Shown here piece by piece: positions 1 through 64,000 of a stretch of DNA of 64,000 nucleotides (position 1 is the first letter of the stretch; every line of letters begins with the position of its first letter). The translations under genes and the position numbers were made by a program. The stretch spans positions 64,001 through 128,000 of IMG/VR virus record IMGVR_UViG_3300005056_000001, one strand, 5' to 3'. The stretch is from a virus. The notes beneath the pieces were generated by a model. It searched no databases. It was not told the DNA's origin and was given only the letters and a program-made list of their open reading frames with translations.

Positions 1-69
1 TCTACCATCAACCAATGCTGATATTAAAAGAACGTAACCCACAGCCTCCAATATTTCTTGTTTTATCAT
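1..69 (-). CDS. N-terminus of a gene running off the left edge
   Basis: The minus strand reads from an ATG at 69 off the window edge: MIKQEILEAVGYVLLI... (23 codons visible, hydrophobic after residue 7). Its ATG overlaps the TGA stop of the preceding small gene (ATGA at 66-69), the translational coupling used elsewhere in this window. The product is unknown because only the start is present. Confidence 0.5.
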   Translation of the reverse strand, partial: MIKQEILEAVGYVLLISALVDGR

Positions 70-270
70 TTCAATTTTTCTGCTTTAAACAAATTATCCT
101 TCTTCCATACCATTAATATTTCATCAACAGTCCCTCTCTTGTGTTTTTCGGTGTTGTATGGTATTAGCTTTGGACTCCCTGCACCAAAAAAAATTGTCTC
201 GAAGGAAATTCCCAAAATCTGAAACCAATAATAAAACCTCTTCTTCTGTGTATGAATCTTTGCCTTTCAT
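66..270 (-). pseudogene. Small unknown gene with one-base frameshift at a T8 run
   Basis: From ATG 270 the minus strand reads MKGKDSYTEEEVLLLVSDFG... for about 28 residues to a run of eight T (plus 186-193, eight A). It then leaves frame. Removing one T joins it to a second frame, ...PYNTEKHKRGTVDEILMVWK..., which ends at TGA 66-68 and overlaps the next ATG. The joined product of about 67 residues has the layout of small phage proteins with a YTEEEV start and a TVDE(W/I) end, which I recall only loosely. The homopolymer suggests a sequencing indel, slippage or a real mutation. The 92-residue open frame over the same bases (164-442) crosses the intergenic gap and is not preferred. Confidence 0.5.
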
Positions 271-410
271 TGTGATATGTTTTATATTCTGTTTTGTGAT
301 AGCATAAAGATATTGAAAACAGTCCGAAATAAAAGAGTATTAAAAATTTTAACAAAATATTAACACTTGGTATAAAGATATATCCTCTTGTAACTAGCCC
401 ACCCATACGA

Positions 411-1022
411 TCACAGGGTTGCTTTGTTCTTCTGAGAGTCAATAAAATCCTTGCTACTCATCCACCCACAATGCTCCATAGAATAAACCTCATCAACAGA
501 CTCGATCAAAGGAAGACAGTGTGTGGCTATAAATAGTTGTGTGTTTGAATTAATGGCGGTATCAATCGACTTAATCAATTCGTATTGATTTCTCAAAGAC
601 ATGGCTGATTCGGGTTCGTCAAAAAATGCAATGCAGTCTTTGAGCCTCCCAATGCCATTTACGGTAAATTCCTGAAGACATTCTCCGTGTGACATAAAAC
701 GGGCACCAAGTGCGGCACCAACCCCAATACCAACACTTTGACCCAACGGATTTGAATAATTCTGCACATCCGCCATTCGTGGATTGTCTTTCTCGGCGTC
801 AAAATAAAACATATCCACACCAACCGCATTTTCTGTTGAGGCAAATTGTAAAAACTTGGTGTTGTTGATATGTCCATTATCTCGAAGTAGGTGTAGAAGA
901 CTTGACTTTCCACAGCCTTGGTCACCCACGATAAGGTTCAATTCTTTACAGTCGATTTCTAGGCCCTGTGTGAGGTTTCCGTGGTGGTTTTCTAGTAGTG
1001 TAATTCTTTTAATGTAGATCAT
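411..1022 (-). CDS. Small ABC-type/AAA ATPase
   Basis: A 203-residue ATP-binding protein. Walker A GDQGCGKS is at 33-40, a signature-like SHGE at 111-114, Walker B IAFFDEPE at 131-138 and a switch histidine in IATHC near 168. This is the compact ABC/SMC-like ATPase layout (AAA_21-like, as in OLD or RloC-type heads) without a coiled coil or nuclease domain. It is the last sizeable gene of a minus-strand run, 22 bp after an LRR gene. The ATPase fold is secure; the partner and role are unknown. Confidence 0.8.
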   Translation of the reverse strand: MIYIKRITLLENHHGNLTQGLEIDCKELNLIVGDQGCGKSSLLHLLRDNGHINNTKFLQFASTENAVGVDMFYFDAEKDNPRMADVQNYSNPLGQSVGIGVGAALGARFMSHGECLQEFTVNGIGRLKDCIAFFDEPESAMSLRNQYELIKSIDTAINSNTQLFIATHCLPLIESVDEVYSMEHCGWMSSKDFIDSQKNKATL

Positions 1023-1044
1023 GTTTTGTTGTGTTGGTAATTGG

Positions 1045-1911
1045 TTATAGGTTAATTTTAGCTGTTGGGTGTGTTGGTTTTGTGGTTAGGTTGTTGTTGC
1101 TTAATTCTACAAGTTTCAACTTTGTCAGATATTGAATGTTTGGTGGCTTTGTTAATTGGTTGTTATTCAGGAATAACCATTCCAATTTTGCTAAACCTTT
1201 AAGTATTGGAGGATCCGTAAGTTGGTTATTATTCAGGTCTAACCAATCCAAGTTGGCCAAGTAGTTGAGGTTTGGCAGGGTCGTTAGTTGGTTATTTCCT
1301 AAGTCTATACGCTCCAAGCTGACCAACGAATCTAGGTTTGGTGGTGTATTTAGTTGATTGCGGTTCAAGTATAGCGACTTTAATTTGGTTAAATCTTTAA
1401 GATTCGGTGGTTTGGTTAATCGGTTATTATTCAAATTTACATACACCAACTTAGCCAAACCATTAAGATTTGGTGGGGTTGTTAATTGATTATTCTCTAA
1501 TTCTAAAAGGTTCAAATTTATTAATGAATCAATATTCGGTGGGGCTGTTAGTTGTGTACAACTCAAATCTAGATACTCCAAATTAACTAGACCATCAAGA
1601 TTGGGCGGTTTTGTTAGATGGATGTTATTTATATGCAAAACAGTCAAGTTAATCAAACCGTCAAATATTGGTGGGGCTGTTATCTTGGTGTTATTTATAC
1701 ACACTCGCTTTAATTTAAACACCTGCTCAACCTTGGAAAATAATTCGTCTGTGTATTTAACCTCGCCATGCATTAGTAGGAATTGATATGTATTAATTAT
1801 GTCAGGAAATACACTTAGTACATTCACATTCCCGTTACGAATTTCAATCATTGCAATATCAACATTTTCGACACCAATTGTCGAAAGTAACCGTTTTATT
1901 TTATTCTTCAT
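1045..1911 (-). CDS. LRR protein, PP-type family (about 10 repeats)
   Basis: 288 residues. An N-terminal helical module of about 75 residues (NVDIAMIEIRNGNVNVLSVFP, then FLLMHGEV and LFSKVEQVFKL) is followed by about ten 22-residue leucine-rich repeats of form LxxLxLxxNxLTxPPxLxGLxN. The protein ends in the family tail THPTAKINL. No signal peptide or membrane segment, so probably cytoplasmic. It is the downstream neighbour of a close paralog (52 bp gap) and precedes the ATPase. LRR solenoids bind proteins; the target is unknown. Confidence 0.9.
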   Translation of the reverse strand: MKNKIKRLLSTIGVENVDIAMIEIRNGNVNVLSVFPDIINTYQFLLMHGEVKYTDELFSKVEQVFKLKRVCINNTKITAPPIFDGLINLTVLHINNIHLTKPPNLDGLVNLEYLDLSCTQLTAPPNIDSLINLNLLELENNQLTTPPNLNGLAKLVYVNLNNNRLTKPPNLKDLTKLKSLYLNRNQLNTPPNLDSLVSLERIDLGNNQLTTLPNLNYLANLDWLDLNNNQLTDPPILKGLAKLEWLFLNNNQLTKPPNIQYLTKLKLVELSNNNLTTKPTHPTAKINL

Positions 1912-1963
1912 TTCTGTCTTGTTATATAGTGATGGTATGTCACCGTGGATTAAATTGTCATGC

Positions 1964-2986
1964 TTAGATGTTAATTTTTGCTGTTGGGTGTGTTAGCTGT
2001 ATTTTTAGGTGTGTTAGGTTTGGTGTTAGGCTGTTGTTCTCTAAACCTAAAAACTCTAGATTAGCCAAACTATCAACGTTTGGCGGAGTCGTTAATTGAT
2101 TGCCGTCTAGATATAACCACTTTAAACTTACCAATCCTTCAAGTATTGGTGGCGCAGTTAATTGATTGTCGTCTAAGTGCAAATGTCTTAACATGACCAA
2201 GCCTTCAAGTATCGGTGAAATTGTTAGTCTATTGTGGTTCAGGAATAACCGATCCAACTTTATCAAACCTTCAAGTATTGGTGGGTGATTCAGCTTGTTG
2301 TCCTCTAAATCCAACCTCTCCAAATTGACTAGACCATCAAGTATCGGTGGACGGCTCAAACTGTTGGTTGTTAAATCCAAACGCTTCAACTGTATCAAAC
2401 CTCCAAGTATTGGAGGTTCTATTAGTCGATTGTAGCTCAGATCTAAAGCCTCTAACCTGTACAATCCATTAAGAACAGGCGGGAGTGTTAGTTTGTTGTG
2501 GTTAATGTACACATGCTCTAGATTGACCAACCCCCCAAGAATGGGCGGTGTCGTTAATTTGTTGTTGGTCAAGCTTAATTTCTTCAGCTTGACCAAGCCC
2601 TCGAGGCTTGGTGGTGTAGTTAATCTGTTGTTGCTTAACACCAACCTCTTTAGGTTTACCAAACCGTTAAGAATAGGCGATGTCGATGAGGTTAGTTTAT
2701 TGTTGCTCAGATATAACTGTTCCAAATTAACCAATCCATCAAGAATTACTATGTGCTTTAGGTTGTTGTTTAAGTATAAACGCTTCAGTCTGAAAACTTG
2801 CTCAATCTTACAAAATATATCATCCGTGGCTTTAACCTTGTCATTACACAGTAGGAATTTATAGGTGTCGAGTATGTTCGGAAACACACTCAACACATCC
2901 ACGTTCCCGTTGCGAAAATTAGCCATTGCAAGATCTATATTTACATCGTCGCCTGATACTAGGAGTTGTTTTATTTTATTGTTCAT
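1964..2986 (-). CDS. LRR protein, PP-type family (about 12 repeats)
   Basis: 340 residues from ATG 2986 (MNNKIKQLLVSGDDVNIDLAM). I prefer this start over one 33 bp upstream because it matches the paralogs and leaves a 4-bp gap to the upstream gene. N-terminal module with GDDxNIxLAMxxFRNGNVDVLSVFP, then about twelve 22-residue repeats, then the tail LTHPTAKINI. No secretion signal. The second repeat is slightly expanded (SSTSPILNG). Confidence 0.9.
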   Translation of the reverse strand: MNNKIKQLLVSGDDVNIDLAMANFRNGNVDVLSVFPNILDTYKFLLCNDKVKATDDIFCKIEQVFRLKRLYLNNNLKHIVILDGLVNLEQLYLSNNKLTSSTSPILNGLVNLKRLVLSNNRLTTPPSLEGLVKLKKLSLTNNKLTTPPILGGLVNLEHVYINHNKLTLPPVLNGLYRLEALDLSYNRLIEPPILGGLIQLKRLDLTTNSLSRPPILDGLVNLERLDLEDNKLNHPPILEGLIKLDRLFLNHNRLTISPILEGLVMLRHLHLDDNQLTAPPILEGLVSLKWLYLDGNQLTTPPNVDSLANLEFLGLENNSLTPNLTHLKIQLTHPTAKINI

Positions 2987-2990
2987 TCTT

Positions 2991-3845
2991 TTAATCTTCC
3001 TTAAGGCTATACAAATCAAAAAATTTCACAAAATCAGCACAGTCCTCATTCGTTTTAAATTTTATTTCGGCTCCATTATTCGAGGCAAAAAATCGAATCG
3101 ACTTGACACAACTCTCCTTGTTTTCTAGCTTATAGGTCTGTATTACCATACTATCCCCGCTATTTTTTGGAATATCGGCATATAGTTCCGATATCACAGG
3201 AATCCCTGTCTCATACAGACTCAAGGCCCTAAGCAAGGCACGCAGTCTCCAACAACCGCTACTCTCTAGGGTGCTTTGATAAGTCCAAAGAGAATAAAGC
3301 CATACATCGGTTTTCAATGATTTACCTTTGATGTTCATTCTTTTTTGACTGTGTAAGACAGACTTTAAGTCTTCCTTGCACTTATGTACGCCGCTATCAA
3401 AAAGACCTTGTCCGTTTAATTGTTGGACATACACAGGAAGCAATTCGGTGGACAGATCCCTCATATTCACAAGCGTTGACTTTGTGTCACTGTCAATATT
3501 TAAATCAAGGTTATACGCATGGTTTAAGTATCTTGTGTATCTGTCAATGATGTCATAGACACGACACATGTGTATAATTTCCAAACGCTCGGACAGTTTA
3601 GAAAAATTATATTCCAAGACATCCTCCCTGTCGGAAACATCGTCACCCTTGATCCAAAATTTTTCGGGCGGGCAATTGTACTTGTGGAGCTCCATTAGTT
3701 GGTCAATATACTTTCTGTGGGCATCATTGGACTCGTTCAGCCCGTCCAAGTCGGCCTGAAGAATTGCCAAATATTCACGGTCTGACTTTGAGAAAATTGA
3801 TTTTTCTTCTAATTCAACATTTAAGATGTCGTTTAATAATGTCAT
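2991..3845 (-). CDS. Unknown protein, 284 aa
   Basis: Not recognised. Charged and mostly helical by composition, with two cysteines in its middle part (CPPEKF near residue 58 and CR near 94) and no signal peptide. Start and upstream stop overlap as TAATG at 3843-3847, so it is translationally coupled to the 123-residue gene before it and probably transcribed from the promoter at 4245-4276 with the downstream LRR genes. Confidence 0.8.
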   Translation of the reverse strand: MTLLNDILNVELEEKSIFSKSDREYLAILQADLDGLNESNDAHRKYIDQLMELHKYNCPPEKFWIKGDDVSDREDVLEYNFSKLSERLEIIHMCRVYDIIDRYTRYLNHAYNLDLNIDSDTKSTLVNMRDLSTELLPVYVQQLNGQGLFDSGVHKCKEDLKSVLHSQKRMNIKGKSLKTDVWLYSLWTYQSTLESSGCWRLRALLRALSLYETGIPVISELYADIPKNSGDSMVIQTYKLENKESCVKSIRFFASNNGAEIKFKTNEDCADFVKFFDLYSLKED

Positions 3846-4216
3846 TATTTTTTGTTTTGTGTTGATTCGAAATATGCCATATAAACCGCCTCTTGTTCTC
3901 TGAACGAGGAGTCTTTTAATTTATGGAAAAAGTTTTGGACACGTGTTTCGTGTTGGTTCCGTTTCCATGCCTCGATCTCGGTGTCAGATTCTAGCCTATA
4001 GAATGTTGGGTGCCATCCGTCGCCTCCAATTTGTTTGAATGTGATGGTGTTTTTATGCTCGGTGGGCGTTTCTATACGGTTTATTCTCTCGCCTGCCTTT
4101 GTGATTGCCTGAGTTTTGGTGACACGGTCAATTACATGCTTTTTGATGAATCCGCTTTTTGTTGTTTCGTAAAGAACCTCTCCAAGTTCTAGTATATGTC
4201 TCTTGATTGTGGGCAT
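3845..4216 (-). CDS. Unknown protein, 123 aa
   Basis: Not recognised. Basic N-terminal half (KSGFIKKHVIDRVTK) and a helical C-terminal half rich in Glu, Gln and aromatics. It is the first gene behind a good Bacteroidota-type promoter (4245-4276) and overlaps the next gene by one base, so it likely heads a minus-strand operon running toward the ATPase gene. Confidence 0.75.
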   Translation of the reverse strand: MPTIKRHILELGEVLYETTKSGFIKKHVIDRVTKTQAITKAGERINRIETPTEHKNTITFKQIGGDGWHPTFYRLESDTEIEAWKRNQHETRVQNFFHKLKDSSFREQEAVYMAYFESTQNKK

Positions 4217-4237
4217 TATATGATTTTATATTAATTT

Positions 4238-4380
4238 GATAGCACTAAGGTATGGAATAACATTCAAAAAACAAAATCGTTTTGTGGGAAATGTTGGTTT
4301 TAACGTTTTGTTAACGTTTTTTTGGTGGCTTTAGAGGGCTTTGTTGTGAACCCATCTTATTCCTTGATGGTGTATTGTGG
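4238..4380. repeat. Duplicated intergenic leader, copy 1
   Basis: About 143 bp closely matching 4887-5029. Shared blocks include GATAGCACTAAGGTATGG, a TTAACGTTTTGTTAA element, TTTAGAGGGCTTTGTTGTGA and CTTGATGGTGTATTGTGG. Each copy lies upstream of a minus-strand gene and contains its promoter. Nothing in it looks coding. Confidence 0.85.
4245..4276 (-). promoter_or_regulatory. Promoter TTTTG-N19-TACCTTAG
   Basis: On the minus strand TTTTG (4276-4272) is followed after 19 bases by TACCTTAG (4252-4245). This is close to the Bacteroidota consensus TTTG-N19-TAnnTTTG. The downstream gene starts at 4216. An almost identical promoter sits in the second leader copy. Confidence 0.6.
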
Positions 4381-4457
4381 GGTTGTGCATGGTTTTTTGT
4401 TATGGAGAGTTGACATCCGACGAGATCTAGTCTTGGTTTTGATGTATTAGTCGGTAG

Positions 4458-4865
4458 CTAAAAATTGATATAAAATCCTCCTATAGTTTGGATATGCATA
4501 TCGCCTGAACAGCTAGAATTAAGGTAGTAGCCCTCGGACAGCAGTTCGTTAAAGTAGTCCGTATCCAATGTCTCACCGTCAATAAGTTCCAATAGCTCTA
4601 GTAGTTCCTCTTCGGTTTCTCTTATAATATAGTGTGTATCGTCCCCTGATTCAAACGTCGCCTGAAAACCTTCCCTACTCCATGTTTTAGAATACCCCAA
4701 GTAGGTTATAATTAAATCTTTTTCGGCGGTCTCTGTCTTGAAATCTCTCTGAAATCTCCTAATGTCACATCCCGAAAGGTTTTCATAATTAACCATTTTC
4801 ATATTAGTTTTATGGTCTAACCAAGTATTCCTGTAGTTTTTAAGAGTTGTTTTTATTGTAGTCAT
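4458..4865 (-). CDS. Unknown protein, 135 aa
   Basis: Not recognised. Acidic in its second half (a Glu/Leu-rich stretch EEELLELLELIDGE near residue 85-98) with a C-terminal SSCSGDMHIQTIGG segment. It is a single gene flanked on both sides by copies of the duplicated leader and preceded by its own promoter. The flanking repeats suggest the unit arose by duplication of a leader or deletion/insertion between leaders. Confidence 0.75.
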   Translation of the reverse strand: MTTIKTTLKNYRNTWLDHKTNMKMVNYENLSGCDIRRFQRDFKTETAEKDLIITYLGYSKTWSREGFQATFESGDDTHYIIRETEEELLELLELIDGETLDTDYFNELLSEGYYLNSSCSGDMHIQTIGGFYINF

Positions 4866-4886
4866 TATCTTGATTTATGATTAGTT

Positions 4887-5029
4887 GATAGCACTAAGGT
4901 ATGGAATAACATTAAATAAACAAAATCGTTTTGTGGAAAATATTGGCTTTAACGTTTTGTTAACGTTTTTGGTGGGTGGCTTTAGAGGGCTTTGTTGTGA
5001 ACACATCTTCCTTGATGGTGTATTGTGGG
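4887..5029. repeat. Duplicated intergenic leader, copy 2
   Basis: Second copy of the 143-bp leader at 4238-4380, with a few substitutions and small indels. It fills the gap between the 5031-5972 LRR gene and the 135-residue gene and carries the latter's promoter. Confidence 0.85.
4894..4925 (-). promoter_or_regulatory. Promoter TTTTG-N19-TACCTTAG
   Basis: On the minus strand TTTTG (4925-4921), 19 bases, then TACCTTAG (4901-4894), the same arrangement as at 4245-4276. The gene start is at 4865. Confidence 0.6.
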
Positions 5030-5030
5030 T

Positions 5031-5972
5031 TTAAATGACGATCTCTGCCGTGGGATGTGTTGGTGGGATGGTTAATTGGTTGTTTTTCAAGTTTAAATAC
5101 CTCAACTTAACCAACCCATCAAGATTGGGAGATGTTGCTAACAGATTGTTTTTTAAATCTATAAACTCCAAGTTGATTAGCGAATCAAGGTTTGGGGGAG
5201 AACTTAATTTGTTGTTTCTCAAAAATAACATCTCCAACTTAACCAAGTCTTCAAGATTCGGTGGGGTCGTTAGTTGGTTGACTCCCAAATTCAAACGCTC
5301 CAAGGTAACCAAACCGTTTAGTGTTGGTGTTTTGGTTAGTTGGTTATGGCTAAGGTATAAAATCTTTAAATTTACCAACCCTGAAGTGTTCGGGGTAATC
5401 GTCAATTGGTTATTGTCCAAGTTTAAATATTCCAACTTAACCAATCCTTCAAGATTTGGTGGGGCTGTCAGTTGATTAATCTTCAAGTTTAAATATTCCA
5501 AGTTTATCAAGCCTTCAAGTATTGGCGGTTTTGTCAAATCATTGTCCTCCAAATTTAAATACTCTAACCGATACAAATTAACCAAACCCTCAAGATTTGG
5601 AGCAATCGTTAATTTATTATTGGTCAAATTTAAAACCCTTAAGCTGACTAGACCTTTTAGTATTGGCGGGGTGGTTAAGTGGTTGTTATACAAAAATAAC
5701 AGCGTCAGGTTCACTAACCCTTCGAGTATTGGCGGGGTTGTTAGTTGCATATTGTCTAAAGATAGTGTTTTTATTTTAAACACCTGCTCAACCTTACAAA
5801 ACAAGTCGTCAGACACATTTACTTTGTTGTGACTTACCAAAAAATCATATGTGTCAAGTATCCTAGGAAAAATACTCAACACATCAACATTCCCGTTACG
5901 AAAATTAGCCATTGCGAGTTCTATGTTTGCATCGTCGCCTGTGGTTAGTAGTTGTTTTATTTGGTTGTGCAT
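5031..5972 (-). CDS. LRR protein, PP-type family (about 11 repeats)
   Basis: 313 residues. N-terminal module MHNQIKQLLTTGDDANIELAM... with FRNGNVDVLSIFP, then about eleven 22-residue repeats, one of them lengthened by three residues (VNLYRLEYL), and the tail THPTAEIVI. Its first 50 residues are nearly identical to those of the next LRR gene upstream (6002-7000), which points to recent duplication. No signal peptide. Confidence 0.9.
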   Translation of the reverse strand: MHNQIKQLLTTGDDANIELAMANFRNGNVDVLSIFPRILDTYDFLVSHNKVNVSDDLFCKVEQVFKIKTLSLDNMQLTTPPILEGLVNLTLLFLYNNHLTTPPILKGLVSLRVLNLTNNKLTIAPNLEGLVNLYRLEYLNLEDNDLTKPPILEGLINLEYLNLKINQLTAPPNLEGLVKLEYLNLDNNQLTITPNTSGLVNLKILYLSHNQLTKTPTLNGLVTLERLNLGVNQLTTPPNLEDLVKLEMLFLRNNKLSSPPNLDSLINLEFIDLKNNLLATSPNLDGLVKLRYLNLKNNQLTIPPTHPTAEIVI

Positions 5973-6001
5973 TGTTTTTTGTTGTTTTGTGTCGCCGTGG
6001 A

Positions 6002-7000
6002 TTAAATATCAATATGTGCCGTAGGGTGTGTTGGTGTACTTGTTAGTTGGTTGTTCTCTAAATCTAAACGATCCAAATTAACTAAAGTATCAATGATTGG
6101 TGATGTCGTCAGTCGGTTGTTGTATAAGTACAAAGCTCTTAGATTGGTCAATAATTTAAGATTAGGTGGTGTAGTTAATTGGTTATCGCCCAAATCCAAC
6201 CACATCAACCCTACCAAACCTTCAATAATTGTTGTGTTGGTTAATCGGTTACAATTCAAATACAAACAAGTCAAGTTAATTACCCCCCTAAGATCAGGAG
6301 AGCTCGTCAATACGTTACTGCTCAAATCTAACCACACTAGGTTAACCAATCCTTCAAGAATTAGTGGTGTCGTCAGTCGGTTCTCGCTCAAATCCAAACG
6401 CTTCAATTTTGCTAAATTCATAAGCTTTGGTGGTGTCGTTAATCGGTTTCTGCCTAGGGTTAAACGCTCCAAATTCACTAACGTATTAAGTGTTGGTGAA
6501 TCTGTTAGTTTGTTACTGCCTAAGTTTAAACCCTTTAAATTAACCAATCCATCAACTATTGGCGGATTAGTCAGTTGGTTATTGGTCAAATATAGAACCT
6601 CTAACCTTACCAACTTATCAAGAATCGGCGAAGTGGTTAACTTGTTATTATTCAAGTATAACCGCTTTAAATTAACCAACCCTTCAAGTATTGGCGGATT
6701 CGTTAATTGGTTCTTCCCCAAGTCCAAAACCTCCAAATTAATCAATCCCTCAAGTATTGGCGGACTAGTTAGTCGGTTACTAACTAAACTTAATCGTTTC
6801 AATCTAAAAACCTGCTCAACCTTAGAAAATAAGTCATCCGTGGATTTTACCTTGGCGTGCCATAGCAAGAATTTATACGTGTCAAATATCCTAGGAAAAA
6901 TACTCAACACATCAACATTCCCATTACGAAAATTAGCCATTGCGAGTTCTATGTTTACATCGTCGCCCGTGGTTAGTAGTTGTTTTATTTGGTTGTGCAT
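6002..7000 (-). CDS. LRR protein, PP-type family (about 12 repeats)
   Basis: 332 residues, starting MHNQIKQLLTTGDDVNIELAM like its downstream paralog, then about twelve 22-residue repeats and the tail THPTAHIDI. Repeats 8 and 9 (SSPDLRGVIN, NTTIIEGLVG) diverge from the PP consensus. A 326-residue open frame on the opposite strand is a by-product of the repeats. A perfect hairpin (7024-7062) separates it from the upstream gene. Confidence 0.9.
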   Translation of the reverse strand: MHNQIKQLLTTGDDVNIELAMANFRNGNVDVLSIFPRIFDTYKFLLWHAKVKSTDDLFSKVEQVFRLKRLSLVSNRLTSPPILEGLINLEVLDLGKNQLTNPPILEGLVNLKRLYLNNNKLTTSPILDKLVRLEVLYLTNNQLTNPPIVDGLVNLKGLNLGSNKLTDSPTLNTLVNLERLTLGRNRLTTPPKLMNLAKLKRLDLSENRLTTPLILEGLVNLVWLDLSSNVLTSSPDLRGVINLTCLYLNCNRLTNTTIIEGLVGLMWLDLGDNQLTTPPNLKLLTNLRALYLYNNRLTTSPIIDTLVNLDRLDLENNQLTSTPTHPTAHIDI

Positions 7001-7023
7001 TGTTTTTATTATTTTTGATTTGA

Positions 7024-7062
7024 GGCCCTAGAACACAAGACTCGTTAATGTGTTCTAGGGCC
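7024..7062 (-). terminator. Perfect 14-bp stem hairpin between genes
   Basis: GGCCCTAGAACACA (7024-7037) pairs perfectly with TGTGTTCTAGGGCC (7049-7062) around an 11-base loop. It lies six bases after the stop of 7068-7556 and 24 bp before the next start. There is no clear U-run on either strand, so it could be a processing or stability hairpin rather than a terminator. Confidence 0.6.
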
Positions 7063-7067
7063 TGTGT

Positions 7068-7556
7068 CTATTCGGTGTCTTCAAAAAGTCTTAGATCTTT
7101 TGACTGTACAAGATATTTTAGATCTTTTATCTGTACAAGATGTGGCACATTACCTTTAAGCACAACACATGTCTTGTCAGTCATGAATTTAACAACACAA
7201 ACAGAACCTAATTTCAGCGTGTGAGGTTTCGAACCACTTTCGAAATTGCTATTCCCAATCACCACAACACTATTCCCAATCTCAATCCTCGGAACAACGG
7301 AAACAACGGGAATATTCCCAATAACATCCCCAACACAATCAACCTCCTCAATCATATACTCCCCACCCGTAAACACGGTCTCAATCGCTTGGAGCTTTTC
7401 GATGTAAATCTCAAGATTTGACATCATTGCAACAAGGGCCTCTTTTTGTGTTGCCCCATATCCTCCGATATGTTCGTTTATGTCGGAGAGGTAGGCCTCA
7501 AATGATTGATGCTTTCCTTTGCCGTCGTTGTGTAGTTTGATTTTTATGTTTTCCAT
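7068..7556 (-). CDS. Unknown protein with HicB-like N-terminus
   Basis: 162 residues. Residues 17-57 (SFEAYLSDINEHIGGYGAT, then EALVAMMSNLEIYIEKL) follow the beta-beta-beta-alpha pattern of HicB/DUF1902-like antitoxin folds, but no HicA toxin lies next to it. The C-terminal half is beta-rich (EIGNSVVVIG, GSVCVVKFM), SH3-like by feel. Two bases separate it from the next gene upstream, so they share a transcript. The HicB relation is a guess. Confidence 0.75.
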   Translation of the reverse strand: MENIKIKLHNDGKGKHQSFEAYLSDINEHIGGYGATQKEALVAMMSNLEIYIEKLQAIETVFTGGEYMIEEVDCVGDVIGNIPVVSVVPRIEIGNSVVVIGNSNFESGSKPHTLKLGSVCVVKFMTDKTCVVLKGNVPHLVQIKDLKYLVQSKDLRLFEDTE

Positions 7557-7558
7557 GT

Positions 7559-7891
7559 TTAGTTGCAGTTACTTTCTTTCCAACCTTTTTTATAGGTGGA
7601 TTCGATTAGGTTATTAATATGTTTTTGCACGGATTCAAAGGGTTCAACCCTCAAGACTATTTTGTTTACGACGTCATACACGTCTTGGCTTGTTTTCTTG
7701 GGATCAGAAAAAGTTGATGTTATTATTTGGCCCAATACACCCTTCTTGTTTACGTATACCACCACATCCAAGATACTCACAGAAGGGTCTAGTTTGTAAC
7801 AGACCTCATTGACGAACATGTCCATGTGACACCCGTCTTTTTTAAGGACAGCCCAACCACCTTCTTCTTTACATTCTCCTATTTTAATCAT
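7559..7891 (-). CDS. Unknown protein, 110 aa
   Basis: Not recognised. A compact alpha/beta composition with cysteines at 7, 21, 31 and 109 and no membrane segment. It sits between the dikinase-like gene (12 bp upstream) and the HicB-like gene (2 bp downstream), apparently in one operon. Confidence 0.75.
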   Translation of the reverse strand: MIKIGECKEEGGWAVLKKDGCHMDMFVNEVCYKLDPSVSILDVVVYVNKKGVLGQIITSTFSDPKKTSQDVYDVVNKIVLRVEPFESVQKHINNLIESTYKKGWKESNCN

Positions 7892-7903
7892 TTTTGTATA
7901 ATT

Positions 7904-9649
7904 TTACATATTAAAATTGTGATAAATATTCCCGTCGGGTGCCATTGTAACCTCACCATCAATCACAGGAAGTTCCTTTAATGCAATTGCCATAATACCC
8001 TTTTCACGACACAAATCTGCCGTGTGGTTATAGACAGTCGGGTTGGTACAAATAACCGCCCTGTACCCCTCCAAATCGCTTGGTGACACAACATCCCTCA
8101 TTAATATTTCGGAAGCATCCAATGTAATAACATCATTGCCGCTCAAAAGTATTCCTTTGAATGACGGAATCTTATCTGTGACGAATGTGGACACTTCTAT
8201 ATTGGGCACCACATGGTCAAGCAAAGACTTTGTTATTTTGCCTTGTTGGTAGAGCTCGTTGTAGTAGTTGGCCTTGGCACGGGGCTGTATGTAGGCATCC
8301 TTTATTTGTGTGACAATAATACCGTCTTCTGTTGTGATATACTCGTACACGGTTGGTGCTTGGCGATAATCCTTTAGGGTTTTTGATATCCAATCCACAT
8401 AGTCGCAGGTATTCACATCAAACCTTTCTTCCTTGGTGCCCATATTAAACTCGGTACCGTCACCAAACACATATTCGCCAAACAGACCGATCTTTCCTGT
8501 GAAGGGGTCATGATTATAAATAACACCCGTGGTATTTGCCTCCTTGTACACCTGAATACCCAAGCCAAAACCAAACCCCCATTCCTTGGGAAATGTGTTT
8601 CTGTCCTTATTTTCTTTGATTATACGCACAACCTCATCCTCAAGACAGACCTTTTGGGTGTCAATAACCCATGAGTCCAATAGTCCCGACATAGGACGAA
8701 ATGGGGATGTTCTAAGCATAACAAGATTATTTCCCACCATTTTCTTTGACTTCCCAATTTTTCTTTGTGCAGACAGACATTTTGGATCCGAACCATATAA
8801 ACCGTGCTCGTATATTGCCTCACACTCGTCATAAGACAATGCAATAAATCTAGGAACAGACAAACCACGTTCCTTTGCCTCGGTTAATTTGTTGTACTTG
8901 GCCCCGAATTTCAAAAAATCGTCTCCAAAAACACCAATACCCTCCAACATGTCGTCAAAGTCCATTCCTACACCCTTGGTTTCACTTCCTGTTTTTATGG
9001 CATCCAACAACGGCAAAACCTTCTGACTGTCTCCGAATTCCATGACAATCTCGTCTTTGCCAAGTCTGTTATGGTATTCAATGACCGTCATTAATTGTTC
9101 CATGGTAGGATTTTTTGCACAAAGCTCCCACTTCCATCTACTCAGCTTTATTAGTTGATTCACCTCCCATCCGTCTGACTTGGCGGCAGGATTTAAACTA
9201 TGGGAATGTATGAACGGTGTGGCTGCCCCAACATAAATAGCACCATCAGGAGAAATAACAGCCGAGCCGTAATCCTGTAATTTATTGAGTGGCATATATT
9301 TTATGTCCTCGGCAAAGTGACGCTTGAATTGTCTTGGCAAAAACTCGTTGGTCAAAGAGGTGTTGTATGGGGCAACAAAAGACGTCTTATTGTTTTTGTT
9401 TAGGGTTCTGAGTTCCTTTCTTCTTTTTTTAAGCACGACTTTTTTTGCCTGCCAAGAATCGACATACATTTTGTGCGTGTCGAGGTATTCAATATTTTCG
9501 TCCCTAAGCCTGAAATATTTGTCTTCGTCGAGTTCGATTTTTGTTTGCTTCTTTTGCATGTCCAAATAAAAGTCCAATGTATTCACATCAAATTGTAGAT
9601 CATAGATATTTTGACATATGTCGTGGGCCTGTTGTTCTATTGTTTTCAT
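7904..9649 (-). CDS. Truncated pyruvate-phosphate-dikinase-like protein
   Basis: 581 residues. Residues 249-400 match the PPDK ATP-grasp region: GAKYNKLTEAKERGLSVP (compare GAKxxNLAEM...G.PVP), LRTSPFRPMSGLLDSW (compare the PPDK RSGA...MPGMMDTV segment) and TTGVIYNHDPFTG. Near the end, residues 530-560 resemble the PEP-utiliser swivelling domain, with NHTADLCREKGIMAIA aligning to TSHAA...G.P and a possible phospho-histidine at about 542. The PEP/pyruvate-binding TIM barrel of PPDK (about 870 aa) is absent, and residues 1-230 are of unknown type. It could be a phosphotransferase acting on another target, as rifampin phosphotransferase does with a rearranged layout. The family relation is probable; the reaction is unknown. 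Confidence 0.7.
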   Translation of the reverse strand: MKTIEQQAHDICQNIYDLQFDVNTLDFYLDMQKKQTKIELDEDKYFRLRDENIEYLDTHKMYVDSWQAKKVVLKKRRKELRTLNKNNKTSFVAPYNTSLTNEFLPRQFKRHFAEDIKYMPLNKLQDYGSAVISPDGAIYVGAATPFIHSHSLNPAAKSDGWEVNQLIKLSRWKWELCAKNPTMEQLMTVIEYHNRLGKDEIVMEFGDSQKVLPLLDAIKTGSETKGVGMDFDDMLEGIGVFGDDFLKFGAKYNKLTEAKERGLSVPRFIALSYDECEAIYEHGLYGSDPKCLSAQRKIGKSKKMVGNNLVMLRTSPFRPMSGLLDSWVIDTQKVCLEDEVVRIIKENKDRNTFPKEWGFGFGLGIQVYKEANTTGVIYNHDPFTGKIGLFGEYVFGDGTEFNMGTKEERFDVNTCDYVDWISKTLKDYRQAPTVYEYITTEDGIIVTQIKDAYIQPRAKANYYNELYQQGKITKSLLDHVVPNIEVSTFVTDKIPSFKGILLSGNDVITLDASEILMRDVVSPSDLEGYRAVICTNPTVYNHTADLCREKGIMAIALKELPVIDGEVTMAPDGNIYHNFNM

Positions 9650-9658
9650 AATGTTGGT

Positions 9659-10498
9659 TTAAAAAATGACTGTGACATCAGGAAGCAATTTTTGAATCCT
9701 GTCCTGTTCGTCAATGGAAAGGTGACACTCATGAAGGATTAGTCTTGTTAATTTTTTCAATTCCTTGATACTGTTGGGAATTGTGTTTATGGGATTATGA
9801 CTAAGATCCAAAATTTCAAGTGATTCTAGGCCCGATATCGCCTGTGGTATTTCTTTGATGCCATTACCCGACAAATCAAGCAGCTCCAATGATTTTAGCC
9901 CACACAGGCAATTAGGAATAACATTAATATTGTTAGACCCTAGCTCAAGTGCCGCAAGATTGACAAGCTTTTCTATCCCTGAAGGAACAAGCTTTAGGTT
10001 GTTGTGAGATAAACGAATATCTGCCAAGTTTACACAGTCGTATAGCTCAACAGGAAACTCCTCGAATTTATTTCGACTTAGGTCAATCTCCTCCAACCAA
10101 CACAGCGCACTCAAGTCAGGAAGGCTTGCGAGCTTATTTCTTTGTGCCAATAATGTCCTTAGTCCTCCAAACATATTCAACCCATGAGGGAAAGAATCAA
10201 GTCCGCACCTGCTCACGTCCAAACCTTCTTGCTTTCTCAACACATCATAAGAGAGTCCTGTAATCTCGGACAGTTCCCTGTGTTTGTATGCACTTGATAC
10301 ATTTTCGGGATAGACATAATAATCAACCTCCTTTAAATTTGTTGGGTGGTGTATAACAACCTTTCCGTCATACTCGCACAGCTTCCCTATGATATGACTG
10401 CCGTCTTTTAGGTATGCCAATACATTGTCTCCAAAAATAACATTCCATGTGTTACTTTTGTTTAGTACGGGCACGTGTATTTCTATTTTTGCTTTCAT
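9659..10498 (-). CDS. LRR protein, LPxxIG type, with beta-rich N-terminus
   Basis: 279 residues. Residues 1-95 are a non-LRR beta-rich domain (KIEIHVPVLNK, FGDNVLAYLKDGSHIIGKL, VDYYVYPENV). Then come about seven 23-residue LRRs (LEEIDLSRNKFEEFP and similar) and the C-cap IDEQDRIQKLLPDVTVIF, a cap common in Bacteroidota LRR proteins. It pairs with the neighbouring 10517-11314 gene, which has the same architecture. Confidence 0.88.
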   Translation of the reverse strand: MKAKIEIHVPVLNKSNTWNVIFGDNVLAYLKDGSHIIGKLCEYDGKVVIHHPTNLKEVDYYVYPENVSSAYKHRELSEITGLSYDVLRKQEGLDVSRCGLDSFPHGLNMFGGLRTLLAQRNKLASLPDLSALCWLEEIDLSRNKFEEFPVELYDCVNLADIRLSHNNLKLVPSGIEKLVNLAALELGSNNINVIPNCLCGLKSLELLDLSGNGIKEIPQAISGLESLEILDLSHNPINTIPNSIKELKKLTRLILHECHLSIDEQDRIQKLLPDVTVIF

Positions 10499-10516
10499 TG
10501 TTTTTTTGTTGGGTGG

Positions 10517-11314
10517 TTAAAAATGCACATGAACACTCGGCAACATTTTTTTTATTCGAATAAGTTCGTCGTTCGAAATATTTGTGTGTTCTAGATACAA
10601 ATTCTCTAGCTTATGCAAATTTTTGATACTGTCGGGGAGTGTTGTGAGGGGATTACCACACAAATCCAAGTATACCAAAGACTCTAGGTAGCCAATGCTC
10701 TTAGGAATCTTAACAAGCTTATTATGTCCCAAATCAAGATCCGTCAATTGTTTTAGGTTGCCTATTGACTCAGGCAAAACCTCAAGGACGTTATTGCTCA
10801 AATTTAAATCCTCTAGGTTGTTAATATCACCAATAGAGTCGGGTAATTTTTTTATCTTGTTGCGTTGGAGGTTTAGGCTTGTCAGATCCTTTAGACCCAT
10901 TTCCTCGGGCAAGGTTTCTATGTTGTTATTGGTGACACCAAGATTCCGTAGCCCCTCTAGGTCACAAACACCGTCAGGCAGGCACGTGAGATTTTTGTTA
11001 TGCAAAAACACATCATGTGGTCTTTGTTTGATGTCGGTCATTGTTCTTTGGGTGGCAGACAGTAATTCTTTAAGTTGGAATGCCTCATCAATGTTGTTTA
11101 ATTCGACATAATAAACCACCTCATCCCAATGTGTTGGCGTTCCGACCTTGTCGGTGTCGTTATTTGGAACCAACTCTCCCAATACCGTTTCGCCCTCCTT
11201 GAGGAAGCATATAACATTGGTGTCAAGCGGAAAGTTATAGTCGCCATTGCTTATTATGACAGGTTTTTTGAATTCTATTTCAAGGTTTACCCTGAATGTT
11301 TGCGGATTTTCCAT
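10517..11314 (-). CDS. LRR protein, LPxxIG type, with beta-rich N-terminus
   Basis: 265 residues from ATG 11314 (MENPQTFRVNLEIEF). A longer open frame reaching 11434 would run through the terminator hairpin at 11358-11393 and is not preferred. The N-terminal about 100 residues are beta-rich and parallel those of the downstream paralog (LDTNVICFLKEGETVLGEL, VVYYVELNNIDEAF). About six 23-residue LRRs follow, then the C-cap NDELIRIKKMLPSVHVHF. Confidence 0.88.
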   Translation of the reverse strand: MENPQTFRVNLEIEFKKPVIISNGDYNFPLDTNVICFLKEGETVLGELVPNNDTDKVGTPTHWDEVVYYVELNNIDEAFQLKELLSATQRTMTDIKQRPHDVFLHNKNLTCLPDGVCDLEGLRNLGVTNNNIETLPEEMGLKDLTSLNLQRNKIKKLPDSIGDINNLEDLNLSNNVLEVLPESIGNLKQLTDLDLGHNKLVKIPKSIGYLESLVYLDLCGNPLTTLPDSIKNLHKLENLYLEHTNISNDELIRIKKMLPSVHVHF

Positions 11315-11357
11315 ATTTTGTTTTATATTTTTTTTTTGTATGATTACAAATATAAAC

Positions 11358-11393
11358 AAAAAATCCGTACCAAAGAATTTTGATACGGATTTT
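11358..11393 (-). terminator. Intrinsic terminator
   Basis: On the minus strand AAAATCCGTATC pairs with GTACGGATTTTTTG around AAAATTCTTTG, a stem of about 11 bp ending in a T-run. It lies 55-90 bp downstream of the stop of the gene at 11448-11654 and upstream of the LRR gene start at 11314. Confidence 0.7.
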
Positions 11394-11447
11394 AATATAA
11401 AAATGTTTTTTGTGTGGGTTGGTAAAATTGGCAACGAAGGCTTTTAA

Positions 11448-11654
11448 TTAACCAACAACTTCGATTTCCCTGATTTTATCGTCTTTAATAGGAGCCCAAT
11501 AGCTGTCCCACATCAAGTATATATCATCACCTTCAAAGCCTATAATTTCCGCCCTGTATCGGATATGATCACTAAAACCTGCCCAAAAATCAATCACGTC
11601 ACCTTCATTGAATTTTTTGTGAGATTTCGATAGGGTTTTTGCGAATTCAATCAC
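11448..11654 (-). CDS. Unknown small protein, 68 aa
   Basis: Starts MIEFAKTLSKSHKKFNEGDVIDFW and ends in an acidic/beta stretch. The GDVI...GYRAEIIGFE-like pattern suggests a small SH3/KOW-like barrel, but I do not recognise a family. It overlaps the upstream LEIIDPK paralog by 4 bp (ATGA), so it is co-translated with it. Confidence 0.7.
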   Translation of the reverse strand: MIEFAKTLSKSHKKFNEGDVIDFWAGFSDHIRYRAEIIGFEGDDIYLMWDSYWAPIKDDKIREIEVVG

Positions 11655-12487
11655 CTTTGACTTGGGCGACCTCCAACATAATCGCTATTACTATACCTAT
11701 CAACCAAATCTATAAATAAACCCCTCTCTAACGCTTCACCAAAATTCTTTTTAGCCATCATCTTAGGATCAATAATCTCAAGCGTATAGAAGTCGTTTGA
11801 ATGAAACCTAACACCCACATTGTTTGTTGTATCTTTGTTGTTTCCTGACCACCTAGATGTTGCACTAGGGAATCTATACAAGTCCTTGGCTAAATATAAA
11901 TTTTGACTCAACGGGTCTCTTTGTTTTAAAAAGTCGTCATCATCTGTGTATCGGTCAAATATATAGGACGCTGTTCGTTGTAGCTGAAAGTTGACCAAGC
12001 CTCTAATTACAAGCCAATTAGTCCATTTTTTCGGACGACCATTTAATGGCTTGTATGTTCCTAGAATAGAAAACACACGTTCAGTTTTAAAAAAGCTCAC
12101 GGTTGCTTTCATCATTTCTTCACCAATTTGAAGATCAATAACCTCCCCATCCGAGGCACCATCAACCAAGTCGTTGAAGGCGTTCACAAAGGACGCAATG
12201 GAGTCATACTCCCAATTCATGTTGTTGCACACCTTTAAATCGTCTCGGTTTCTATCGTCTTGGTCGTGGAAACGTATGGTGCTGCCTGTTCCTCGTGTTC
12301 CTGCATCGGTGACGTCGCTCACTACCACAGAACCTCCCCGATTTTTGTCTCTTTTTAATTCAAATCGCTGTCCGTTGTGTACCATAAATTCAAGGGTGTC
12401 TATCACACTGTCTATGTGACAAAAATTCATTTTAACCTTGTTTAAATTCTCGTCGTATGCCCCGTTGGGTATGTTTTTTAAGTTCAT
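11651..12487 (-). CDS. LEIIDPK-family paralog 1, unknown function
   Basis: 278 residues. One of five related proteins here (with 12527-13243, 13265-13996, 14096-15076 and 17866-18618). Shared features: an MNLKNIPNGAYDxxLNK start; a VHNGQRFEL/GGSVVVSDVTDAGTRG block near 35-70; FSILGTYKPLNGRPKKW followed by LVIRGLVNFQLQ near 140-170; and FHSNDFYTLEIIDPK near 228-243. This copy has about 30 extra C-terminal residues (GLFIDLVDRYSNSDYVGGR). No known domain recognised and no signal peptide. Confidence 0.8.
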   Translation of the reverse strand: MNLKNIPNGAYDENLNKVKMNFCHIDSVIDTLEFMVHNGQRFELKRDKNRGGSVVVSDVTDAGTRGTGSTIRFHDQDDRNRDDLKVCNNMNWEYDSIASFVNAFNDLVDGASDGEVIDLQIGEEMMKATVSFFKTERVFSILGTYKPLNGRPKKWTNWLVIRGLVNFQLQRTASYIFDRYTDDDDFLKQRDPLSQNLYLAKDLYRFPSATSRWSGNNKDTTNNVGVRFHSNDFYTLEIIDPKMMAKKNFGEALERGLFIDLVDRYSNSDYVGGRPSQR

Positions 12488-12526
12488 GTTTTTGTGTTAT
12501 TTCTTTGTTTAGTGTTGCTTTTTGGT

Positions 12527-13243
12527 TTATAACTGAAGGTTGGGGTCAATAATCTCAAGTATGTAAAAATAGTTTTGATCAATACTAACCCTAATAGTGT
12601 TGTTTTGGTCATTATCACCTTCCCACCTTGATCTTGCATCAGGATAATTTGCCAAATCATTGGCCAAATATACATTCTTGGACAATGTGTCTCTACTTTT
12701 TAAATTGTCACCATACACATTAAGTGTGTCGGATTCTACTTGTTGTAACTGAAAGTTTGCCAAGCCTCTAACCACAAGCCAATTGCTCCATTTGCGTGGA
12801 CGTTTTTTCAATGGCGGGTAAGTTCCTAGAATGGAAAATGTACGACCCGTACCAAAATATGTTAGAGTAACATTCATGGACACGCCACCAACCTCAACAA
12901 ATTTAATTGCACCATCTGTTGCGGTGCTTGCCGACGCATTGAAGTAGTTTACAAAAGATGTAATAGAATCAAATTCTAGATTCATCCCGTCGCACACCTT
13001 CAAAGAGTCCTTGCTATTGATGTCATGAAACTTCAATCTAACTCCTGTGCCTCTTACTCCTGCATTGGTAACCTCGGAGCATATTATTGAGCCACGAGAC
13101 GGCTCTTTTTTCAATTCGAAGCGTTGGTTATCGTGGATTATATATTTTAATTTGTTTGTCGAGCTGTCAACACGACAAAAATCAAAATTTGTTTTGTTCA
13201 GATCAACGTCATATGCCCCGTTGGGTATGTTTTTTAAATTCAT
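12527..13243 (-). CDS. LEIIDPK-family paralog 2, unknown function
   Basis: 238 residues with the same N-terminal MNLKNIPNGAYDVDLNK, central FSILGTYPPLKKRPRKWSNW...RGLANFQLQ and C-terminal NYFYILEIIDPN blocks as its neighbours. It ends almost at once after the motif. Its N-terminus is close to paralog 1, so these two are likely the most recent duplicates. Confidence 0.8.
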   Translation of the reverse strand: MNLKNIPNGAYDVDLNKTNFDFCRVDSSTNKLKYIIHDNQRFELKKEPSRGSIICSEVTNAGVRGTGVRLKFHDINSKDSLKVCDGMNLEFDSITSFVNYFNASASTATDGAIKFVEVGGVSMNVTLTYFGTGRTFSILGTYPPLKKRPRKWSNWLVVRGLANFQLQQVESDTLNVYGDNLKSRDTLSKNVYLANDLANYPDARSRWEGDNDQNNTIRVSIDQNYFYILEIIDPNLQL

Positions 13244-13264
13244 ATTTTGTTATGATTTGGTTGG

Positions 13265-13996
13265 TTATACCCGAATTTTAGGATCAATGATTTTAAGAAA
13301 ATAAGATTCGTCAGGATAAAACACCACATTAACAAAATTACTGTCGATATTCCCATCCTTCCAACTAGCATACGCATTTGTGTCGATATTTATGTCACTA
13401 GCAAAATCCGTGGTATTTTTCATATTTAATGGTGTCTTTGAGTTGTCCTGTCCGTTATCGAAATTATACAAACGAGATACTTCTTGTAGTTGAAAATTCA
13501 TAAGTCCACGAATCACCAATGCTCGTGTCCATTCTTTTGGTCTATTTCTTATTGGTTCATATAGACCCATAAGGGAAAAATATGAACTAGAATCCTTGAC
13601 GCTTACATTTGTCTTGAATTCGTTTTCGTTTAAAGTGACGGTGTCGCTATTAAATTCCCCTCTTGCACCCTTCGAAAGCTTTTCTAGGAGTTTTACCATA
13701 CCCGATATAAGCATATTACCATCACGATATATTCTGTATATACTATTCATTAATTTCGTACTATCATTCCAAATACCATGAATAGTTAATTCGATAATCT
13801 GCCCTCTTTCCATTCCCGATTCTGTAACGTCCTTTAGTGAGATGCTGCCCAAATTCATATTGGTAAATTCAATCTCGTACCGTCTACCTTTGTGTACAAT
13901 ATATTGCATACCATGATACCTAATATCACCGAGGTCTAGTGTTGTTTTATTTAAATCTTTGTCATAAGAACCGTCAGACACATTCGTTAATTTCAT
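13265..13996 (-). CDS. LEIIDPK-family paralog 3, unknown function
   Basis: 243 residues. MKLTNVSDGSYDKDLNKTTLDLGD start, then YIVHKGRRYEI, a MERGQIIELTIHG block, SLMGLYEPIRNRPKEWTR...RGLMNFQLQ and an ending of YFLKIIDPKIRV. It is closer to paralog 4 (14096-15076) than to 1 and 2: both have the KGRRYEI and RGxxxELTIxGxW segments. Confidence 0.8.
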   Translation of the reverse strand: MKLTNVSDGSYDKDLNKTTLDLGDIRYHGMQYIVHKGRRYEIEFTNMNLGSISLKDVTESGMERGQIIELTIHGIWNDSTKLMNSIYRIYRDGNMLISGMVKLLEKLSKGARGEFNSDTVTLNENEFKTNVSVKDSSSYFSLMGLYEPIRNRPKEWTRALVIRGLMNFQLQEVSRLYNFDNGQDNSKTPLNMKNTTDFASDINIDTNAYASWKDGNIDSNFVNVVFYPDESYFLKIIDPKIRV

Positions 13997-14039
13997 TTTT
14001 TTTAGTTGTAGTTGTTAATATTGTATGGACACAATATAA

Positions 14040-14090
14040 TTAATCACAGTCAACCCGAATTTTAGGATCAACAATTTCGAGAGTGTAATA
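14040..14090 (-). pseudogene. Stranded C-terminus of a LEIIDPK paralog
   Basis: Seventeen codons on the minus strand, YYTLEIVDPKIRVDCD plus stop, reproduce the family C-terminus but have no start or body. They lie 5 bp after the stop of paralog 4, whose own LEIIDPKIRV is followed by an unrelated 83-residue extension. This looks like the original C-terminus displaced by an insertion. Confidence 0.65.
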
Positions 14091-14095
14091 CTAGT

Positions 14096-15076
14096 CTAAT
14101 TTACAACTGCCCAATACTCCTGTATTTCACCAACGGTTCTTAACCATTCCAAGTCTGTTGGTAGATTAATCTCTACTTCATGGTAAGGCAATGCCTCAAT
14201 TTTTTGACGGGCAATACGTGCTTGTTCGTCGGTTCCGATTAATTGAGAAGTGTAACCTGCTCTGTACCATTCAAACTTATCAGTAAATCTTAAGGTGTCA
14301 CCGTCCTTGATAACCCTTCCATTCATATCCATGATTTGGTCGTCGGATACCCGAATTTTAGGATCAATGATCTCTAGTGTGTAGAATTTATTTGAATGAA
14401 AACGAACCCCAACAAAATTGCTGTCATCGTTTCGACCACTCCAATTAACACCTGTACGACCAAAATCGCTGATCTCCTTGGCCAAATCCATATTAAACTT
14501 AACGTCCAATGGTTTCCTTGTGGTCTCCTGTCCGCTATAATCGTCAAATTTGTATGACGAGGTTTGTTGGAGTTGAAAATTCATTAGTCCACGTATCACC
14601 AATACACGTGACCATTTTTTCGGACGATTGACAATTTTCTTGTAGAATCCCATGATAGAAAATGCAGAACCCGAGCCCTCTATACTAATGTTTGTCGAAA
14701 ATTCATGCCCGTCTAGGTTCACGGTACCACGATTGTAGTTGCCACTTGCACCCTTGGCACCCTTTTCGAGTAATTTTATCAGACCCACCATACTTGCAGT
14801 ACCGCCACCAAAAACATTGATGGCATTCATTAGCACAACACTGTCCCCCCACTCACCCTCGATGGTCAGCTCGGTAATTTTGCCCCTTGCCATGCCTGCA
14901 TCCGTGACATCCTTTAGTGATATGCTCCCAATGTTCCAATTGGTAAACTTTATCTCGTAACGACGTCCTTTGTGGACGATATAGTGCATACCATCGTTCC
15001 AAACATCCCCCAAATCAAAAGTGGTCTTATTTAGTTTGCGGTCATAAACACCGTCCGATATATTTTTTAAGTTCAT
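14096..15076 (-). CDS. LEIIDPK-family paralog 4 with extra C-terminal domain
   Basis: 326 residues from ATG 15076 (MNLKNISDGVYDRKLNK), matching the paralog starts. Residues 1-243 are the family body, ending FYTLEIIDPKIRV. Residues 244-326 are an added domain beginning MDMNGRVIKDGDTLRFTDKFEW and containing ALPYHEVEINLP, whose DxxGxxIxxGDxLRF pattern resembles stand-alone small phage proteins. The Met in the linker could once have been that gene's start. A remnant of the family C-terminus follows the stop, which supports insertion or fusion. Confidence 0.8.
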   Translation of the reverse strand: MNLKNISDGVYDRKLNKTTFDLGDVWNDGMHYIVHKGRRYEIKFTNWNIGSISLKDVTDAGMARGKITELTIEGEWGDSVVLMNAINVFGGGTASMVGLIKLLEKGAKGASGNYNRGTVNLDGHEFSTNISIEGSGSAFSIMGFYKKIVNRPKKWSRVLVIRGLMNFQLQQTSSYKFDDYSGQETTRKPLDVKFNMDLAKEISDFGRTGVNWSGRNDDSNFVGVRFHSNKFYTLEIIDPKIRVSDDQIMDMNGRVIKDGDTLRFTDKFEWYRAGYTSQLIGTDEQARIARQKIEALPYHEVEINLPTDLEWLRTVGEIQEYWAVVN

Positions 15077-15119
15077 TTTCGTTGCTTTTAAGGTTTGAGT
15101 TAATAGTGTATGTACCAAC

Positions 15120-15332
15120 CTAGTTCATATCCTCGGTTGTGTCAGAAACAGGGGTACACAATAAGTCGGTATCGGCAGGAACTATTCCGTATTTCTCGCC
15201 CATTTCATCCTCGCTCAGCTGAACAATACCATTCTTCGTATTAACAAAGAATATTATTCCTTCCTCTGTATTGTTTGCCCCAATAACCAAGTCTGTACCA
15301 AGAGCAAATGCATTTATTTTTACGATTTTCAT
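15120..15332 (-). CDS. Unknown small protein, 70 aa
   Basis: Starts MKIVKINAFALGTDLVIGANN, beta-rich, with a short acidic C-terminus (SDTTEDMN). Not recognised. It is the gene just before paralog 4 on the minus strand and follows a strong terminator (15374-15410), so it probably begins a new transcript. Confidence 0.65.
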   Translation of the reverse strand: MKIVKINAFALGTDLVIGANNTEEGIIFFVNTKNGIVQLSEDEMGEKYGIVPADTDLLCTPVSDTTEDMN

Positions 15333-15373
15333 TATGTTTTTGTTTTGATTAATTTGATAATGTAATACTACAA

Positions 15374-15410
15374 CAAAAAGGTCATACCCACAAGTGTGAG
15401 TATGACCTTT
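15374..15410 (-). terminator. Intrinsic terminator
   Basis: On the minus strand AAAGGTCATAC pairs with GTATGACCTTT around a 12-base loop, followed by TTTTGTTG. It lies just after the stop of the gene at 15428-15781 and before the gene at 15120-15332. Confidence 0.85.
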
Positions 15411-15427
15411 AACATTTCCTTAACAGT

Positions 15428-15781
15428 TTAATCCAAGACCGCCGCTGTCGAAAAGATATACCTCCAATGCTTTGGATATTCGGATTTGTCCTTGATAACC
15501 TGAATACATTTCGCCTTTAGGTCATGTGTCACGCTGTTGGCCCAATATGCCAATGTAAAATCACCGTCACAAAAGAAGTGGTCACAGCCTTCCATTTCAA
15601 TTTTATAGGCAATTGACCTTGCAAGTTTGTGGATGTGAAACTGTCGGGTGTTCTTGTCGATATCCACAACCATTTGGTACAACACAGGATGTGTGTCTTT
15701 AAGATAAACAAACTCGGCACCAAGAACATCCCCGAATTTTTTGTCGAATCTGATTTTTGAGCATACAAATACTTTTTTCAT
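15428..15781 (-). CDS. Unknown protein, 117 aa
   Basis: Starts MKKVFVCSKIRFDKKFGDVLG at ATG 15781, 5 bp after the upstream stop. A longer frame to 15967 overlaps the upstream gene and is rejected. It contains HPVLYQMVVDID and CDHFFCDGDFTLAYW segments with possible metal-ligand His/Cys residues, but no family is recognised. Confidence 0.7.
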   Translation of the reverse strand: MKKVFVCSKIRFDKKFGDVLGAEFVYLKDTHPVLYQMVVDIDKNTRQFHIHKLARSIAYKIEMEGCDHFFCDGDFTLAYWANSVTHDLKAKCIQVIKDKSEYPKHWRYIFSTAAVLD

Positions 15782-15786
15782 GTCTT

Positions 15787-16431
15787 CTATTTTTTGTGTT
15801 TTGACAAAAACATGTCCAATCCGTATACCAAGGCCTTGTCCTGTCCATAGACCTCGGGTGTCATGACCGACAGGTCTTGGTTGTGTGTCTTTAGTACCCA
15901 ATCGGCAGCCTGTTGGAATGTTGGTGCAGGAATAAATGATTTTATGGATAGATAGTTTGTTACCCAATTCTTAGAAATATGGGCAATAGACCAAGAAAAA
16001 CTATCGTCATATGTCTTCGTCTTGTCGTTGAAGACCTTTTTGGTGGGAGTATCGAATCCTATTCTCTTTAAGGCAACCGCCTGTTTGTAGCTCACGGTAT
16101 GGATTTTGTCACACTCGACAGGCAACATATTGACCACGATTTTTTTTGTGTTGTCTCCAATAGTCTCGTGTGAACAAGACAGGCCCTGATCCTCGAATGC
16201 CTTGATTATATCGGTATCATTGCCGTTCCATGCAATGTTTAGTGTCCCGTTCCATAGTGCCGACTTCCAATTGTTGGTATTGAAAATAACATAGGGCTCC
16301 TTTGTGGATACCTTGGATAGCATGGATTCGTTTGATCCACCAACTCTACATTTTGCTTGGTAACCATTTCTTCTCAAATACTTGAAGGCTCTTTTGATGG
16401 CCTCAATCGTTTCTTTGTTTTTGTATTTCAT
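15787..16431 (-). CDS. Unknown phage-type protein with LKxxGFDTP motif
   Basis: 214 residues from ATG 16431 (MKYKNKETIEAIKRAFKYL). The C-terminal half carries YKQAVALKRIGFDTP and FIPAPTFQQAADWVLKTH. A YxxAxxLKxxGFxxP ... APTxQQAxxWxxxxH arrangement recurs in small proteins of Bacteroidota phages; I recall it as a pattern without an assigned function. The N-terminal half is basic alpha/beta. It is the middle of a three-gene minus-strand operon. Confidence 0.75.
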   Translation of the reverse strand: MKYKNKETIEAIKRAFKYLRRNGYQAKCRVGGSNESMLSKVSTKEPYVIFNTNNWKSALWNGTLNIAWNGNDTDIIKAFEDQGLSCSHETIGDNTKKIVVNMLPVECDKIHTVSYKQAVALKRIGFDTPTKKVFNDKTKTYDDSFSWSIAHISKNWVTNYLSIKSFIPAPTFQQAADWVLKTHNQDLSVMTPEVYGQDKALVYGLDMFLSKHKK

Positions 16432-16436
16432 AACTA

Positions 16437-16910
16437 TTATTTTTTTGGTATTAAATATCCTGTATAGTGTCCACAGTAGTTTTCGTTGGGACAAGGAGAA
16501 ATATTCGATGAGCACCTATTGCAATAACCATTTTCTTTGGCATTCCCATAGGTTCCGACCTCCCAATCAATCTTTTCCTTGGGGTCACGGATTTCGGCAA
16601 AGTCGTCCTCGTCTAACAGGTCGATTCTAATCTCTTCCTGTAAATTGAAAGGATTGCGAAATTTTAAACTGACATAAACAGACAGCACACCATCGAAAAA
16701 TCCACGGTTGGGACAGATGACACATTTTGTGATAGTCACCCACATCTGACCAATATGCCTTGTGTTGGATAGTAGGTTCTTTTTGAGGGCGAATTTATAT
16801 TCCTTGTTTTTGCCCTTGGATTGTTGCACCCAAACCGCCAACTCAAAACCGCTCAATGAATCTGCTGCATGTTCCAACACAGGCTTCTTTACTATTTTAA
16901 TTTTGTCCAT
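16437..16910 (-). CDS. Unknown protein with cysteine pairs
   Basis: 157 residues. One CVICP pair near residue 63 and a C-terminal CNRCSSNISPCPNENYCGHY cluster (about 130-150) suggest zinc binding. The N-terminus (MDKIKIVKKPVLEHAADSLSG) is not distinctive. It is the first gene of the leftward operon, behind the promoter at 16938-16968. Confidence 0.75.
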   Translation of the reverse strand: MDKIKIVKKPVLEHAADSLSGFELAVWVQQSKGKNKEYKFALKKNLLSNTRHIGQMWVTITKCVICPNRGFFDGVLSVYVSLKFRNPFNLQEEIRIDLLDEDDFAEIRDPKEKIDWEVGTYGNAKENGYCNRCSSNISPCPNENYCGHYTGYLIPKK

Positions 16911-16937
16911 AATATTTTTGGTGTTGTTTAATACTTA

Positions 16938-16968
16938 CAATACTACGACCAATAAAATTAAAAAACAA
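16938..16968 (-). promoter_or_regulatory. Promoter TTG-N20-TAGTATTG
   Basis: On the minus strand TTG (16968-16966), 20 bases, then TAGTATTG (16945-16938), 28 bp before the ATG at 16910. Fits the Bacteroidota -33/-7 pattern. Confidence 0.55.
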
Positions 16969-16972
16969 CAAA

Positions 16973-17002
16973 AACCGTTATTTTAACATTATTTTAACGG
17001 TT
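16973..17002. promoter_or_regulatory. Inverted repeat between divergent genes
   Basis: AACCGTTA (16973-16980) and TAACGGTT (16995-17002) form a perfect 8-bp inverted repeat around an A/T spacer containing TTTTAAC twice. Its position between the divergent genes at 16910 and 17020 suits a shared operator; no binding protein is implied by the sequence itself. Confidence 0.4.
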
Positions 17003-17019
17003 GTAAAAGTAAAAGAAAC

Positions 17020-17412
17020 ATGAAAAGAATACTAAACGTAAACAAAGAGGGTCGTTCCCTCACTAGGTTCGAGACTGAACGCCTATGCTTTTTGTTAAGA
17101 TGCAAACACGAACATTTGGATATCATCGGCGGAAGCACGGTATTGGAGGGAGTATTAACACCGTTTAGTGTTGTGAATGGTGATACACGTACCACCTTTG
17201 GTTCACTGACAAGAATTGCCAATAATTATGATGTAATAATCACAATAGGATTTTCAAAACATTTGGTCGATGGTTTGTTGGACATTGTCGAGGACACCCT
17301 GTTGTTGCATCCCAACTATGAAATGAAACCAAAATCCATGTACGAGTATGGCAAACAGTTGTCATTCACGGGGTGGCAGAGATGGAAAAAATATACCCTT
17401 GTGGATTTATAG
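17020..17412 (+). CDS. Unknown protein, 130 aa
   Basis: Starts MKRILNVNKEGRSLTRFETERLC. Mixed alpha/beta and not recognised. It is divergent from the leftward operon and followed 36 bp later by another small gene whose first residues (MKRVLKKRL) look alike. Confidence 0.7.
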   Translation: MKRILNVNKEGRSLTRFETERLCFLLRCKHEHLDIIGGSTVLEGVLTPFSVVNGDTRTTFGSLTRIANNYDVIITIGFSKHLVDGLLDIVEDTLLLHPNYEMKPKSMYEYGKQLSFTGWQRWKKYTLVDL

Positions 17413-17448
17413 TACATATGTCATTACAAAAACAAACCGAAAAACCAA

Positions 17449-17745
17449 ATGAAACGAGTATTAAAAAAAAGATTAGACGAGGCTTCTGTGGTAGATTTTA
17501 ACGAATTGGATCCAAAAATTCAACAACAAGTATTTAATGTTTCGAAAATATTAAAGGCTGATGTCGATGTTATTTTTGATGGTCTACATGGTGTTATTGC
17601 TATATATTCCTACTCACAAGCAACAAGAGGGATGGCATATACGTTCATGCCTGACATACTAGAAAAGTTGTTACAACAAAACATTCGTTGGGTTAATAGC
17701 AACAGTGAAAAAGGTAATATTTCAGTCGCATTCAAGCATAGATAG
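17449..17745 (+). CDS. Unknown protein, 98 aa
   Basis: Starts MKRVLKKRLDEASVVDFNELD, helical with a central beta segment (VDVIFDGLHGVIAIYSYS). Not recognised. It ends before a strong bidirectional terminator shared with the convergent gene 17866-18618. Confidence 0.65.
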   Translation: MKRVLKKRLDEASVVDFNELDPKIQQQVFNVSKILKADVDVIFDGLHGVIAIYSYSQATRGMAYTFMPDILEKLLQQNIRWVNSNSEKGNISVAFKHR

Positions 17746-17791
17746 CACTATTAAGCAGCATGGATATTTTTACATACCACACATCCCTCAT

Positions 17792-17845
17792 TGTACGACA
17801 AAAGTCGCATGTACGTTCCTAACATACATGCGACTTTATCGTACA
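17792..17845. terminator. Bidirectional terminator between convergent genes
   Basis: TGTACGACAAAAGTCGCATGTA pairs with TACATGCGACTTTATCGTACA (one internal mismatch) around a short loop. The 20-bp-plus stem has an A-run and a T-run on its arms. It separates convergent genes 17449-17745 and 17866-18618. Confidence 0.85.
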
Positions 17846-17865
17846 GATTATATTCCCCAATGTTT

Positions 17866-18618
17866 TTAGACAATCATCAGCTTTGGGTCTGTTATTGTTA
17901 GGGTGTATACGTACATCCCATATATGGTACTCAGTCTTATCTTGTTGGGGTCACTATCATCGTAGCCAAAATATAAACCCTTTATGTCGTCATTTTTTAC
18001 CTGAACAGCCACAGGATAGTTTTGTGCCACACCCGCCGAATAATTGCTTTCTGCATCCCTTGAATAGTCGTCTGTGTAATGTCCCTTTAGGTAGGAACTT
18101 ACCTGATTATTCATAAGCATATTAATAATATGATTACGATTTAGCTTGTCTGCCATTGGTCGGGTCTTTATAGGCTTGTAGTGTCCAAAAATATCAATCA
18201 CATCACTTGCCTTGTAGTCTGTGGCATAGACCCTAATTTCTCCAACATCCTGTGTTTGTTTGACTGCCTCATCAAAAAAGAACGTAAAGGTTGTCCAAAA
18301 ATCATTCTTGTCCCAAATCTTGGAATCGAAAAAATTATACCCCTCACTATCATTGTCGGAATATCTCCATGTAAACGCTACTTGCGGCGCAGACTTTCCA
18401 CGTTTGTTTGCGTGTGTCATTTCCTGCATTCTTACTTGCTGTGTAGAGTGATTGATTCTACAGACTCGATTTTGGTTAATCAAATAAATTGTGTTGCCCA
18501 AGGTTAAATATTTTCGGAAGTCGTTTCCTAGATACTCCAATTCCTCTGAATATACACCATCCCTCATTTTGTCGGCCAAGCCTTCGAATAATTGTCCTGT
18601 GCTATATGTTCTTCTCAT
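17866..18618 (-). CDS. LEIIDPK-family paralog 5 (divergent), unknown function
   Basis: 250 residues. The most distant member: it keeps a short N-terminal DGVYSEELEYL block, IDIFGHYKPIKTRPMADK followed by INMLMNNQVSSYL (compare GxYxPxxxRPKxW...RGLMNFQLQ), and ends MYVYTLTITDPKLMIV. It stands alone behind its own promoter, about 2.7 kb from the tandem cluster. Function unknown. Confidence 0.75.
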   Translation of the reverse strand: MRRTYSTGQLFEGLADKMRDGVYSEELEYLGNDFRKYLTLGNTIYLINQNRVCRINHSTQQVRMQEMTHANKRGKSAPQVAFTWRYSDNDSEGYNFFDSKIWDKNDFWTTFTFFFDEAVKQTQDVGEIRVYATDYKASDVIDIFGHYKPIKTRPMADKLNRNHIINMLMNNQVSSYLKGHYTDDYSRDAESNYSAGVAQNYPVAVQVKNDDIKGLYFGYDDSDPNKIRLSTIYGMYVYTLTITDPKLMIV

Positions 18619-18657
18619 TATATTGTGTTAATTTGGTTCATTGTATGTACATTTCGA

Positions 18658-18688
18658 AAAAGATACAACATTTATTATAAAAAACCAA
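18658..18688 (-). promoter_or_regulatory. Promoter TTG-N20-TATCTTTT
   Basis: On the minus strand TTG (18688-18686), 20 bases, TATCTTTT (18665-18658), 40 bp before the ATG at 18618. Good fit to the host-type consensus. Confidence 0.5.
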
Positions 18689-18740
18689 TTCTTTTTTGTA
18701 TGTTTGTGTGCATAATTTATACCACCAAAAAATATTTAAT

Positions 18741-19076
18741 ATGTGTGCAATGCAACTAAGGCCCGAAATCAAGGCAAATATAGACAACTACTTTGACAAT
18801 GTAACAGCAGAAGAGCTGTTGGAAAAGTCACTAAAACACGGATTTGATGTTGTTACGGTCGAGGATACCAAACAACAAGCCGAGGTTTTAATATCATCTG
18901 TGCGACATTTGCTCCAACAAGGAGTAAGAATGTATAATGTCGATCATGTCCTAGGCTTTGATGAAACCCTTGACAGCAAAGAACTGATAATGCTTTCTGA
19001 CAGAAACGACAAACAAACAATGACAAGCAAACTTGATGTCGATATATTGATAAAGATATTTTTGGATATTAGGTAA
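18741..19076 (+). CDS. Unknown protein, 111 aa
   Basis: Starts MCAMQLRPEIKANIDNYFDN at ATG 18741 after an A/T-rich leader. A frame extending upstream to 18696 is less likely. Helical and acidic, with no family recognised. First of a short plus-strand run leading to the DUF262 gene. Confidence 0.65.
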   Translation: MCAMQLRPEIKANIDNYFDNVTAEELLEKSLKHGFDVVTVEDTKQQAEVLISSVRHLLQQGVRMYNVDHVLGFDETLDSKELIMLSDRNDKQTMTSKLDVDILIKIFLDIR

Positions 19077-19138
19077 CACACAAGTAATACGAGTAATACA
19101 CGAAAACAACACACAAGTAATACAAGAAAATAACTACA

Positions 19139-19294
19139 ATGAATACAAGTAACACAACACCACACAACCCAAACAATATAGACTCGGAAGGGTCTGTAAG
19201 AGATGCAAATGATGCAAATGTTTTGTCGAATAAGCCCACCATAGACACCTTCCCAAATTGGGATTGGTTGGGACTCCTGAGACGTATTTTATAA
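19139..19294 (+). CDS. Short asparagine-rich ORF, 51 aa
   Basis: ATG 19139 opens MNTSNTTPHNPNNIDSEGSV..., with DANDAN in the middle and a hydrophobic WDWLGLLRRIL end, stopping 16 bp before the next ATG. The leader holds several AAGTAATAC-like short repeats. It has no recognisable family; the spacing and its aromatic, leucine-rich C-terminus favour a real peptide, possibly membrane-interacting. Confidence 0.45.
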   Translation: MNTSNTTPHNPNNIDSEGSVRDANDANVLSNKPTIDTFPNWDWLGLLRRIL

Positions 19295-19310
19295 AATAAA
19301 AATAAAAACC

Positions 19311-19670
19311 ATGAAAGAATACAAAAAAATCGCAACCGCCAACATGTCAAAAGTCTTTTTGTCCTATCGGGAACGATTAAAGAAGCAGGACGACAACAAG
19401 ACAAGAAGCAGTCTTACCGATGCCACCGACTCGGCAATTTTGCATAATGACATCAAGGAGTCACTTCGTGAAAGCCTGTCTATGTATTTTGAACAATACA
19501 TTGGTCAAGTAATGAGCACAGAAATAAAAGAAGACATGAAACTTTTCGTAAAAATGTTGCTTGATTTTATCCAAATGAAGAATTTAGAGCATAAGATTAA
19601 CGCAAGTATCAAAAAAGGAATCAAGGACGGTGATTTACTTTCGCCTCTTACCGATAATATATGGTGTTAA
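19311..19670 (+). CDS. Unknown helical protein, 119 aa
   Basis: Starts MKEYKKIATANMSKVFLSYRERL. Charged and helical throughout (SLSMYFEQYIGQVMSTEIKEDM), likely oligomeric or coiled. Not recognised. Confidence 0.65.
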   Translation: MKEYKKIATANMSKVFLSYRERLKKQDDNKTRSSLTDATDSAILHNDIKESLRESLSMYFEQYIGQVMSTEIKEDMKLFVKMLLDFIQMKNLEHKINASIKKGIKDGDLLSPLTDNIWC

Positions 19671-19763
19671 GGTTGTGTTAAATAATACAATCAAGAATGT
19701 GTTTCGGAAATATATTCGTAATATTGCATATTATCAAAACATAATAAAAGAACATCAATCATA

Positions 19764-20585
19764 ATGAAGAGCAAGAAAACACTAATAAAAGAATATATTG
19801 AACAGGATTATACAATAGGCGATCATGTCACTGTGCGTGGTTTAGACGTTAGCAATAAAGCGGCATGGGGACATTCTACGGATATCGTTGGTATTGGTTA
19901 TTGTGGCGTTTTTGTGCAACCATTTCCATACAAGGAGCCTATGTTTGTCAAGCTGTGCGACGTAATGAAAACAACCCGCCATATCGGCTATAACCCATTC
20001 CCCAAAAAACCTATTCGGGTTAGAAGCTTTGATATAGATATCGACATGCTGCTAAAGAGGTGTATGCCCGACACCACGAGCGAATATTTCACGGAAAAAA
20101 CAAATATGCCGATTCGTGTATGTAACCATGACCCTATTGTTATCGACAAGGATGGCAAGATCGTGACCTACCAAAGAGAGCTTTGTTGGAAACCATGGCA
20201 AAAAAAGGGTCTGATTGATTCTGTTTATGACGGAATGGATATCGGACTGTTTACTGTACGAAAACGTTTTTTCGATGAGCTCGATGTTCTTGCAAAAAGA
20301 GGTGTGGATGTTCTTGCGTTTAGCGATGTCGTGGACGGGAAGCAGCGTCTTAACACCCTCAAAGAATTTGTGGACGGGAAATTTAAGGACAATAACGGCA
20401 TGTATTACCATCAAATGTCCGACAATTCACAACACAAATTTATGAGCTGTATGAATTTTACATATGCAGAATTACCCGAAAATTCATTGGACAAGGATGT
20501 TATCGAACAGTTCCTTAAGGTCAACAACACGGGCGTTCCTGTGTCAAAGAAGCACATAAATTATGTCAAGGAAATAAATATATAG
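19764..20585 (+). CDS. DUF262 (ParB/Srx-like) protein
   Basis: 273 residues. Residues 130-200 carry the DUF262 hallmarks: YQREL at 136-140, then a W..KxLIDS-type helix, and DGKQR at 191-195 followed by LNTLKEFVDGKF. DUF262 proteins are ParB/sulfiredoxin-superfamily NTP-binding or nuclease-like proteins, often in defence systems. This one lacks the C-terminal HNH (DUF1524) domain and instead has an N-terminal beta-rich 120-residue part (TIGDHVTVRGLDV, GYCGVFVQPF). The start of the next gene lies 1 bp after its stop. A second DUF262 gene is at 43822-44367. Confidence 0.8.
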   Translation: MKSKKTLIKEYIEQDYTIGDHVTVRGLDVSNKAAWGHSTDIVGIGYCGVFVQPFPYKEPMFVKLCDVMKTTRHIGYNPFPKKPIRVRSFDIDIDMLLKRCMPDTTSEYFTEKTNMPIRVCNHDPIVIDKDGKIVTYQRELCWKPWQKKGLIDSVYDGMDIGLFTVRKRFFDELDVLAKRGVDVLAFSDVVDGKQRLNTLKEFVDGKFKDNNGMYYHQMSDNSQHKFMSCMNFTYAELPENSLDKDVIEQFLKVNNTGVPVSKKHINYVKEINI

Positions 20586-20586
20586 G

Positions 20587-20895
20587 ATGCACCAAGAAAT
20601 ACAGGGTTCGCATAAACTAACAAAACACCAACTAGATGTCCTTGGATGTCTAGTTGGTGTTTTTGATTGTCCAAAAATAGGATACAACACGAAATACGCC
20701 TTTAGTGATGACGACGAACTCCTGATATATCGCCAAAGTCACAACGGCTTGGTTAATATCATAATACACGAGGAGGACAGCTTTGCACTGTCATATATAG
20801 ACAATCATTACAAAAGAAATGACGAGTTCCTGTTTTACGAAAAACAAGACGGTGTTTGCTATGACTTGGTTGTTTATCGGTTTTTAAACTATTGA
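20587..20895 (+). CDS. Unknown protein, 102 aa, with terminator-like hairpin in its 5' end
   Basis: Starts MHQEIQGSHKLTKHQLDVLG, one base after the DUF262 stop, and ends acidic/aromatic (DGVCYDLVVYRFLNY). Not recognised. Codons 13-26 also encode a perfect 15-bp stem and T-run (20622-20664), so the transcript may attenuate inside the coding region. No other in-frame Met follows, so the start is either here or not ATG. Confidence 0.6.
   Translation: MHQEIQGSHKLTKHQLDVLGCLVGVFDCPKIGYNTKYAFSDDDELLIYRQSHNGLVNIIIHEEDSFALSYIDNHYKRNDEFLFYEKQDGVCYDLVVYRFLNY
20622..20664 (+). terminator. Perfect terminator-like hairpin inside a coding start
   Basis: AAAACACCAACTAGA (20622-20636) pairs with TCTAGTTGGTGTTTT (20649-20663) around 12 bases, and the right arm ends in five T. 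It has the full shape of an intrinsic terminator for the DUF262 gene, yet lies within the frame of the 102-residue ORF. Confidence 0.7.
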
Positions 20896-20908
20896 GACGT
20901 GGGGCAAC

Positions 20909-21286
20909 CTACCCAATCAGGACATCAATTTCTTTTTTAATATAACTGTCCCAATTGCCGCATTGTTCACACACAGACTCGTCCCTTTCCGACACCAACC
21001 CGATTTTTCCAAACAAATCCTTTAGCAATTCCTCTATAATATGCCTGTCCTCAATGGCATATTTTTTGATATTTAAAACCATTTGTGTCGTGTCTAAAAC
21101 AGGACAGTCATCTTCTAGCTGTTGATAATCAAAAACAATCTCCCATACCTCCTTTGTGTGACAAGGATATTTTTCGAGTATGGCACAGATAATCGAAATA
21201 CATTTTTCGCTTGGTAAAACATCAAAATCTCTGCCGTCTATTCTTAAAACTTTGCTCATGCAGAAGTCTCCTATTTCGACTATCAT
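20909..21286 (-). CDS. Unknown protein, 125 aa
   Basis: From ATG 21286 (MIVEIGDFCMSKVLRIDGRDF), chosen because it overlaps the upstream TGA as ATGA. A CEQCGNW motif near the C-terminus is a possible half metal site. Otherwise helical, not recognised. Converges with the gene at 20587-20895. Confidence 0.7.
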   Translation of the reverse strand: MIVEIGDFCMSKVLRIDGRDFDVLPSEKCISIICAILEKYPCHTKEVWEIVFDYQQLEDDCPVLDTTQMVLNIKKYAIEDRHIIEELLKDLFGKIGLVSERDESVCEQCGNWDSYIKKEIDVLIG

Positions 21287-21591
21287 ACCTTCTCCTTTTC
21301 CTTTTCCATTGTTACATAACAACCATTCTTTCCGTATCCCGAACCACTGATCATGTATCTGTCCTCAGACCAAACAATCCAAAATACATAATCCATCTCC
21401 CATCCATTGATGTCTTTTTCGTCAATGTCTATGGCACCAAGACTCGTGACATATTCGATCACCTGAGAAGGTGTCACATAGGGTATTGTTATTTCTGTAC
21501 AAGTCCCCTGAAAAAGGTCTAGTATAAGGTGCCACATGTTTTGGTCAATCTCTTCTTGTATGAGCAATCTTCTTTCTTTTGTTATAATCAT
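21283..21591 (-). CDS. Unknown protein, 102 aa
   Basis: From ATG 21591 (MIITKERRLLIQEEIDQNMWH). Alpha/beta with a Trp-rich middle (GWEMDYVFWIVWSEDRYM) and a lysine/glutamate-rich end. Coupled to the downstream gene by ATGA. Not recognised. Confidence 0.65.
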   Translation of the reverse strand: MIITKERRLLIQEEIDQNMWHLILDLFQGTCTEITIPYVTPSQVIEYVTSLGAIDIDEKDINGWEMDYVFWIVWSEDRYMISGSGYGKNGCYVTMEKEKEKV

Positions 21592-21610
21592 GTTGTTTGT
21601 TTTTAAAATC

Positions 21611-21642
21611 AAGAGGACGACATGTTGTTGTGCCATCCTCTT
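21611..21642 (-). terminator. Intrinsic terminator
   Basis: On the minus strand AAGAGGATGGCA pairs with TGTCGTCCTCTT (two G-U pairs) around an 8-base loop, then GATTTT. Lies after the stop of 21658-21903. Confidence 0.7.
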
Positions 21643-21657
21643 TGTTAATGTTTCTGT

Positions 21658-21903
21658 TTATAGCCAACCAAAAAACGAGGCAGCAACCTCGCCTATGTGC
21701 TCGAGTCCCAAATCTTCATCCATATCCTCTGTATAAAAGGCTCCGATTTTATTGTCCAATGTATCATATCTGTCGGCCTTGGCCTTGTATTTTTGGGCCT
21801 TGGCTTCGAGGTCGTCGAAGCGTGTGTTTAGTGTGTCGTTGATCTCCTCGTAAGACATTTTCTTTAGGGTCTCAATCTCGATTTGTTTTTTAATGTTTTG
21901 CAT
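21658..21903 (-). CDS. Small coiled-coil protein, 81 aa
   Basis: Residues 1-50 are a charged helix with heptad-like spacing (LEAKAQKYKAKADRYDTLDNKI), followed by an acidic segment (YTEDMDEDLG) and a hydrophobic end (ASFFGWL). It overlaps the end of the methyltransferase gene by 14 bp. Function unknown. Confidence 0.7.
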   Translation of the reverse strand: MQNIKKQIEIETLKKMSYEEINDTLNTRFDDLEAKAQKYKAKADRYDTLDNKIGAFYTEDMDEDLGLEHIGEVAASFFGWL

Positions 21904-22681
21904 TGTTTGGTTTTTTATTGAACAAGAATAGTCGCTTGTTCATTGTTTCGAAATGTTGCTCATCCTTTTCTATTAGCAGGAACTCTCTATTTGTGTTCAA
22001 ACATGCCATACCAACAGTTCCACTACCCGCAACATTATCCAATACGATTTCTCCTTCTTTGGTATATGTGTTTATTAGATATTCGCATAACTCCAAAGGT
22101 TTTTGTGTGGGATGTAACTGACCAACATTGTGTTGTGAGTATTCTAGTATTTGTCTTGGGTAATTTGTATACTCGATTCTACGTTCTAGTTTATGACTTT
22201 CCCTTGTTGAATTAACCCCCTTTCCGTCACCATACAGCTTTGGACGCTTCCATGTTTTATTTACTTCAACTAGGTCTTGTGGGTAATACGGCATATTGTT
22301 CTTGCTACCATTGGCAGTTTTCCCGCTGCTAAACACGGCTATTTCCTCTATATCCTTTAGGGGTTTTAATTTTGCATTGACAAACCCCGATGGTCTTGAC
22401 TTTTTCCAATACCACATATATTTAAATTCGTCTATATTGCTACCGACCAATAATGATGTAAATGGTTGTTGGCAAAACAGAACGATAGGCCCGTTTGGCT
22501 TGATTATTCGTTGATACTGCTCCCATAACGGAACAAATGGGAGGATAGTATCCCATTTGCATGCTGTTGTTCCGTATGGCAAGTCTGCAAATATCATGTC
22601 AATACTCTGACTTTTAATGTTTTTCATCAATTCAAGCGAGTCGCCTAGCCATGCCTCGCTTGATCCGTATTTCTTAATCAT
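21890..22681 (-). CDS. DNA methyltransferase, beta class (N6-adenine/N4-cytosine)
   Basis: 263 residues. The catalytic motif DLPYG (33-37, a DPPY variant) lies near the N-terminus, and the AdoMet-binding DNVAGSGT (215-222) near the C-terminus, preceded by HPTQKP (190-195). This catalytic-before-FxGxG order defines the beta class of amino-methyltransferases (CcrM/HinfI-like). There is no restriction endonuclease next to it, so it is an orphan, most likely protecting or regulating the element's own DNA. The recognition site cannot be read from the sequence. It is followed by the small coiled-coil gene and preceded by the SbcCD fusion. Confidence 0.93.
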   Translation of the reverse strand: MIKKYGSSEAWLGDSLELMKNIKSQSIDMIFADLPYGTTACKWDTILPFVPLWEQYQRIIKPNGPIVLFCQQPFTSLLVGSNIDEFKYMWYWKKSRPSGFVNAKLKPLKDIEEIAVFSSGKTANGSKNNMPYYPQDLVEVNKTWKRPKLYGDGKGVNSTRESHKLERRIEYTNYPRQILEYSQHNVGQLHPTQKPLELCEYLINTYTKEGEIVLDNVAGSGTVGMACLNTNREFLLIEKDEQHFETMNKRLFLFNKKPNNAKH

Positions 22682-22699
22682 AATTTATTGTTTTCTATT

Positions 22700-25600
22700 T
22701 TAAATATGATAGCCCCCAAAATCACCCATCAAAAACTCGATCGAATTGTCTCCAATATCCGTGAGAACATGGTCAACCACAATGAGATTTTTCCTTTGTG
22801 AAATAGAAAGTAATAATTTTTTGTATAACTCCCTGAAGTCAACGGCATGTTTGTTCTTTAGGTCTTCGCCCGAACTTAGTTGTCCTGATAACTCGTCAAT
22901 AAAACGAAGGTTTATGTTCCATTCGTCGTTTAGTGAGTCGATAACTTCCATTAATGACAGTGCCCCCATGTTTATCTCCATCCCGCTAATGTGGTCAATC
23001 GGAAGTTCTTTGACCTGACCATTTCTTTTGTCTACCTTTACCAATTCTCCGTTGGCAAATCTGAGCGCAAACGGGAACATTTCAAGCATGTCTGCCATTC
23101 GCTTGTTTATGATATTGGCAATGTTGTTAAACACATATAGTGGCAATCCGTTGCCCGAAACAATTTTCTTGAATAGATTCATTGTCTTTTTGCCAATCGA
23201 ACGGGCATCAAGCTGTTTAATGAAATTCTTGCACCTTCCAAGTTCGTTCTCGTTCTCGGTTATTTTGACTTCCAACAACTCGTTGTTGTGGACAAGGTTT
23301 GTTATCTGTTCCTCGCCGTCTTTGATTTTGGTTTCCAACACATTGCAAGTTTCTTTTACCTCTTTAATCTTGTCCTCGAGACGCTTGTTAAAATTGTAAC
23401 TGTGTGTAACCGTCTCGAATTCTTTGGCAGACTCCTTGATTTCCACAAGAACCTCTGTTTTTCTGTTCTCTAGGAGCGTCTTTTGGTCTCCACGACTCAA
23501 CCAAAGGTTGGACAGCTTTTCTTGCTCTGTCAGCAACTTTTGGGCCTTTGTTAGTCCGTCCTCGGTGGTCAAAAGTTCTTCTTCGTATTTGGCGATTAAA
23601 TTTTCGTGATCAACAACACTTTCACTGACCCTTTTGTATTCGGAAGAGATTTTTTGTATAGACACATCGTTTGTTCGGGCCTTGTTGATCATATCCTTTA
23701 GATTGATTTTTTCTAGCTCGGTCTCGACTGTTTTTTTGTTTAGTTTCAGTTGGTTTATTTCGTCTGTGTGGACGACCAACAAAAACTTGTCTAGTACAGC
23801 CTGTCTTCTGTTTATTTCCTGAGTCAATTCCTTGGATTGATTTCTTAGTTCGATAATCTTGTCCGATGTTATGATCCCTAGTATTGCCTCAATTTTGTCG
23901 AATTGCTTTGATTTGACAATGTCCTTCAGAACCGTGATTGTATTTTTAGTCTCGGTCTTTTTGGTGTCATGAACAACAAGAACATAATCATTTACCAAGG
24001 ATGATTTTGTGTCCATGTCTGCCTTGAGTCGAACGATGTGTTCTTCAATTTTTAGCAGCTCGGTTGTTTCGATACCATGCGGATCCCCACAATTTTTACA
24101 CAACTCGTTTTTGTACATCTCGACCTTCGAAGTCTCTGACGCAATTAGTTTTTCGACATCATCCAATTCTCGGTTGTGGGTATCCAATCCTTTTTGGCTC
24201 GAAGATTCCTCTTTCTCCAATTTAGAATAATACTCGTTCAGCTCCTCCAACTTGTCAAGCTGCATTCTTGATGCTGTTTGATACATTTCGGATTGTATCA
24301 AAGACTTGTTCTGAGTAGAATTATTTAGGTACGTTTCGTATTCACGCTCTAATATACTCAGGGATTTGACTGATTCTTCTTGTTCACTTTCCAATACATG
24401 AATTGATTTTTCAATCTCGACAATCTTTTTTGACTGACCAACATATATAACATTATAGGACTCGGTTTCTTCCTCGCTTATTTCACGTTTTCTGTCGGTT
24501 CCTTGTGTGTGCCAATATCCTTGCTTTTTAATGCTGTCACTATGTTTTGTTCTTGCAGACAACAGCCTTGTTTTTATGACAGGCAAACCCTCTACATACC
24601 CATCAACCTCTTCTGTGTACTTGTCAAACAGTTTTCTGTCGAACGAGTCCTGACCCTCATACATGTCAATTTTTCCGTTGATTGTGTCCAAGTCGTTGTT
24701 GAGCGATTCTAGTCTGCCCTGAAAAGAGAAATACTTTTGGGCAATCTCTTTGTTTATTTGTTGTTCTTGGTCTTCCAAGTACTCGTCGAATTCCTTGAGT
24801 TCTTCTGATAATGAATCAATCTCCGAAAATATCTCAAGATGTTTTTTGTTGTTGTCGGCTACCTGATCATTAATTGACAATATTTCGCTTGTACATGTGG
24901 CAATTTTCGATTCATAGAAAGTTTGTTTGCCTTCGGGATTCGGAAACTTTTCCATATACTTGTCCTGTACCACACTAAAGTTTTCGCCAAGTTTTTCAAT
25001 GGCACCAATCCCGACTCTCCTTAGTATTTCGGTCTGTAACTTGTCGGATGGTTGGTGCAGAAACAAGTCAAGCGATGCAATATTTTGATAAATATCCTTG
25101 ATTTCCGCAAACGGGAACAATTGGTCAAGATACTCCTGTGCATCTTCGTATGTTTCGACAGACCCGTTCTTGGTTATTGTAATGGTCTCGACAGGTTTTT
25201 TGCCTTCAAATGTGACCACACGATCCACCACATACGTATCCCCGTTCAGAACAGAGGTTGTACACACTCTCATTTGGTCGTCGTTGAGGTAATTGCGTAT
25301 TCTGTTTAGGTTGTATGCCTTTCTGTTGCTGCGTTCCTTGCCTGTTATTTTTCCGCTCTTACACCAAGACAGTGCCTTTATGACAGTGGACTTTCCTGCA
25401 CCATTAGTGCCCCTAATTGTTGTGAGTGGTTTGTTTAGCGGAACATTGGCCTCTCGGATACCCAAGAAATTATATATTTCTATATTCAGGAATGTAAGAC
25501 TTTTCTTTGGCTTGGTCAATAGTATTTCTTTGAATGACTCGGATACCAAGTCACGAAGAATTTCTTTTGCCTTGTCTTTGTCGTCTAACCCCCTTGATGT

Positions 25601-26803
25601 GTCCACGATTCTGTCCACAAAAGAAAGCGATGCCTCCAATAGCTCCTGTTTTGAGAACTCTGATTTTTCGTCAAAATTCTGTTCTTCCTCATTAAACACA
25701 ACCTCGTAATTACCCTCCATCTTAACACTTAGACAGTTTGTATTTTCTTCGATGCGTTGTTTCATAATAATTGTGTCGGCAGACGACAGCGAAGACTTAA
25801 TCTTTACATGTGAAGGTATCGGCAACGGCAACGAATCAAAAAGCTTTGTCATATTAACCGTCACACGATTTATGCAGGGTTCGATTGCTGTAAAATTACA
25901 GGTTACTGTCTCGCCTAGATTGTTGAGTTCCCATACCATGTAACCATGCTGTTTGCGTCCTTCTTGGTAACACCAATCATTGGCATAATAATCACCCTCC
26001 CCAAAACCACGCATGGTAACAGACGAAGAGTATGCAAAAATCTTGGGTTGTCCACTTGGTGTGGTGCCAATGTCATGAATCTGCGGTGCATGAATGTCTC
26101 CCGCAAGAACACTGTTTACGTTGTCAAAAGACTTGATGTCAACGGTTCCGATCTTGTCATGTACCTTGCTGTCAAAGCCAATCGAATGACCAATGGTTGC
26201 ATCATGGTACAGTGACACATTGGCCACATTGGGGTCGGTTGGTTCTGTGTAGATGTAGGGCTGCTCAAGGAAAGGCAATTGTTTGTTATAATGGGAATGA
26301 ACAATGAAATTGTACACAACACCATTTACCTCCTTTGGGTAAATATCGGTATACTTGTAATAGTTCACACGAGGGTTGTTGAGCGTGTTTACCACATTGT
26401 CAATTTCGTCAATCGGTGCCAATATCTTTCCGTCTGTTGCCAAACATTGTATATTGGACGATTTTTGCATCTCATGGTTCCCGTTGATGATTATAATTAT
26501 ACCCTCGAATGCCTTTAATATCCTGCCCAAAAGGCTAATGAACACCCCGACCTCGTTTGAGTTGATGGTGCCCCGATTCCCGTTCTCGAATATGTCGCCT
26601 GTTATAACAACAATATCGGGCTGCTCTTTTCGAATAGCCGATTCTAATTTTTTGTTGGTGTATTCGTATTCGTCATATCTGTCATGGCGATTTGACACAA
26701 CCTCGATCTGTTGGTCACCGAACTGAAATATCTTTATGTGTGCATTAAGGTTTGGATTTTTATAGTTTAATAGAACATCTACTTTTTCGTTAATGGCTTC
26801 CAT
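22700..26803 (-). CDS. Fused SbcD/Mre11-SbcC/Rad50-like protein
   Basis: About 1367 residues from ATG 26803 (MEAINEKVDVLL). Alternatives are ATG 26830 or TTG 26866; the chosen ATG has the usual A/T-rich leader. Residues 25-300 are a calcineurin-like phosphoesterase with GDQQ (29-32), GDIF (69-72), GNHE (108-111) and GDIH (235-238). Residues 440-1367 are an SMC/Rad50-type ATPase: Walker A GTNGAGKS (465-472), long coiled coils, zinc hook CKNC (902-905), Walker B FIDE and switch VDH near the end. It corresponds to SbcD plus SbcC, or T4 gp47 plus gp46, in one chain; these act as a DNA-end nuclease in recombination and repair. Two usual metal ligands are changed (see findings). Operon with the methyltransferase. 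Confidence 0.92.
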   Translation of the reverse strand: MEAINEKVDVLLNYKNPNLNAHIKIFQFGDQQIEVVSNRHDRYDEYEYTNKKLESAIRKEQPDIVVITGDIFENGNRGTINSNEVGVFISLLGRILKAFEGIIIIINGNHEMQKSSNIQCLATDGKILAPIDEIDNVVNTLNNPRVNYYKYTDIYPKEVNGVVYNFIVHSHYNKQLPFLEQPYIYTEPTDPNVANVSLYHDATIGHSIGFDSKVHDKIGTVDIKSFDNVNSVLAGDIHAPQIHDIGTTPSGQPKIFAYSSSVTMRGFGEGDYYANDWCYQEGRKQHGYMVWELNNLGETVTCNFTAIEPCINRVTVNMTKLFDSLPLPIPSHVKIKSSLSSADTIIMKQRIEENTNCLSVKMEGNYEVVFNEEEQNFDEKSEFSKQELLEASLSFVDRIVDTSRGLDDKDKAKEILRDLVSESFKEILLTKPKKSLTFLNIEIYNFLGIREANVPLNKPLTTIRGTNGAGKSTVIKALSWCKSGKITGKERSNRKAYNLNRIRNYLNDDQMRVCTTSVLNGDTYVVDRVVTFEGKKPVETITITKNGSVETYEDAQEYLDQLFPFAEIKDIYQNIASLDLFLHQPSDKLQTEILRRVGIGAIEKLGENFSVVQDKYMEKFPNPEGKQTFYESKIATCTSEILSINDQVADNNKKHLEIFSEIDSLSEELKEFDEYLEDQEQQINKEIAQKYFSFQGRLESLNNDLDTINGKIDMYEGQDSFDRKLFDKYTEEVDGYVEGLPVIKTRLLSARTKHSDSIKKQGYWHTQGTDRKREISEEETESYNVIYVGQSKKIVEIEKSIHVLESEQEESVKSLSILEREYETYLNNSTQNKSLIQSEMYQTASRMQLDKLEELNEYYSKLEKEESSSQKGLDTHNRELDDVEKLIASETSKVEMYKNELCKNCGDPHGIETTELLKIEEHIVRLKADMDTKSSLVNDYVLVVHDTKKTETKNTITVLKDIVKSKQFDKIEAILGIITSDKIIELRNQSKELTQEINRRQAVLDKFLLVVHTDEINQLKLNKKTVETELEKINLKDMINKARTNDVSIQKISSEYKRVSESVVDHENLIAKYEEELLTTEDGLTKAQKLLTEQEKLSNLWLSRGDQKTLLENRKTEVLVEIKESAKEFETVTHSYNFNKRLEDKIKEVKETCNVLETKIKDGEEQITNLVHNNELLEVKITENENELGRCKNFIKQLDARSIGKKTMNLFKKIVSGNGLPLYVFNNIANIINKRMADMLEMFPFALRFANGELVKVDKRNGQVKELPIDHISGMEINMGALSLMEVIDSLNDEWNINLRFIDELSGQLSSGEDLKNKHAVDFRELYKKLLLSISQRKNLIVVDHVLTDIGDNSIEFLMGDFGGYHI

Positions 26804-26862
26804 GTAAAATTTTGTTGATGAGATAATCATCGGGTGTAAGATAATAATAATTTTTTGTTTAT

Positions 26863-27210
26863 TCAAACTTTATTGTCCCGAACAGTTCTTTTGTTTTCAA
26901 TGGTGCTCATTTTAATAATAACACTGTCGCTCTGTGTTTCCACATCGGATACCAAGTACAATAAATCATTGTTCACAACCCTCACATGTTTATGGAGTTC
27001 CTTTGGGAAGGTTGTGCCCTTTCTGAAGAAATCAAGATTCTTTAAGAATGCCCCACATTCTATTTCGAACCTCAGCGTAGTCACAATTGCCCCACTCTTG
27101 CAGGAAAAGTATTGATTGTACCTGACGCTTTCAATTGTTGTCTCATTAAAAGAGTTGTATAGAACAGAATCAACTGTCAGACTCCTGTTGTTTTTAAGTG
27201 TTAGTCGCAT
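26863..27210 (-). CDS. Unknown protein, 115 aa
   Basis: Starts MRLTLKNNRSLTVDSVLYNSF, basic and beta-rich (GAIVTTLRFEIECGAFL). Not recognised. It overlaps the end of the upstream gene by 10 bp and directly precedes the SbcCD fusion, so it may be a partner or simply operon cargo. Confidence 0.7.
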   Translation of the reverse strand: MRLTLKNNRSLTVDSVLYNSFNETTIESVRYNQYFSCKSGAIVTTLRFEIECGAFLKNLDFFRKGTTFPKELHKHVRVVNNDLLYLVSDVETQSDSVIIKMSTIENKRTVRDNKV

Positions 27211-27761
27211 TTGTACTCTTTTTCTTCCGTGAATAAAAGATCTATATATTCCCTGTCCAAGTCAACAGGGCTAAATAGCGACATCAAAGGACTATTATTA
27301 TACGAAAGACTTTCCAAGAGTTCTTTCGGAACATCAATGGCGCAATTTAGAAACAGGTTCATGTTGTCCAAAAAGGCCTGTTTTGGGATGCTTATAATTA
27401 GTGTTGTGCAAATCTTCTTGGTGGATGGGTATAGCATCTGTTTTAGTATGGGGTTGCGGCGATACACATTGTCTTTTTTGCTTGGGTCGTTTTTTGGTGG
27501 GTTGCCTACGTTCACGATAATTGTTGTCTTGTTATCCTTGGCAGTCTCCGATTCTGTATTGTCCTCGCCCGTCTTCGTATAGAAATTCAATGTTAATTGT
27601 TCGATCATAATGTTAATATGTTGTTGATTAATAAATCTTTTTTTTGATGTAGTATTGTTTGTTTTAGAAACGAGTAATTCGGTTAGGGCACTAGAAAAGT
27701 CCTTGTCCAACACGAATGGTGTGTCTGTGATTCCAATGGTATTTTTTGGTTTCATGTTCAT
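27201..27761 (-). CDS. Unknown protein, about 186 aa
   Basis: Probable start MNMKPKNTIGITDTPF at ATG 27761. The open frame extends to a TTG at 27848, and an internal ATG at 27608 is also possible. The middle is Asn/Lys/Asp-rich (NVGNPPKNDPSKKDNVYRRN), the end acidic (DREYIDLLFTEEKEYKCD). Not recognised. First gene of the block leading to the SbcCD fusion. Confidence 0.6.
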   Translation of the reverse strand: MNMKPKNTIGITDTPFVLDKDFSSALTELLVSKTNNTTSKKRFINQQHINIMIEQLTLNFYTKTGEDNTESETAKDNKTTIIVNVGNPPKNDPSKKDNVYRRNPILKQMLYPSTKKICTTLIISIPKQAFLDNMNLFLNCAIDVPKELLESLSYNNSPLMSLFSPVDLDREYIDLLFTEEKEYKCD

Positions 27762-28215
27762 GGTAACAGGATTTGGTTTTTTTGTATGCTCATTATGACA
27801 ATAAACGTTTTTGTTTTTATTATGAAACAAATGTGTGTATCGAAACAAAAACGTGTTCGTATATAAAAATATCTAATGCTTACTGTTATTAGGCTTTTTG
27901 CCCAAAAACCCTAATAACAGCTATGCCACTCAACGCCTTTATGTATCGTATGTTCAGCATGTATTCTTGGTCGTTCATTTGTCAACGAAAAATGCGTAAA
28001 TATGGCAAAATACTCGATTCGAAACAAAAACGTGCATGAAAATGACAAAAAAAATGAAAATGACACCGAAAAAATGCACGAGCTTCAATGTGTCTGACGG
28101 TAAATATAGGGCTACACATACGATATATAAAGGCGTTGAGGCTTGTGATTGTGGAGCTGCAAAAATAGGTGTGTACCATTAAAACAAAAAATACTTATAG
28201 TGAGCCATTTTTGAG
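27762..28215. other. Gene-poor region rich in inverted repeats
   Basis: No convincing gene. It holds a hairpin CTGTTATTAGG/CCTAATAACAG (27883-27920), a 24-bp inverted repeat (see 27929-28140) and two copies of TCGAAACAAAAACGTG (27840-27855 and 28019-28034). A 48-codon plus-strand frame (28036-28182, MKMTKKMKMTPKK..., with a CDCG motif) and a 29-codon minus-strand frame (MNDQEYML...) exist, but neither has support beyond being open. Confidence 0.5.
27929..28140. repeat. 24-bp inverted repeat around a 164-bp spacer
   Basis: CTCAACGCCTTTATGTATCG then TATG (27929-27952) is the reverse complement, with one mismatch, of 28117-28140. The spacing and near-perfect arms are unlikely by chance in a gap without genes. 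Could be a regulatory structure, an origin-like element or the ends of a small lost insertion. Confidence 0.75.
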
Positions 28216-28308
28216 AGTAAGACAATCTAAAAAAATAGTAACACTTTTCCAAATGATAGTAATACTATCAAAACTAATTGTGTTACTATTTTTTGCAATA
28301 CTCTTACT
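28216..28308 (-). terminator. Nested hairpin at gene end
   Basis: The outer AAAAAATAGTAACAC (to 28244) pairs perfectly with GTGTTACTATTTTTT (28280-28294). Outside it AGTAAGA (28216-28222) pairs with TCTTACT (28302-28308). Inside it TGATAGT/ACTATCA forms a second hairpin. It overlaps the TAG stop of 28307-29698 and ends in T-runs on both strands, consistent with a strong terminator. Confidence 0.7.
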
Positions 28309-29698
28309 ATTCATCGCCTATCATAATACTGTCACCGACACCATCACCATCTTTGTCACGTCCGTTGTGTCTCATAACAAACTCCTTCTCGCCTTTTTTG
28401 GTATAGAATGTAACCATTTGCTTCTCACCTTCTTTAACGCTTTGTTTGTCCAATGATTTGATGGCACTGTCGTTGTTACGGACATTTTCCTTGATGTGCA
28501 TCATTGTATTCTTTAGACGCCCTATTTCGTGATTGTCCAAGTCCTGTTTTTGTATCTTGTGCATAACGTTTTTAATGATATCCTCCTTGTCCACCAATCC
28601 TGCAACCATGTCTTCAACATAAACCCCGACGTCGGACTTAGTCTTGGCAAGTGCACGTTCTTGTACCTCTGTGGTCATGCGTTCCGATTTAGACTCAAGA
28701 ACCTTGGCAAGTTGTTTCGTGTGTTCATACAACATTTTCTCTTGTGCTATAGCCTGTACATTGAACGTTCTTGCCATTTCTTTAATTTTATCCACGGACT
28801 TGGTGTCCATGTTTTGTTCTAGCATCATTTCATAGGCAAACATTATACGCTCTATGTCATTGATTAGCCCTTCTGATATCGGAATATCTGACTCTGTATT
28901 AATAACCCCTATCTGTACATCATCCAATGCCTGTTGTGCCAACATATAGGAGTCCATGGCCGTCATTTTTGTGTCGGCAAGATCATCAACAAGATCATAA
29001 ACCCTGTTTTCAAGCCTGTCAATCTCGTCTCCTATAAATATATACATGGAATTGTTCATATTTTCAATAATACCATACAACTTCTCGATTTCATTTTCTT
29101 GGGCCTCATAATCGAGTGTGTATCCTCTCAGCCTTGTATCAATCATTTTGTCAATGTCTCCTGATATCATGAGCATGTCGGACTTGCTCAAGTTATGTTT
29201 TTCGCCAATAACAGGCTCCAATGCCCTTACTTGCGTGGCATAACCCTTGATTGCAATAGGAATGAATATTGCCAATATACCCCCCATTAGGATTGCAGGA
29301 AAGTTAAGTTCATAAAAGCCGACATTATCCTCCACAAGAGGTTTATATATTAATTTGTCCAAATAAAAAATCAGACCCAAACCAATTTCAAGATACGTAA
29401 ACATCTTGACTGAATATATTGCAGATACGTTGTCTTCGCTCGATCGTCCCACATAATATAGTAGTGCCCCGCTCAAAAACATTGCACCCAACAAGGAGAT
29501 TAGAAAACTTGCCACGACATTCTCAAACGGGTTCACGATGGTAAATGCCAAAAACATATGGGCACCCTGAACCAAGACCCCCAAGACCGCCAACGCAAAG
29601 CCCATTCCACGGGAAGAATATGAGATTGCCCATTTCATCAGGGGCATTATTTCCCTGTTGATTCCCGAGTCTTTTGTTATAGATTCTTTCTTATCCAT
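28307..29698 (-). CDS. Four-TM membrane protein with coiled coil and Ca-binding-like end
   Basis: 463 residues. Four hydrophobic segments at about 32-55, 61-83, 96-113 and 132-151, then about 280 residues of charged helical, coiled-coil-like sequence (EIEKLYGIIENMNNSM, DRLENRVYDLVDDLAD). Near the end is DKDGDGVGD, which fits the dockerin/thrombospondin-3 calcium loop DxDxDGxxD. No family recognised. It is a single gene between two structured intergenic regions, so probably independently regulated. A structural or membrane-remodelling role is possible, but that is inference. Confidence 0.8.
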   Translation of the reverse strand: MDKKESITKDSGINREIMPLMKWAISYSSRGMGFALAVLGVLVQGAHMFLAFTIVNPFENVVASFLISLLGAMFLSGALLYYVGRSSEDNVSAIYSVKMFTYLEIGLGLIFYLDKLIYKPLVEDNVGFYELNFPAILMGGILAIFIPIAIKGYATQVRALEPVIGEKHNLSKSDMLMISGDIDKMIDTRLRGYTLDYEAQENEIEKLYGIIENMNNSMYIFIGDEIDRLENRVYDLVDDLADTKMTAMDSYMLAQQALDDVQIGVINTESDIPISEGLINDIERIMFAYEMMLEQNMDTKSVDKIKEMARTFNVQAIAQEKMLYEHTKQLAKVLESKSERMTTEVQERALAKTKSDVGVYVEDMVAGLVDKEDIIKNVMHKIQKQDLDNHEIGRLKNTMMHIKENVRNNDSAIKSLDKQSVKEGEKQMVTFYTKKGEKEFVMRHNGRDKDGDGVGDSIMIGDE

Positions 29699-29865
29699 TT
29701 TATTTTAATGATTAGTGAAAAATGTTATTTATTTTATGTAAAGATACTAATTTATTGTCTTTTATTGTATTATATGTAGCTAAAAAATTATTTTTAAGGA
29801 TTATTATTCATTTTCAAATATTATGTTTATATTGTGACAAATCATAATCACAAAAACAAATTGTA

Positions 29866-29911
29866 TTGCAGGATTCCTGCAAACATCATGTCTATTGCAA
29901 TAGTCCTGCAA
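29866..29911. promoter_or_regulatory. Paired palindromic sites, operator-like
   Basis: A perfect 17-bp palindrome TTGCAGGATTCCTGCAA (29866-29882) is followed, start to start 29 bp later, by the related TTGCAATAGTCCTGCAA (29895-29911). They lie just ahead of the small membrane genes at 29934 onward and between divergent transcripts, an arrangement typical of a repressor operator. Confidence 0.5.
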
Positions 29912-29933
29912 TAACAATCAAAAAAGTACAAGT

Positions 29934-30184
29934 ATGAACAAAACGACATATTAGACTACGACGAGCCCATTAATATTCCTGTATATAAAACACTAAAATT
30001 CTATGTCGGACTAGTGAAAATAACATTGGAATTTAATATAATTTTCTGTTTTTGTAGTTCTGTGTTATACGCCTTGTGGGGCAGCGACAGATGGCTGTGT
30101 AGGCTGTGTATATGTATAGGGCTTGCTGTGTTATATCTCATATTTATAACTATTAGAAATAAATGGACAAGTTTGAAGTTTTAG
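29934..30184 (+). pseudogene. Small two-TM membrane protein gene with frameshift at A4
   Basis: ATG 29934 reads MNKTTY and stops. Adding one A to the run at 29940-29943 gives an uninterrupted reading of about 83 residues, MNKNDILDYDEPINIPVYK..., with two hydrophobic segments (FNIIFCFCSSVLYALW, ICIGLAVLYLIFITI). The next gene begins with a similar M[ND]K..[IV]LD....VYK pattern, which supports a real paralogous gene. Its end overlaps the next start by 22 bp. Confidence 0.5.
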
Positions 30185-30351
30185 ACGATATGGATTTAGG
30201 GAATGACTCGGTTTACAAATCGAGGGCTGAACAACTAATGGAAATTCTATTAACTGTTATGCTTGGTATTGGTATCGTCACCCCTTTTGCCTGTATTTTA
30301 TTCCCCTATGTCTTTGACTTGGTTTTGTATATTTACGGATTGCAAAAATAA
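30163..30351 (+). CDS. Small membrane protein, 62 aa
   Basis: MDKFEVLDDMDLGNDSVYKS followed by a long hydrophobic region (residues 26-58, one or two TM helices around a Pro). The N-terminal pattern resembles that of the frameshifted gene just upstream. Function unknown; small size and position suit a phage membrane-modifying protein. Confidence 0.6.
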   Translation: MDKFEVLDDMDLGNDSVYKSRAEQLMEILLTVMLGIGIVTPFACILFPYVFDLVLYIYGLQK

Positions 30352-30440
30352 ACAACAGTTTGTCAAAAATTTATACATTCATACAAAAATCCAAGATATT
30401 ATGCTTATGTTTGTGTCGAACAATAACCAAAAACAACAAA

Positions 30441-30641
30441 ATGGGAATTAATATTAAACTAGGAAGGGATTACTATTCATTCGAGACAGGCGACACACTC
30501 ACACTGAGTTCGAATCACAAAAGCTTTGCATTAAAAAGAGGAGAAGAAGGATTGGGTTCGGTCAGTCATCAGGTAGTAGACAGTATCCTTGATGATCTGA
30601 ACAAAACATGTCCATACCCATTGACTTTTGTGGTTAAGTAG
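30441..30641 (+). CDS. Unknown small protein, 66 aa
   Basis: From ATG 30441 (MGINIKLGRDYYSFETGDTL) after an AACAACAAA leader. An in-frame extension upstream overlaps nothing useful and is rejected. Beta-rich, not recognised. Directly upstream of the pentanucleotide repeat. Confidence 0.6.
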   Translation: MGINIKLGRDYYSFETGDTLTLSSNHKSFALKRGEEGLGSVSHQVVDSILDDLNKTCPYPLTFVVK

Positions 30642-30653
30642 ACAGTATATTCT

Positions 30654-30720
30654 AAAACAAAACAAAACAAAACAAAACAAAACAAAACAAAACAAAACAA
30701 AACAAAACAAAACAAAACAA
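30654..30720. repeat. (AAAAC)n microsatellite, 13 copies
   Basis: 67 bp of perfect AAAAC repeat, immediately before CACAAGCAATG, the start of 30729-31010. Pentanucleotide tracts of this kind vary in length by slippage. Being in the leader, a length change would alter spacing or translation efficiency rather than reading frame. Confidence 0.95.
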
Positions 30721-30728
30721 CACAAGCA

Positions 30729-31010
30729 ATGAAAGCAAAATTCGAAGAAGACGACAGAGTGGTATACGACGGTTTGGTTGCTATTGTTGACCGAGTGAAT
30801 ACACATGGTGGCCGTATTAGTTACGACCTAACATCCGATGTGGATCCTGAATTGACATGTACAGCAAACGAGGTCGATTGCGAGAAGTACGACTGTGATA
30901 ACGACTTGGAACAAGAAAACACCCTAAAGCGTATCGGAATCAACAACAGACTAATGACACAAAGAATTGCCTCCACAACATACAAGCACCTAAGAGACGG
31001 TACCCATTGA
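30729..31010 (+). CDS. Unknown protein, 93 aa
   Basis: MKAKFEEDDRVVYDGLVAIVDRV start, a beta-rich N-terminal half (a DRVVYDG...AIVDRV pattern resembling small SH3-like folds) and a charged C-terminal half. Its 8-bp leader follows the (AAAAC)13 tract directly. Confidence 0.65.
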   Translation: MKAKFEEDDRVVYDGLVAIVDRVNTHGGRISYDLTSDVDPELTCTANEVDCEKYDCDNDLEQENTLKRIGINNRLMTQRIASTTYKHLRDGTH

Positions 31011-31029
31011 TCATATCACAACACAACAA

Positions 31030-31365
31030 ATGAAACCCAATCCGAACATATTTGAGTTATGCAAGAAGGCATTCGCCGAAAACGAGTTTGTACTATATCA
31101 AATGGGCACGGAGGTCAAGCTGACTCGGTACTATGGGTTCATACTTCTTCGATACAACAAGAAAACCAAGAACACACATGTCATAAGGGTTGCCAATATC
31201 AGAAACCTGATTAATCTTTGTCACAAAAAAGGTTTCACCACCCACAACCCCTGCGGAATCTCCAAAAAACATTACACTTTTCAGAAAGGGGCAATTCTTA
31301 ACGAATACTACAAGGGTGATCGAAGAACCGATTTGGTTGATTTAAAATATACCAAGAAACAATAA
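31030..31365 (+). CDS. Unknown basic protein, 111 aa
   Basis: MKPNPNIFELCKKAFAENEF start. Lysine- and arginine-rich (LRYNKKTKNTHVIRVANIRN), so possibly nucleic-acid binding. No family recognised. Confidence 0.65.
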   Translation: MKPNPNIFELCKKAFAENEFVLYQMGTEVKLTRYYGFILLRYNKKTKNTHVIRVANIRNLINLCHKKGFTTHNPCGISKKHYTFQKGAILNEYYKGDRRTDLVDLKYTKKQ

Positions 31366-31394
31366 CAGAAACAATAACCAAGAAACAACAACAC

Positions 31395-31916
31395 ATGATG
31401 ACAACATACGGGGTAATCACCAACCCACAACCCGAACTAAACGACGATGGAACACCGATATACTTCGACAAGAATGGCTTCGTAACAATCGGATATCACA
31501 CAGAAAACAATGGCATATCAAAGGTTACATGGGCCAATGATGTGGCCAAGTTCCTGCCCGACTATCAACGTATCTATCCTTTACACAAGCCTGCCAATGG
31601 CATCAAGACCATTGGCGACCTAAAGAGAAGCGTCGAGGCAAAGCCCAAGGGTTTAATCACAAAATGTTTCGTAGAGACTCCGCTGTCGTCCCGACTTTGG
31701 GCCATCTTTTATTGTGAGGCTGTTGATGAGGCAGCAAAGCAGAAAGAAAGCGGACTTCTGACCCAAGAAGAAGATTTTGAATGTCAAAGATTGTCAAGAA
31801 AATTGGTTCCTGAGATTGAAAGCTCTGTTTTGACATGGATACAACACGGAATGCCACACATAGAAAAAATATTGGAGCAACAAAAAATCGAAAATGAGCA
31901 ACAAAAAGATATATGA
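31395..31916 (+). CDS. Unknown protein, 173 aa
   Basis: MMTTYGVITNPQPELNDDGT start, beta-rich first third (DKNGFVTIGYHTENNG) and a helical C-terminal half ending in a Gln-rich tail (EQQKIENEQQKDI). Overlaps the next gene by 23 bp. Not recognised. Confidence 0.7.
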   Translation: MMTTYGVITNPQPELNDDGTPIYFDKNGFVTIGYHTENNGISKVTWANDVAKFLPDYQRIYPLHKPANGIKTIGDLKRSVEAKPKGLITKCFVETPLSSRLWAIFYCEAVDEAAKQKESGLLTQEEDFECQRLSRKLVPEIESSVLTWIQHGMPHIEKILEQQKIENEQQKDI

Positions 31917-32208
31917 ATTTATAAAAATTGAGTCCGAGTCGATTGGTGAGGACATTGTGTTGGAGCCATACAACGAAGAATGGAATTATCTTGTTCCTGT
32001 ATGGCAAATGTGCGACGGGATTATAAAAGAATATTACCTAGACTCTCGACTTGATGCTCCACACACCGACACAATTGAGAATATTAGCGTGGCGATTATG
32101 TGTGACAAAGACGAATGTTACAAATACATCTGCGATTTCGTTTGTTTGTGGTTAGATATTCGGGAGGACGTGATTGGTTCCCAAGTAAATCAAAAAATAA
32201 ATTATTAA
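31894..32208 (+). CDS. Unknown acidic protein, 104 aa
   Basis: MSNKKIYEFIKIESESIGED start, acidic with CDKDECYKYICDFVC (four cysteines within 15 residues). Lies 16 bp ahead of the DNA ligase and is probably co-transcribed with it. Not recognised. Confidence 0.65.
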   Translation: MSNKKIYEFIKIESESIGEDIVLEPYNEEWNYLVPVWQMCDGIIKEYYLDSRLDAPHTDTIENISVAIMCDKDECYKYICDFVCLWLDIREDVIGSQVNQKINY

Positions 32209-32224
32209 CATTATAATCATAAAA

Positions 32225-34384
32225 ATGATAGACATAAAGATGGTGAGAATGCAAGAGTGGTCTGTGGGCGACAAGCCCTTGCGACACGTCACTAAAGTAC
32301 TAGGAAAGGTTGGAGTCCTGAATATCACACAGGCAGAAAACCTGATATGGAATCTGACACAGGTCATTAAATCTCACAATTGGTGCTATTCGGTAAAAAA
32401 TAGCCCTGTGATTTCGGATTCCGAATATGACGTGTTGTTTAACCGCCTTGTTGAGTTGGAACAAAAATATCCGTCATTGCTAAAGTCAGACTCTCCGACA
32501 CAAGGCGTTTCCGACGACAGCAATAACACCGACAAGTTCAAACATTTGAGTCCTATTTTGTCCCTTAAAAACTCTTATAACGAGGAAGACCTAAACAATT
32601 TCGACGACACCATAAGAAACATGGTAGGGTTTTCGGAGTTGCCTGTTATTGAATATTGTGTGGAACCAAAGTTTGATGGTGGCACAATCGTATTGGTATA
32701 CGAAAACGACGATTTGTTGCGTGGTGCCACAAGAGGTGACGGTATCAGCGGCGACAATATTAGTGTGACGGCAAATGCCATTGAGTCTATTCCTATGAAG
32801 GCATTGTTCTCCAAGTACGGAATACACAAGGCCGAGTTAAGGGGCGAGGCCATTATACAAAAAGACTTGTTTGTTGTCATAAACGAAAAAAGGGCAACAA
32901 AAGGAAAACAAATCTTTGCCAATCCACGAAATGCTGCCACAGGAGGACTACAGCTCAAGACATCTGCCGAGGTAAAAGAAAGAGGACTAACAGCATTTAT
33001 TTTCCAACTGAGCCATGCCGAGGACATAAACGGGAAGTGTATGCTTAATAAGTTCGGAACACACAACGAACTTGTGGATATGTTGTCTGATTTGGGATTT
33101 AAAGTGCCTGTGTATGGCATGGAGCGTCAGGTGTATAACAACATAACAGACGTCAACAAACATTGCCAAGAATGGGAACGTAAGCGTGAGGAATATCCGT
33201 TTGAGATTGATGGCATGGTCATAAAGGTTAATCTGTTGGGTCATCAAAAAACCTGTGGACACACCAATCACCACCCACGTTGGGCAATCGCCTATAAATT
33301 CAAGGCAAAGCAGGCAACCACAACATTGTTGGATGTCGAATACCAAATCGGACGAACAGGAGCAATAACCCCTGTCGGAAAACTAGAACCTGTTCAGTTG
33401 GCGGGTGTTACTATTTCGAGCGTGTCACTACACAATGCCGATTTCATACTCAAAAAAGGCTTGTTGATTGGCGACAAGATATTATTGGAACGTGCAGGCG
33501 ATGTGATTCCATACGTTGTCAAGCCACTGACAAAAATGCGTGACGGTACCGAAAAAGAAATTGTATTCCCCACGAATTGTATAAAATGCGACAGTGTTTT
33601 GGTGCGTCCAACGGGTGAGGCAATTTGGAGGTGTGAAAATACTTCCTGTGAAGGCAAAGTAATTAACAGCCTAATACATTTTGTGTCAAAGGATGCAATG
33701 GATATACAGGGCTTTGGGAAAAGCTATATCGAACGATTCTACAAGGAGGGCCTGTTGTCCAATATTACCGATATCTACAAATTGGACTATGTCGCCATCG
33801 AGTCTTTGTCGGGTTTTGGCAAAAAGTCGGTCGATAAATTAAAAATTGCCATCGAGCAAAGCAAATCAAAGACTTCTGCCCGATTATTATATGCACTAGG
33901 AATCAGATTCATAGGACGCACGGTTTCCAAGATACTAATGGGAGAGGTAAAACGAATTCAAGACCTCGAACATCTAACCATAGAGCAATTGATGTCTTTG
34001 GAGGATATTGGACATGTTGTGGGAGGACAAATAATCGAACACATGCGCAATCCACAAATATTGGACACCATCAACCAACTCGAACGGCTCGGTGTCAATG
34101 TATGGCAATTAGAGTCTGAAATGCCCGTGGTTGTCAATGTGGATGATCCTTTTAATGGTCTAACATTTTTGTTCACAGGGAAATTTGAAAAGATGTCCCG
34201 TGTCGAGGCAAAGAAGATGGTCGAGGACTTGGGCGGGAAAGCCTCTAGCGGTGTCAGTAAAAGCCTGAGTTATTTGGTTGTCGGCGAAAAGGCAGGATCA
34301 AAACTAAAAAAAGCAAAGGCACTTGGTGTGGATATTTTGTCGGAGTCCGAGTTTTTGGACATGATCACAAAACAAGGCAAATAA
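32225..34384 (+). CDS. ligA: NAD-dependent DNA ligase
   Basis: 719 residues, complete. Ia domain (ISDSEYDVL...LEQKYPSL...DSPTQGVS, 63-96); adenylation domain with catalytic Lys149 in EPKFDG, GATRGDG, NPRNAATGG and EIDGMVIKVN; OB fold with GRTGAITPVGKLEPV; four-cysteine zinc finger (CIKC...CENTSC, about 443-465); HhH region; and a C-terminal BRCT domain (about 638-719). Seals nicks using NAD+, in replication or repair. It has about 35 extra N-terminal residues compared with the usual 670-aa LigA. All key motifs are intact, so it is probably active. Host-type ligase genes of this kind occur in large phages. Confidence 0.97.
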   Translation: MIDIKMVRMQEWSVGDKPLRHVTKVLGKVGVLNITQAENLIWNLTQVIKSHNWCYSVKNSPVISDSEYDVLFNRLVELEQKYPSLLKSDSPTQGVSDDSNNTDKFKHLSPILSLKNSYNEEDLNNFDDTIRNMVGFSELPVIEYCVEPKFDGGTIVLVYENDDLLRGATRGDGISGDNISVTANAIESIPMKALFSKYGIHKAELRGEAIIQKDLFVVINEKRATKGKQIFANPRNAATGGLQLKTSAEVKERGLTAFIFQLSHAEDINGKCMLNKFGTHNELVDMLSDLGFKVPVYGMERQVYNNITDVNKHCQEWERKREEYPFEIDGMVIKVNLLGHQKTCGHTNHHPRWAIAYKFKAKQATTTLLDVEYQIGRTGAITPVGKLEPVQLAGVTISSVSLHNADFILKKGLLIGDKILLERAGDVIPYVVKPLTKMRDGTEKEIVFPTNCIKCDSVLVRPTGEAIWRCENTSCEGKVINSLIHFVSKDAMDIQGFGKSYIERFYKEGLLSNITDIYKLDYVAIESLSGFGKKSVDKLKIAIEQSKSKTSARLLYALGIRFIGRTVSKILMGEVKRIQDLEHLTIEQLMSLEDIGHVVGGQIIEHMRNPQILDTINQLERLGVNVWQLESEMPVVVNVDDPFNGLTFLFTGKFEKMSRVEAKKMVEDLGGKASSGVSKSLSYLVVGEKAGSKLKKAKALGVDILSESEFLDMITKQGK

Positions 34385-34397
34385 AACTTGTGTTTTA

Positions 34398-34428
34398 TTT
34401 TGTTCCTATGAAATAATACCCTAGATTG
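34398..34428 (+). promoter_or_regulatory. Promoter TTTTG-N19-TAGATTG
   Basis: TTTTG (34398-34402), 19 bases, TAGATTG (34422-34428), 41 bp before the ATG at 34470. Confidence 0.55.
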
Positions 34429-34469
34429 TGCATTCAAAATATATATATTAACAAAAACGTAAGATCGTA

Positions 34470-35405
34470 ATGGAAATTAATCAAAGTAATAGCACCCTAA
34501 ATAACAAAGAGATTGAAAGCGTATTTTTTACCCCATCAAAGAAGCCCCAAGTGTTTTGGACTACAATGACACCAATCATTGCCAAGCGTTTGTATGAGCA
34601 GATTACCCCAAACACACCACAGCGCAGATTTGACAAAAGATTTGCCAAATTCCTGTCATATCTAATGAAAGAAGGGTTGTGGATGTTTAATGGCGACACA
34701 TTCAGACAAGACAGCGACGGCAACACGGCGGATGCCCAACACAGAACATGGGCATGTGTTGATTCGGGGGTCTCGTTTCCTTGTATTTTTGTAAAGGGAT
34801 TGCATCCCAACGCAATTAAAACAATTGACACAGGACAAAAGGTTCGAACACTTGCCGATGTTCTTGAGATTGAGATGGGTGACCGTATAAAATACTACAA
34901 AGAGACCGCTGCTGCTGCCTGTTTTATTATGGATTACGAACAGAAAGGTTTGGAATCGTTTAGTTCAAACGGGAATAGCGATGTGCACTCAATCAACTTC
35001 ACGGATTGGGTTTTGAACAACCGAAGTATCGTGCAATTCGTGGAGACCGAAATGAATGAATACAAAAAGGGCTATAAAAAAATTCGTTCAAAGTTACACC
35101 TTGGGTTAAAATGGATCCTAACGGACTTCAACAGCCAAAACAAGGATGAGGCCGCAGACTTCTTTAACAAGCTATCAACAGGTCTAATTTCTGACGAAAC
35201 AAGTCCTCTGTACATCCTAAAAAGAAAGTTGGATTCAAACAGCGATGTAAGCGACAAAAGAATGCGCCTGAGTCCGAGAGAGGTTATCTTTTGTATAATT
35301 CGGACATGGAATGCAATGGTTGATGGCGAGACCATTAAACGGTTGACCATTAAAACCGATGTTGTGATTCCTGCGATTAAGTCTTTTAATACAGACAAGA
35401 AGTAA
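34470..35405 (+). CDS. ParB-like DAQHR-motif protein
   Basis: 311 residues. DAQHR at 88-92 within a GDTFRQDSDGNTADAQHRTW segment, then VKGLHPNAIKTIDTGQKVRT (109-127). This DGQHR...GL...DTGxxR arrangement is typical of a ParB/Srx-like protein common in actinophages and other phages, usually unassigned. The rest is helical. Gly of DGQHR is Ala here. It has its own promoter and terminator. Possibly DNA-binding or NTP-hydrolysing; no partner is evident. Confidence 0.8.
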   Translation: MEINQSNSTLNNKEIESVFFTPSKKPQVFWTTMTPIIAKRLYEQITPNTPQRRFDKRFAKFLSYLMKEGLWMFNGDTFRQDSDGNTADAQHRTWACVDSGVSFPCIFVKGLHPNAIKTIDTGQKVRTLADVLEIEMGDRIKYYKETAAAACFIMDYEQKGLESFSSNGNSDVHSINFTDWVLNNRSIVQFVETEMNEYKKGYKKIRSKLHLGLKWILTDFNSQNKDEAADFFNKLSTGLISDETSPLYILKRKLDSNSDVSDKRMRLSPREVIFCIIRTWNAMVDGETIKRLTIKTDVVIPAIKSFNTDKK

Positions 35406-35413
35406 GATGTGAT

Positions 35414-35457
35414 ACACCCTCCTGCTATATTTTTTTGTGGGAGGGTGTTTTGTTTTA
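35414..35457 (+). terminator. Intrinsic terminator
   Basis: ACACCCTCC (35414-35422) pairs with GGAGGGTGT (35440-35448) around a 17-base loop, followed by TTTTGTTTT. Terminates the DAQHR gene ahead of the LRR cluster. Confidence 0.85.
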
Positions 35458-35511
35458 TGGGTTGGACTAAAAACCGTGCTTGGTGTTATTAAATAATCAA
35501 AAAATAATATA

Positions 35512-36198
35512 ATGAAAACAACGAACAAAATAAATACTACCATTCTAAAATTACTTACATCAGGAAGTCGCAAAGACATAGATCATGCAATGTCAGTGTT
35601 TCGTGATGAAGATGTGGATGTGTTATGCATGTTCCCAAAAATAGTTGACACGTTCGAATTTCTGCTAGGTCATGGCAAGGTAAACCCCACGGACGATTTG
35701 CTTTTTAAGGCCGAGCAGGTCTTTAGGGTGGAGGGTTTATATTTAGTGAATAAACAATTGACGAGTCCCCCAATACTTGATGGTTTGGTGAATCTAGATT
35801 CGCTATTTTTATCGAATAATCAATTGACGATTCCTCCAATACTTGACGGGTTAGTAAACCTAACATATTTAGGGTTAGAGAACAATCAATTGACGATTCC
35901 CCCAATACTTCATGGGTTAAATAACTTGATATATTTATATCTAGAGAACAACCAACTAACCACACCACCGATTTTTGACGGTTTAGTGAACCTAAAATCT
36001 TTATGGTTGAATAATAACCAACTAGCTAACACTCCATCACTCGAAGGGTTGGTAAAGTTGGAGTTTTTGCATTTAAGCGACAATAAACTAAAAACACCGC
36101 CAAATCTTGATGGCTTGGTCAAGTTACAGGAGATATACTTAAGCCGCAATCCACTAGGTAACCCACCAACCCACAAAAGCGCAGTAATTCATATTTAA
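35512..36198 (+). CDS. LRR protein, PP-type family (about 7 repeats)
   Basis: 228 residues. N-terminal module with SGSRKDIDHAMSVFRDEDVDVLCMFP and HGKVNPTDDLLFKAEQVF, seven 22-residue repeats and the tail THKSAVIHI, a slightly worn form of the HPTAxIxI tail. Its leader shares GTGCTTGGTGTTATTAAATA with the leaders of 36296 and 38413 (ACTTGG variant there). Confidence 0.9.
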   Translation: MKTTNKINTTILKLLTSGSRKDIDHAMSVFRDEDVDVLCMFPKIVDTFEFLLGHGKVNPTDDLLFKAEQVFRVEGLYLVNKQLTSPPILDGLVNLDSLFLSNNQLTIPPILDGLVNLTYLGLENNQLTIPPILHGLNNLIYLYLENNQLTTPPIFDGLVNLKSLWLNNNQLANTPSLEGLVKLEFLHLSDNKLKTPPNLDGLVKLQEIYLSRNPLGNPPTHKSAVIHI

Positions 36199-36235
36199 GA
36201 CAAGTGTTAAAATTTTGTTAAAATATCCATTATTC

Positions 36236-36266
36236 TTTGATGGTGTCTAAATAAACACGTACTTGG
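36236..36266 (+). promoter_or_regulatory. Promoter TTTG-N20-TACTTGG in a duplicated leader
   Basis: TTTG (36236-36239), 20 bases, TACTTGG (36260-36266). The surrounding about 95 bp (from the stop region at 36203 to the ATG at 36296) is almost identical to 38321-38413, where it drives a non-LRR gene. Confidence 0.65.
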
Positions 36267-36295
36267 TGTTATTAAATAATCAAATAGTAAATATC

Positions 36296-37050
36296 ATGAA
36301 AACTCGGAAAGAAATCGGCGAATCCATCATTATTGAATTACTTACACTAGGAAATCGTGATGATATAACCCGTGCAATGGATATATTTCGTAATGGAAAA
36401 GTGAATATATTAAGTATGTTCCCGAAAATACTCGACACCTTTGAGCTTCTGCTAAGCCATAACAAGGTAAACCCCACAGACGATTTGTTTTCAAAGACCG
36501 AGCAGGTATTTAGGTTGGAGTATTTATACTTGAACTACATTCAACTAACGACCCACCAATACTTGATGGTTTGGTAAACCTACAGGATCTTTATCTGAAC
36601 AACAACCAACTAACCACACCTCCAATACTTGATGGATTGGTAAACATAAGGTTGTTAGACCTAGAGTACAACCAATTAACCACACCACCGAATCTTAAAT
36701 CTTTGATAAACTTGGAGTTTTTAGAACTGAACGACAACCAACTAACGACACTACCGAATCTTGAAGGTTTATTAAAGTTAAAGAGGTTAGACTTGGACTA
36801 CAACCAATTAACGAACCCGCCACTGCTTAATGGTTTGGTAAATCTAAGACAGCTATTGTTGGGCGACAACCAATTGACTACACCGCCAATACTCGAAGGT
36901 TTGGTAAGGTTAGAGCATTTGGATTTAGATAATAACCAATTAATCACACCGCCGAATCTTGACGGATTACTCGATTTACAGGATGTGTATTTGAGCGGTA
37001 ACCAATTTACCACTCCACCAAGCCACCCACACGCCGAAATACGCATTTAA
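36296..37050 (+). pseudogene. LRR gene, PP-type family, broken by one-base frameshift
   Basis: ATG 36296 (MKTRKEIGESIIIELLTLGN) opens the N-terminal module (FRNGKVNILSMFP, HNKVNPTDDLFSKTEQVF) and half a repeat. At ACGACCCACC (CCC at 36552-36554) the frame is lost and stops as ...LMVW. Adding one C restores TTPPILDGLVN and seven further repeats to the tail SHPHAEIRI. The downstream part is also open from its own ATG (36571), inside GATGGTTTGGTAAA. Either a real mutation, a switchable site or a read error; the full product would be about 251 residues. Confidence 0.75.
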
Positions 37051-37073
37051 ACATATCAAAACAGTACCACATT

Positions 37074-37649
37074 ATGAAAAATCAAAAACATATACTAGAA
37101 ATATATAATTTTTTACTCAATTATGGAGAAGTCAAGCCAACAGACGACCTGTCCGCCAAGGTCGAAGAGCTCGAAAAAATAACAATTTTGGACTTGAGAT
37201 ATAGAAAATTGACTAGTATACCAAGCCTAGAGGCATTGGTGAATTTAGAACTCTTGGATTTGGACAATAACGACCTGACCGATCCTCCAATACTCAAGGG
37301 CTTGGTAAATCTAAAGCAGTTGTATTTGGGCCATAACCAACTTGAAACCCCTCCAAATCTTGAAGGATTGGTAAAATTAAATGTTTTAGCCTTAAACGAC
37401 AACCAACTAACAACCCCACCAAACCTAGAAGGGTTATCAATACTGAACGTTTTATATTTAGACAACAATAAACTGATGACGACACCCAATCTTGATGGGC
37501 TGTCAAACCTAGAGCGTGTACATTTAAACGGTAATCACCTAAGCACACCACCGAACCTAGAAGGCTTAAACAGATTAACATGGGCACGTTTTGAGAACAA
37601 CCCACTAACAACCCCACCAACACACCCAACAGCGACAATTGATATTTAA
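37074..37649 (+). CDS. LRR protein, short-N PP-type (about 7 repeats)
   Basis: 191 residues. It lacks the GDxxNIxLA part of the N-terminal module and begins MKNQKHILEIYNFLLNYGEV with TDDLSAKVEELEKITILDL, then seven 22-residue repeats and the tail THPTATIDI. Same subtype as 37673-38320 and 45484-46526, each of which follows a full-N member, suggesting the pair was duplicated as a unit. Confidence 0.9.
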   Translation: MKNQKHILEIYNFLLNYGEVKPTDDLSAKVEELEKITILDLRYRKLTSIPSLEALVNLELLDLDNNDLTDPPILKGLVNLKQLYLGHNQLETPPNLEGLVKLNVLALNDNQLTTPPNLEGLSILNVLYLDNNKLMTTPNLDGLSNLERVHLNGNHLSTPPNLEGLNRLTWARFENNPLTTPPTHPTATIDI

Positions 37650-37672
37650 GGATATATTAAAAACATTACACC

Positions 37673-38320
37673 ATGGTTACAAAAAAAAGCATACTAGAAA
37701 CATACGATTTTCTTCTTAAACACGACAAGGTCAAAGCAACAGTCGATGTGTCTGCCAAGATTAAGGAAGTCAAAAAAATCGTTGTGTTAGAGTTGGGTTC
37801 TGAAGAGTTGACCAACATACCGAGCCTTGCAGGCTTGGTTAATTTGTTGATTTTAGATTTGGGCTGTAACGAACTCACCACACTTCCGAGTCTAGAAGGA
37901 TTGGTAAAATTGGAGATTTTAGATTTAGCCAACAACAAAATAACTACACCGCCAATACTAGAAGGATTGGTAAGATTAAGCACCTTATTCTTGGACAACA
38001 ACGATCTAAACACACCGCCAAATCTTGAAGGCTTAATTAGATTGGAGACCTTGCACCTGAGCTCTAATAAACTAAAAACACCACCAAATCTTGAAGGCTT
38101 AATTAGATTGGAGACCTTGCACCTGAGCTCTAATAAACTAAAAACACCACCCAATCTTAAGGGTGTGCCGATTCTAGTAATGTTGGTATTAAACGACAAC
38201 AAATTAACAACTCCGCCAAACCTTGAAGGATTGTCCAATTTGAGAGATGTATACTTATACAACAACCCACTAACAAGCATACCAACCCACCCAACCGCAT
38301 CAATTAATATTGAAGATTAA
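37673..38320 (+). CDS. LRR protein, short-N PP-type (about 8 repeats)
   Basis: 215 residues. MVTKKSILETYDFLLKHDKV start, VKKIVVLELGSEELTNIP, eight repeats and the tail THPTASINIED, slightly longer than in its relatives. Repeats 5 and 6 are identical at DNA level (38020-38151). No secretion signal. Confidence 0.9.
   Translation: MVTKKSILETYDFLLKHDKVKATVDVSAKIKEVKKIVVLELGSEELTNIPSLAGLVNLLILDLGCNELTTLPSLEGLVKLEILDLANNKITTPPILEGLVRLSTLFLDNNDLNTPPNLEGLIRLETLHLSSNKLKTPPNLEGLIRLETLHLSSNKLKTPPNLKGVPILVMLVLNDNKLTTPPNLEGLSNLRDVYLYNNPLTSIPTHPTASINIED
38020..38151 (+). repeat. Exact 66-bp tandem duplication (one LRR unit)
   Basis: 38020-38085 and 38086-38151 are identical, each encoding one 22-residue repeat (LIRLETLHLSSNKLKTPPNL plus EG). 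Other repeats in this gene have diverged, so this copy is very recent. Confidence 0.95.
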
Positions 38321-38352
38321 GTGTTAATATTTTGTTAAAATTGTCATTATTC

Positions 38353-38383
38353 TTTGATGGTGTCTAAATAAACACGTACTTGG
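38353..38383 (+). promoter_or_regulatory. Promoter TTTG-N20-TACTTGG in a duplicated leader
   Basis: TTTG (38353-38356), 20 bases, TACTTGG (38377-38383), inside a near-identical copy of the leader at 36203-36296. Confidence 0.65.
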
Positions 38384-38412
38384 TGTTATTAAATAATCAA
38401 ACGGTAATTATC

Positions 38413-38850
38413 ATGAAATCGCAAAAAATAAAAGTCAACGGTATTGTTGTCCTAGAATTAGAATCGCCTCCGAAAATAGGTACCTATTACCTAAATTTCA
38501 GAGAAAGTGGAGACTTTAATTATACCATAAAGGTTGTGTCAAGCCAAACACAGATTAGTATTGTTTGTGCGTCTCGTCATGACATAACCAAGAAAATCTT
38601 CAGTGTGGAAGACATTATCCGAAAATGTTGTAGAGCAGACCTAGCCAACAACGAATTGGACTATGCAAAAATAACACAAAGCTTTTGGTTTTGGGATGTT
38701 TTTGATTATTGGCTTTTGGGCATAAAGACGTCTAGAATCTTCACGGTCACAAAGGAGAACTTTGATGATGAGGTAAATTTCTTCGTCTCCGACACGACTA
38801 GTTCCATGATCTTGTCATGTACAGACACCATTAAACGTAGCTACAAGTAA
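38413..38850 (+). CDS. Unknown protein, 145 aa, with LRR-type leader
   Basis: From ATG 38413 (MKSQKIKVNGIVVLELESPP). Beta-rich N-terminal half (GTYYLNFRESGDFNYTIKVV), with CRADLANNELDYAKITQSF following. It is not an LRR protein, although it carries the same duplicated leader as the LRR gene at 36296; the leader therefore marks a regulon rather than a gene family. Overlaps the next start (TAATG). Confidence 0.75.
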   Translation: MKSQKIKVNGIVVLELESPPKIGTYYLNFRESGDFNYTIKVVSSQTQISIVCASRHDITKKIFSVEDIIRKCCRADLANNELDYAKITQSFWFWDVFDYWLLGIKTSRIFTVTKENFDDEVNFFVSDTTSSMILSCTDTIKRSYK

Positions 38851-39224
38851 TGGAAATATCAAAAAAAGTTAGAGACTTGTATAAGGAATTATTACACCAC
38901 AAGCGTCACACGTCTGAATACAACACGGCATTCAAGGAATTGCTACACCTAAGCAAAACAGACAGTGTGGCATTGTCTTACCTAGAACACGGAACCCCCG
39001 ACAATATCCTGAAGCTATTTAAAACTACTTATATCACGAAAGGTGAGGGTGTGACAAAAACGTTTCAAAATGTTCAATACTCACATTTTTATATGTGCGA
39101 AAATATTTTGTTCAAAATGGGCAAAGAATTAAAAAACGTCACACAGGTCAAGAAATATTTGGAGAAAAAGTACAATATCAATGGTATTATAATAAGCGAC
39201 ATGGGTGTGCACGGGAACCGATAA
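38850..39224 (+). CDS. Unknown helical protein, 124 aa
   Basis: MEISKKVRDLYKELLHHKRH start; charged, helical, not recognised. It ends ...SDMGVHGNR, and the DNA of this last part recurs 400 bp downstream as a fragment (39629-39652). Confidence 0.7.
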   Translation: MEISKKVRDLYKELLHHKRHTSEYNTAFKELLHLSKTDSVALSYLEHGTPDNILKLFKTTYITKGEGVTKTFQNVQYSHFYMCENILFKMGKELKNVTQVKKYLEKKYNINGIIISDMGVHGNR

Positions 39225-39296
39225 TAGATTCCAAAGACAATCAAAAAAAATAACAAAGTCTTCCAATAAAAACGAGAGGGCTGCAATATATTGAAC

Positions 39297-39590
39297 ATGA
39301 ACAAATGTAACGGATGCAATCGTTGTGTCAATTATAAAAGTGAGGCGACTATAAATAAAAACGTTGAGCCATGGGGTACAGACACCACCACCACCTGTAA
39401 GATTGGCAACACGACACAGATGTTGGAATGGTGGGAGAATAATGGAACGAAGATGGTTGGGGACAAATTGGACGACATGCCATGCTTTCAACAAACAGAA
39501 TTTGCAAAGAGACTTGAAAATATGTCGTCTATATTAGATGAAATCAAAGTCTCTATAATAAATGAAGGTGGTAAAAGTGCCAAAATCTAG
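39297..39590 (+). CDS. Unknown protein with CxxCxxC motif, 97 aa
   Basis: From ATG 39297 (MNKCNGCNRCVNYKSEATIN). CNGCNRC at 4-10, a later TCKIGN and PCF: four to six cysteines that could bind zinc or an Fe-S cluster. The C-terminal half is helical (EFAKRLENMSSILDEIKVSI). Family unknown. Confidence 0.65.
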   Translation: MNKCNGCNRCVNYKSEATINKNVEPWGTDTTTTCKIGNTTQMLEWWENNGTKMVGDKLDDMPCFQQTEFAKRLENMSSILDEIKVSIINEGGKSAKI

Positions 39591-39628
39591 ATTGGTGGTG
39601 TCGCTGTGTTTTAATACTGTGACACATC

Positions 39629-39652
39629 ATGGGAATGCATAGGAACCGATAA
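39629..39652 (+). pseudogene. Relic of a gene 3' end (MGMHRNR-stop)
   Basis: Eight codons, ATG GGA ATG CAT AGG AAC CGA TAA, match the 3' end of 38850-39224 (MGVHGNR-stop), including the following AT-rich bases. It looks like the tail of a deleted paralog. Confidence 0.45.
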
Positions 39653-39660
39653 TATCTTTA

Positions 39661-39744
39661 ATGGATATTTTTAATATATTGCGCTTTCATGGATATTTTT
39701 AGTATCTTGTGGTTTAGGAATATTTTTCATATCTTACAACATAA
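39661..39744 (+). repeat. Three tandem 28-bp repeats in a leader
   Basis: Units 39661-39688, 39689-39716 and 39717-39744 share GGATATTTTTA-TATCTTG with drift in the third. The array ends 3 bp before the ATG at 39748. Each unit contains a TATNTTG-like -7 hexamer, so it may be a stack of promoters. Confidence 0.7.
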
Positions 39745-39747
39745 AAA

Positions 39748-40194
39748 ATGGACACAACAAGAATAGGTATGGGGTTCCCGTATCAAGAAATCAAAAAGGA
39801 CTTGGACGAATTATGCTCTATCAGCAACACAACCAAAGACACCAAAGACTTTTACGTGCCTAGCATAACCAAAAACCTTGTACTTATTTTTGATCACAAC
39901 AAAGACAAGGATTTGGCATGGGTCAAGGAACATTTTCCAAAGAATCAAGGGAGTGGCGACCTGTCTTTTATAGAGAATCTATTACCTCCCGACATGAAGG
40001 CGTACCACATTCATAGCTATAATTTTGTTGACCCACAAGGAGGAGAGAACAACAGAAGATTTCAGGGTGTGTTTTATTGGCCCGAATATGATGCAATAGT
40101 AAACACGCCTCCGATAGAGGTGCTAAAGAATGCCAAGAGTTTCAAGATAGACCCCTATAGCAAGGATGCTGTATTGTGGACTATTTGGTTTTAG
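39748..40194 (+). CDS. Unknown protein, 148 aa
   Basis: MDTTRIGMGFPYQEIKKDLD start. Contains FYVPSITKNLVLIFDHNKDKD and a C-terminal DPYSKDAVLWTIWF. Not recognised. The leader is the triple 28-bp repeat. Confidence 0.7.
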   Translation: MDTTRIGMGFPYQEIKKDLDELCSISNTTKDTKDFYVPSITKNLVLIFDHNKDKDLAWVKEHFPKNQGSGDLSFIENLLPPDMKAYHIHSYNFVDPQGGENNRRFQGVFYWPEYDAIVNTPPIEVLKNAKSFKIDPYSKDAVLWTIWF

Positions 40195-40247
40195 GTTCTT
40201 GTGTCGATATTAAACCATATTATAATTTAATTACTAAAAAAGAACCT

Positions 40248-40667
40248 ATGTACTTTGGAGAATATACAATAAATAGCAATGGTCGTTTAGAAAGTAAGTG
40301 TACCTCTATACATTTCGACATCGAAGAACTTAATGGTCGTTGGGTATCCAATCGAGACGATACTGACTCCTACATTCCTCATCAATATTCCAATGGAGAA
40401 TGCGGGGATTGGACGGCAAATTCCGACAGACTCAGCCAAGAGAATTATAAATTGTCTGACGAATTGAAACAAAAGCACTTTGGCAACAAGGGCGACTATT
40501 GGAATGGTCGTAGCAAGAAAGACATAGAGGCTTTTTTGCAAGATTTTATCGGAAACGAGACCCTTGTTTTATGCAGGGTTATTGAGTACGAAAATGCCTC
40601 TAACGGATATCCGTATTGGAGATTTGATTACTACCTTAACAACAATAGAAGAAATGAAAATAAGTAA
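40248..40667 (+). CDS. Unknown protein, about 139 aa
   Basis: Proposed start MYFGEYTINSNGRLESK at ATG 40248; a GTG at 40176 overlapping the previous gene by 19 bp would add 24 residues. Acidic and aromatic (GECGDWTANSDRLS, YWRFDYYLNNN). Not recognised; start uncertain. Confidence 0.6.
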   Translation: MYFGEYTINSNGRLESKCTSIHFDIEELNGRWVSNRDDTDSYIPHQYSNGECGDWTANSDRLSQENYKLSDELKQKHFGNKGDYWNGRSKKDIEAFLQDFIGNETLVLCRVIEYENASNGYPYWRFDYYLNNNRRNENK

Positions 40668-40848
40668 CTTTTTGGAATATTTAGTGAGCGGCAAGGACAC
40701 CATGCCTACAGACAGGTCTAGGTACACATCAAAAATGTCGCAGATAAACAACAAAGAAACAAACAACGAAGATGTACTAGACAGGTCTATGTATACCTCT
40801 TTGATGTCAAAGATAAACAATGAAAAATCGAAACCGAAAGAAGCTTAG
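40654..40848 (+). CDS. Small protein with internal repeat, 64 aa
   Basis: From ATG 40654 (MKISNFLEYLVSGKDTMPTD). Two copies of DRSxYTSxMSxINN (DRSRYTSKMSQINN, DRSMYTSLMSKINN) follow one another. Overlaps the genes on both sides. Function unknown. Confidence 0.6.
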   Translation: MKISNFLEYLVSGKDTMPTDRSRYTSKMSQINNKETNNEDVLDRSMYTSLMSKINNEKSKPKEA

Positions 40849-41524
40849 AAATTTAGTGTATAAAATCACACCCAATGAACTCTGTCCAATTTCAATCAAA
40901 AAAATTAGTCTATTAGAAAAGGCTAAAGCGACCGTTGTTAAATATCTCGACAGAAAACAGCCACCATACGGAATAGTACACAATGACCTTGTTGCAATTA
41001 ATCCTCTCCTAAAGGAGGTTGGAGAATCGGATTTCAATACTATAATTGGCGAAGTAAGGCTCATGATCCAAAATTCTATGGTTTACAGACCAAAGACACA
41101 GAGTTGTAACAACAATAAGTGTGGCAATCAATATAGTCATAAATATGCCAATTCCAATTATCCAAAAAAGGCACCCAAAAACCTGACACAAATTGTTTAT
41201 GATTATCTGAGCACAAAAGAAATTTCAGATTTAGGTGTCACAATAGAGAATATTTGTTATGATTTGACTATATTGCACAAACACATATTCGGACTCTTCC
41301 AAAACTTGGACAAAAAGAATATTGTATGGATGAGCAAGCGTGATTTTTCGGCATCTTATGGGGATTTTGAGGGCGGTCTTGTATTGGATAGACCCGTAAT
41401 GAAATACAGTCGTCCTGTGTGGCGTTCGATGGACTCCTATCAAGACGGTAGTCGAACATCAAGACGTTGGAATGTTAGCATGAACAAATTCAAAGAATAT
41501 ATTGACTCAAAAAATAAATCGTGA
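40820..41524 (+). CDS. Unknown basic protein, 234 aa
   Basis: MKNRNRKKLRNLVYKITPNE start, a CNNNKCGNQYSH segment near residue 95 and a basic, Arg/Ser-rich C-terminus (DGSRTSRRWNVSMNKF). Could bind nucleic acid. No family recognised. Overlaps the next gene as GTGA. Confidence 0.7.
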   Translation: MKNRNRKKLRNLVYKITPNELCPISIKKISLLEKAKATVVKYLDRKQPPYGIVHNDLVAINPLLKEVGESDFNTIIGEVRLMIQNSMVYRPKTQSCNNNKCGNQYSHKYANSNYPKKAPKNLTQIVYDYLSTKEISDLGVTIENICYDLTILHKHIFGLFQNLDKKNIVWMSKRDFSASYGDFEGGLVLDRPVMKYSRPVWRSMDSYQDGSRTSRRWNVSMNKFKEYIDSKNKS

Positions 41525-41940
41525 AAAAGACAGACTTTATTAAAAATTTGTGTAAACTGACCCCACAAGAAGATGACGGAGGGGCATTAGGCTATTACCC
41601 GTTTAATGTATATTTTAAATCGGGCTTGGATGGGAAAGACATTCTAATGTCTATTGCATCCGTAGAGAATTCGCAGGCTGTATATTTGGGCACATCAAAA
41701 ACATACAGAGCAAATGAGTGTACAGAGGGATTTATAGCCTTGGACTTTCCGTGTCTTCTTGAGGATTGTCCTTATGACTTTATTGCGATTTTTTCAATAG
41801 CAGGCGGTAAGATCTCTATTGAGGCAATGCCATATAATACAGGAGGCGAATTTCAGCCCACGATTTACTCGGACAGCAGCAATGTACTCACACAAATTTT
41901 GACCGATATTAATAGATGTTTTAATCTCACTGTTGCCTAG
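41521..41940 (+). CDS. Unknown protein, 139 aa, GTG start
   Basis: Starts at GTG 41521, overlapping the upstream TGA; no suitable ATG lies near (next in-frame Met is residue 43). Compact alpha/beta (FYPFNVYFKSG-like region, CLLEDCPYDFIAIFSIAGG). Not recognised. Confidence 0.65.
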   Translation: MKKTDFIKNLCKLTPQEDDGGALGYYPFNVYFKSGLDGKDILMSIASVENSQAVYLGTSKTYRANECTEGFIALDFPCLLEDCPYDFIAIFSIAGGKISIEAMPYNTGGEFQPTIYSDSSNVLTQILTDINRCFNLTVA

Positions 41941-41966
41941 TATTGTGGCAGGTAAACCAAGACGTT

Positions 41967-42269
41967 ATGACAAAGGTAATTACAATACTAACCGAACAAT
42001 ATCTCATAGACCATCCTTTATTTGAAAAGGTATTCAGGAATGATTATGAATCCGACAAACTTTTTAGTTATTTGATAAAACTATCCGAAAACACAAAAAT
42101 GCGGGTTCACTATGCAAGAACATGTGAATTTTTACCCTGCTATGTTGGTATTGACATACTCAGGAATGGTGGGTATTACCACCGATACCACTTTGGATCT
42201 TTATTCCTAGAGGATGCCTATGACACCATACAGACTTATCTTAGTGAGTATAATATTGATCAGGTATAG
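41967..42269 (+). CDS. Unknown protein, 100 aa
   Basis: From ATG 41967 (MTKVITILTEQYLIDHPLFE). The frame is open 24 bp further up from a TTG. Helical start, then HYARTCEFLPCYVGIDILRN. Not recognised. Confidence 0.6.
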   Translation: MTKVITILTEQYLIDHPLFEKVFRNDYESDKLFSYLIKLSENTKMRVHYARTCEFLPCYVGIDILRNGGYYHRYHFGSLFLEDAYDTIQTYLSEYNIDQV

Positions 42270-42330
42270 ACTTTTCTGAAACCCATAAAACAATCGAATA
42301 ATAACTAATTTTTAAAATATAACAAAAGTA

Positions 42331-43422
42331 ATGGAAACCAACACAAAAACACCGACAGTAACAGTAAACCTAGACAGCAGCGAAATGTCAAATGTTATCC
42401 TGCACAAGGTAGGAAACAAGTCAATGGACGAGGGAATGCGTATTGCAACAAACGAGCTAAAAATGACCGATGGTCTGAATGAGTCGTTGTTTAGCTATTT
42501 TGTAGGAGGATTTAAATTCGACACATTGTATGAGTTTACGGATGAGCACGACCTTTCTATGAATTCGGTATTCAAGATTTGCAAGAGAATCTTTGAAGAA
42601 ACAGACAAGGAACAAAATTTTTACAAAGGCTCTATTGATATCCTTAGACACCTCTATGATATGTCAAACAATCCCACCATTAAAGGAGGCGATCTGTATG
42701 TTGCATATTTCAATAATTGCGACTGTGACGGTGAATCGACTGATGCTATCGGAATTTTCAAGGCCGACAAGCGTGTCAATTTTGTTAATCCGAAATTTGA
42801 CGAGGACGAGAATGAATGGGCCGTGGATATTCGTGAGGGATTCGACATGACAAAAATCGACAAGGGTTGTATTATCTTCAACACCCAAGCCGAAACAGGA
42901 TATCGTATTGCCAACATCAAACTAAAAGGATTAATGGCAAGTGCATGGAATTTGGATTTCATGAACATTTCCCGTGTACAGGACGATTCTTACCAAACAC
43001 AGGTCTACATGGATATGTGCAAAGATTTTGCCAACAAGGCCTACAAAGAAGACAACAAAGACGTAAAGGTTGACTTCCTGAATCGTACCAAGGATTATTT
43101 CGAAAACTACAAAGAACATACCGACGAGGATTTCAAGGAAGTGGTGTTCGAGGACTCTGAAAAGAAAGAAGCCTTTGCGGAGCATGTCACCGAGACACGT
43201 GACAGCCTAGAACTTGAGGACGAAGACAACGGCGAATTCTTGATCTGTGCCAACACGGTAAAGAAGGCCAAAAAAGGATTCAAAAACAATATTCTGCTAG
43301 ACACCGAGGTGGAGATTAAAATCTTGTCTTCACAGGCGGTTTCTGATGGGTATGTTGAGCGTGGACACGACGACGAAAAGGACATGGACTTCTACAAGGT
43401 TTATTTTAACAGCGAGAAATAG
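42331..43422 (+). CDS. NdpA/YejK-type nucleoid-associated protein
   Basis: 363 residues, matching the Bacteroidota form of the 37-kDa nucleoid-associated protein along its length: VILHKVGNKSMDEG near 23, LFSYFVGGFK near 55, a KGGDLYVAYFNNCDCDG segment near 118, KGCIIFNTQAETGYRIA near 178, SYQTQVYMDMCKDF near 220 and a C-terminal GYVERGHDDEKDMDFYKVYF. Family members bind double-stranded DNA and nucleoids. Here it may coat or organise element or host DNA. Such a gene is more usual on chromosomes than on phages. Confidence 0.9.
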   Translation: METNTKTPTVTVNLDSSEMSNVILHKVGNKSMDEGMRIATNELKMTDGLNESLFSYFVGGFKFDTLYEFTDEHDLSMNSVFKICKRIFEETDKEQNFYKGSIDILRHLYDMSNNPTIKGGDLYVAYFNNCDCDGESTDAIGIFKADKRVNFVNPKFDEDENEWAVDIREGFDMTKIDKGCIIFNTQAETGYRIANIKLKGLMASAWNLDFMNISRVQDDSYQTQVYMDMCKDFANKAYKEDNKDVKVDFLNRTKDYFENYKEHTDEDFKEVVFEDSEKKEAFAEHVTETRDSLELEDEDNGEFLICANTVKKAKKGFKNNILLDTEVEIKILSSQAVSDGYVERGHDDEKDMDFYKVYFNSEK

Positions 43423-43445
43423 TTCTCGGTGTGTGCTTAAATTTT

Positions 43446-43490
43446 ATAAAATCCTGTGTCAATATTTGTTGGTGTAGGATTTTATTTTTA
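43446..43490 (+). terminator. Intrinsic terminator after the NdpA gene
   Basis: ATAAAATCCT (43446-43455) pairs with AGGATTTTAT (43476-43485) around 20 bases, followed by five T. Confidence 0.7.
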
Positions 43491-43495
43491 TATTG
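43465..43495 (+). promoter_or_regulatory. Promoter TTTG-N20-TATATTG within the terminator
   Basis: TTTG (43465-43468), 20 bases, TATATTG (43489-43495), 28 bp before the ATG at 43523. The -33 element lies in the loop of the preceding terminator, a compact arrangement. Confidence 0.6.
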
Positions 43496-43522
43496 TGGAA
43501 ATTGATAACAAAAAAATATATT

Positions 43523-43795
43523 ATGAAAAATTTGGATTATAATGGGGCACTTAAGTTGATGACTAAATTGTCTAAGAAGAAAAACAGTGACATTGCCGTA
43601 TTTACAGACCGAGGTTGGGGAGACGACCATTCGGTAGAGAGAACATATGAAATTATCGAAGGCGGGGATGGTCAAAAGCCTTTGGGAAGTATTTCGAAAG
43701 GGACATTCGACAAACTTAGAGAAGTAGGGGTGTTGGGCGAGAATACGCTTATGTCATTTAAGGCCCGAACACTACACGACTTTAAAGGCAAGTAA
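43523..43795 (+). CDS. Unknown protein, 90 aa
   Basis: From ATG 43523 (MKNLDYNGALKLMTKLSKKK). Contains IAVFTDRGWGDDHSVERTYEI and GSISKGTFDKLREVGVL, a small alpha/beta or winged-helix-like layout. Not recognised. Precedes the second DUF262 gene by 27 bp. Confidence 0.65.
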   Translation: MKNLDYNGALKLMTKLSKKKNSDIAVFTDRGWGDDHSVERTYEIIEGGDGQKPLGSISKGTFDKLREVGVLGENTLMSFKARTLHDFKGK

Positions 43796-43821
43796 TAAAC
43801 CGAATTATTAAAAATAAAATA

Positions 43822-44367
43822 ATGGAAAAACTAAAAATGTCCGACATATCAAAACCGCTAGATTTTAATGTCGGCTCTGTCCAATGTTTGGCACACCATG
43901 GCTCAAAACTCCTCTCGGGTCGTTACGATTTCGATTTTAATGTTTATTTACCCACAAGGGAAATGAATCTACAGCGTGAATTGGTTTGGACAGATCACCA
44001 AAAAAGTGAATTTATTAAGTCTATAATAAAAGGCATAAAGATACCACCGTTTTGTCTGATAGAAAATACCCACGAGGATGGGACTTCGTACTATGAGGTA
44101 ATCGACGGCAAACAACGCCTGAGTACCTACATTTCATTCATTAAAGGAGAATTTAATATAATGAACAATGGTATTGAATACTCAATAGATGGCTTGGACA
44201 GTAAAACATGCAATCGTGTGGAACAATGGGGAATACATGCACACATCGCATTTAGCGACCCCGAAAACAGAATCACAGACGATCAAAAAATCGCATGGTT
44301 TAGGCTAATTAATTACACCTCGACTCCACAGGAGGACATTCATCTACAGAACCTCGAAAAACAGTAG
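43822..44367 (+). CDS. DUF262 (ParB/Srx-like) protein, short form
   Basis: 181 residues. NLQREL (49-54), W/F...SIIKGIKIPPFCLIE (67-81) and VIDGKQRLSTY (93-103) are the standard DUF262 N-terminal motifs, better preserved than in 19764-20585. It stops before any HNH domain. Family members include GmrS/GmrD-type restriction and BrxU-like proteins, where this domain hydrolyses NTP; whether a nuclease partner exists here is unknown. The following small gene starts directly after the stop. Confidence 0.85.
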   Translation: MEKLKMSDISKPLDFNVGSVQCLAHHGSKLLSGRYDFDFNVYLPTREMNLQRELVWTDHQKSEFIKSIIKGIKIPPFCLIENTHEDGTSYYEVIDGKQRLSTYISFIKGEFNIMNNGIEYSIDGLDSKTCNRVEQWGIHAHIAFSDPENRITDDQKIAWFRLINYTSTPQEDIHLQNLEKQ

Positions 44368-44399
44368 TGGTTTATAACCAAAAATATAATAAAAAGCAC

Positions 44400-44624
44400 A
44401 TGAAAAAGCTAAAAAAGGAGTTTATTGCAAAGTTAAAAAGTATTTCTATACCCGACGATGAACCCGACACATATGATTTGTTGTGGGGTGTTATTGACGA
44501 GCTCCCAAATTGTTTTGCCAAGGGTTATTTGGAGGCCCTGTTTCAGGCAGACAGTGACGAGAACGGATTGAAAGGATTAAAAAGTCGCATGTTGGACTGT
44601 GCCAAGACAAAGATATGGAAGTAA
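44400..44624 (+). CDS. Unknown small protein, 74 aa
   Basis: From ATG 44400 (MKKLKKEFIAKLKSISIPDD). A GTG at 44367, overlapping the DUF262 stop, would add 11 residues. Helical, acidic in the middle (IPDDEPDTYDLLWG). As for the first DUF262 gene, a short unknown gene follows immediately. Confidence 0.6.
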   Translation: MKKLKKEFIAKLKSISIPDDEPDTYDLLWGVIDELPNCFAKGYLEALFQADSDENGLKGLKSRMLDCAKTKIWK

Positions 44625-44656
44625 TTGTTGGAACAATTGAGAATATATGCATATTG

Positions 44657-44690
44657 TTTTGTTGATGTGAGATTTTATGATTACATTGTG
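44657..44690 (+). promoter_or_regulatory. Promoter TTTTG-N20-TACATTGTG
   Basis: TTTTG (44657-44661), 20 bases, TACATTG (44682-44688), 40 bp ahead of the LRR gene start at 44728. Confidence 0.65.
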
Positions 44691-44727
44691 TGACTGTTAA
44701 TAACGAAATCAAGAAGTATTGAATAAT

Positions 44728-45462
44728 ATGAACGATAAAATTAAGCAATTGCTTGCATCAGGCGACGATGCAAATATAGAACTTGCAATGGCTAATTTTC
44801 GTAACGGGAATGTGGATGTACTGAGTGTTTTCCCGAATATACTGAAGACGTTCGAACTTTTGCTTTTTCACTGTATGGTTGACCATACAGATGACTTGCT
44901 TTTTAAGGTTGAGCAGGTGTTTAACATTAAGCAGTTATACTTGGATAACTTCCAACTAATTAGTCCGCCAATACTAGAAGGTTTGGTTAGGTTGGAGCGT
45001 TTGGATTTACGAAACAACCAACTGACCCAAACACCAAATCTTGAAGGATTGTTTAGGTTGGAGTGTTTGGATTTACAAAATAACCAACTGACAACCCCAC
45101 CAAATATAAAAGGATTGGTAAATTTAGAGTATTTATACCTGTGTGACAACCGACTGAAAAAGCCGCAAAACATTAAAGGATTGGTAAATTTGGAGTGGTT
45201 GTATTTGGGTAATAACCAATTGACTACTCCACCAATACTTGATGGTTTAGTAAAGCTGAAGGTATTAGATTTGAATCATAACAATTTAATCACTCCACCA
45301 ATGCTAGATGGTTTAGTAAAGCTGAAGGCATTATTTTTGGAGAATAACCAACTAACAAAACCGCTAAGTATAAAGGGATTGGTAGAACTGAAATTTTTAC
45401 ATTTACAGAACAACCCACTCAAAACAAAACCATCCCACCCAACAGCCGAAATATACATTTAA
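44728..45462 (+). CDS. LRR protein, PP-type family (about 8 repeats)
   Basis: 244 residues from ATG 44728 (MNDKIKQLLASGDDANIELAM). The frame is open 9 bp further from a TTG. Full N-terminal module (FRNGNVDVLSVFP, TDDLLFKVEQVF), eight repeats and the tail SHPTAEIYI. N-terminus closest to 1964-2986 and 5031-5972 on the other strand, showing that the family was copied across the window. Confidence 0.9.
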   Translation: MNDKIKQLLASGDDANIELAMANFRNGNVDVLSVFPNILKTFELLLFHCMVDHTDDLLFKVEQVFNIKQLYLDNFQLISPPILEGLVRLERLDLRNNQLTQTPNLEGLFRLECLDLQNNQLTTPPNIKGLVNLEYLYLCDNRLKKPQNIKGLVNLEWLYLGNNQLTTPPILDGLVKLKVLDLNHNNLITPPMLDGLVKLKALFLENNQLTKPLSIKGLVELKFLHLQNNPLKTKPSHPTAEIYI

Positions 45463-45483
45463 AATACCAAAAAATACAATAAC

Positions 45484-46526
45484 ATGAAACCTCAAAAAAC
45501 AATCAACATACTAAATACCTACGAATTCCTACTAAAGCACGGCAAGGTCAAAGCAACAGACGATTTGTCTGTTAAGATAAAAGTACTCGAAATGGTCGTG
45601 TCGTTAGATTTAGCCTCTAAGCAGCTAACACTCATACCGTGTCTTGAGGGTTTGGTGAACTTGGTACGTTTAGACCTTAGCTACAACCAACTGACCACTC
45701 CGCCAATACTCAAAGGTTTGTGTGGCTTGAAGGTTTTACTTTTGCATAATAATCAATTGACTACGGCACCAAATCTTGAAGGTGTTGTAAGGTTAGAGTG
45801 GTTACACTTGAGTGATAATCAACTGACCTCACCACCAAACCTTGAAGGCTTGGTGAAGTTGGAGCTGTTATACTTAGACGACAATCAATTAACTGCGCCA
45901 CCAATACTTGAAGGATTGGTAAATTTAAAGTGGTTATATCTAGACGGCAATCAATTAACTACTCCGCCAATGCTTAATGGTTTGGTAAATTTGGAGCGAT
46001 TACATCTAGACGGCAATCAATTAACAACTCCGCCAATACTTAATGGATTGGTAAATTTGGAGCTGTTATACTTAGACGGCAATCAATTAACTGCGCCACC
46101 AATGGTTTGGTAAATTTGGAGCGATTACATCTAGACGGCAATCAATTAACAACTCCGCCAATACTTAATGTTTTGGTAAATTTAGAGCGATTGAAATTAA
46201 ACAGTAACAGCCTAGACAAAACACCAAATCTAGAAGGTTTAGTAAACTTGGCTTTTTTGGATCTCGGTCACAACAAATTGACGTTACAGCCAATACTAGA
46301 AGGTTTGGTTTACTTGAGAGGTTTAAGTTTGTGTCACAACCAACTAACAACCCCACCAATCCTTAAAGGTTTGGTTAATTTGGAGCGTTTATACCTGAGT
46401 CACAACAGACTAGACAGATCACCAACGCTCGATGGATTGTTGAAATTGAAGTGGTTAGACCTAGGCAACAACCCACTTAAGACAAAAACAAAACCATCCC
46501 ACCCAACAGCAGAAATTAACATTTAA
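45484..46526 (+). pseudogene. LRR gene, short-N PP-type, broken by 7-bp deletion
   Basis: MKPQKTINILNTYEFLLKHG start, then about fourteen 22-residue repeats to the tail SHPTAEINI. In repeat 8 the expected CCAATGCTTAATGGTTTGG reads CCAATGGTTTGG at about 46098-46109. Seven bases are missing between two AATG direct repeats, and the first part ends as PPMVW-stop at 46113. The rest stays open from an ATG at 46107. Repeats 5-9 are nearly identical in DNA, so slipped-strand deletion is the simplest cause. Intact, it would encode about 349 residues, the longest of its subtype. Confidence 0.8.
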
Positions 46527-46539
46527 AATAAAACGCAGA

Positions 46540-46815
46540 ATGTTTAATATTATAATAGCTTTCATATTTGGTGCAATCGCAGCCACGATCATCCAACACA
46601 TTAAAAAGACCGACACAAGACCCAAACCCCCTGTCATTAAAAACGACATATTGGAACTTGGAATAAGGTTACGGTCAAAACACATAACAGAGGAGGCGAT
46701 TAAGGACATGTACTCACTAAAGCCGTTTATATCAGAGGAAGAATTTACGTATCTTCAGAATAAGGTAAGACCGTCTGTTATAGCAAGATTCAACAAAACA
46801 TTAAATAATTTTTAA
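46540..46815 (+). CDS. Small membrane-anchored protein, 91 aa
   Basis: One N-terminal hydrophobic helix (MFNIIIAFIFGAIAATIIQH, residues 1-19) followed by a soluble basic/helical part (KNDILELGIRLRSKHITEEA, IKDMYSLKPFISEEEFTYL). The layout suggests a membrane anchor with cytoplasmic domain. Family unknown. Confidence 0.7.
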   Translation: MFNIIIAFIFGAIAATIIQHIKKTDTRPKPPVIKNDILELGIRLRSKHITEEAIKDMYSLKPFISEEEFTYLQNKVRPSVIARFNKTLNNF

Positions 46816-46827
46816 ATAACAAAAAGA

Positions 46828-47187
46828 ATGAGTGAATTAAAATTAGAAGGAAAGATTGTTGCCATAATGGAAAAGAAGCAAGTCACCGACACATTTGCCA
46901 CACGTGAGTTTGTGATTGAAACAGATGAACAATATCCACAAATGGTCAAATTCCAACTGACCCAAGCCAAATGTGAGGACATCGACAATCACAAGGTTGG
47001 TGACGAGCTTAATGTCCATTTTAATATGCGTGGGCGCAAATGGACAAACAGAGAAAATGAGGACGTATATTTCATTAGTGCAAATGCATGGCGATTGGAG
47101 GCCCTGAACACTGCACCAACCCAATCTGCACCAACGCCCGAAAGCGAGCCGCCTGCCGATAGTTTTGCGGACGACTTGCCGTTTTAG
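46828..47187 (+). CDS. DUF3127 OB-fold protein with SSB-like C-terminal tip
   Basis: 119 residues. Residues 1-92 match DUF3127, a Bacteroidota family: LKLEGKIVAI, REFVIETDEQYPQMVKFQLT, VGDELNVHFNMRGRKW and SANAWRLE. Then a Pro/Thr-rich linker leads to ADDLPF at the very end, like the DDDIPF tip by which bacterial SSB recruits partner proteins. This suggests a small single-strand DNA-binding protein that substitutes for SSB. DUF3127 membership is firm; the SSB role is inference. Confidence 0.85.
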   Translation: MSELKLEGKIVAIMEKKQVTDTFATREFVIETDEQYPQMVKFQLTQAKCEDIDNHKVGDELNVHFNMRGRKWTNRENEDVYFISANAWRLEALNTAPTQSAPTPESEPPADSFADDLPF

Positions 47188-47194
47188 GAAAGGT

Positions 47195-47235
47195 AATAAA
47201 CCATGCTCTACTCGGGGGTATGGTTTATTTCTTTT
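47195..47235 (+). terminator. Intrinsic terminator
   Basis: AATAAACCAT (47195-47204) pairs with ATGGTTTATT (47220-47229), then TCTTTTT. Follows the DUF3127 gene. Confidence 0.8.
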
Positions 47236-47310
47236 TAAGACTTATTGAATAATGTGAGGATGTTGTGATTTTTTTGTATATTACGACATTGCTTCATTTA
47301 AATATATATT

Positions 47311-47835
47311 ATGACATGTAGATTATTAAAGCTAAAGGATGATATGACAAAAAATCATATTGATTCAGAAGGTATATCATCTAGAATTTTTAAAAACAAC
47401 CTTACTGCACAATATAGCATTAGATCATTATTCCGAAATGTTGTTGCATTGGAGGTGTACGTCAACCTAAACACAAGCTTTGTGGTTGAATTTCATATTC
47501 CACAGACATATATAGGTAGCGTTCCGCTTGAAGTAGAATTCTGTATTAATGAGATATATCAAAACCCCCTGAGTAAGGAACTCGTATCGTGTATTAATGA
47601 CACCGAAGTTCCTCTAATAAAATCTTACAAGGTAGTGCGTGGTGTTGCGTCTCGTTATGGTTCAAACGTGTCCGAACTACTTAAGGGTATTGACGAGAAA
47701 ATGCCCATGTTAGAAAACATACTAATGGCGGCACTTAGGAGCAGAATCGAAATAAACACACGAAAAGAATCCATAAAAAGTAATCTTGAAAGATTGGAAA
47801 AAGAATATTGTGTTTTAAAATTGAAAAAACAATAA
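47311..47835 (+). CDS. Unknown protein with C-terminal coiled coil, 174 aa
   Basis: MTCRLLKLKDDMTKNHIDSE start, beta-rich centre (VALEVYVNLNTSFVVEFHIP) and a basic helical C-terminus (ESIKSNLERLEKEYCVLKL). Not recognised. It ends one base before the clamp-like gene. Confidence 0.7.
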   Translation: MTCRLLKLKDDMTKNHIDSEGISSRIFKNNLTAQYSIRSLFRNVVALEVYVNLNTSFVVEFHIPQTYIGSVPLEVEFCINEIYQNPLSKELVSCINDTEVPLIKSYKVVRGVASRYGSNVSELLKGIDEKMPMLENILMAALRSRIEINTRKESIKSNLERLEKEYCVLKLKKQ

Positions 47836-47836
47836 A

Positions 47837-48379
47837 ATGACAAAGAAAAACTTTAAAAAACCTATACACCTTGCCGCAAGTGATGGGAACGAATACAGGG
47901 CAATGGATTATCTCCATTTTGAGGACGGCAACATTGTGGCCACAGACGGACATGTGATTGTTGTTCAGGCATTGTCTTTGCATGGGTTCACAGAGGACGA
48001 GGTTCTGCTTATGGAGGGTATGGCCATACATCGCAAGGAATTCAAGGGTCTCATGGGATATACACATGTGACTGTAACCAAAAATGGTTTTGTGTGTTTA
48101 AAGGGCGAGACCGAGACCATTATCCCACTCAAGCCATTGTCCGAACAAACAGACGAAAGGTTTGTCAATTACAAAAATCAGTTCTATGGTGTTAGGGCAG
48201 ATGAAAAGATTAGCGAAATAGGACTAAATTTGGACTTGTTGTCACGCATTAAAAAAATGACAATGAACAATCTTGGACATGTAAATATTACCTTTAAGCA
48301 CAACGGAAAGGTTTGTTTGATTAAGGGCGTGGACATAGAAGGAGAGCAATTTCTGCTAATGTCGCTTGAGCCGCAATAG
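47837..48379 (+). CDS. Possible DNA-clamp-like (beta subunit-like) protein
   Basis: 180 residues. IHLAASDGNEYRAMDYLHFEDGNIVATDGHVIVVQ at 11-45 contains the ATDGHxL/V element seen in the DnaN beta clamp and in short clamp-like phage proteins; AIHRKEFKGLM and a C-terminal FLLMSLEP (compare the clamp end, MPMRL) fit loosely. The bacterial clamp is about 370 residues, so this would supply about half the domains and need to oligomerise. Position next to the SSB-like gene agrees with a replication role. Moderate confidence only. Confidence 0.5.
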   Translation: MTKKNFKKPIHLAASDGNEYRAMDYLHFEDGNIVATDGHVIVVQALSLHGFTEDEVLLMEGMAIHRKEFKGLMGYTHVTVTKNGFVCLKGETETIIPLKPLSEQTDERFVNYKNQFYGVRADEKISEIGLNLDLLSRIKKMTMNNLGHVNITFKHNGKVCLIKGVDIEGEQFLLMSLEPQ

Positions 48380-48423
48380 CTTTGGTATTTATCGTATAAT
48401 TAAACAGTAACAAAAAACAAAAA

Positions 48424-49254
48424 ATGAAAACACTTAAAAAGATGTTATGGCACCTGCTTGGGATTATTAGTCAAGAGGTGCGCTTGTGCAAAGTCCTAGA
48501 AATTACACCACAGCATATTGCCATTGCGATGTTATTGGACAAGGAAAAAGGATTGTTCCAAACACGAATGTTTGAACACGAAATCCTGACAAAGCTCTGT
48601 CTAAAAGATGGTGACCTGCTACGTCTTACACTCACTAGATACCACGGAGAAATCAGGTTTAGATTCGATGGAATGATACTTGGGTATTTCTTGAGAAAAG
48701 AAGACAAGAAGTTATACGAGATGGTCAAGAATTACTCCGAGAAGCCGCATGATGTGGTTATTAAGGATGTTCTTTCTGATCCTATGTTTGATGTGCTGAA
48801 GGGCGAGAAGGCACATATCGAGGACGAATCAAAGCCTTTGTTTGATAGTGATGGTACTGATAGAATGTTCTCTGACCCGCCGTTTGAAAGTTGTAAAATG
48901 ATTGATACTAAGAGTGCTTTTTATAAAGGCAAAAAAACCATGCAAAACACTGTTTCCCTAGGAGTCTTAAACGAGGAGCAGAAAGGGTTCGTGGCGTTCT
49001 GTAATAAGTTGGGCTTTTTTGTTTCGACACTGAGCAATACAGAAGGGAGTAATGTATATTATACAACCCTTAAATATAATTGGAAATTGTACAATGTCCC
49101 GAAAGAAAGTAAAGAAATCACAAACGGATATCGTGGCTTTGGGGGTACAATCGAATTCTTAATGGAGGCGATAACCATATTTCATGAGAACGAGGATAGT
49201 CACTTTCAGATATTCGACAGTGTTTATTTAAAAAACAACCAAGACAATGTTTAA
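48424..49254 (+). CDS. Unknown protein, 276 aa
   Basis: MKTLKKMLWHLLGIISQEVR start, then QEVRLCKVLEITPQHIAIAML and LKDGDLLRLTLTRYHGEIRF, a two-beta-domain feel in the N-terminal half, an acidic linker (DESKPLFDSDGTDRMFSD) and a mixed C-terminal half. Not recognised. Overlaps the next gene by 8 bp. Confidence 0.75.
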   Translation: MKTLKKMLWHLLGIISQEVRLCKVLEITPQHIAIAMLLDKEKGLFQTRMFEHEILTKLCLKDGDLLRLTLTRYHGEIRFRFDGMILGYFLRKEDKKLYEMVKNYSEKPHDVVIKDVLSDPMFDVLKGEKAHIEDESKPLFDSDGTDRMFSDPPFESCKMIDTKSAFYKGKKTMQNTVSLGVLNEEQKGFVAFCNKLGFFVSTLSNTEGSNVYYTTLKYNWKLYNVPKESKEITNGYRGFGGTIEFLMEAITIFHENEDSHFQIFDSVYLKNNQDNV

Positions 49255-49711
49255 GTATACAGAAAAAGTTAAAGTAAAACACACGGCAAGTATAAAGACT
49301 ATTGTTTCGGCATGTCTTGTGGATTGTCAGTTTAAGATAACCCAAGACCTTGTCGAGTCCTTGGGCTCCGAAAGTGTGTGCGACAACATTAAATTATTGC
49401 AGAACATATGCAACACACACGAGTTGGCAGAGGGTTTTGACATTGCCTCACACATGAAAGATTTTGACTGTTTTTCAAATTCGTTACTCGAAATAGTAAA
49501 ACATGCAATCCCTGCTTATTTAAACCATCTACTCGGATTGTTAGAATGGACAAGTTTTCAGGACAAAAAAGTCCATGATGCACTGTTCGAATCCTTGTAT
49601 GATGTAAATACCATAAACCATCTTGGTGCATCTTGTCTTTTGGCTACTATACGTGAAAGTCATCACACACTTCAGGTATTCGAGCTAGAGCAAATTACAT
49701 TGGGTGAATAA
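49247..49711 (+). CDS. Unknown helical protein, 154 aa
   Basis: MFKYTEKVKVKHTASIKTIV start; mostly helical with four cysteines (CLVDCQ, VCDN, QNICNT). Not recognised. Last gene before a strong terminator. Confidence 0.7.
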   Translation: MFKYTEKVKVKHTASIKTIVSACLVDCQFKITQDLVESLGSESVCDNIKLLQNICNTHELAEGFDIASHMKDFDCFSNSLLEIVKHAIPAYLNHLLGLLEWTSFQDKKVHDALFESLYDVNTINHLGASCLLATIRESHHTLQVFELEQITLGE

Positions 49712-49753
49712 AACAACAATAAATAACTTTCCACAAAACGTTAAAATTATGTT

Positions 49754-49788
49754 AAAGTCCTGCACATTTATTGTGTAGGACTTTTTTT
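49754..49788 (+). terminator. Intrinsic terminator
   Basis: AAAGTCCTGCACA (49754-49766) pairs with TGTGTAGGACTTT (49772-49784, one G-U pair), followed by TTTT. Directly after it, ATTCGGATTTTATTTG plus TAATATTG (49805-49812) resembles the promoter at 51839-51870 but with a weak -33. Confidence 0.85.
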
Positions 49789-49846
49789 ATTCGGATTTTA
49801 TTTGTAATATTGGGGTATCAATTAATAACGACATTAAACAACAACA

Positions 49847-50410
49847 ATGAGAATTAAAATAGACGGCAATTATTTTGATATTCCTAGTGAAGGAATGATT
49901 ACATTTAAAACGATTGACATAAGAAATCATTTTAATTATTCCACGTGTGATATTGATATGCACGTGGATAAGGGTGCGATATATAAATGTGACATATATA
50001 GCATAAGAAATATATCCCTACGAAGAACAAGGCTACGGAATGTGTTGTTGGGTCAGATCATTGAACAGGGTATTTTTGTTGAGGTTATTGAGCCAACAAC
50101 CAAGGGTAGCGAGTTTACTATCCGATACAGCAACAATAACCCATATGCCGATTTAATTGCCGACTTGATGGAGGTCGAGAAATACAACAAGAGCAGAGGC
50201 TTTAGAAGGTTCCTGTCAATGGACTCCGACACTATCGAATTTGAATTCTATGGAAGTCAGGGGTGCCGTAATTATGCCTCGGCTATGCATGCAAGTGACA
50301 TCATAGATTGCATCAAAGACAAAACAGGCAAGACTCCACAATGGAACCGCCAAAAAAGTTGGGACAGCAACAGCCTAACACATGCATATAATTTTAAAAT
50401 TACGCTATAA
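49847..50410 (+). CDS. Unknown protein, 187 aa
   Basis: MRIKIDGNYFDIPSEGMITF start, beta-rich first half (IDMHVDKGAIYKCDIY) with basic RRTRLRN, then FEFYGSQGCRNYASAMHASD. Not recognised. Its stop overlaps the first LRR gene of the right-hand cluster as TAATG. Confidence 0.7.
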   Translation: MRIKIDGNYFDIPSEGMITFKTIDIRNHFNYSTCDIDMHVDKGAIYKCDIYSIRNISLRRTRLRNVLLGQIIEQGIFVEVIEPTTKGSEFTIRYSNNNPYADLIADLMEVEKYNKSRGFRRFLSMDSDTIEFEFYGSQGCRNYASAMHASDIIDCIKDKTGKTPQWNRQKSWDSNSLTHAYNFKITL

Positions 50411-51075
50411 TGAAAAATCCACACAAGCAGGCAGACATGAACAGGCTATCCGAACTCCTAAAGTCGGGAAACAAGGAGAATATAGAGCTCGCCTTTCAAT
50501 TAACCGAATCAAACAACATCGGACTAGATTTATTTGGATGGTGCATGCTATCGGAGTGGCTATACAGGTTTTGGGTTATCGGACACTATAAACCCCTAGA
50601 GGAGGCAATTATCATGATCGGTGAAATTCGGGAGTTGGTAATCGTAGACGAGAACCTGTTAAAAGTCCCTCGTTATATTGGTCTCATGTCCAATTTAACA
50701 TCCATACATTTTAGGTCTAGCCGTCTTAATAAATTGCCAAAAGAAATAGGAGATTTGCCTAACATCAAAGATTTAACTGTGGTGGGTGGCAGCTTTTCCG
50801 AATTTCCTTCCACATTTTCCAATATGAATAATTTGGAGCATCTTTGTTTAAACGATCTTGGACTAGATGTGGTTCCTGATTTTATTTGCAAGACTCCTAG
50901 TATAAAAAGGTTGTTTTTGGAAACCAACAAAATAACCGAGATACCAAAAGACATCGAAAATATTACATCCTTGGAAGAACTATTTTTGCATGGTAATCTT
51001 ATTAAAGAATTTCCAAGGACTATAGGCAGTCTTAAATGTATTGGTGCAAACAAAGGCAGTTATTCGAATTATTAG
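50410..51075 (+). CDS. LRR protein, LPxxIG type, SNx-module N-terminus
   Basis: 221 residues. N-terminal module LSELLKSGNKENIELAFQLTESN... then an aromatic SEWLYRFWVIGHYKPLEEAI segment, followed by about five 23-residue LRRs (LNKLPKEIGDLPNIKDL, ITEIPKDIENITSLEEL). It differs from the PP-type proteins in repeats but shares the GxxxNIELA motif in the N-terminal module. First of five tandem genes of this type. Confidence 0.88.
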   Translation: MKNPHKQADMNRLSELLKSGNKENIELAFQLTESNNIGLDLFGWCMLSEWLYRFWVIGHYKPLEEAIIMIGEIRELVIVDENLLKVPRYIGLMSNLTSIHFRSSRLNKLPKEIGDLPNIKDLTVVGGSFSEFPSTFSNMNNLEHLCLNDLGLDVVPDFICKTPSIKRLFLETNKITEIPKDIENITSLEELFLHGNLIKEFPRTIGSLKCIGANKGSYSNY

Positions 51076-51111
51076 AACAACTGTCCCTAACCATTTAATA
51101 CCTAGTAAAAT

Positions 51112-51804
51112 ATGAAGGACTCCGACAAGCTACTCAATCTAATAAATTCGGGTGTAAAGGAAAATATTGAGCTCGCCTTTCAGTTGCACAAATCCAATGG
51201 TATACCATTGGATTTGTGGGCATGGTCAGAACTTGCCGAATGGCTGTATAAATATCGACTAATAAAATCCTACAAGTCGTTGGAAGAGGCGATTGTTAAG
51301 ATTTTCGACATACGAGAGGTATATGTGACAAGTGATTTACTAGAAAACATAACAGAGCATATCGGTCTTATGGTCGGCTTGGAATGTATTAGTTTTATAT
51401 CCAAGAAGGTAACCACACTGCCCGATAGTATATCAAAACTAACACACCTAAAATATATCATCCTATACGGTTGCAATATAAAAACCCTGCCAAAATCCAT
51501 GTCAATGCTCACGAATCTTGTTAGTATTGACATGGATAGCAATGGAATGAAAGATCTACCCTCCGAAGTCTGTGATATCCCTAACCTTGAGAATTTGGAG
51601 ATTAGGTTCAACGATTTAACAACACTCCCCAAGAACATTGGAAATTTAAAAAAGCTAAAAAAGCTAAAACTTCAGGGCAATAAAATGGCGGTTCTTCCGA
51701 AATCTATTTGTATGCTACAATCACTAAAAGGACTTATGGCCAACGATACCTATATCACAATTGACGAGTTGGTACCCGATCAGGATGTGATTCTATTGTG
51801 TTAA
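51112..51804 (+). CDS. LRR protein, LPxxIG type, SNx-module N-terminus
   Basis: 230 residues. LLNLINSGVKENIELAFQLHKSNGIPLDLWAW opening with AEWLYKYRLIKSYKSLEEAI nearly as in the upstream gene, then about five LRRs and a short cap (ITIDELVPDQDVILLC). Clearly a tandem duplicate of 50410-51075. Confidence 0.88.
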   Translation: MKDSDKLLNLINSGVKENIELAFQLHKSNGIPLDLWAWSELAEWLYKYRLIKSYKSLEEAIVKIFDIREVYVTSDLLENITEHIGLMVGLECISFISKKVTTLPDSISKLTHLKYIILYGCNIKTLPKSMSMLTNLVSIDMDSNGMKDLPSEVCDIPNLENLEIRFNDLTTLPKNIGNLKKLKKLKLQGNKMAVLPKSICMLQSLKGLMANDTYITIDELVPDQDVILLC

Positions 51805-51838
51805 TGTTTTGTTAAGACGCATTGGTTTTGGTGATATA

Positions 51839-51870
51839 TTTTGTTTATTCGGATTTTATTTGTAATATTG
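51839..51870 (+). promoter_or_regulatory. Promoter TTTTG-N19-TAATATTG
   Basis: TTTTG (51839-51843), 19 bases, TAATATTG (51863-51870), 32 bp before the ATG at 51902. The stretch TTATTCGGATTTTATTTG plus TAATATTG also occurs at 49787-49812. Confidence 0.65.
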
Positions 51871-51901
51871 TACTATCAATTAATGATTAACAAACAAGGA
51901 T

Positions 51902-52615
51902 ATGGTAACCACGGAACAACAAGAAGACATAGACAAGATAACATCACTCTTAAAATCGGGTGATAGTGCCAATATAGAGCTTGCATTCATGCTTATAAGT
52001 TCTAATAAATTAAGGATTTGTTTGTGGGCATGGGGCGACCTATCTGTGTATTTGCGAAACCATGGCGATTTGGGCAAATACAAAACATTCAATGATGGCA
52101 TTAGGAGAATAGGAGAAATGCGTGAACTCGCATTAAGACAAGGAAACCTTCACGGATTAGGTTCTTGTTTTTCATTCATGCCTTATTTGACAGGGCTTCA
52201 TTTGACACAATACAAGGACATAACACTTCCCGAAAATATAACAGAAATACACAATCTTAAATATATCGTTTTTGATGGATGTATAATAGAATCCTTGCCC
52301 AAAGGAATATCCACATTAAAAAACATTGTTCGTATAGACATTGACTGTCATAATATGAATGCGCTCCCGAAAGGAATATGCACCATCCCCAATCTTGAGA
52401 CATTGACCATTAGATTTAGCAAGCTCACAAGCCTCCCAAATAATATTGGAGACCTAAAACACCTTAAAAAGTTGGTGATTGACGGCAAACAAATCGAGTC
52501 ACTTCCTGAATCCATCAACCGCCTAGGAAACTTGACGGAAATTATTGTCAAGAATGGCATTGTCGATATTAGTAATTTGGCTCCTAATATAATTGACTTG
52601 ATTAAAACTGCTTAG
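51902..52615 (+). CDS. LRR protein, LPxxIG type, SNx-module N-terminus
   Basis: 237 residues. ITSLLKSGDSANIELAFMLISSNKLRICLWAW opening, then GDLSVYLRNHG and about five LRRs (ITLPENITEIHNLKYIVFDG and others). It has its own promoter, unlike the two LRR genes before it. No secretion signal. Confidence 0.88.
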   Translation: MVTTEQQEDIDKITSLLKSGDSANIELAFMLISSNKLRICLWAWGDLSVYLRNHGDLGKYKTFNDGIRRIGEMRELALRQGNLHGLGSCFSFMPYLTGLHLTQYKDITLPENITEIHNLKYIVFDGCIIESLPKGISTLKNIVRIDIDCHNMNALPKGICTIPNLETLTIRFSKLTSLPNNIGDLKHLKKLVIDGKQIESLPESINRLGNLTEIIVKNGIVDISNLAPNIIDLIKTA

Positions 52616-52618
52616 AAC

Positions 52619-53320
52619 ATGAAGGACACACAAAAGATATGGGACTTGATCTATACGGCCCAAGAAGTAAATATAAACCTTGCGTTTACCTTGGCAGAGG
52701 CCAAAGGAATAGCATTAGATTTAAGTGCGTATCACGAGATTTTCGGGTGGTTACAGACCCATGAAACCGAGACTACAGAACATAAATCAGACCTAGAAAT
52801 ATTGATATATGTATTGACACTAGAAACGGTGACAGTGCCCTGTAAAGGACTGACCGAAATACCAAAATCAATAGGAAAACTTAGATCGCTTAAATGTCTT
52901 ATTTTGGGGTGGAATAAATTGACATACCTTCCTGATTCAATCGGAGAATTGAGCAACCTAGGAATGTTGCATGTCTTAGGAAACAAACTCACAAACCTGC
53001 CCGACACAATCGGGAATCTAACATTATTAGAATATCTATACGTTGGCGGTAACCAATTAACAGAACTTCCCGAAACGATTGGTGGTCTTAAAAATCTAAC
53101 AGAATTGTGCGTCAATAATAATAGATTGGAAACCATTCCAAAGACTATACTAAACCTAAAATATTTAGAAAAGATTGACATCAAAATGAACAACATAAAA
53201 GATATTCCTGACAGGCTTGGTTATCTTCCAAACCTGCGATGGTTACATCTTGGCAAAAAAGTATCCGAGAAGGTGAAAAACAACCTTACAAGCAACAAGA
53301 ACACAAATTGGTATGACTGA
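52619..53320 (+). CDS. LRR protein, LPxxIG type
   Basis: 233 residues. Module IWDLIYTAQEVNINLAFTLAEAKGIALDLSAY, then about six regular 23-residue LRRs (LTYLPDSIGELSNLGML, LTELPETIGGLKNLTEL). Starts 3 bp after the previous stop and overlaps the next gene by 8 bp. Confidence 0.88.
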   Translation: MKDTQKIWDLIYTAQEVNINLAFTLAEAKGIALDLSAYHEIFGWLQTHETETTEHKSDLEILIYVLTLETVTVPCKGLTEIPKSIGKLRSLKCLILGWNKLTYLPDSIGELSNLGMLHVLGNKLTNLPDTIGNLTLLEYLYVGGNQLTELPETIGGLKNLTELCVNNNRLETIPKTILNLKYLEKIDIKMNNIKDIPDRLGYLPNLRWLHLGKKVSEKVKNNLTSNKNTNWYD

Positions 53321-54437
53321 TCAACAAAAGATAATGTGTCTTATTAAGACAGGAGATTTGACCAACATAAAAATGGGTCTTATGATGGCCAAATCAAACA
53401 AAATTGATTTGGACTTGTCCGAATATTGGGCCATACATCATTTTTTGGTTGTGTACAAAGAGTTGAAGCCTGCAAAAAATGATTACCACATGCTTGTATT
53501 GTTAATGGGCGTGACACACCTACACTTACACGATATCAGGATACTGCATATTCCTGAATCCTTTGGTTGTCTTCATAATCTAAAAACTTTTGGTATTAGA
53601 AACGCAGGAATTAGTAGCCTTCCTGATTCTATCGGTAATCTCAAAAACTTGGACAGTATTAGGATATCACGCACAAACCTAACACATCTCCCTGAATCAA
53701 TATGCGCAATCACAGGGTTGGTCACTATATTTATAGAGGACAATAGTCTGTCTTGTCTGCCAAAAGACATTGGTAATCTGACCAATATTAAACGCCTGAT
53801 GATTATTGAGGAAAATATCAAAACGCTTCCCGAATCCATAGGGAATATGTCGGCATTGGAAAATCTGTCAATTCAAAATTGCTTTCTTGAAAGTCTTCCT
53901 GAATCAATAGGCGATTTACAGGGCTTGTGTGTGTTGTATTTAGAAGGAAATAAACTCACAACAATACCCAAAACCATAGGCAAATTACAAAAATTGGAAT
54001 TATTAAAAGTTTCTGATAATTTGTTACAATCGCTTCCTGATACGTTATTCGACCTAATTAATTTGCGTCATTTAAGCGCAATGAAATGTGGTTTAGAAGA
54101 CCTACCAAAAGACATTGGCAGACTAATCAATCTTGAGTATCTAGGGCTTGGTGGTAATAAACTAACTTCCTTGCCAAAAAGCATTGCCAAGCTGTCTAAA
54201 ATGGAGACTCTGATTTTGGCAAGGAACGAAATAAGCATGTTCCCCAAGGAAATAACCTCACTAAGCAAACTAAAATATCTAAGACTCCGTTTTAACAACA
54301 TAAAACAATTCCCAAAAGAAATAGTCAATTTAAAAGAATTAATTAGTCTATCGGTAGACATGAATCCTGCAACATACGAACATATATGTTGGCTCATAGA
54401 TATATTGCCACACACAAATATTAATTACAGAAACTAA
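53313..54437 (+). CDS. LRR protein, LPxxIG type, longest of the tandem set
   Basis: 374 residues. Module IMCLIKTGDLTNIKMGLMMAKSNKIDLDLSEY, about eleven to twelve 23-residue LRRs (LPESIGNMSALENLSIQNC, LPDTLFDLINLRHLSAMKC) and a cap ending DILPHTNINYRN. Last LRR gene of the cluster; small unrelated genes follow at once. Confidence 0.9.
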   Translation: MTDQQKIMCLIKTGDLTNIKMGLMMAKSNKIDLDLSEYWAIHHFLVVYKELKPAKNDYHMLVLLMGVTHLHLHDIRILHIPESFGCLHNLKTFGIRNAGISSLPDSIGNLKNLDSIRISRTNLTHLPESICAITGLVTIFIEDNSLSCLPKDIGNLTNIKRLMIIEENIKTLPESIGNMSALENLSIQNCFLESLPESIGDLQGLCVLYLEGNKLTTIPKTIGKLQKLELLKVSDNLLQSLPDTLFDLINLRHLSAMKCGLEDLPKDIGRLINLEYLGLGGNKLTSLPKSIAKLSKMETLILARNEISMFPKEITSLSKLKYLRLRFNNIKQFPKEIVNLKELISLSVDMNPATYEHICWLIDILPHTNINYRN

Positions 54438-54443
54438 AAAAAT

Positions 54444-54845
54444 ATGAAATATAAAATTCTTACAGAAAGCGTCCATAACGGCCATGGTAAATTAATCGAG
54501 ACTAAGTTCACCATCCAACAGTCACGTATTTTTGGACTATTTAAACGAGTATCAAAATTTGCCGAATATAAATACAAACTAGGAAGTGTGGGCCCGCACG
54601 AAAATTCTATACATTTTTACCCCACAAGATTTGACTCCATAGAAAAGGCAGAGCGGTGTCTTGAATATCTCGAAAACCCGTATTGGAAGGATTACAAAGG
54701 GGAGACGATCTTCAAGATATTAAACAGAATTACGGTAGTGGAGGCGTATTCTGTCTACAGAAACGGTGATTATACGATGTGTAAAAGTATTAAGGAGGCC
54801 CAAGATTTGATTGATACTTGGGTCAGAACCTCAAAGTTTGTGTAG
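54444..54845 (+). CDS. Unknown protein, 133 aa
   Basis: MKYKILTESVHNGHGKLIET start, basic with aromatic residues (ARG/LYS-rich GLFKRVSKFAEYKYKL). EAERCLEYLENP-type segment mid-protein; not recognised. It begins 6 bp after the last LRR gene. The next gene has a related FETEEEAKSFIIEYE phrase, hinting at a common small domain. Confidence 0.65.
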   Translation: MKYKILTESVHNGHGKLIETKFTIQQSRIFGLFKRVSKFAEYKYKLGSVGPHENSIHFYPTRFDSIEKAERCLEYLENPYWKDYKGETIFKILNRITVVEAYSVYRNGDYTMCKSIKEAQDLIDTWVRTSKFV

Positions 54846-54902
54846 TTTCCACCCGAAAGAAAATCAAATTTACAATAGGCCCTTGTGTCTCAAAATATAA
54901 AT

Positions 54903-56189
54903 ATGTTCAAAGGAAGAGAATACAACAAAAAATCAAAACCGTATGTTTATTATCATGCCCGATTTGTCTCCAACGATAATGCATGGTGTGTGCAGGCATA
55001 CAACCGTGACCACATGGACGAGATTATTTGTAGAAACAAGAAAAATGAGGAGGCCTATATAAAAGGACGGACTCATTCGTTTAAAACAGACGAAAATTAT
55101 GAATGGCGTTATCTGAGGATCCCGCATATCTATACGTTTTCCATGGAAAAATGTCTGATAGTACACAAACGGGTATTGTTTGAAACCGAGGAAGAGGCAA
55201 AAAGCTTTATAATCGAATATGAAAACTTTTGTGGGCCTCTTGACTCGATTTGTCCAAGGTATAATCGTGGATCAAAAATAGTGGATGACAACATCAGGTC
55301 AAGTATGTTCCTGTACTTGGATTATGACATTAACCACAACAAATTTTTGGTGGACAATAATTTGTCAAGCGAAGACGAATTTACAAACCACAACAAAAAA
55401 CTTTTCTCGGTTGCCCTGCTTGGTGGAAGGCTTGTTTATGTGAACCTGACGGATGTTGTTGGATACAACATTGATGGGGGGAAAATGCTTCCGTATTTTA
55501 TGTGGAGCGAAGACCTCGACCGTTTGGTTGCTATGTCATACGACAGCCCGCTACTTCGAGAGACCGTTTATTACAAAACCAAACAAAGGGAAGGATTTTT
55601 CAACAGGCTGTTTGGTATCAAAGAAAAAATTGCCACAAAATTCAGGGGGTATTATATTAAACATACTCCAACCTTCCTAGAAGATCCATTAAGCTTTACG
55701 GGTGACACAAGGATGTGTGAATTTATACGTTGTGCCTACAAGTTTAAGGATTTTAAGGACTATGAGGGGTATGGTCTAACGTGTGGGTACGAAGGTTTTA
55801 ATGAGTCGGTACAGACGCTTTATACGGACATAGGAAACCTTCAACAATTATTGACCAACATTCAGCTATGTGAGCGTTTTAATTCATCCGAAGTAATCTA
55901 TAATAGTTGTAGGATATATGCGGCCATGGGACAGTCGGGTGGTTGCCATATAAACCAAGAAATTAGTTACTACACAAAAAACTTTAGTAAGCCCGTCAAG
56001 GAGCATGGTATAAAGTTCATTTTTGATGTTGGGAGTCCTAGATACAAGGATGTCTGTTCGGGCAAGCAAGGCATAAACACAACAGGAGAACTAGATTTCA
56101 AATACGGCACCGAGGCATATCTGTACAGGGACACTCTTGACGAGCTGTATAGAATTATTGACGAAAAAAAATTTAATATATTACAATAA
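54903..56189 (+). CDS. Unknown protein, 428 aa
   Basis: From ATG 54903 (MFKGREYNKKSKPYVYYHAR); a GTG at 54885 would add six residues. The N-terminal part carries RVLFETEEEAKSFIIEYENFCG, and the middle KTKQREGFFNRLFGIKEKIA. The C-terminal half has GYGLTCGYEGF, MGQSGGCHIN and TEAYLYRDTLDELYRII. No family recognised and no membrane segment. The last codons belong to the first unit of the 19-bp tandem repeat. Confidence 0.75.
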   Translation: MFKGREYNKKSKPYVYYHARFVSNDNAWCVQAYNRDHMDEIICRNKKNEEAYIKGRTHSFKTDENYEWRYLRIPHIYTFSMEKCLIVHKRVLFETEEEAKSFIIEYENFCGPLDSICPRYNRGSKIVDDNIRSSMFLYLDYDINHNKFLVDNNLSSEDEFTNHNKKLFSVALLGGRLVYVNLTDVVGYNIDGGKMLPYFMWSEDLDRLVAMSYDSPLLRETVYYKTKQREGFFNRLFGIKEKIATKFRGYYIKHTPTFLEDPLSFTGDTRMCEFIRCAYKFKDFKDYEGYGLTCGYEGFNESVQTLYTDIGNLQQLLTNIQLCERFNSSEVIYNSCRIYAAMGQSGGCHINQEISYYTKNFSKPVKEHGIKFIFDVGSPRYKDVCSGKQGINTTGELDFKYGTEAYLYRDTLDELYRIIDEKKFNILQ

Positions 56190-56247
56190 AATTTAATATA
56201 TTACAATAAATTTAATATATTACAATAAATTTAATATATTACAATAA
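56170..56247 (+). repeat. Four tandem 19-20-bp repeats spanning a stop codon
   Basis: Unit ATTTAATATATTACAATAA at 56171-56190, 56191-56209, 56210-56228 and 56229-56247. The first unit encodes the end of the upstream protein (KFNILQ and its TAA). The others repeat that coding end in the gap before the membrane gene at 56258. Each contains the palindrome TAATATATTA. Confidence 0.9.
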
Positions 56248-56257
56248 AATTAAAATT

Positions 56258-56839
56258 ATGATAGACAGGATATATTCTAGCCATTGGATGTTTATGGTGT
56301 TTTTCTTATTATTCATGAGCAACCCAATGTTCTTGGGTGTCAATAGTGATTGGACATTAAATAATGTTTTTTGGGTATGTATGATCGTAAACATCATTTT
56401 TTTTATATACACACGGAACGAATGGAGGAATAATCTAAGACCCGAAAAGCGAATAGTAATAGTTAAGGCCATGGCTAGTATATCCATTGTGTTTTCAATA
56501 GGATTTATTTGTTATAGCATAATTCATTTACCTATTGCACCACTAGGACTATACGTTTTTATACCCTTTACTTTTGTGTATTATATGATATATCATGTGT
56601 GTCTGACATGGGATATATTTAAAGCGAATATAACATATGCTCATGGCAAGATATTTATAATTTCATGTTTTCTTATTTGTTGGTATATATTCAGGATACG
56701 TTTTTTCTTTCCGCCCTTTGAATACAAGTCAAGCCTGATTTTTTCAATACTAAATATATTATTACTTCTTTTTTTGATATATCCTATTACATTGGTACCA
56801 CCAAAAGAAATAGAACTGATTGATCATTTGGTCGAGTAA
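56258..56839 (+). CDS. Polytopic membrane protein, 193 aa
   Basis: About six hydrophobic helices (roughly 9-29, 36-52, 68-90, 95-117, 128-147, 155-177) joined by short basic loops (RNEWRNNLRPEKR), ending in an acidic tail (EIELIDHLVE). No signal peptide distinct from TM1 and no family recognised. Probably an inner-membrane protein. Confidence 0.8.
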   Translation: MIDRIYSSHWMFMVFFLLFMSNPMFLGVNSDWTLNNVFWVCMIVNIIFFIYTRNEWRNNLRPEKRIVIVKAMASISIVFSIGFICYSIIHLPIAPLGLYVFIPFTFVYYMIYHVCLTWDIFKANITYAHGKIFIISCFLICWYIFRIRFFFPPFEYKSSLIFSILNILLLLFLIYPITLVPPKEIELIDHLVE

Positions 56840-56881
56840 TCATTAATGAAATGTTAAAAATTATCAAAAGGAGCCCAATAA

Positions 56882-56913
56882 TTTGGTTTATAACTCTTGT
56901 TGTTGTAATATTG
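56882..56913 (+). promoter_or_regulatory. Promoter TTTG-N20-TAATATTG
   Basis: TTTG (56882-56885), 20 bases, TAATATTG (56906-56913), 21 bp ahead of the ATG at 56934. The -7 sequence equals that at 51863-51870. Confidence 0.65.
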
Positions 56914-56933
56914 TTCTAACAAAAACAAACAAC

Positions 56934-57380
56934 ATGTCTTTAAAGGATTTAATCAACACAGGCAATCACAATAATATTATCCTTGCCTTTACATTGGCAA
57001 AGAGTAATAATACTGCGATTATTGGAAAATGTAGACCGTGTTTCGGGCTTCTGTTGTATGTCCTCATGCAACACCATGACAACCATACCATGGATTGGAA
57101 GATATACAGAAATTGTTTTCTGTATTTAGAATATGACAAACAGATCCTTGGGCAATTGGTCACTATCGGTTTTGATGCAGAGGTTAGATACAAAAACAAC
57201 TCAAAACGAAAGACTGACCGTGTTATTTTGGTGAATTGTACCGATTTTATCGAGACAATCTTTAATCTAGTAACTGTTGAGGGGGATATTGTCGAATACA
57301 GGAGGGGTTTGTTTGGATATAGAAACTATAACAGCAACAAGTTTATTGCTGTCAAAACAACATTTGAAAAACACATTTAG
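56934..57380 (+). CDS. SNx-module protein without LRRs, 148 aa
   Basis: From ATG 56934 (MSLKDLINTGNHNNIILAFT). Residues 1-25 (LKDLINTG..NNIILAFTLAKSNN) clearly match the N-terminal module of the LRR genes at 50410-54437, but no repeats follow. The remaining sequence is mixed (CRPCFGLLLYVLMQ, FIETIFNLVTVEGDIVEY). The module is thus used independently of the LRRs. Confidence 0.7.
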   Translation: MSLKDLINTGNHNNIILAFTLAKSNNTAIIGKCRPCFGLLLYVLMQHHDNHTMDWKIYRNCFLYLEYDKQILGQLVTIGFDAEVRYKNNSKRKTDRVILVNCTDFIETIFNLVTVEGDIVEYRRGLFGYRNYNSNKFIAVKTTFEKHI

Positions 57381-57392
57381 TATAAAAATATT

Positions 57393-57602
57393 ATGGCAAA
57401 ATTTGAATTGGTAGGGAAAATCACGATTTCTGTTTATACAACAGTAGAGGCGGACACCTTGGAAGAGGCTATTGCGAAACAAAAAATCGAAAGACGTAGT
57501 GTTGAAATGTCGCATACGACAGATACCAAAGAGCAAGAAGAAGAGGTTTGGGTTTATGAGGAATGTATGGACGGTGAGGTTTATGGTGTTCGTAAAGCCT
57601 AA
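57393..57602 (+). CDS. Unknown small protein, 69 aa
   Basis: MAKFELVGKITISVYTTVEA start, a beta strand pair, a short helix (DTLEEAIAKQKIE) and an acidic end. The V.ADTLEEA pattern is common in short phage proteins of unknown function. The gap after it (to 57744) has no clear gene. Confidence 0.6.
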   Translation: MAKFELVGKITISVYTTVEADTLEEAIAKQKIERRSVEMSHTTDTKEQEEEVWVYEECMDGEVYGVRKA

Positions 57603-57743
57603 TTTCATGAACAAGATATTGATAGTATTGGTGTCCATGGAGTTTATGAAGAAAGCGATATGTAATACTAGAACTTCACATACGGGAACAAAAGTTGGAT
57701 TATTTTTTATATAAATATTTTCAAATTAAAACACAACACCAAA

Positions 57744-58082
57744 ATGTACACACTAACGACAAAGGATAAACAAGAATTATTAGATCAAAAATCAGTTTCA
57801 TTATATGGAACGATACAATACGTCACACGAGAAGATGTGTCGGTGGTATCTGATGCTATTGATTGGTTGACAGAAGATACACTCATAACACTTATGTCTT
57901 ACGGGACTGTTTGTGTTGAGTGGGAATGCTACGGTGACTATACGTATGCAAGAACTTTGTATATCGAAACGAACGAAAAGTTTCATACAGAGCCGATGGG
58001 ACTGATGCTGCTGATTTTTGATTTAAACCTAAGAGAATTTACGGAAATTAAAAAAGATACCATTCGTTTGTACAGTAAATAA
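57744..58082 (+). CDS. Unknown protein with WLxxxxxxxLMxxGxxxVEW motif, 112 aa
   Basis: Residues 39-70 (SDAIDWLTEDTLITLMSYG, then VCVEWE) match residues 30-65 of 58889-59527 (RYVEWLNAEKIDFLMGLG, then LYVEWD), so the two share a domain. The rest is mixed alpha/beta. Function unknown. Confidence 0.65.
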   Translation: MYTLTTKDKQELLDQKSVSLYGTIQYVTREDVSVVSDAIDWLTEDTLITLMSYGTVCVEWECYGDYTYARTLYIETNEKFHTEPMGLMLLIFDLNLREFTEIKKDTIRLYSK

Positions 58083-58086
58083 AAAT

Positions 58087-58311
58087 ATGAGCAACAGCAA
58101 AGGAAGAAGGCTTTTTCGTGAGTACGCCCAAAACAAGGGTAAAGAAGCAAAGGAATTTATACAAATTAAAAAAGATGGTTATGGATATACAGATATCCTT
58201 GTCACAAAAGACAATAATGGTCAGTTGGAAAACACGGATCTTAACTATGAAAACATGCTCATTTGGGCAATAAAAACAAATAGAATATGCCAACCCAACA
58301 AGAAAATCTAG
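58087..58311 (+). CDS. Unknown small protein, 74 aa
   Basis: MSNSKGRRLFREYAQNKGKE start, basic, overlapping the next gene by 25 bp. Not recognised. Confidence 0.55.
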   Translation: MSNSKGRRLFREYAQNKGKEAKEFIQIKKDGYGYTDILVTKDNNGQLENTDLNYENMLIWAIKTNRICQPNKKI

Positions 58312-58892
58312 AGGAATTTAATACAGGAAACGACACACTTGATTGTTTCTGTATTTTAATGGCAATGTCAAAGGCAGACATTAGCCTTGGCGAAAATCAG
58401 ACCGAGCGTATTATTAAATCGCCTCTTATTGATGTGAGACTCTTACATGATGTTTGGTCAGAAAGCTCACGTGGGAACTTTAGAGACCGCAATGGTGATA
58501 TTATTAAACTCCCTGCAAATATTCAATTACTGATGTTTCAACGCTTCCTTATAAAGGCAGAGCAGGACTATAAGGAGCAGAACTGTCCCAACCCCACTGA
58601 TTTGGACAGGTACCACACACCAAGCTCACCACACAGACACAGATTGGATTGTGAGTATAATGTAAACGATAATCATGAGTTGTCATGGCTTTTAAGCAGC
58701 ATTATGTTTGACCACGAAATCATTAATAATCCACAAACCAAGTCGATTAGTCTTCACGCAATCATGAGTCGTTCACAGGCAGGGGACATTAGATTCAGGT
58801 CTGAAAACTATGCGGTTCCTAATAAGGTGCTGTGTAAAATCAGCGAAAGGCTAATTCGTGATGGTGTGTTAAAAACAAATCCATATACATGA
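58287..58892 (+). CDS. Unknown protein, 201 aa
   Basis: MPTQQENLEEFNTGNDTLDC start. Helical with a His-rich middle (SSPHRHRLDCEYNVNDNHE) that might bind metal, and a C-terminal ISERLIRDGVLKTNPYT. It overlaps the next gene by 4 bp. The last parts of this protein (NNPQTKSISLHAIM) and the next (KNPNTDRNLLNEIL) look distantly alike. Confidence 0.65.
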   Translation: MPTQQENLEEFNTGNDTLDCFCILMAMSKADISLGENQTERIIKSPLIDVRLLHDVWSESSRGNFRDRNGDIIKLPANIQLLMFQRFLIKAEQDYKEQNCPNPTDLDRYHTPSSPHRHRLDCEYNVNDNHELSWLLSSIMFDHEIINNPQTKSISLHAIMSRSQAGDIRFRSENYAVPNKVLCKISERLIRDGVLKTNPYT

Positions 58893-59527
58893 ACAAAGAA
58901 GAAATGCAAGTAATAATAGGGAATAAAACGCCCCTTCCATCAACACCATTCGAACGTGTAGGGTCAGAGGCCTCGATCGAACATGTGGCAAGATATGTTG
59001 AATGGTTGAATGCAGAAAAAATTGATTTCTTAATGGGTCTCGGCGAGTTGTATGTTGAATGGGACGACGAGGACAAGAAGTTTGCGTCATTGTTGCATTT
59101 TAGAATGACCAAAAATTTAAGTGCATGGTGGGTTGTGATAAATCTTATGTTGTTTTTTGATGATCTTGGTTTAATATGCAAAGGGAGTAACACAGACGGT
59201 ATTGTTTGGCTCTATGGAGAAACGAAATGTGAGTATGTCATTAAGGACAATCCCGAAGCAACCAAACTTTGCAATGTCATATGTCGGAGGTTTTTCCTTG
59301 ACGACAAGACTACTATTATGCATGGAGAAGGTTTTTCTAAGTGTCTTTACGAGTCTGCCCAAATGATAAAGAATCCGAACACTGACCGTAACCTTCTTAA
59401 TGAGATATTGACGGCAAGCACAGTCGGTTGGGTCATGAATAAAAAAGGTGATGTTGTGGAGATCCCTTCGGTATTATCTACCTATATTTTTAATATTTTA
59501 TCAGAGGAAGGAATAATAGAACGTTAA
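58889..59527 (+). CDS. Unknown protein with WLxxxxxxxLMxxGxxxVEW domain, 212 aa
   Basis: Residues 30-100 correspond to 57744-58082, including the VEWxxxxxxxAxxLxF stretch and a following helical part. About 110 further residues end in EIPSVLSTYIFNILSEEGII. Function unknown. Confidence 0.65.
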   Translation: MNKEEMQVIIGNKTPLPSTPFERVGSEASIEHVARYVEWLNAEKIDFLMGLGELYVEWDDEDKKFASLLHFRMTKNLSAWWVVINLMLFFDDLGLICKGSNTDGIVWLYGETKCEYVIKDNPEATKLCNVICRRFFLDDKTTIMHGEGFSKCLYESAQMIKNPNTDRNLLNEILTASTVGWVMNKKGDVVEIPSVLSTYIFNILSEEGIIER

Positions 59528-59548
59528 CACATATAAAAATAAACAATC

Positions 59549-60286
59549 ATGAAAATAGTCATAAGCAAACGCAATAACGATCTAGTAAATGCATGTAGGT
59601 CAACGGATATTAACTGCCTAATCGAGCACTTTAATGATGGTGTGTCTCCAAGTATAGTGTTCAAAGATTCTGATGTCCCACATCTCATACGACGAATCAC
59701 ACGGGTTTATATGATGTGCGTGGATTCGGAACATTTTTTGGATATGCTTTTTGAGGCCTCTGTCTGTAGATACTCCCACCTTTTGGATGATGAACGTTGT
59801 AAGCAAGACACACAACTTGGTAAGTTGTATTGTCAGCTATATTTTTGGATGTTAAAGTTGGAGTCTATTGACTATGACACATTTATTGTCGGGGAACACA
59901 ATGCCATTTTTCTTGACACGCAAGACAATTCCCTAAGAACTGCATGTAAAGGTCGTTTTGATTCGGGCTTGGGGATTATTGACTGTCTCATTAAGGATTG
60001 GAAGATCTATTGTGATGTTAGTGTGGATTTTGAGCCACAATGGATACCCAACATCATTGCCCGTATACAAAAAATATATTTAGATGTTGTTGGACAAAAA
60101 CACTTCATGTCTGTACTAGAACAATCCTACTCAGACAGACACAAAAGCGGAGGAGGTTCGTGCGATGATCGTTGTAACGGAAATTCCGAGACCGCCGTCA
60201 ACTATTCACACCTTTTGTTTTGGGCAAAAAAGTTGAGATGGTTAGGAGAGAATTGTTTTGTTGTTTTGGAAGAGGAGAACGTTTAA
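59549..60286 (+). CDS. Unknown protein made of two related halves, 245 aa
   Basis: Residues about 10-110 and 125-235 repeat one pattern: xxACRS...LIEHFNDG / xTACKG...LIKDW, then VPHLIRRITRVYMMCVDSEHF / IPNIIARIQKIYLDVVGQKHF, then a YSHLL-type helix. An internal duplication of an otherwise unknown helical domain. The second half contains a GGGSCDDRCNGN loop. Confidence 0.7.
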   Translation: MKIVISKRNNDLVNACRSTDINCLIEHFNDGVSPSIVFKDSDVPHLIRRITRVYMMCVDSEHFLDMLFEASVCRYSHLLDDERCKQDTQLGKLYCQLYFWMLKLESIDYDTFIVGEHNAIFLDTQDNSLRTACKGRFDSGLGIIDCLIKDWKIYCDVSVDFEPQWIPNIIARIQKIYLDVVGQKHFMSVLEQSYSDRHKSGGGSCDDRCNGNSETAVNYSHLLFWAKKLRWLGENCFVVLEEENV

Positions 60287-60310
60287 TGTATCATAGCAAA
60301 ATAAAACCCA

Positions 60311-60601
60311 ATGGTAAAGATGTATTTTAAGGGAGGTTCAGGAATTGTGGCTCCTGTTGATTTTAATGGAACACCAATCAAGGAAGGTGACATATTAACA
60401 CATTGTTGGTTCGAGAATGATTATACATCTTTCTTTGAGCGTCACACAAATATACACACACCGCAAGAAATCGAAAAAGAGGTTCATAAGCCCTCCGTGG
60501 TGGTCAGGTTCGACAAAGAAAAATGCATATTCTATGGAGAAGGAATCACACAAAAACTCTATATGCACGACTTTAGGTTTAAGTGTGCAAAAATAGTATA
60601 G
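60311..60601 (+). CDS. Unknown protein with DxxGxxIxxGDIL motif, 96 aa
   Basis: Starts MVKMYFKGGSGIVAPVDFNG; a second Met (residue 4) is an alternative start. DFNGTPIKEGDILTH resembles the opening of YopX-like and other small phage proteins (DxxGxxIxxGD), and is also similar to the C-terminal extension of 14096-15076. Function unknown. Confidence 0.6.
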   Translation: MVKMYFKGGSGIVAPVDFNGTPIKEGDILTHCWFENDYTSFFERHTNIHTPQEIEKEVHKPSVVVRFDKEKCIFYGEGITQKLYMHDFRFKCAKIV

Positions 60602-60602
60602 T

Positions 60603-60827
60603 ATGTATGCGGAAAAATATATTCAAGTAATTTCAATGTTTACATGTACAGAAATGCCACTTTCGATTGTTGATGGTTACCTTTCAGGAACCGATGATGG
60701 TGCTCAGGTCATAGTGGACGAAATTAATAAAACATTAAAGACAGAATTTTATTGGTGTACAGGTATCTCGATCCTAGAAATTGTTGAGCACTTGGTAAAG
60801 GAATCAATAGACAATGAAAACATATAA
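60603..60827 (+). CDS. Unknown small protein, 74 aa
   Basis: MYAEKYIQVISMFTCTEMPL start, 1 bp after the previous stop. Acidic, mostly helical. Overlaps the next gene by 14 bp. Not recognised. Confidence 0.55.
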   Translation: MYAEKYIQVISMFTCTEMPLSIVDGYLSGTDDGAQVIVDEINKTLKTEFYWCTGISILEIVEHLVKESIDNENI

Positions 60828-61170
60828 GATGAAAAACCTAAGCAACATTATAAAGGATTGTACGTCCATGTTACATTACACAGCAACAAAAAGGTTGGCC
60901 AATGACGGATTTAATCAAGTCGGATACGACAAGCATTACACCTTCTTAAAATTGGGTAAATTGCTTGTTCACATATATGTATTTACGGATTCTATTGTGG
61001 TTAAAAAAGAATGTATGTCGGTAGAGGGCGAAAGTAAAACATTCTGCCGTGTATTCAAATTGAATGTCAACAATTTCGATGATGTGTATGACTTCGACGA
61101 TGTGTATGATTCTGTGCTCGAATATATTGAAAAACTTGTAAAAGAAAACAGCAAGGGATGTGTACAATAA
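60814..61170 (+). CDS. Unknown protein, 118 aa, with small tandem repeat
   Basis: MKTYKMKNLSNIIKDCTSML start; an alternative start is the second Met-Lys at residue 6. Near the end FDDVYDFDDVYD comes from a tandem 18-bp duplication (61075-61092 and 61093-61110, two mismatches). Beta-rich middle. Overlaps the ASCH-like gene by 13 bp. Confidence 0.6.
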   Translation: MKTYKMKNLSNIIKDCTSMLHYTATKRLANDGFNQVGYDKHYTFLKLGKLLVHIYVFTDSIVVKKECMSVEGESKTFCRVFKLNVNNFDDVYDFDDVYDSVLEYIEKLVKENSKGCVQ

Positions 61171-62051
61171 TCATTAATCTAAAGCCTGAAATGGCAATGG
61201 AAGTATTGAAAGGCAAGGTTACCGACATATTCCGTAAAAGACATCCAAAGGAGGTGGTCACAAAAATATTGGTATATGTGCCCTACCCTGTTCGTAAACT
61301 TCTCATGATATTGGAGGTGTCTCCCCATAGAGTAGTGACGATGAAACAATACCACACCAACAAAACATTCGAAACAAATGCATTCGGTATAACCAAGGTT
61401 ACAGCCCTTAAAAATCCGATTGGACTCGATATGTTGGGGCGTCTCTTAAAGTTTTGGGGGGTTCATGGTGTCGGTTTCGTTTACCTCAAGGACAGGCCCA
61501 ATTTTGTCAAGTATTTAGACGACGAAGGAATCCTTAAACAGGCACCTGATTTCTTGGACGTGGTAAAACCAAGGATTAAGTGTAAGGCCACCACAAACAA
61601 CGGTAATAATTGTCGCAATTATGCCAAGATTAATGGTTATTGTATGACACATGCCCGAATCGTGCTTGATTACCGTGACGAGAATCGTTGTAGTGCAGGA
61701 ACATGTACCCAATACAGATTTCAGGAGCACGATGTTTGTTTGTCGCATCTTGGACAACGAACCCGACTAGAGGAAGAACGTAGGCACGAAGACAACCTAC
61801 TCAATAACGACAAATGCCTCATACAAACTTTTTTCGAGTTTTCCTATTATGAAATGTTTCATGTAGAGGAAGATTCAGAGCTTAGGGAAATTGGCATCTA
61901 TGATCAGGATATCAAATACCTAAAAAACGAGATGAGAAGTTTTACGTTTAATGAACTAGACGTACTATTTCTGACACCATTTTTGGACATGTATCCAAGG
62001 CTTGATTTGCGGGCTCGGTTAGAATGTTTTCTGAATGATCTGTTAAAATAA
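61158..62051 (+). CDS. ASCH-like domain fused to a cysteine-rich domain
   Basis: 297 residues. Residues 1-130 look like an ASCH/PUA-like fold: IIINLKPEMAMEVLKGKV, FRKRHPKEVVTKILVYVPYPVRKLL; compare LSIKPEYAEKIxxGxKxxEFRKR. Residues 138-196 hold CKATTNNGNNCRNYAKINGYCMTH and a second cluster CSAGTC...CLSH, the C-x-A-T-xx-G-xx-C...C-xx-H pattern of a widespread zinc-binding tail. The last 100 residues are acidic and helical. ASCH domains bind RNA or act on nucleosides. The closest relative in the window is 62120-62569. Confidence 0.7.
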   Translation: MCTIIINLKPEMAMEVLKGKVTDIFRKRHPKEVVTKILVYVPYPVRKLLMILEVSPHRVVTMKQYHTNKTFETNAFGITKVTALKNPIGLDMLGRLLKFWGVHGVGFVYLKDRPNFVKYLDDEGILKQAPDFLDVVKPRIKCKATTNNGNNCRNYAKINGYCMTHARIVLDYRDENRCSAGTCTQYRFQEHDVCLSHLGQRTRLEEERRHEDNLLNNDKCLIQTFFEFSYYEMFHVEEDSELREIGIYDQDIKYLKNEMRSFTFNELDVLFLTPFLDMYPRLDLRARLECFLNDLLK

Positions 62052-62119
62052 ATATCTTTATCCTTGTGAGTTAAATAATTAATGACTATTTTGCAAAAAA
62101 AACATCAGAAATAAATAAC

Positions 62120-62569
62120 ATGAGCACAATAATACTTTCCATAAAAGAAATATACACAAACGCAATAGCATCAGGCGAAAAAGACCACGAGTTTCGTAGT
62201 CGTCTTCCTAGAAAAGTGCCACATACCATGATTGTTTATGTCACACATCCTGTGGCAATGATTAAATATGTGTTGTCTGTTGATAAACCCGTGGCGCACC
62301 CCAATCAAATACCATTGGGCGGTCTTGGTAACGATATTTTCAATGACGGGCTTAAAAGGGGCAAATTTGCCTATCCAATAACCAAGGTGTTTGAATTAAA
62401 AACCCCGTTGTCTCTAAAGGATGCCCGTGAACTATGCGGATTTAATGCCCCACAGGCGTTTACATACCTAGAAAAATATCCACGGCTTGAGAAATGGCTC
62501 ATTGGTGCCGACATGAAAATATTAAACACAACAAACCCACAAAATGATAAAGACAGAGCAGAGCTATAA
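62120..62569 (+). CDS. ASCH-like protein, 149 aa
   Basis: TIILSIKEIYTNAIASGEKDHEFRSRLPRKVPH (3-35), then IVYVTHPVAMIKYVLSV, matches the ASCH pattern (LSIKxxYxxxIxxGxKxxEFRxR) and residues 1-130 of the upstream protein, without the cysteine domain. A possible RNA-binding or nucleoside-acting protein. Overlaps the HTH gene by 26 bp. Confidence 0.7.
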   Translation: MSTIILSIKEIYTNAIASGEKDHEFRSRLPRKVPHTMIVYVTHPVAMIKYVLSVDKPVAHPNQIPLGGLGNDIFNDGLKRGKFAYPITKVFELKTPLSLKDARELCGFNAPQAFTYLEKYPRLEKWLIGADMKILNTTNPQNDKDRAEL

Positions 62570-62957
62570 ACAAGCAAAGAAGCACATTAAGAGCTTCCAA
62601 AGAAACCTTGATGGATTAGAACCGCTTACAATGAGCGATCTTGACTATGATTTTGAACATAATTCGATAAGACACGTGGTCTTGAAAATGGAGGCAGAGG
62701 TAGAACAATTCGAGACAGCTCTATCGGGCAAGATGCCACACATTGACAATCCTACATTGGAAAATCTACACGAGGTTCTTATTTTGTGCCGTATCGCCAA
62801 GGGGGTAAATATAGAGGACTTGGCAAAAGAAGCAAACCTGTCCACAGAAATGCTCATGGAACACGAAAGAGACAATTTCGAAAACTGTCCTTGGTGGGTT
62901 GTGCAAAATATCACAGATATTCTTGGGATTAAAATTAAAATTAAATTTGATGAGTGA
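62544..62957 (+). CDS. XRE-type HTH protein, antitoxin-like
   Basis: 137 residues. N-terminal MIKTEQSYKQAKKHIKSFQRNL is the helical lead-in typical of MITNERQY-type proteins; residues 75-130 (EVLILCRIAKGVNIEDLAKEANLSTEMLMEHE) form a Cro/C1-type helix-turn-helix. Such proteins are HigA-like antitoxins or regulators. No toxin gene is recognisable next to it, so it may act as a stand-alone regulator. Confidence 0.75.
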   Translation: MIKTEQSYKQAKKHIKSFQRNLDGLEPLTMSDLDYDFEHNSIRHVVLKMEAEVEQFETALSGKMPHIDNPTLENLHEVLILCRIAKGVNIEDLAKEANLSTEMLMEHERDNFENCPWWVVQNITDILGIKIKIKFDE

Positions 62958-62967
62958 AATAAAAACT

Positions 62968-63222
62968 ATGAAAATATATATCCTTGAACAAACCGATTCC
63001 GATTCTGTTCCTGTTAATTACGCAACAAACGATTCAGAACTGCTCGCACTAAACAAAGCCTATATCGAAAGTTGTAATGTTTATCTTGTACAAAACCAAA
63101 AAATAAACCACCAAGAAGGTCTGATCGAATATGAATACGTAGAAGTTGCAGAATTAGAATTTGGTAATTGGTATGGCGCAACAATTAAATTTATCGAGCT
63201 CACAAGACTACCAAAAAAATAA
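62968..63222 (+). CDS. MKIYIL-family small protein, 84 aa
   Basis: From ATG 62968 (MKIYILEQTDSDSVPVNYAT), chosen because the downstream paralog has the same start; an upstream ATG at 62950 overlapping the HTH stop is possible. YATNDSELLALNKA, QNQKINHQEGLIEYEY and ATIKFIELT match 63227-63718 position by position. Function unknown. Confidence 0.65.
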   Translation: MKIYILEQTDSDSVPVNYATNDSELLALNKAYIESCNVYLVQNQKINHQEGLIEYEYVEVAELEFGNWYGATIKFIELTRLPKK

Positions 63223-63226
63223 AATT

Positions 63227-63718
63227 ATGAAAATATATATTCTTGATCCAATGGTGACATGCGAAACGCCATTATCATACGCAACAAACGATTACGAACT
63301 TTTAACCCTCCACAAGGCTGTGTTTAAAAGATTGAGTGTTGGTGTTAGAAACCAAAAAATCAATCAGTCTGAGAAAACAGTGGAATTTGAAGGGACTGCC
63401 ACGGTTAATGGCGATAATTGGTTCAGAGACACCACAAGATTCATCGAACTCACAAAAACAAACCAAGAGGTTAAATGGTCAACGCTTGATAGTGTGGATG
63501 GTAACCGATCATTAAGTCAGCACGGATTTATTGGATGTGATCGTGGTTGGGATCAATACGAAGGGAATAGAACTCTTTGTAGTAGTCAGGTTGGCGCAGA
63601 CGACGGAGAAGGTGGAGGTATTTATGCAACTATGGACGGTATCAAGTCGGAATTGTTTAACGAGGACACCGCCTGTAAAAAATGTTTAAAAATTTATAAT
63701 GAAAAATACAATGAGTAA
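63227..63718 (+). CDS. MKIYIL-family protein with Cys/Gly-rich extension, 163 aa
   Basis: From ATG 63227 (MKIYILDPMVTCETPLSYAT). Residues 1-84 parallel the upstream gene. Residues 85-163 add a distinct part with GCDRGWDQYEGNRTLCSS, DDGEGGG and CKKCLKIYN, so possibly a metal-binding domain. Tandem duplication followed by fusion is the likely origin. Confidence 0.65.
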   Translation: MKIYILDPMVTCETPLSYATNDYELLTLHKAVFKRLSVGVRNQKINQSEKTVEFEGTATVNGDNWFRDTTRFIELTKTNQEVKWSTLDSVDGNRSLSQHGFIGCDRGWDQYEGNRTLCSSQVGADDGEGGGIYATMDGIKSELFNEDTACKKCLKIYNEKYNE

Positions 63719-63980
63719 GTCTATACGAGCAATCAAGCTAACCACACAAAACGGTGATTGGGAAGGGTTTTATGTTGACGGGATGTTAATTTCCGAGAAC
63801 ACAACATTGGGAGAGGGCGATTCTGACACTTTCCTTTGGGACATGGCCGTTAAATATTGCTTTACAAAAGAACAATATCTGTCTGAGGTTCTTAATGATT
63901 TTGACACAACAAACCTGTACGAGTGTGGAAATTTCCCTATCAACCTGTCGGAGCTCACAGGGGATTATATAAACAAGTAA
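63711..63980 (+). CDS. Unknown protein, 89 aa
   Basis: From ATG 63711 (MSKSIRAIKLTTQNGDWEGF), overlapping the previous stop by 8 bp. WEGFYVDGMLISENTTLGEGD suits a small alpha/beta protein. Not recognised. Confidence 0.6.
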   Translation: MSKSIRAIKLTTQNGDWEGFYVDGMLISENTTLGEGDSDTFLWDMAVKYCFTKEQYLSEVLNDFDTTNLYECGNFPINLSELTGDYINK

Positions 63981-63989
63981 ATACTTAAA

Positions 63990-64000
63990 ATGAAAGAGCA
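63990..64000 (+). CDS. Start of a gene running off the right edge
   Basis: ATG at 63990 reads MKE and leaves the window, after an ATACTTAAA leader like those of other genes here. Only a start is visible. Confidence 0.35.

Follow-up and report, generated by a model that had tools for sequence, protein, structure and literature searches.

A one-chain Mre11-Rad50 protein in a jumbo phage, with Gln and Asp in place of two metal-site histidines

In a jumbo phage with relatives among the phages of Bacteroidota, Mre11 and Rad50 (SbcD and SbcC) form one polypeptide, which is likely to be a working MR nuclease with a function in recombination-linked replication. The gene lies at positions 22700-26803 on the minus strand of the window, the 64,000-nucleotide stretch of DNA analysed here, which corresponds to positions 64001-128000 of a 368-kb virus record (IMGVR_UViG_3300005056_000001). 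Translation from the ATG at 26803 yields 1367 amino acids in a single frame with zero internal stops, and the frame remains open 5' of this codon as far as a TTG at 26866. An Mre11/SbcD nuclease comes first and is followed by a Rad50/SbcC ATPase with a presumed coiled coil and a CxxC hook, so that the one-frame arrangement proposed from the sequence alone holds. This order within an uninterrupted chain characterizes the described class of Mre11/Rad50 fusions (PMC3175470), to which the window protein belongs. Residues 21-1355 match positions 5-1356 of the 1376-position profile phrog_35725 (E 3.4e-72); as this covers nearly the whole chain, the one-chain family was already present in databases. 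The linker between the two parts (residues 346-439; 25487-25768) is stop-free and, judged from its position, may hold the helix-loop-helix through which Mre11 binds Rad50 (compare PMC3175470).

The nuclease and its capping domain span residues 22-345 (25769-26740, minus strand, as for all features of this gene). Pfam Metallophos matches residues 24-239 with 32.9 bits (cut-off 21.5), and an AlphaFold2 model of residues 21-350, obtained from a 33-sequence input (pLDDT 85.8, pTM 0.88), predicts a calcineurin-like fold with a capping domain. The best 50 PDB fold matches of this model are exclusively Mre11/SbcD proteins, headed by S. aureus SbcD (7dog; E 1.3e-13, TM 0.65). Three of the characteristic motifs are intact: motif II (G69-D70; 26594-26599), motif III (GNHE, residues 108-111; 26471-26482) with the ligand N109 and the catalytic H110, and the His of motif IV (H200; 26204-26206). 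Two others depart from the canonical pattern. Motif I, D30-Q31-Q32 (26708-26716; GDQQ at residues 29-32), retains the Asp of D-x-H and lacks its His, in the window protein as in six other members of its clade, and motif V reads G235-D236-I237-H238 (26090-26101) where GHxH is expected, with the last His preserved. When a family profile was aligned with solved SbcD/Mre11 proteins, the family D-I-H lay over D-W-H and GDIH over GHLH or GHIH, which places Q32 in the column of the motif I His and D236 in that of the first GHxH His; the canonical residues are therefore not found elsewhere in the chain. The proposal of the sequence-only reading that two metal-binding histidines are replaced by Gln and Asp is thus borne out. 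The equivalent residues of P. furiosus Mre11, His10 and His206, hold metal 1 and metal 2, respectively.

The ATPase part displays the split ABC lobes of Rad50/SbcC, and Pfam AAA_23 matches residues 441-709 with 51.4 bits (cut-off 27). Walker A (GTNGAGKS, residues 465-472; 25388-25411) is located in the N-lobe (about residues 440-620; 24944-25486), while Walker B (FIDE, residues 1301-1304; 22892-22903) and the H-loop His1345 (22769-22771) could be assigned by alignment in the C-lobe (about residues 1200-1367; 22703-23206). A predicted zinc-hook-like CKNC motif (residues 902-905; 24089-24100) lies within the presumed coiled-coil region, and C902 and C905 are invariant in the clade alignments. 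The ABC signature reads SGME (residues 1273-1276; 22976-22987), whereas cellular Rad50 has an SGGE-type sequence, and the same column in relatives shows SGM(E/Q), GGM, SGK, SGF, SGA, SGS and SGW. Within the clade, the column of the Rad50 Q-loop Gln varies (NQ, NA, NS or NI), which weighs against a fully working enzyme.

One-chain homologues, whose existence had been put forward as a check, were detected by tblastn in metagenomic huge phages and in phages PAU, PTm1, PTm5, pT24, MA9V-1 and MA9V-2. Scanning IMG/VR with a profile uncovered one-chain proteins by the dozen, about 1020-1324 amino acids long, as well as unfused SbcD-like proteins of about 260 amino acids. A single-sequence scan of viral contigs gave no match, whereas alignment-based scans of viral contigs succeeded; a scan of genome contigs returned no cellular relatives. 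Conservation was assessed across 36 non-redundant viral nuclease domains, the window protein included. The scan patterns omitted motif I and accepted either D or H in motif V, so the counts at residues 32 and 236 are not simply built in. In this set, from which relatives lacking GNH or G[DH]IH would be missing, all of motif II and the ligand or catalytic residues D30, D70, N109, H110, H200 and H238 are identical in 36/36. Position 236 is Asp in 35 of the 36, unfused relatives among them, and His in PAU; at position 32, 28 sequences have His and eight have Gln. Directly before motif I, the window protein carries Gln27 (26723-26725) at a position that is occupied by His in 33 of the 36 aligned sequences (I-x-H-x-[A/S/G]-D) and is not among the known metal ligands.

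A maximum-likelihood tree, rooted at its midpoint only and with long branches for the window protein and MA9V-1, unites seven Gln-form sequences on a single branch (support 100/99). These come from jumbo phages: PAU, PTm1/PTm5, pT24, MA9V, two metagenomic contigs and the window protein. Of the 324 nuclease columns, 33 show no variation within this clade, and all six remaining ligand and catalytic residues are among these 33, a coincidence with a rough probability of ~1e-6 if columns are taken as random. The window protein shares only 20-24% identity with the other members, and recurrence of the fusion and of both substitutions over such distances indicates that they are not errors or oddities of the record. 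By the same token, the constancy of the remaining site residues makes a working nuclease likelier than a relic. By analogy with P. furiosus Mre11, metal 1 would be bound by D30, Q32, D70 and H238, and metal 2 by D70, N109, H200 and D236, with the nuclease probably active with two metals. Asp is still able to bind metal at the place of His206; Gln is a weaker ligand, and a His-to-Gln exchange at a ligand is expected to weaken metal binding, which counts against a fully working enzyme. Altered metal binding in the window protein is plausible. The metal site, poorer in histidine than the canonical one, as in the closest relatives, most likely belongs to a mildly unusual yet working enzyme.

Compatible with a working nuclease, and a refinement of that reading, is the possibility that the active enzyme has a changed metal preference or product, although we lean against it. 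Such a protein may use Mg2+ instead of Mn2+, have a loosely bound metal 1, or be biased towards one of the exo- and endonuclease activities. The composition of the site would fit, with two His, three Asp, one Asn and one Gln against the usual four His, two Asp and one Asn. Q32 moreover splits perfectly by clade, being present in 7/7 Gln-clade members of the full-length set and replaced by His in 16/16 sequences elsewhere; it arose a second time, independently, in L074, and it travels largely together with Y43 (in place of H), E73 (in place of H) and R313 (in place of F/Y). Against this idea, E73 occurs in six of the seven Gln-clade members (L009 has Gln) and also in the D-x-H relative L037, and thus is no strict compensator, and no Gln-clade-specific His replacing H32 was found in the clade alignments. 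His171, considered as a stand-in for H32 (H169/H171 in the window protein, W-x-H in relatives, between motifs III and IV), was rejected, since D-x-H relatives have this His too and L008 carries Gln instead; the suggested substitution by another His thus found no support.

It is doubtful, if conceivable, that the jumbo-phage clade rebuilt the Mre11 di-metal site for a different metal use or cutting mode. The rebuilding would add the His-to-Gln exchange at metal 1 to the viral His-to-Asp exchange at metal 2, with linked changes at Y43, E73 and R313, and the resulting nuclease would perhaps be suited to the phages' own DNA. The DNA of PAU has been reported to be extensively modified (PMC7824862).

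A nuclease-dead fusion, in which the Mre11 part only binds ends and the Rad50 part tethers DNA, appears improbable. In its favour, the window protein carries replacements of two of the seven usual ligands, and the whole clade shares Q32. Against it, neither H110 nor any of the other ligands varies among the 36 divergent sequences, although most of the remaining columns do. Asp, in addition, binds metal well, and even unfused viral SbcD-like proteins normally carry it. Furthermore, the fusion is the sole SbcD and SbcC detected in the 368-kb record, which is possibly incomplete: it contains no second Metallophos match that could supply the activity, and AAA_23 gave one match above the cut-off and one further, partial match below it. 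The alternative of a mere ATPase or DNA tether, raised in the sequence-only reading, is therefore disfavoured. An assembly or annotation artefact joining two genes can be dismissed: the record is metagenome-derived, but the chain runs without a stop or frame change, and the same full-length architecture in cultured, independently assembled phages already refutes such a joining.

The closest known counterparts of the window protein, a working one-chain nuclease in our reading, are the members of phrog_35725, annotated as 'metallo-phosphoesterase', from Sphingomonas phage PAU (gp288), Tenacibaculum phages PTm1, PTm5 and pT24 and Chryseobacterium phages MA9V-1/2. They share the one-chain architecture (1301-1326 amino acids compared with 1367), the D-x-Q form of motif I, mostly GDIH in motif V, the CxxC hook and an SGM or GGM signature. 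PAU differs by retaining GHIH, and the window protein alone has Q27 at the near-invariant His. E. coli SbcCD, T. maritima and P. furiosus Mre11-Rad50 and T4 gp46/gp47 resemble the fusion in fold, motifs and domain partners but are encoded by two separate genes, and the aligned cellular SbcD/Mre11 proteins have His at both substituted positions. Yoshida, Claverie and Ogata described Mre11/Rad50 fusions in 2011 from mimivirus, a Bacillus phage, bacteria, plasmids and eukaryotes, reported that they abound in viral metagenomes and argued for viruses as their principal reservoir (PMC3175470). These proteins, including those of mimivirus (R555) and Bacillus phage 0305phi8-36, likewise combine an N-terminal Mre11 with a C-terminal Rad50 in one chain. 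R555 has Asp at the position of P. furiosus Mre11 His206 (PMC3175470) and, by its published description, keeps the DXH of motif I, in contrast to the Gln of the window clade. With the fusion and the Asp substitution known since 2011, and GDxH the viral norm, the novelty initially claimed for this gene was overstated. Gln in motif I as a clade trait is a modest variant, of which a literature search on Mre11/SbcD found no description. The result represents a refinement and no new system. One-chain Mre11-Rad50 proteins nevertheless represent a central DNA-repair machine in a naturally compact form, and the Gln clade, with a supposedly essential ligand swapped and all others but one fixed, provides a natural test of which metal and His each Mre11 activity needs.

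Nearly all jumbo phages possess SbcC/SbcD, which belong to their core machinery for recombination (PMC7824862), and T4 gp46/47 carries out end resection for recombination-dependent replication (PMC3175470), from which we infer the same role for the fusion. Two copies would most likely dimerise to form the usual MR complex, with ATP closing the two Rad50 heads and the hook joining or closing the coiled coils. The Mre11 part would then cut DNA ends to create 3' overhangs for recombination-linked replication and for repair of the large linear genome, an end processing like that of T4 gp46/47. With both parts in one chain, the 1:1 ratio and the docking would be built in, where separate proteins depend on binding for them. 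The weakest link for a recombination role is that the 368-kb record yielded no RecA-family match. Its TerL is nearest to those of Tenacibaculum phages pT24 (46%) and PTm1 (37%), which also carry the Gln-form fusion, followed by Sphingomonas phage PAU (31%). Megablast of 25 kb of the window against a phage collection found no close relative and no near-identical DNA.

Several homologues are interrupted. In L013, L015, L016-L018 and L074, the fusion reading frame breaks just after the Gly-Lys of Walker A, with a Cys and about 35 further residues (5956-7293 and 11263-12648 in L015; 5944-7260 and 7523-9814 in L074). Downstream in L015 and L074, the two inspected on this point, lies an intein-like reading frame that may carry the continuation, in L015 after a gap of about 4 kb with other reading frames between. 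This arrangement resembles a naturally split intein whose short N-half sits in the Rad50 P-loop. A different interruption was seen in L092 (LR756508; 2950-7172), where a CxxC-rich reading frame (3671-4585), which may represent an intron or another mobile element together with an endonuclease, splits the nuclease domain of the homologous gene.

Some neighbouring genes of the window also deserve mention. Immediately downstream of the fusion gene, and in the same orientation, comes a gene for an N4/N6 DNA methyltransferase (PF01555, E 5.7e-27; 21890-22681, minus strand). On the plus strand, 19764-20585 encodes a 273-residue protein with a GmrSD_N domain (E 6e-13), and 42331-43422 a viral homologue of the NA37 nucleoid-associated protein (PF04245, E 1.5e-28). 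At least five proteins matching phrog_6688, a family of unknown function, are present (1964-3019, 5031-5972, 6002-7000, 9659-10498 and 53313-54437), the last of which, the one searched with Pfam, has a strong leucine-rich-repeat match (Pfam LRR_14, E 2.4e-46) that is seemingly unusual for a phage.
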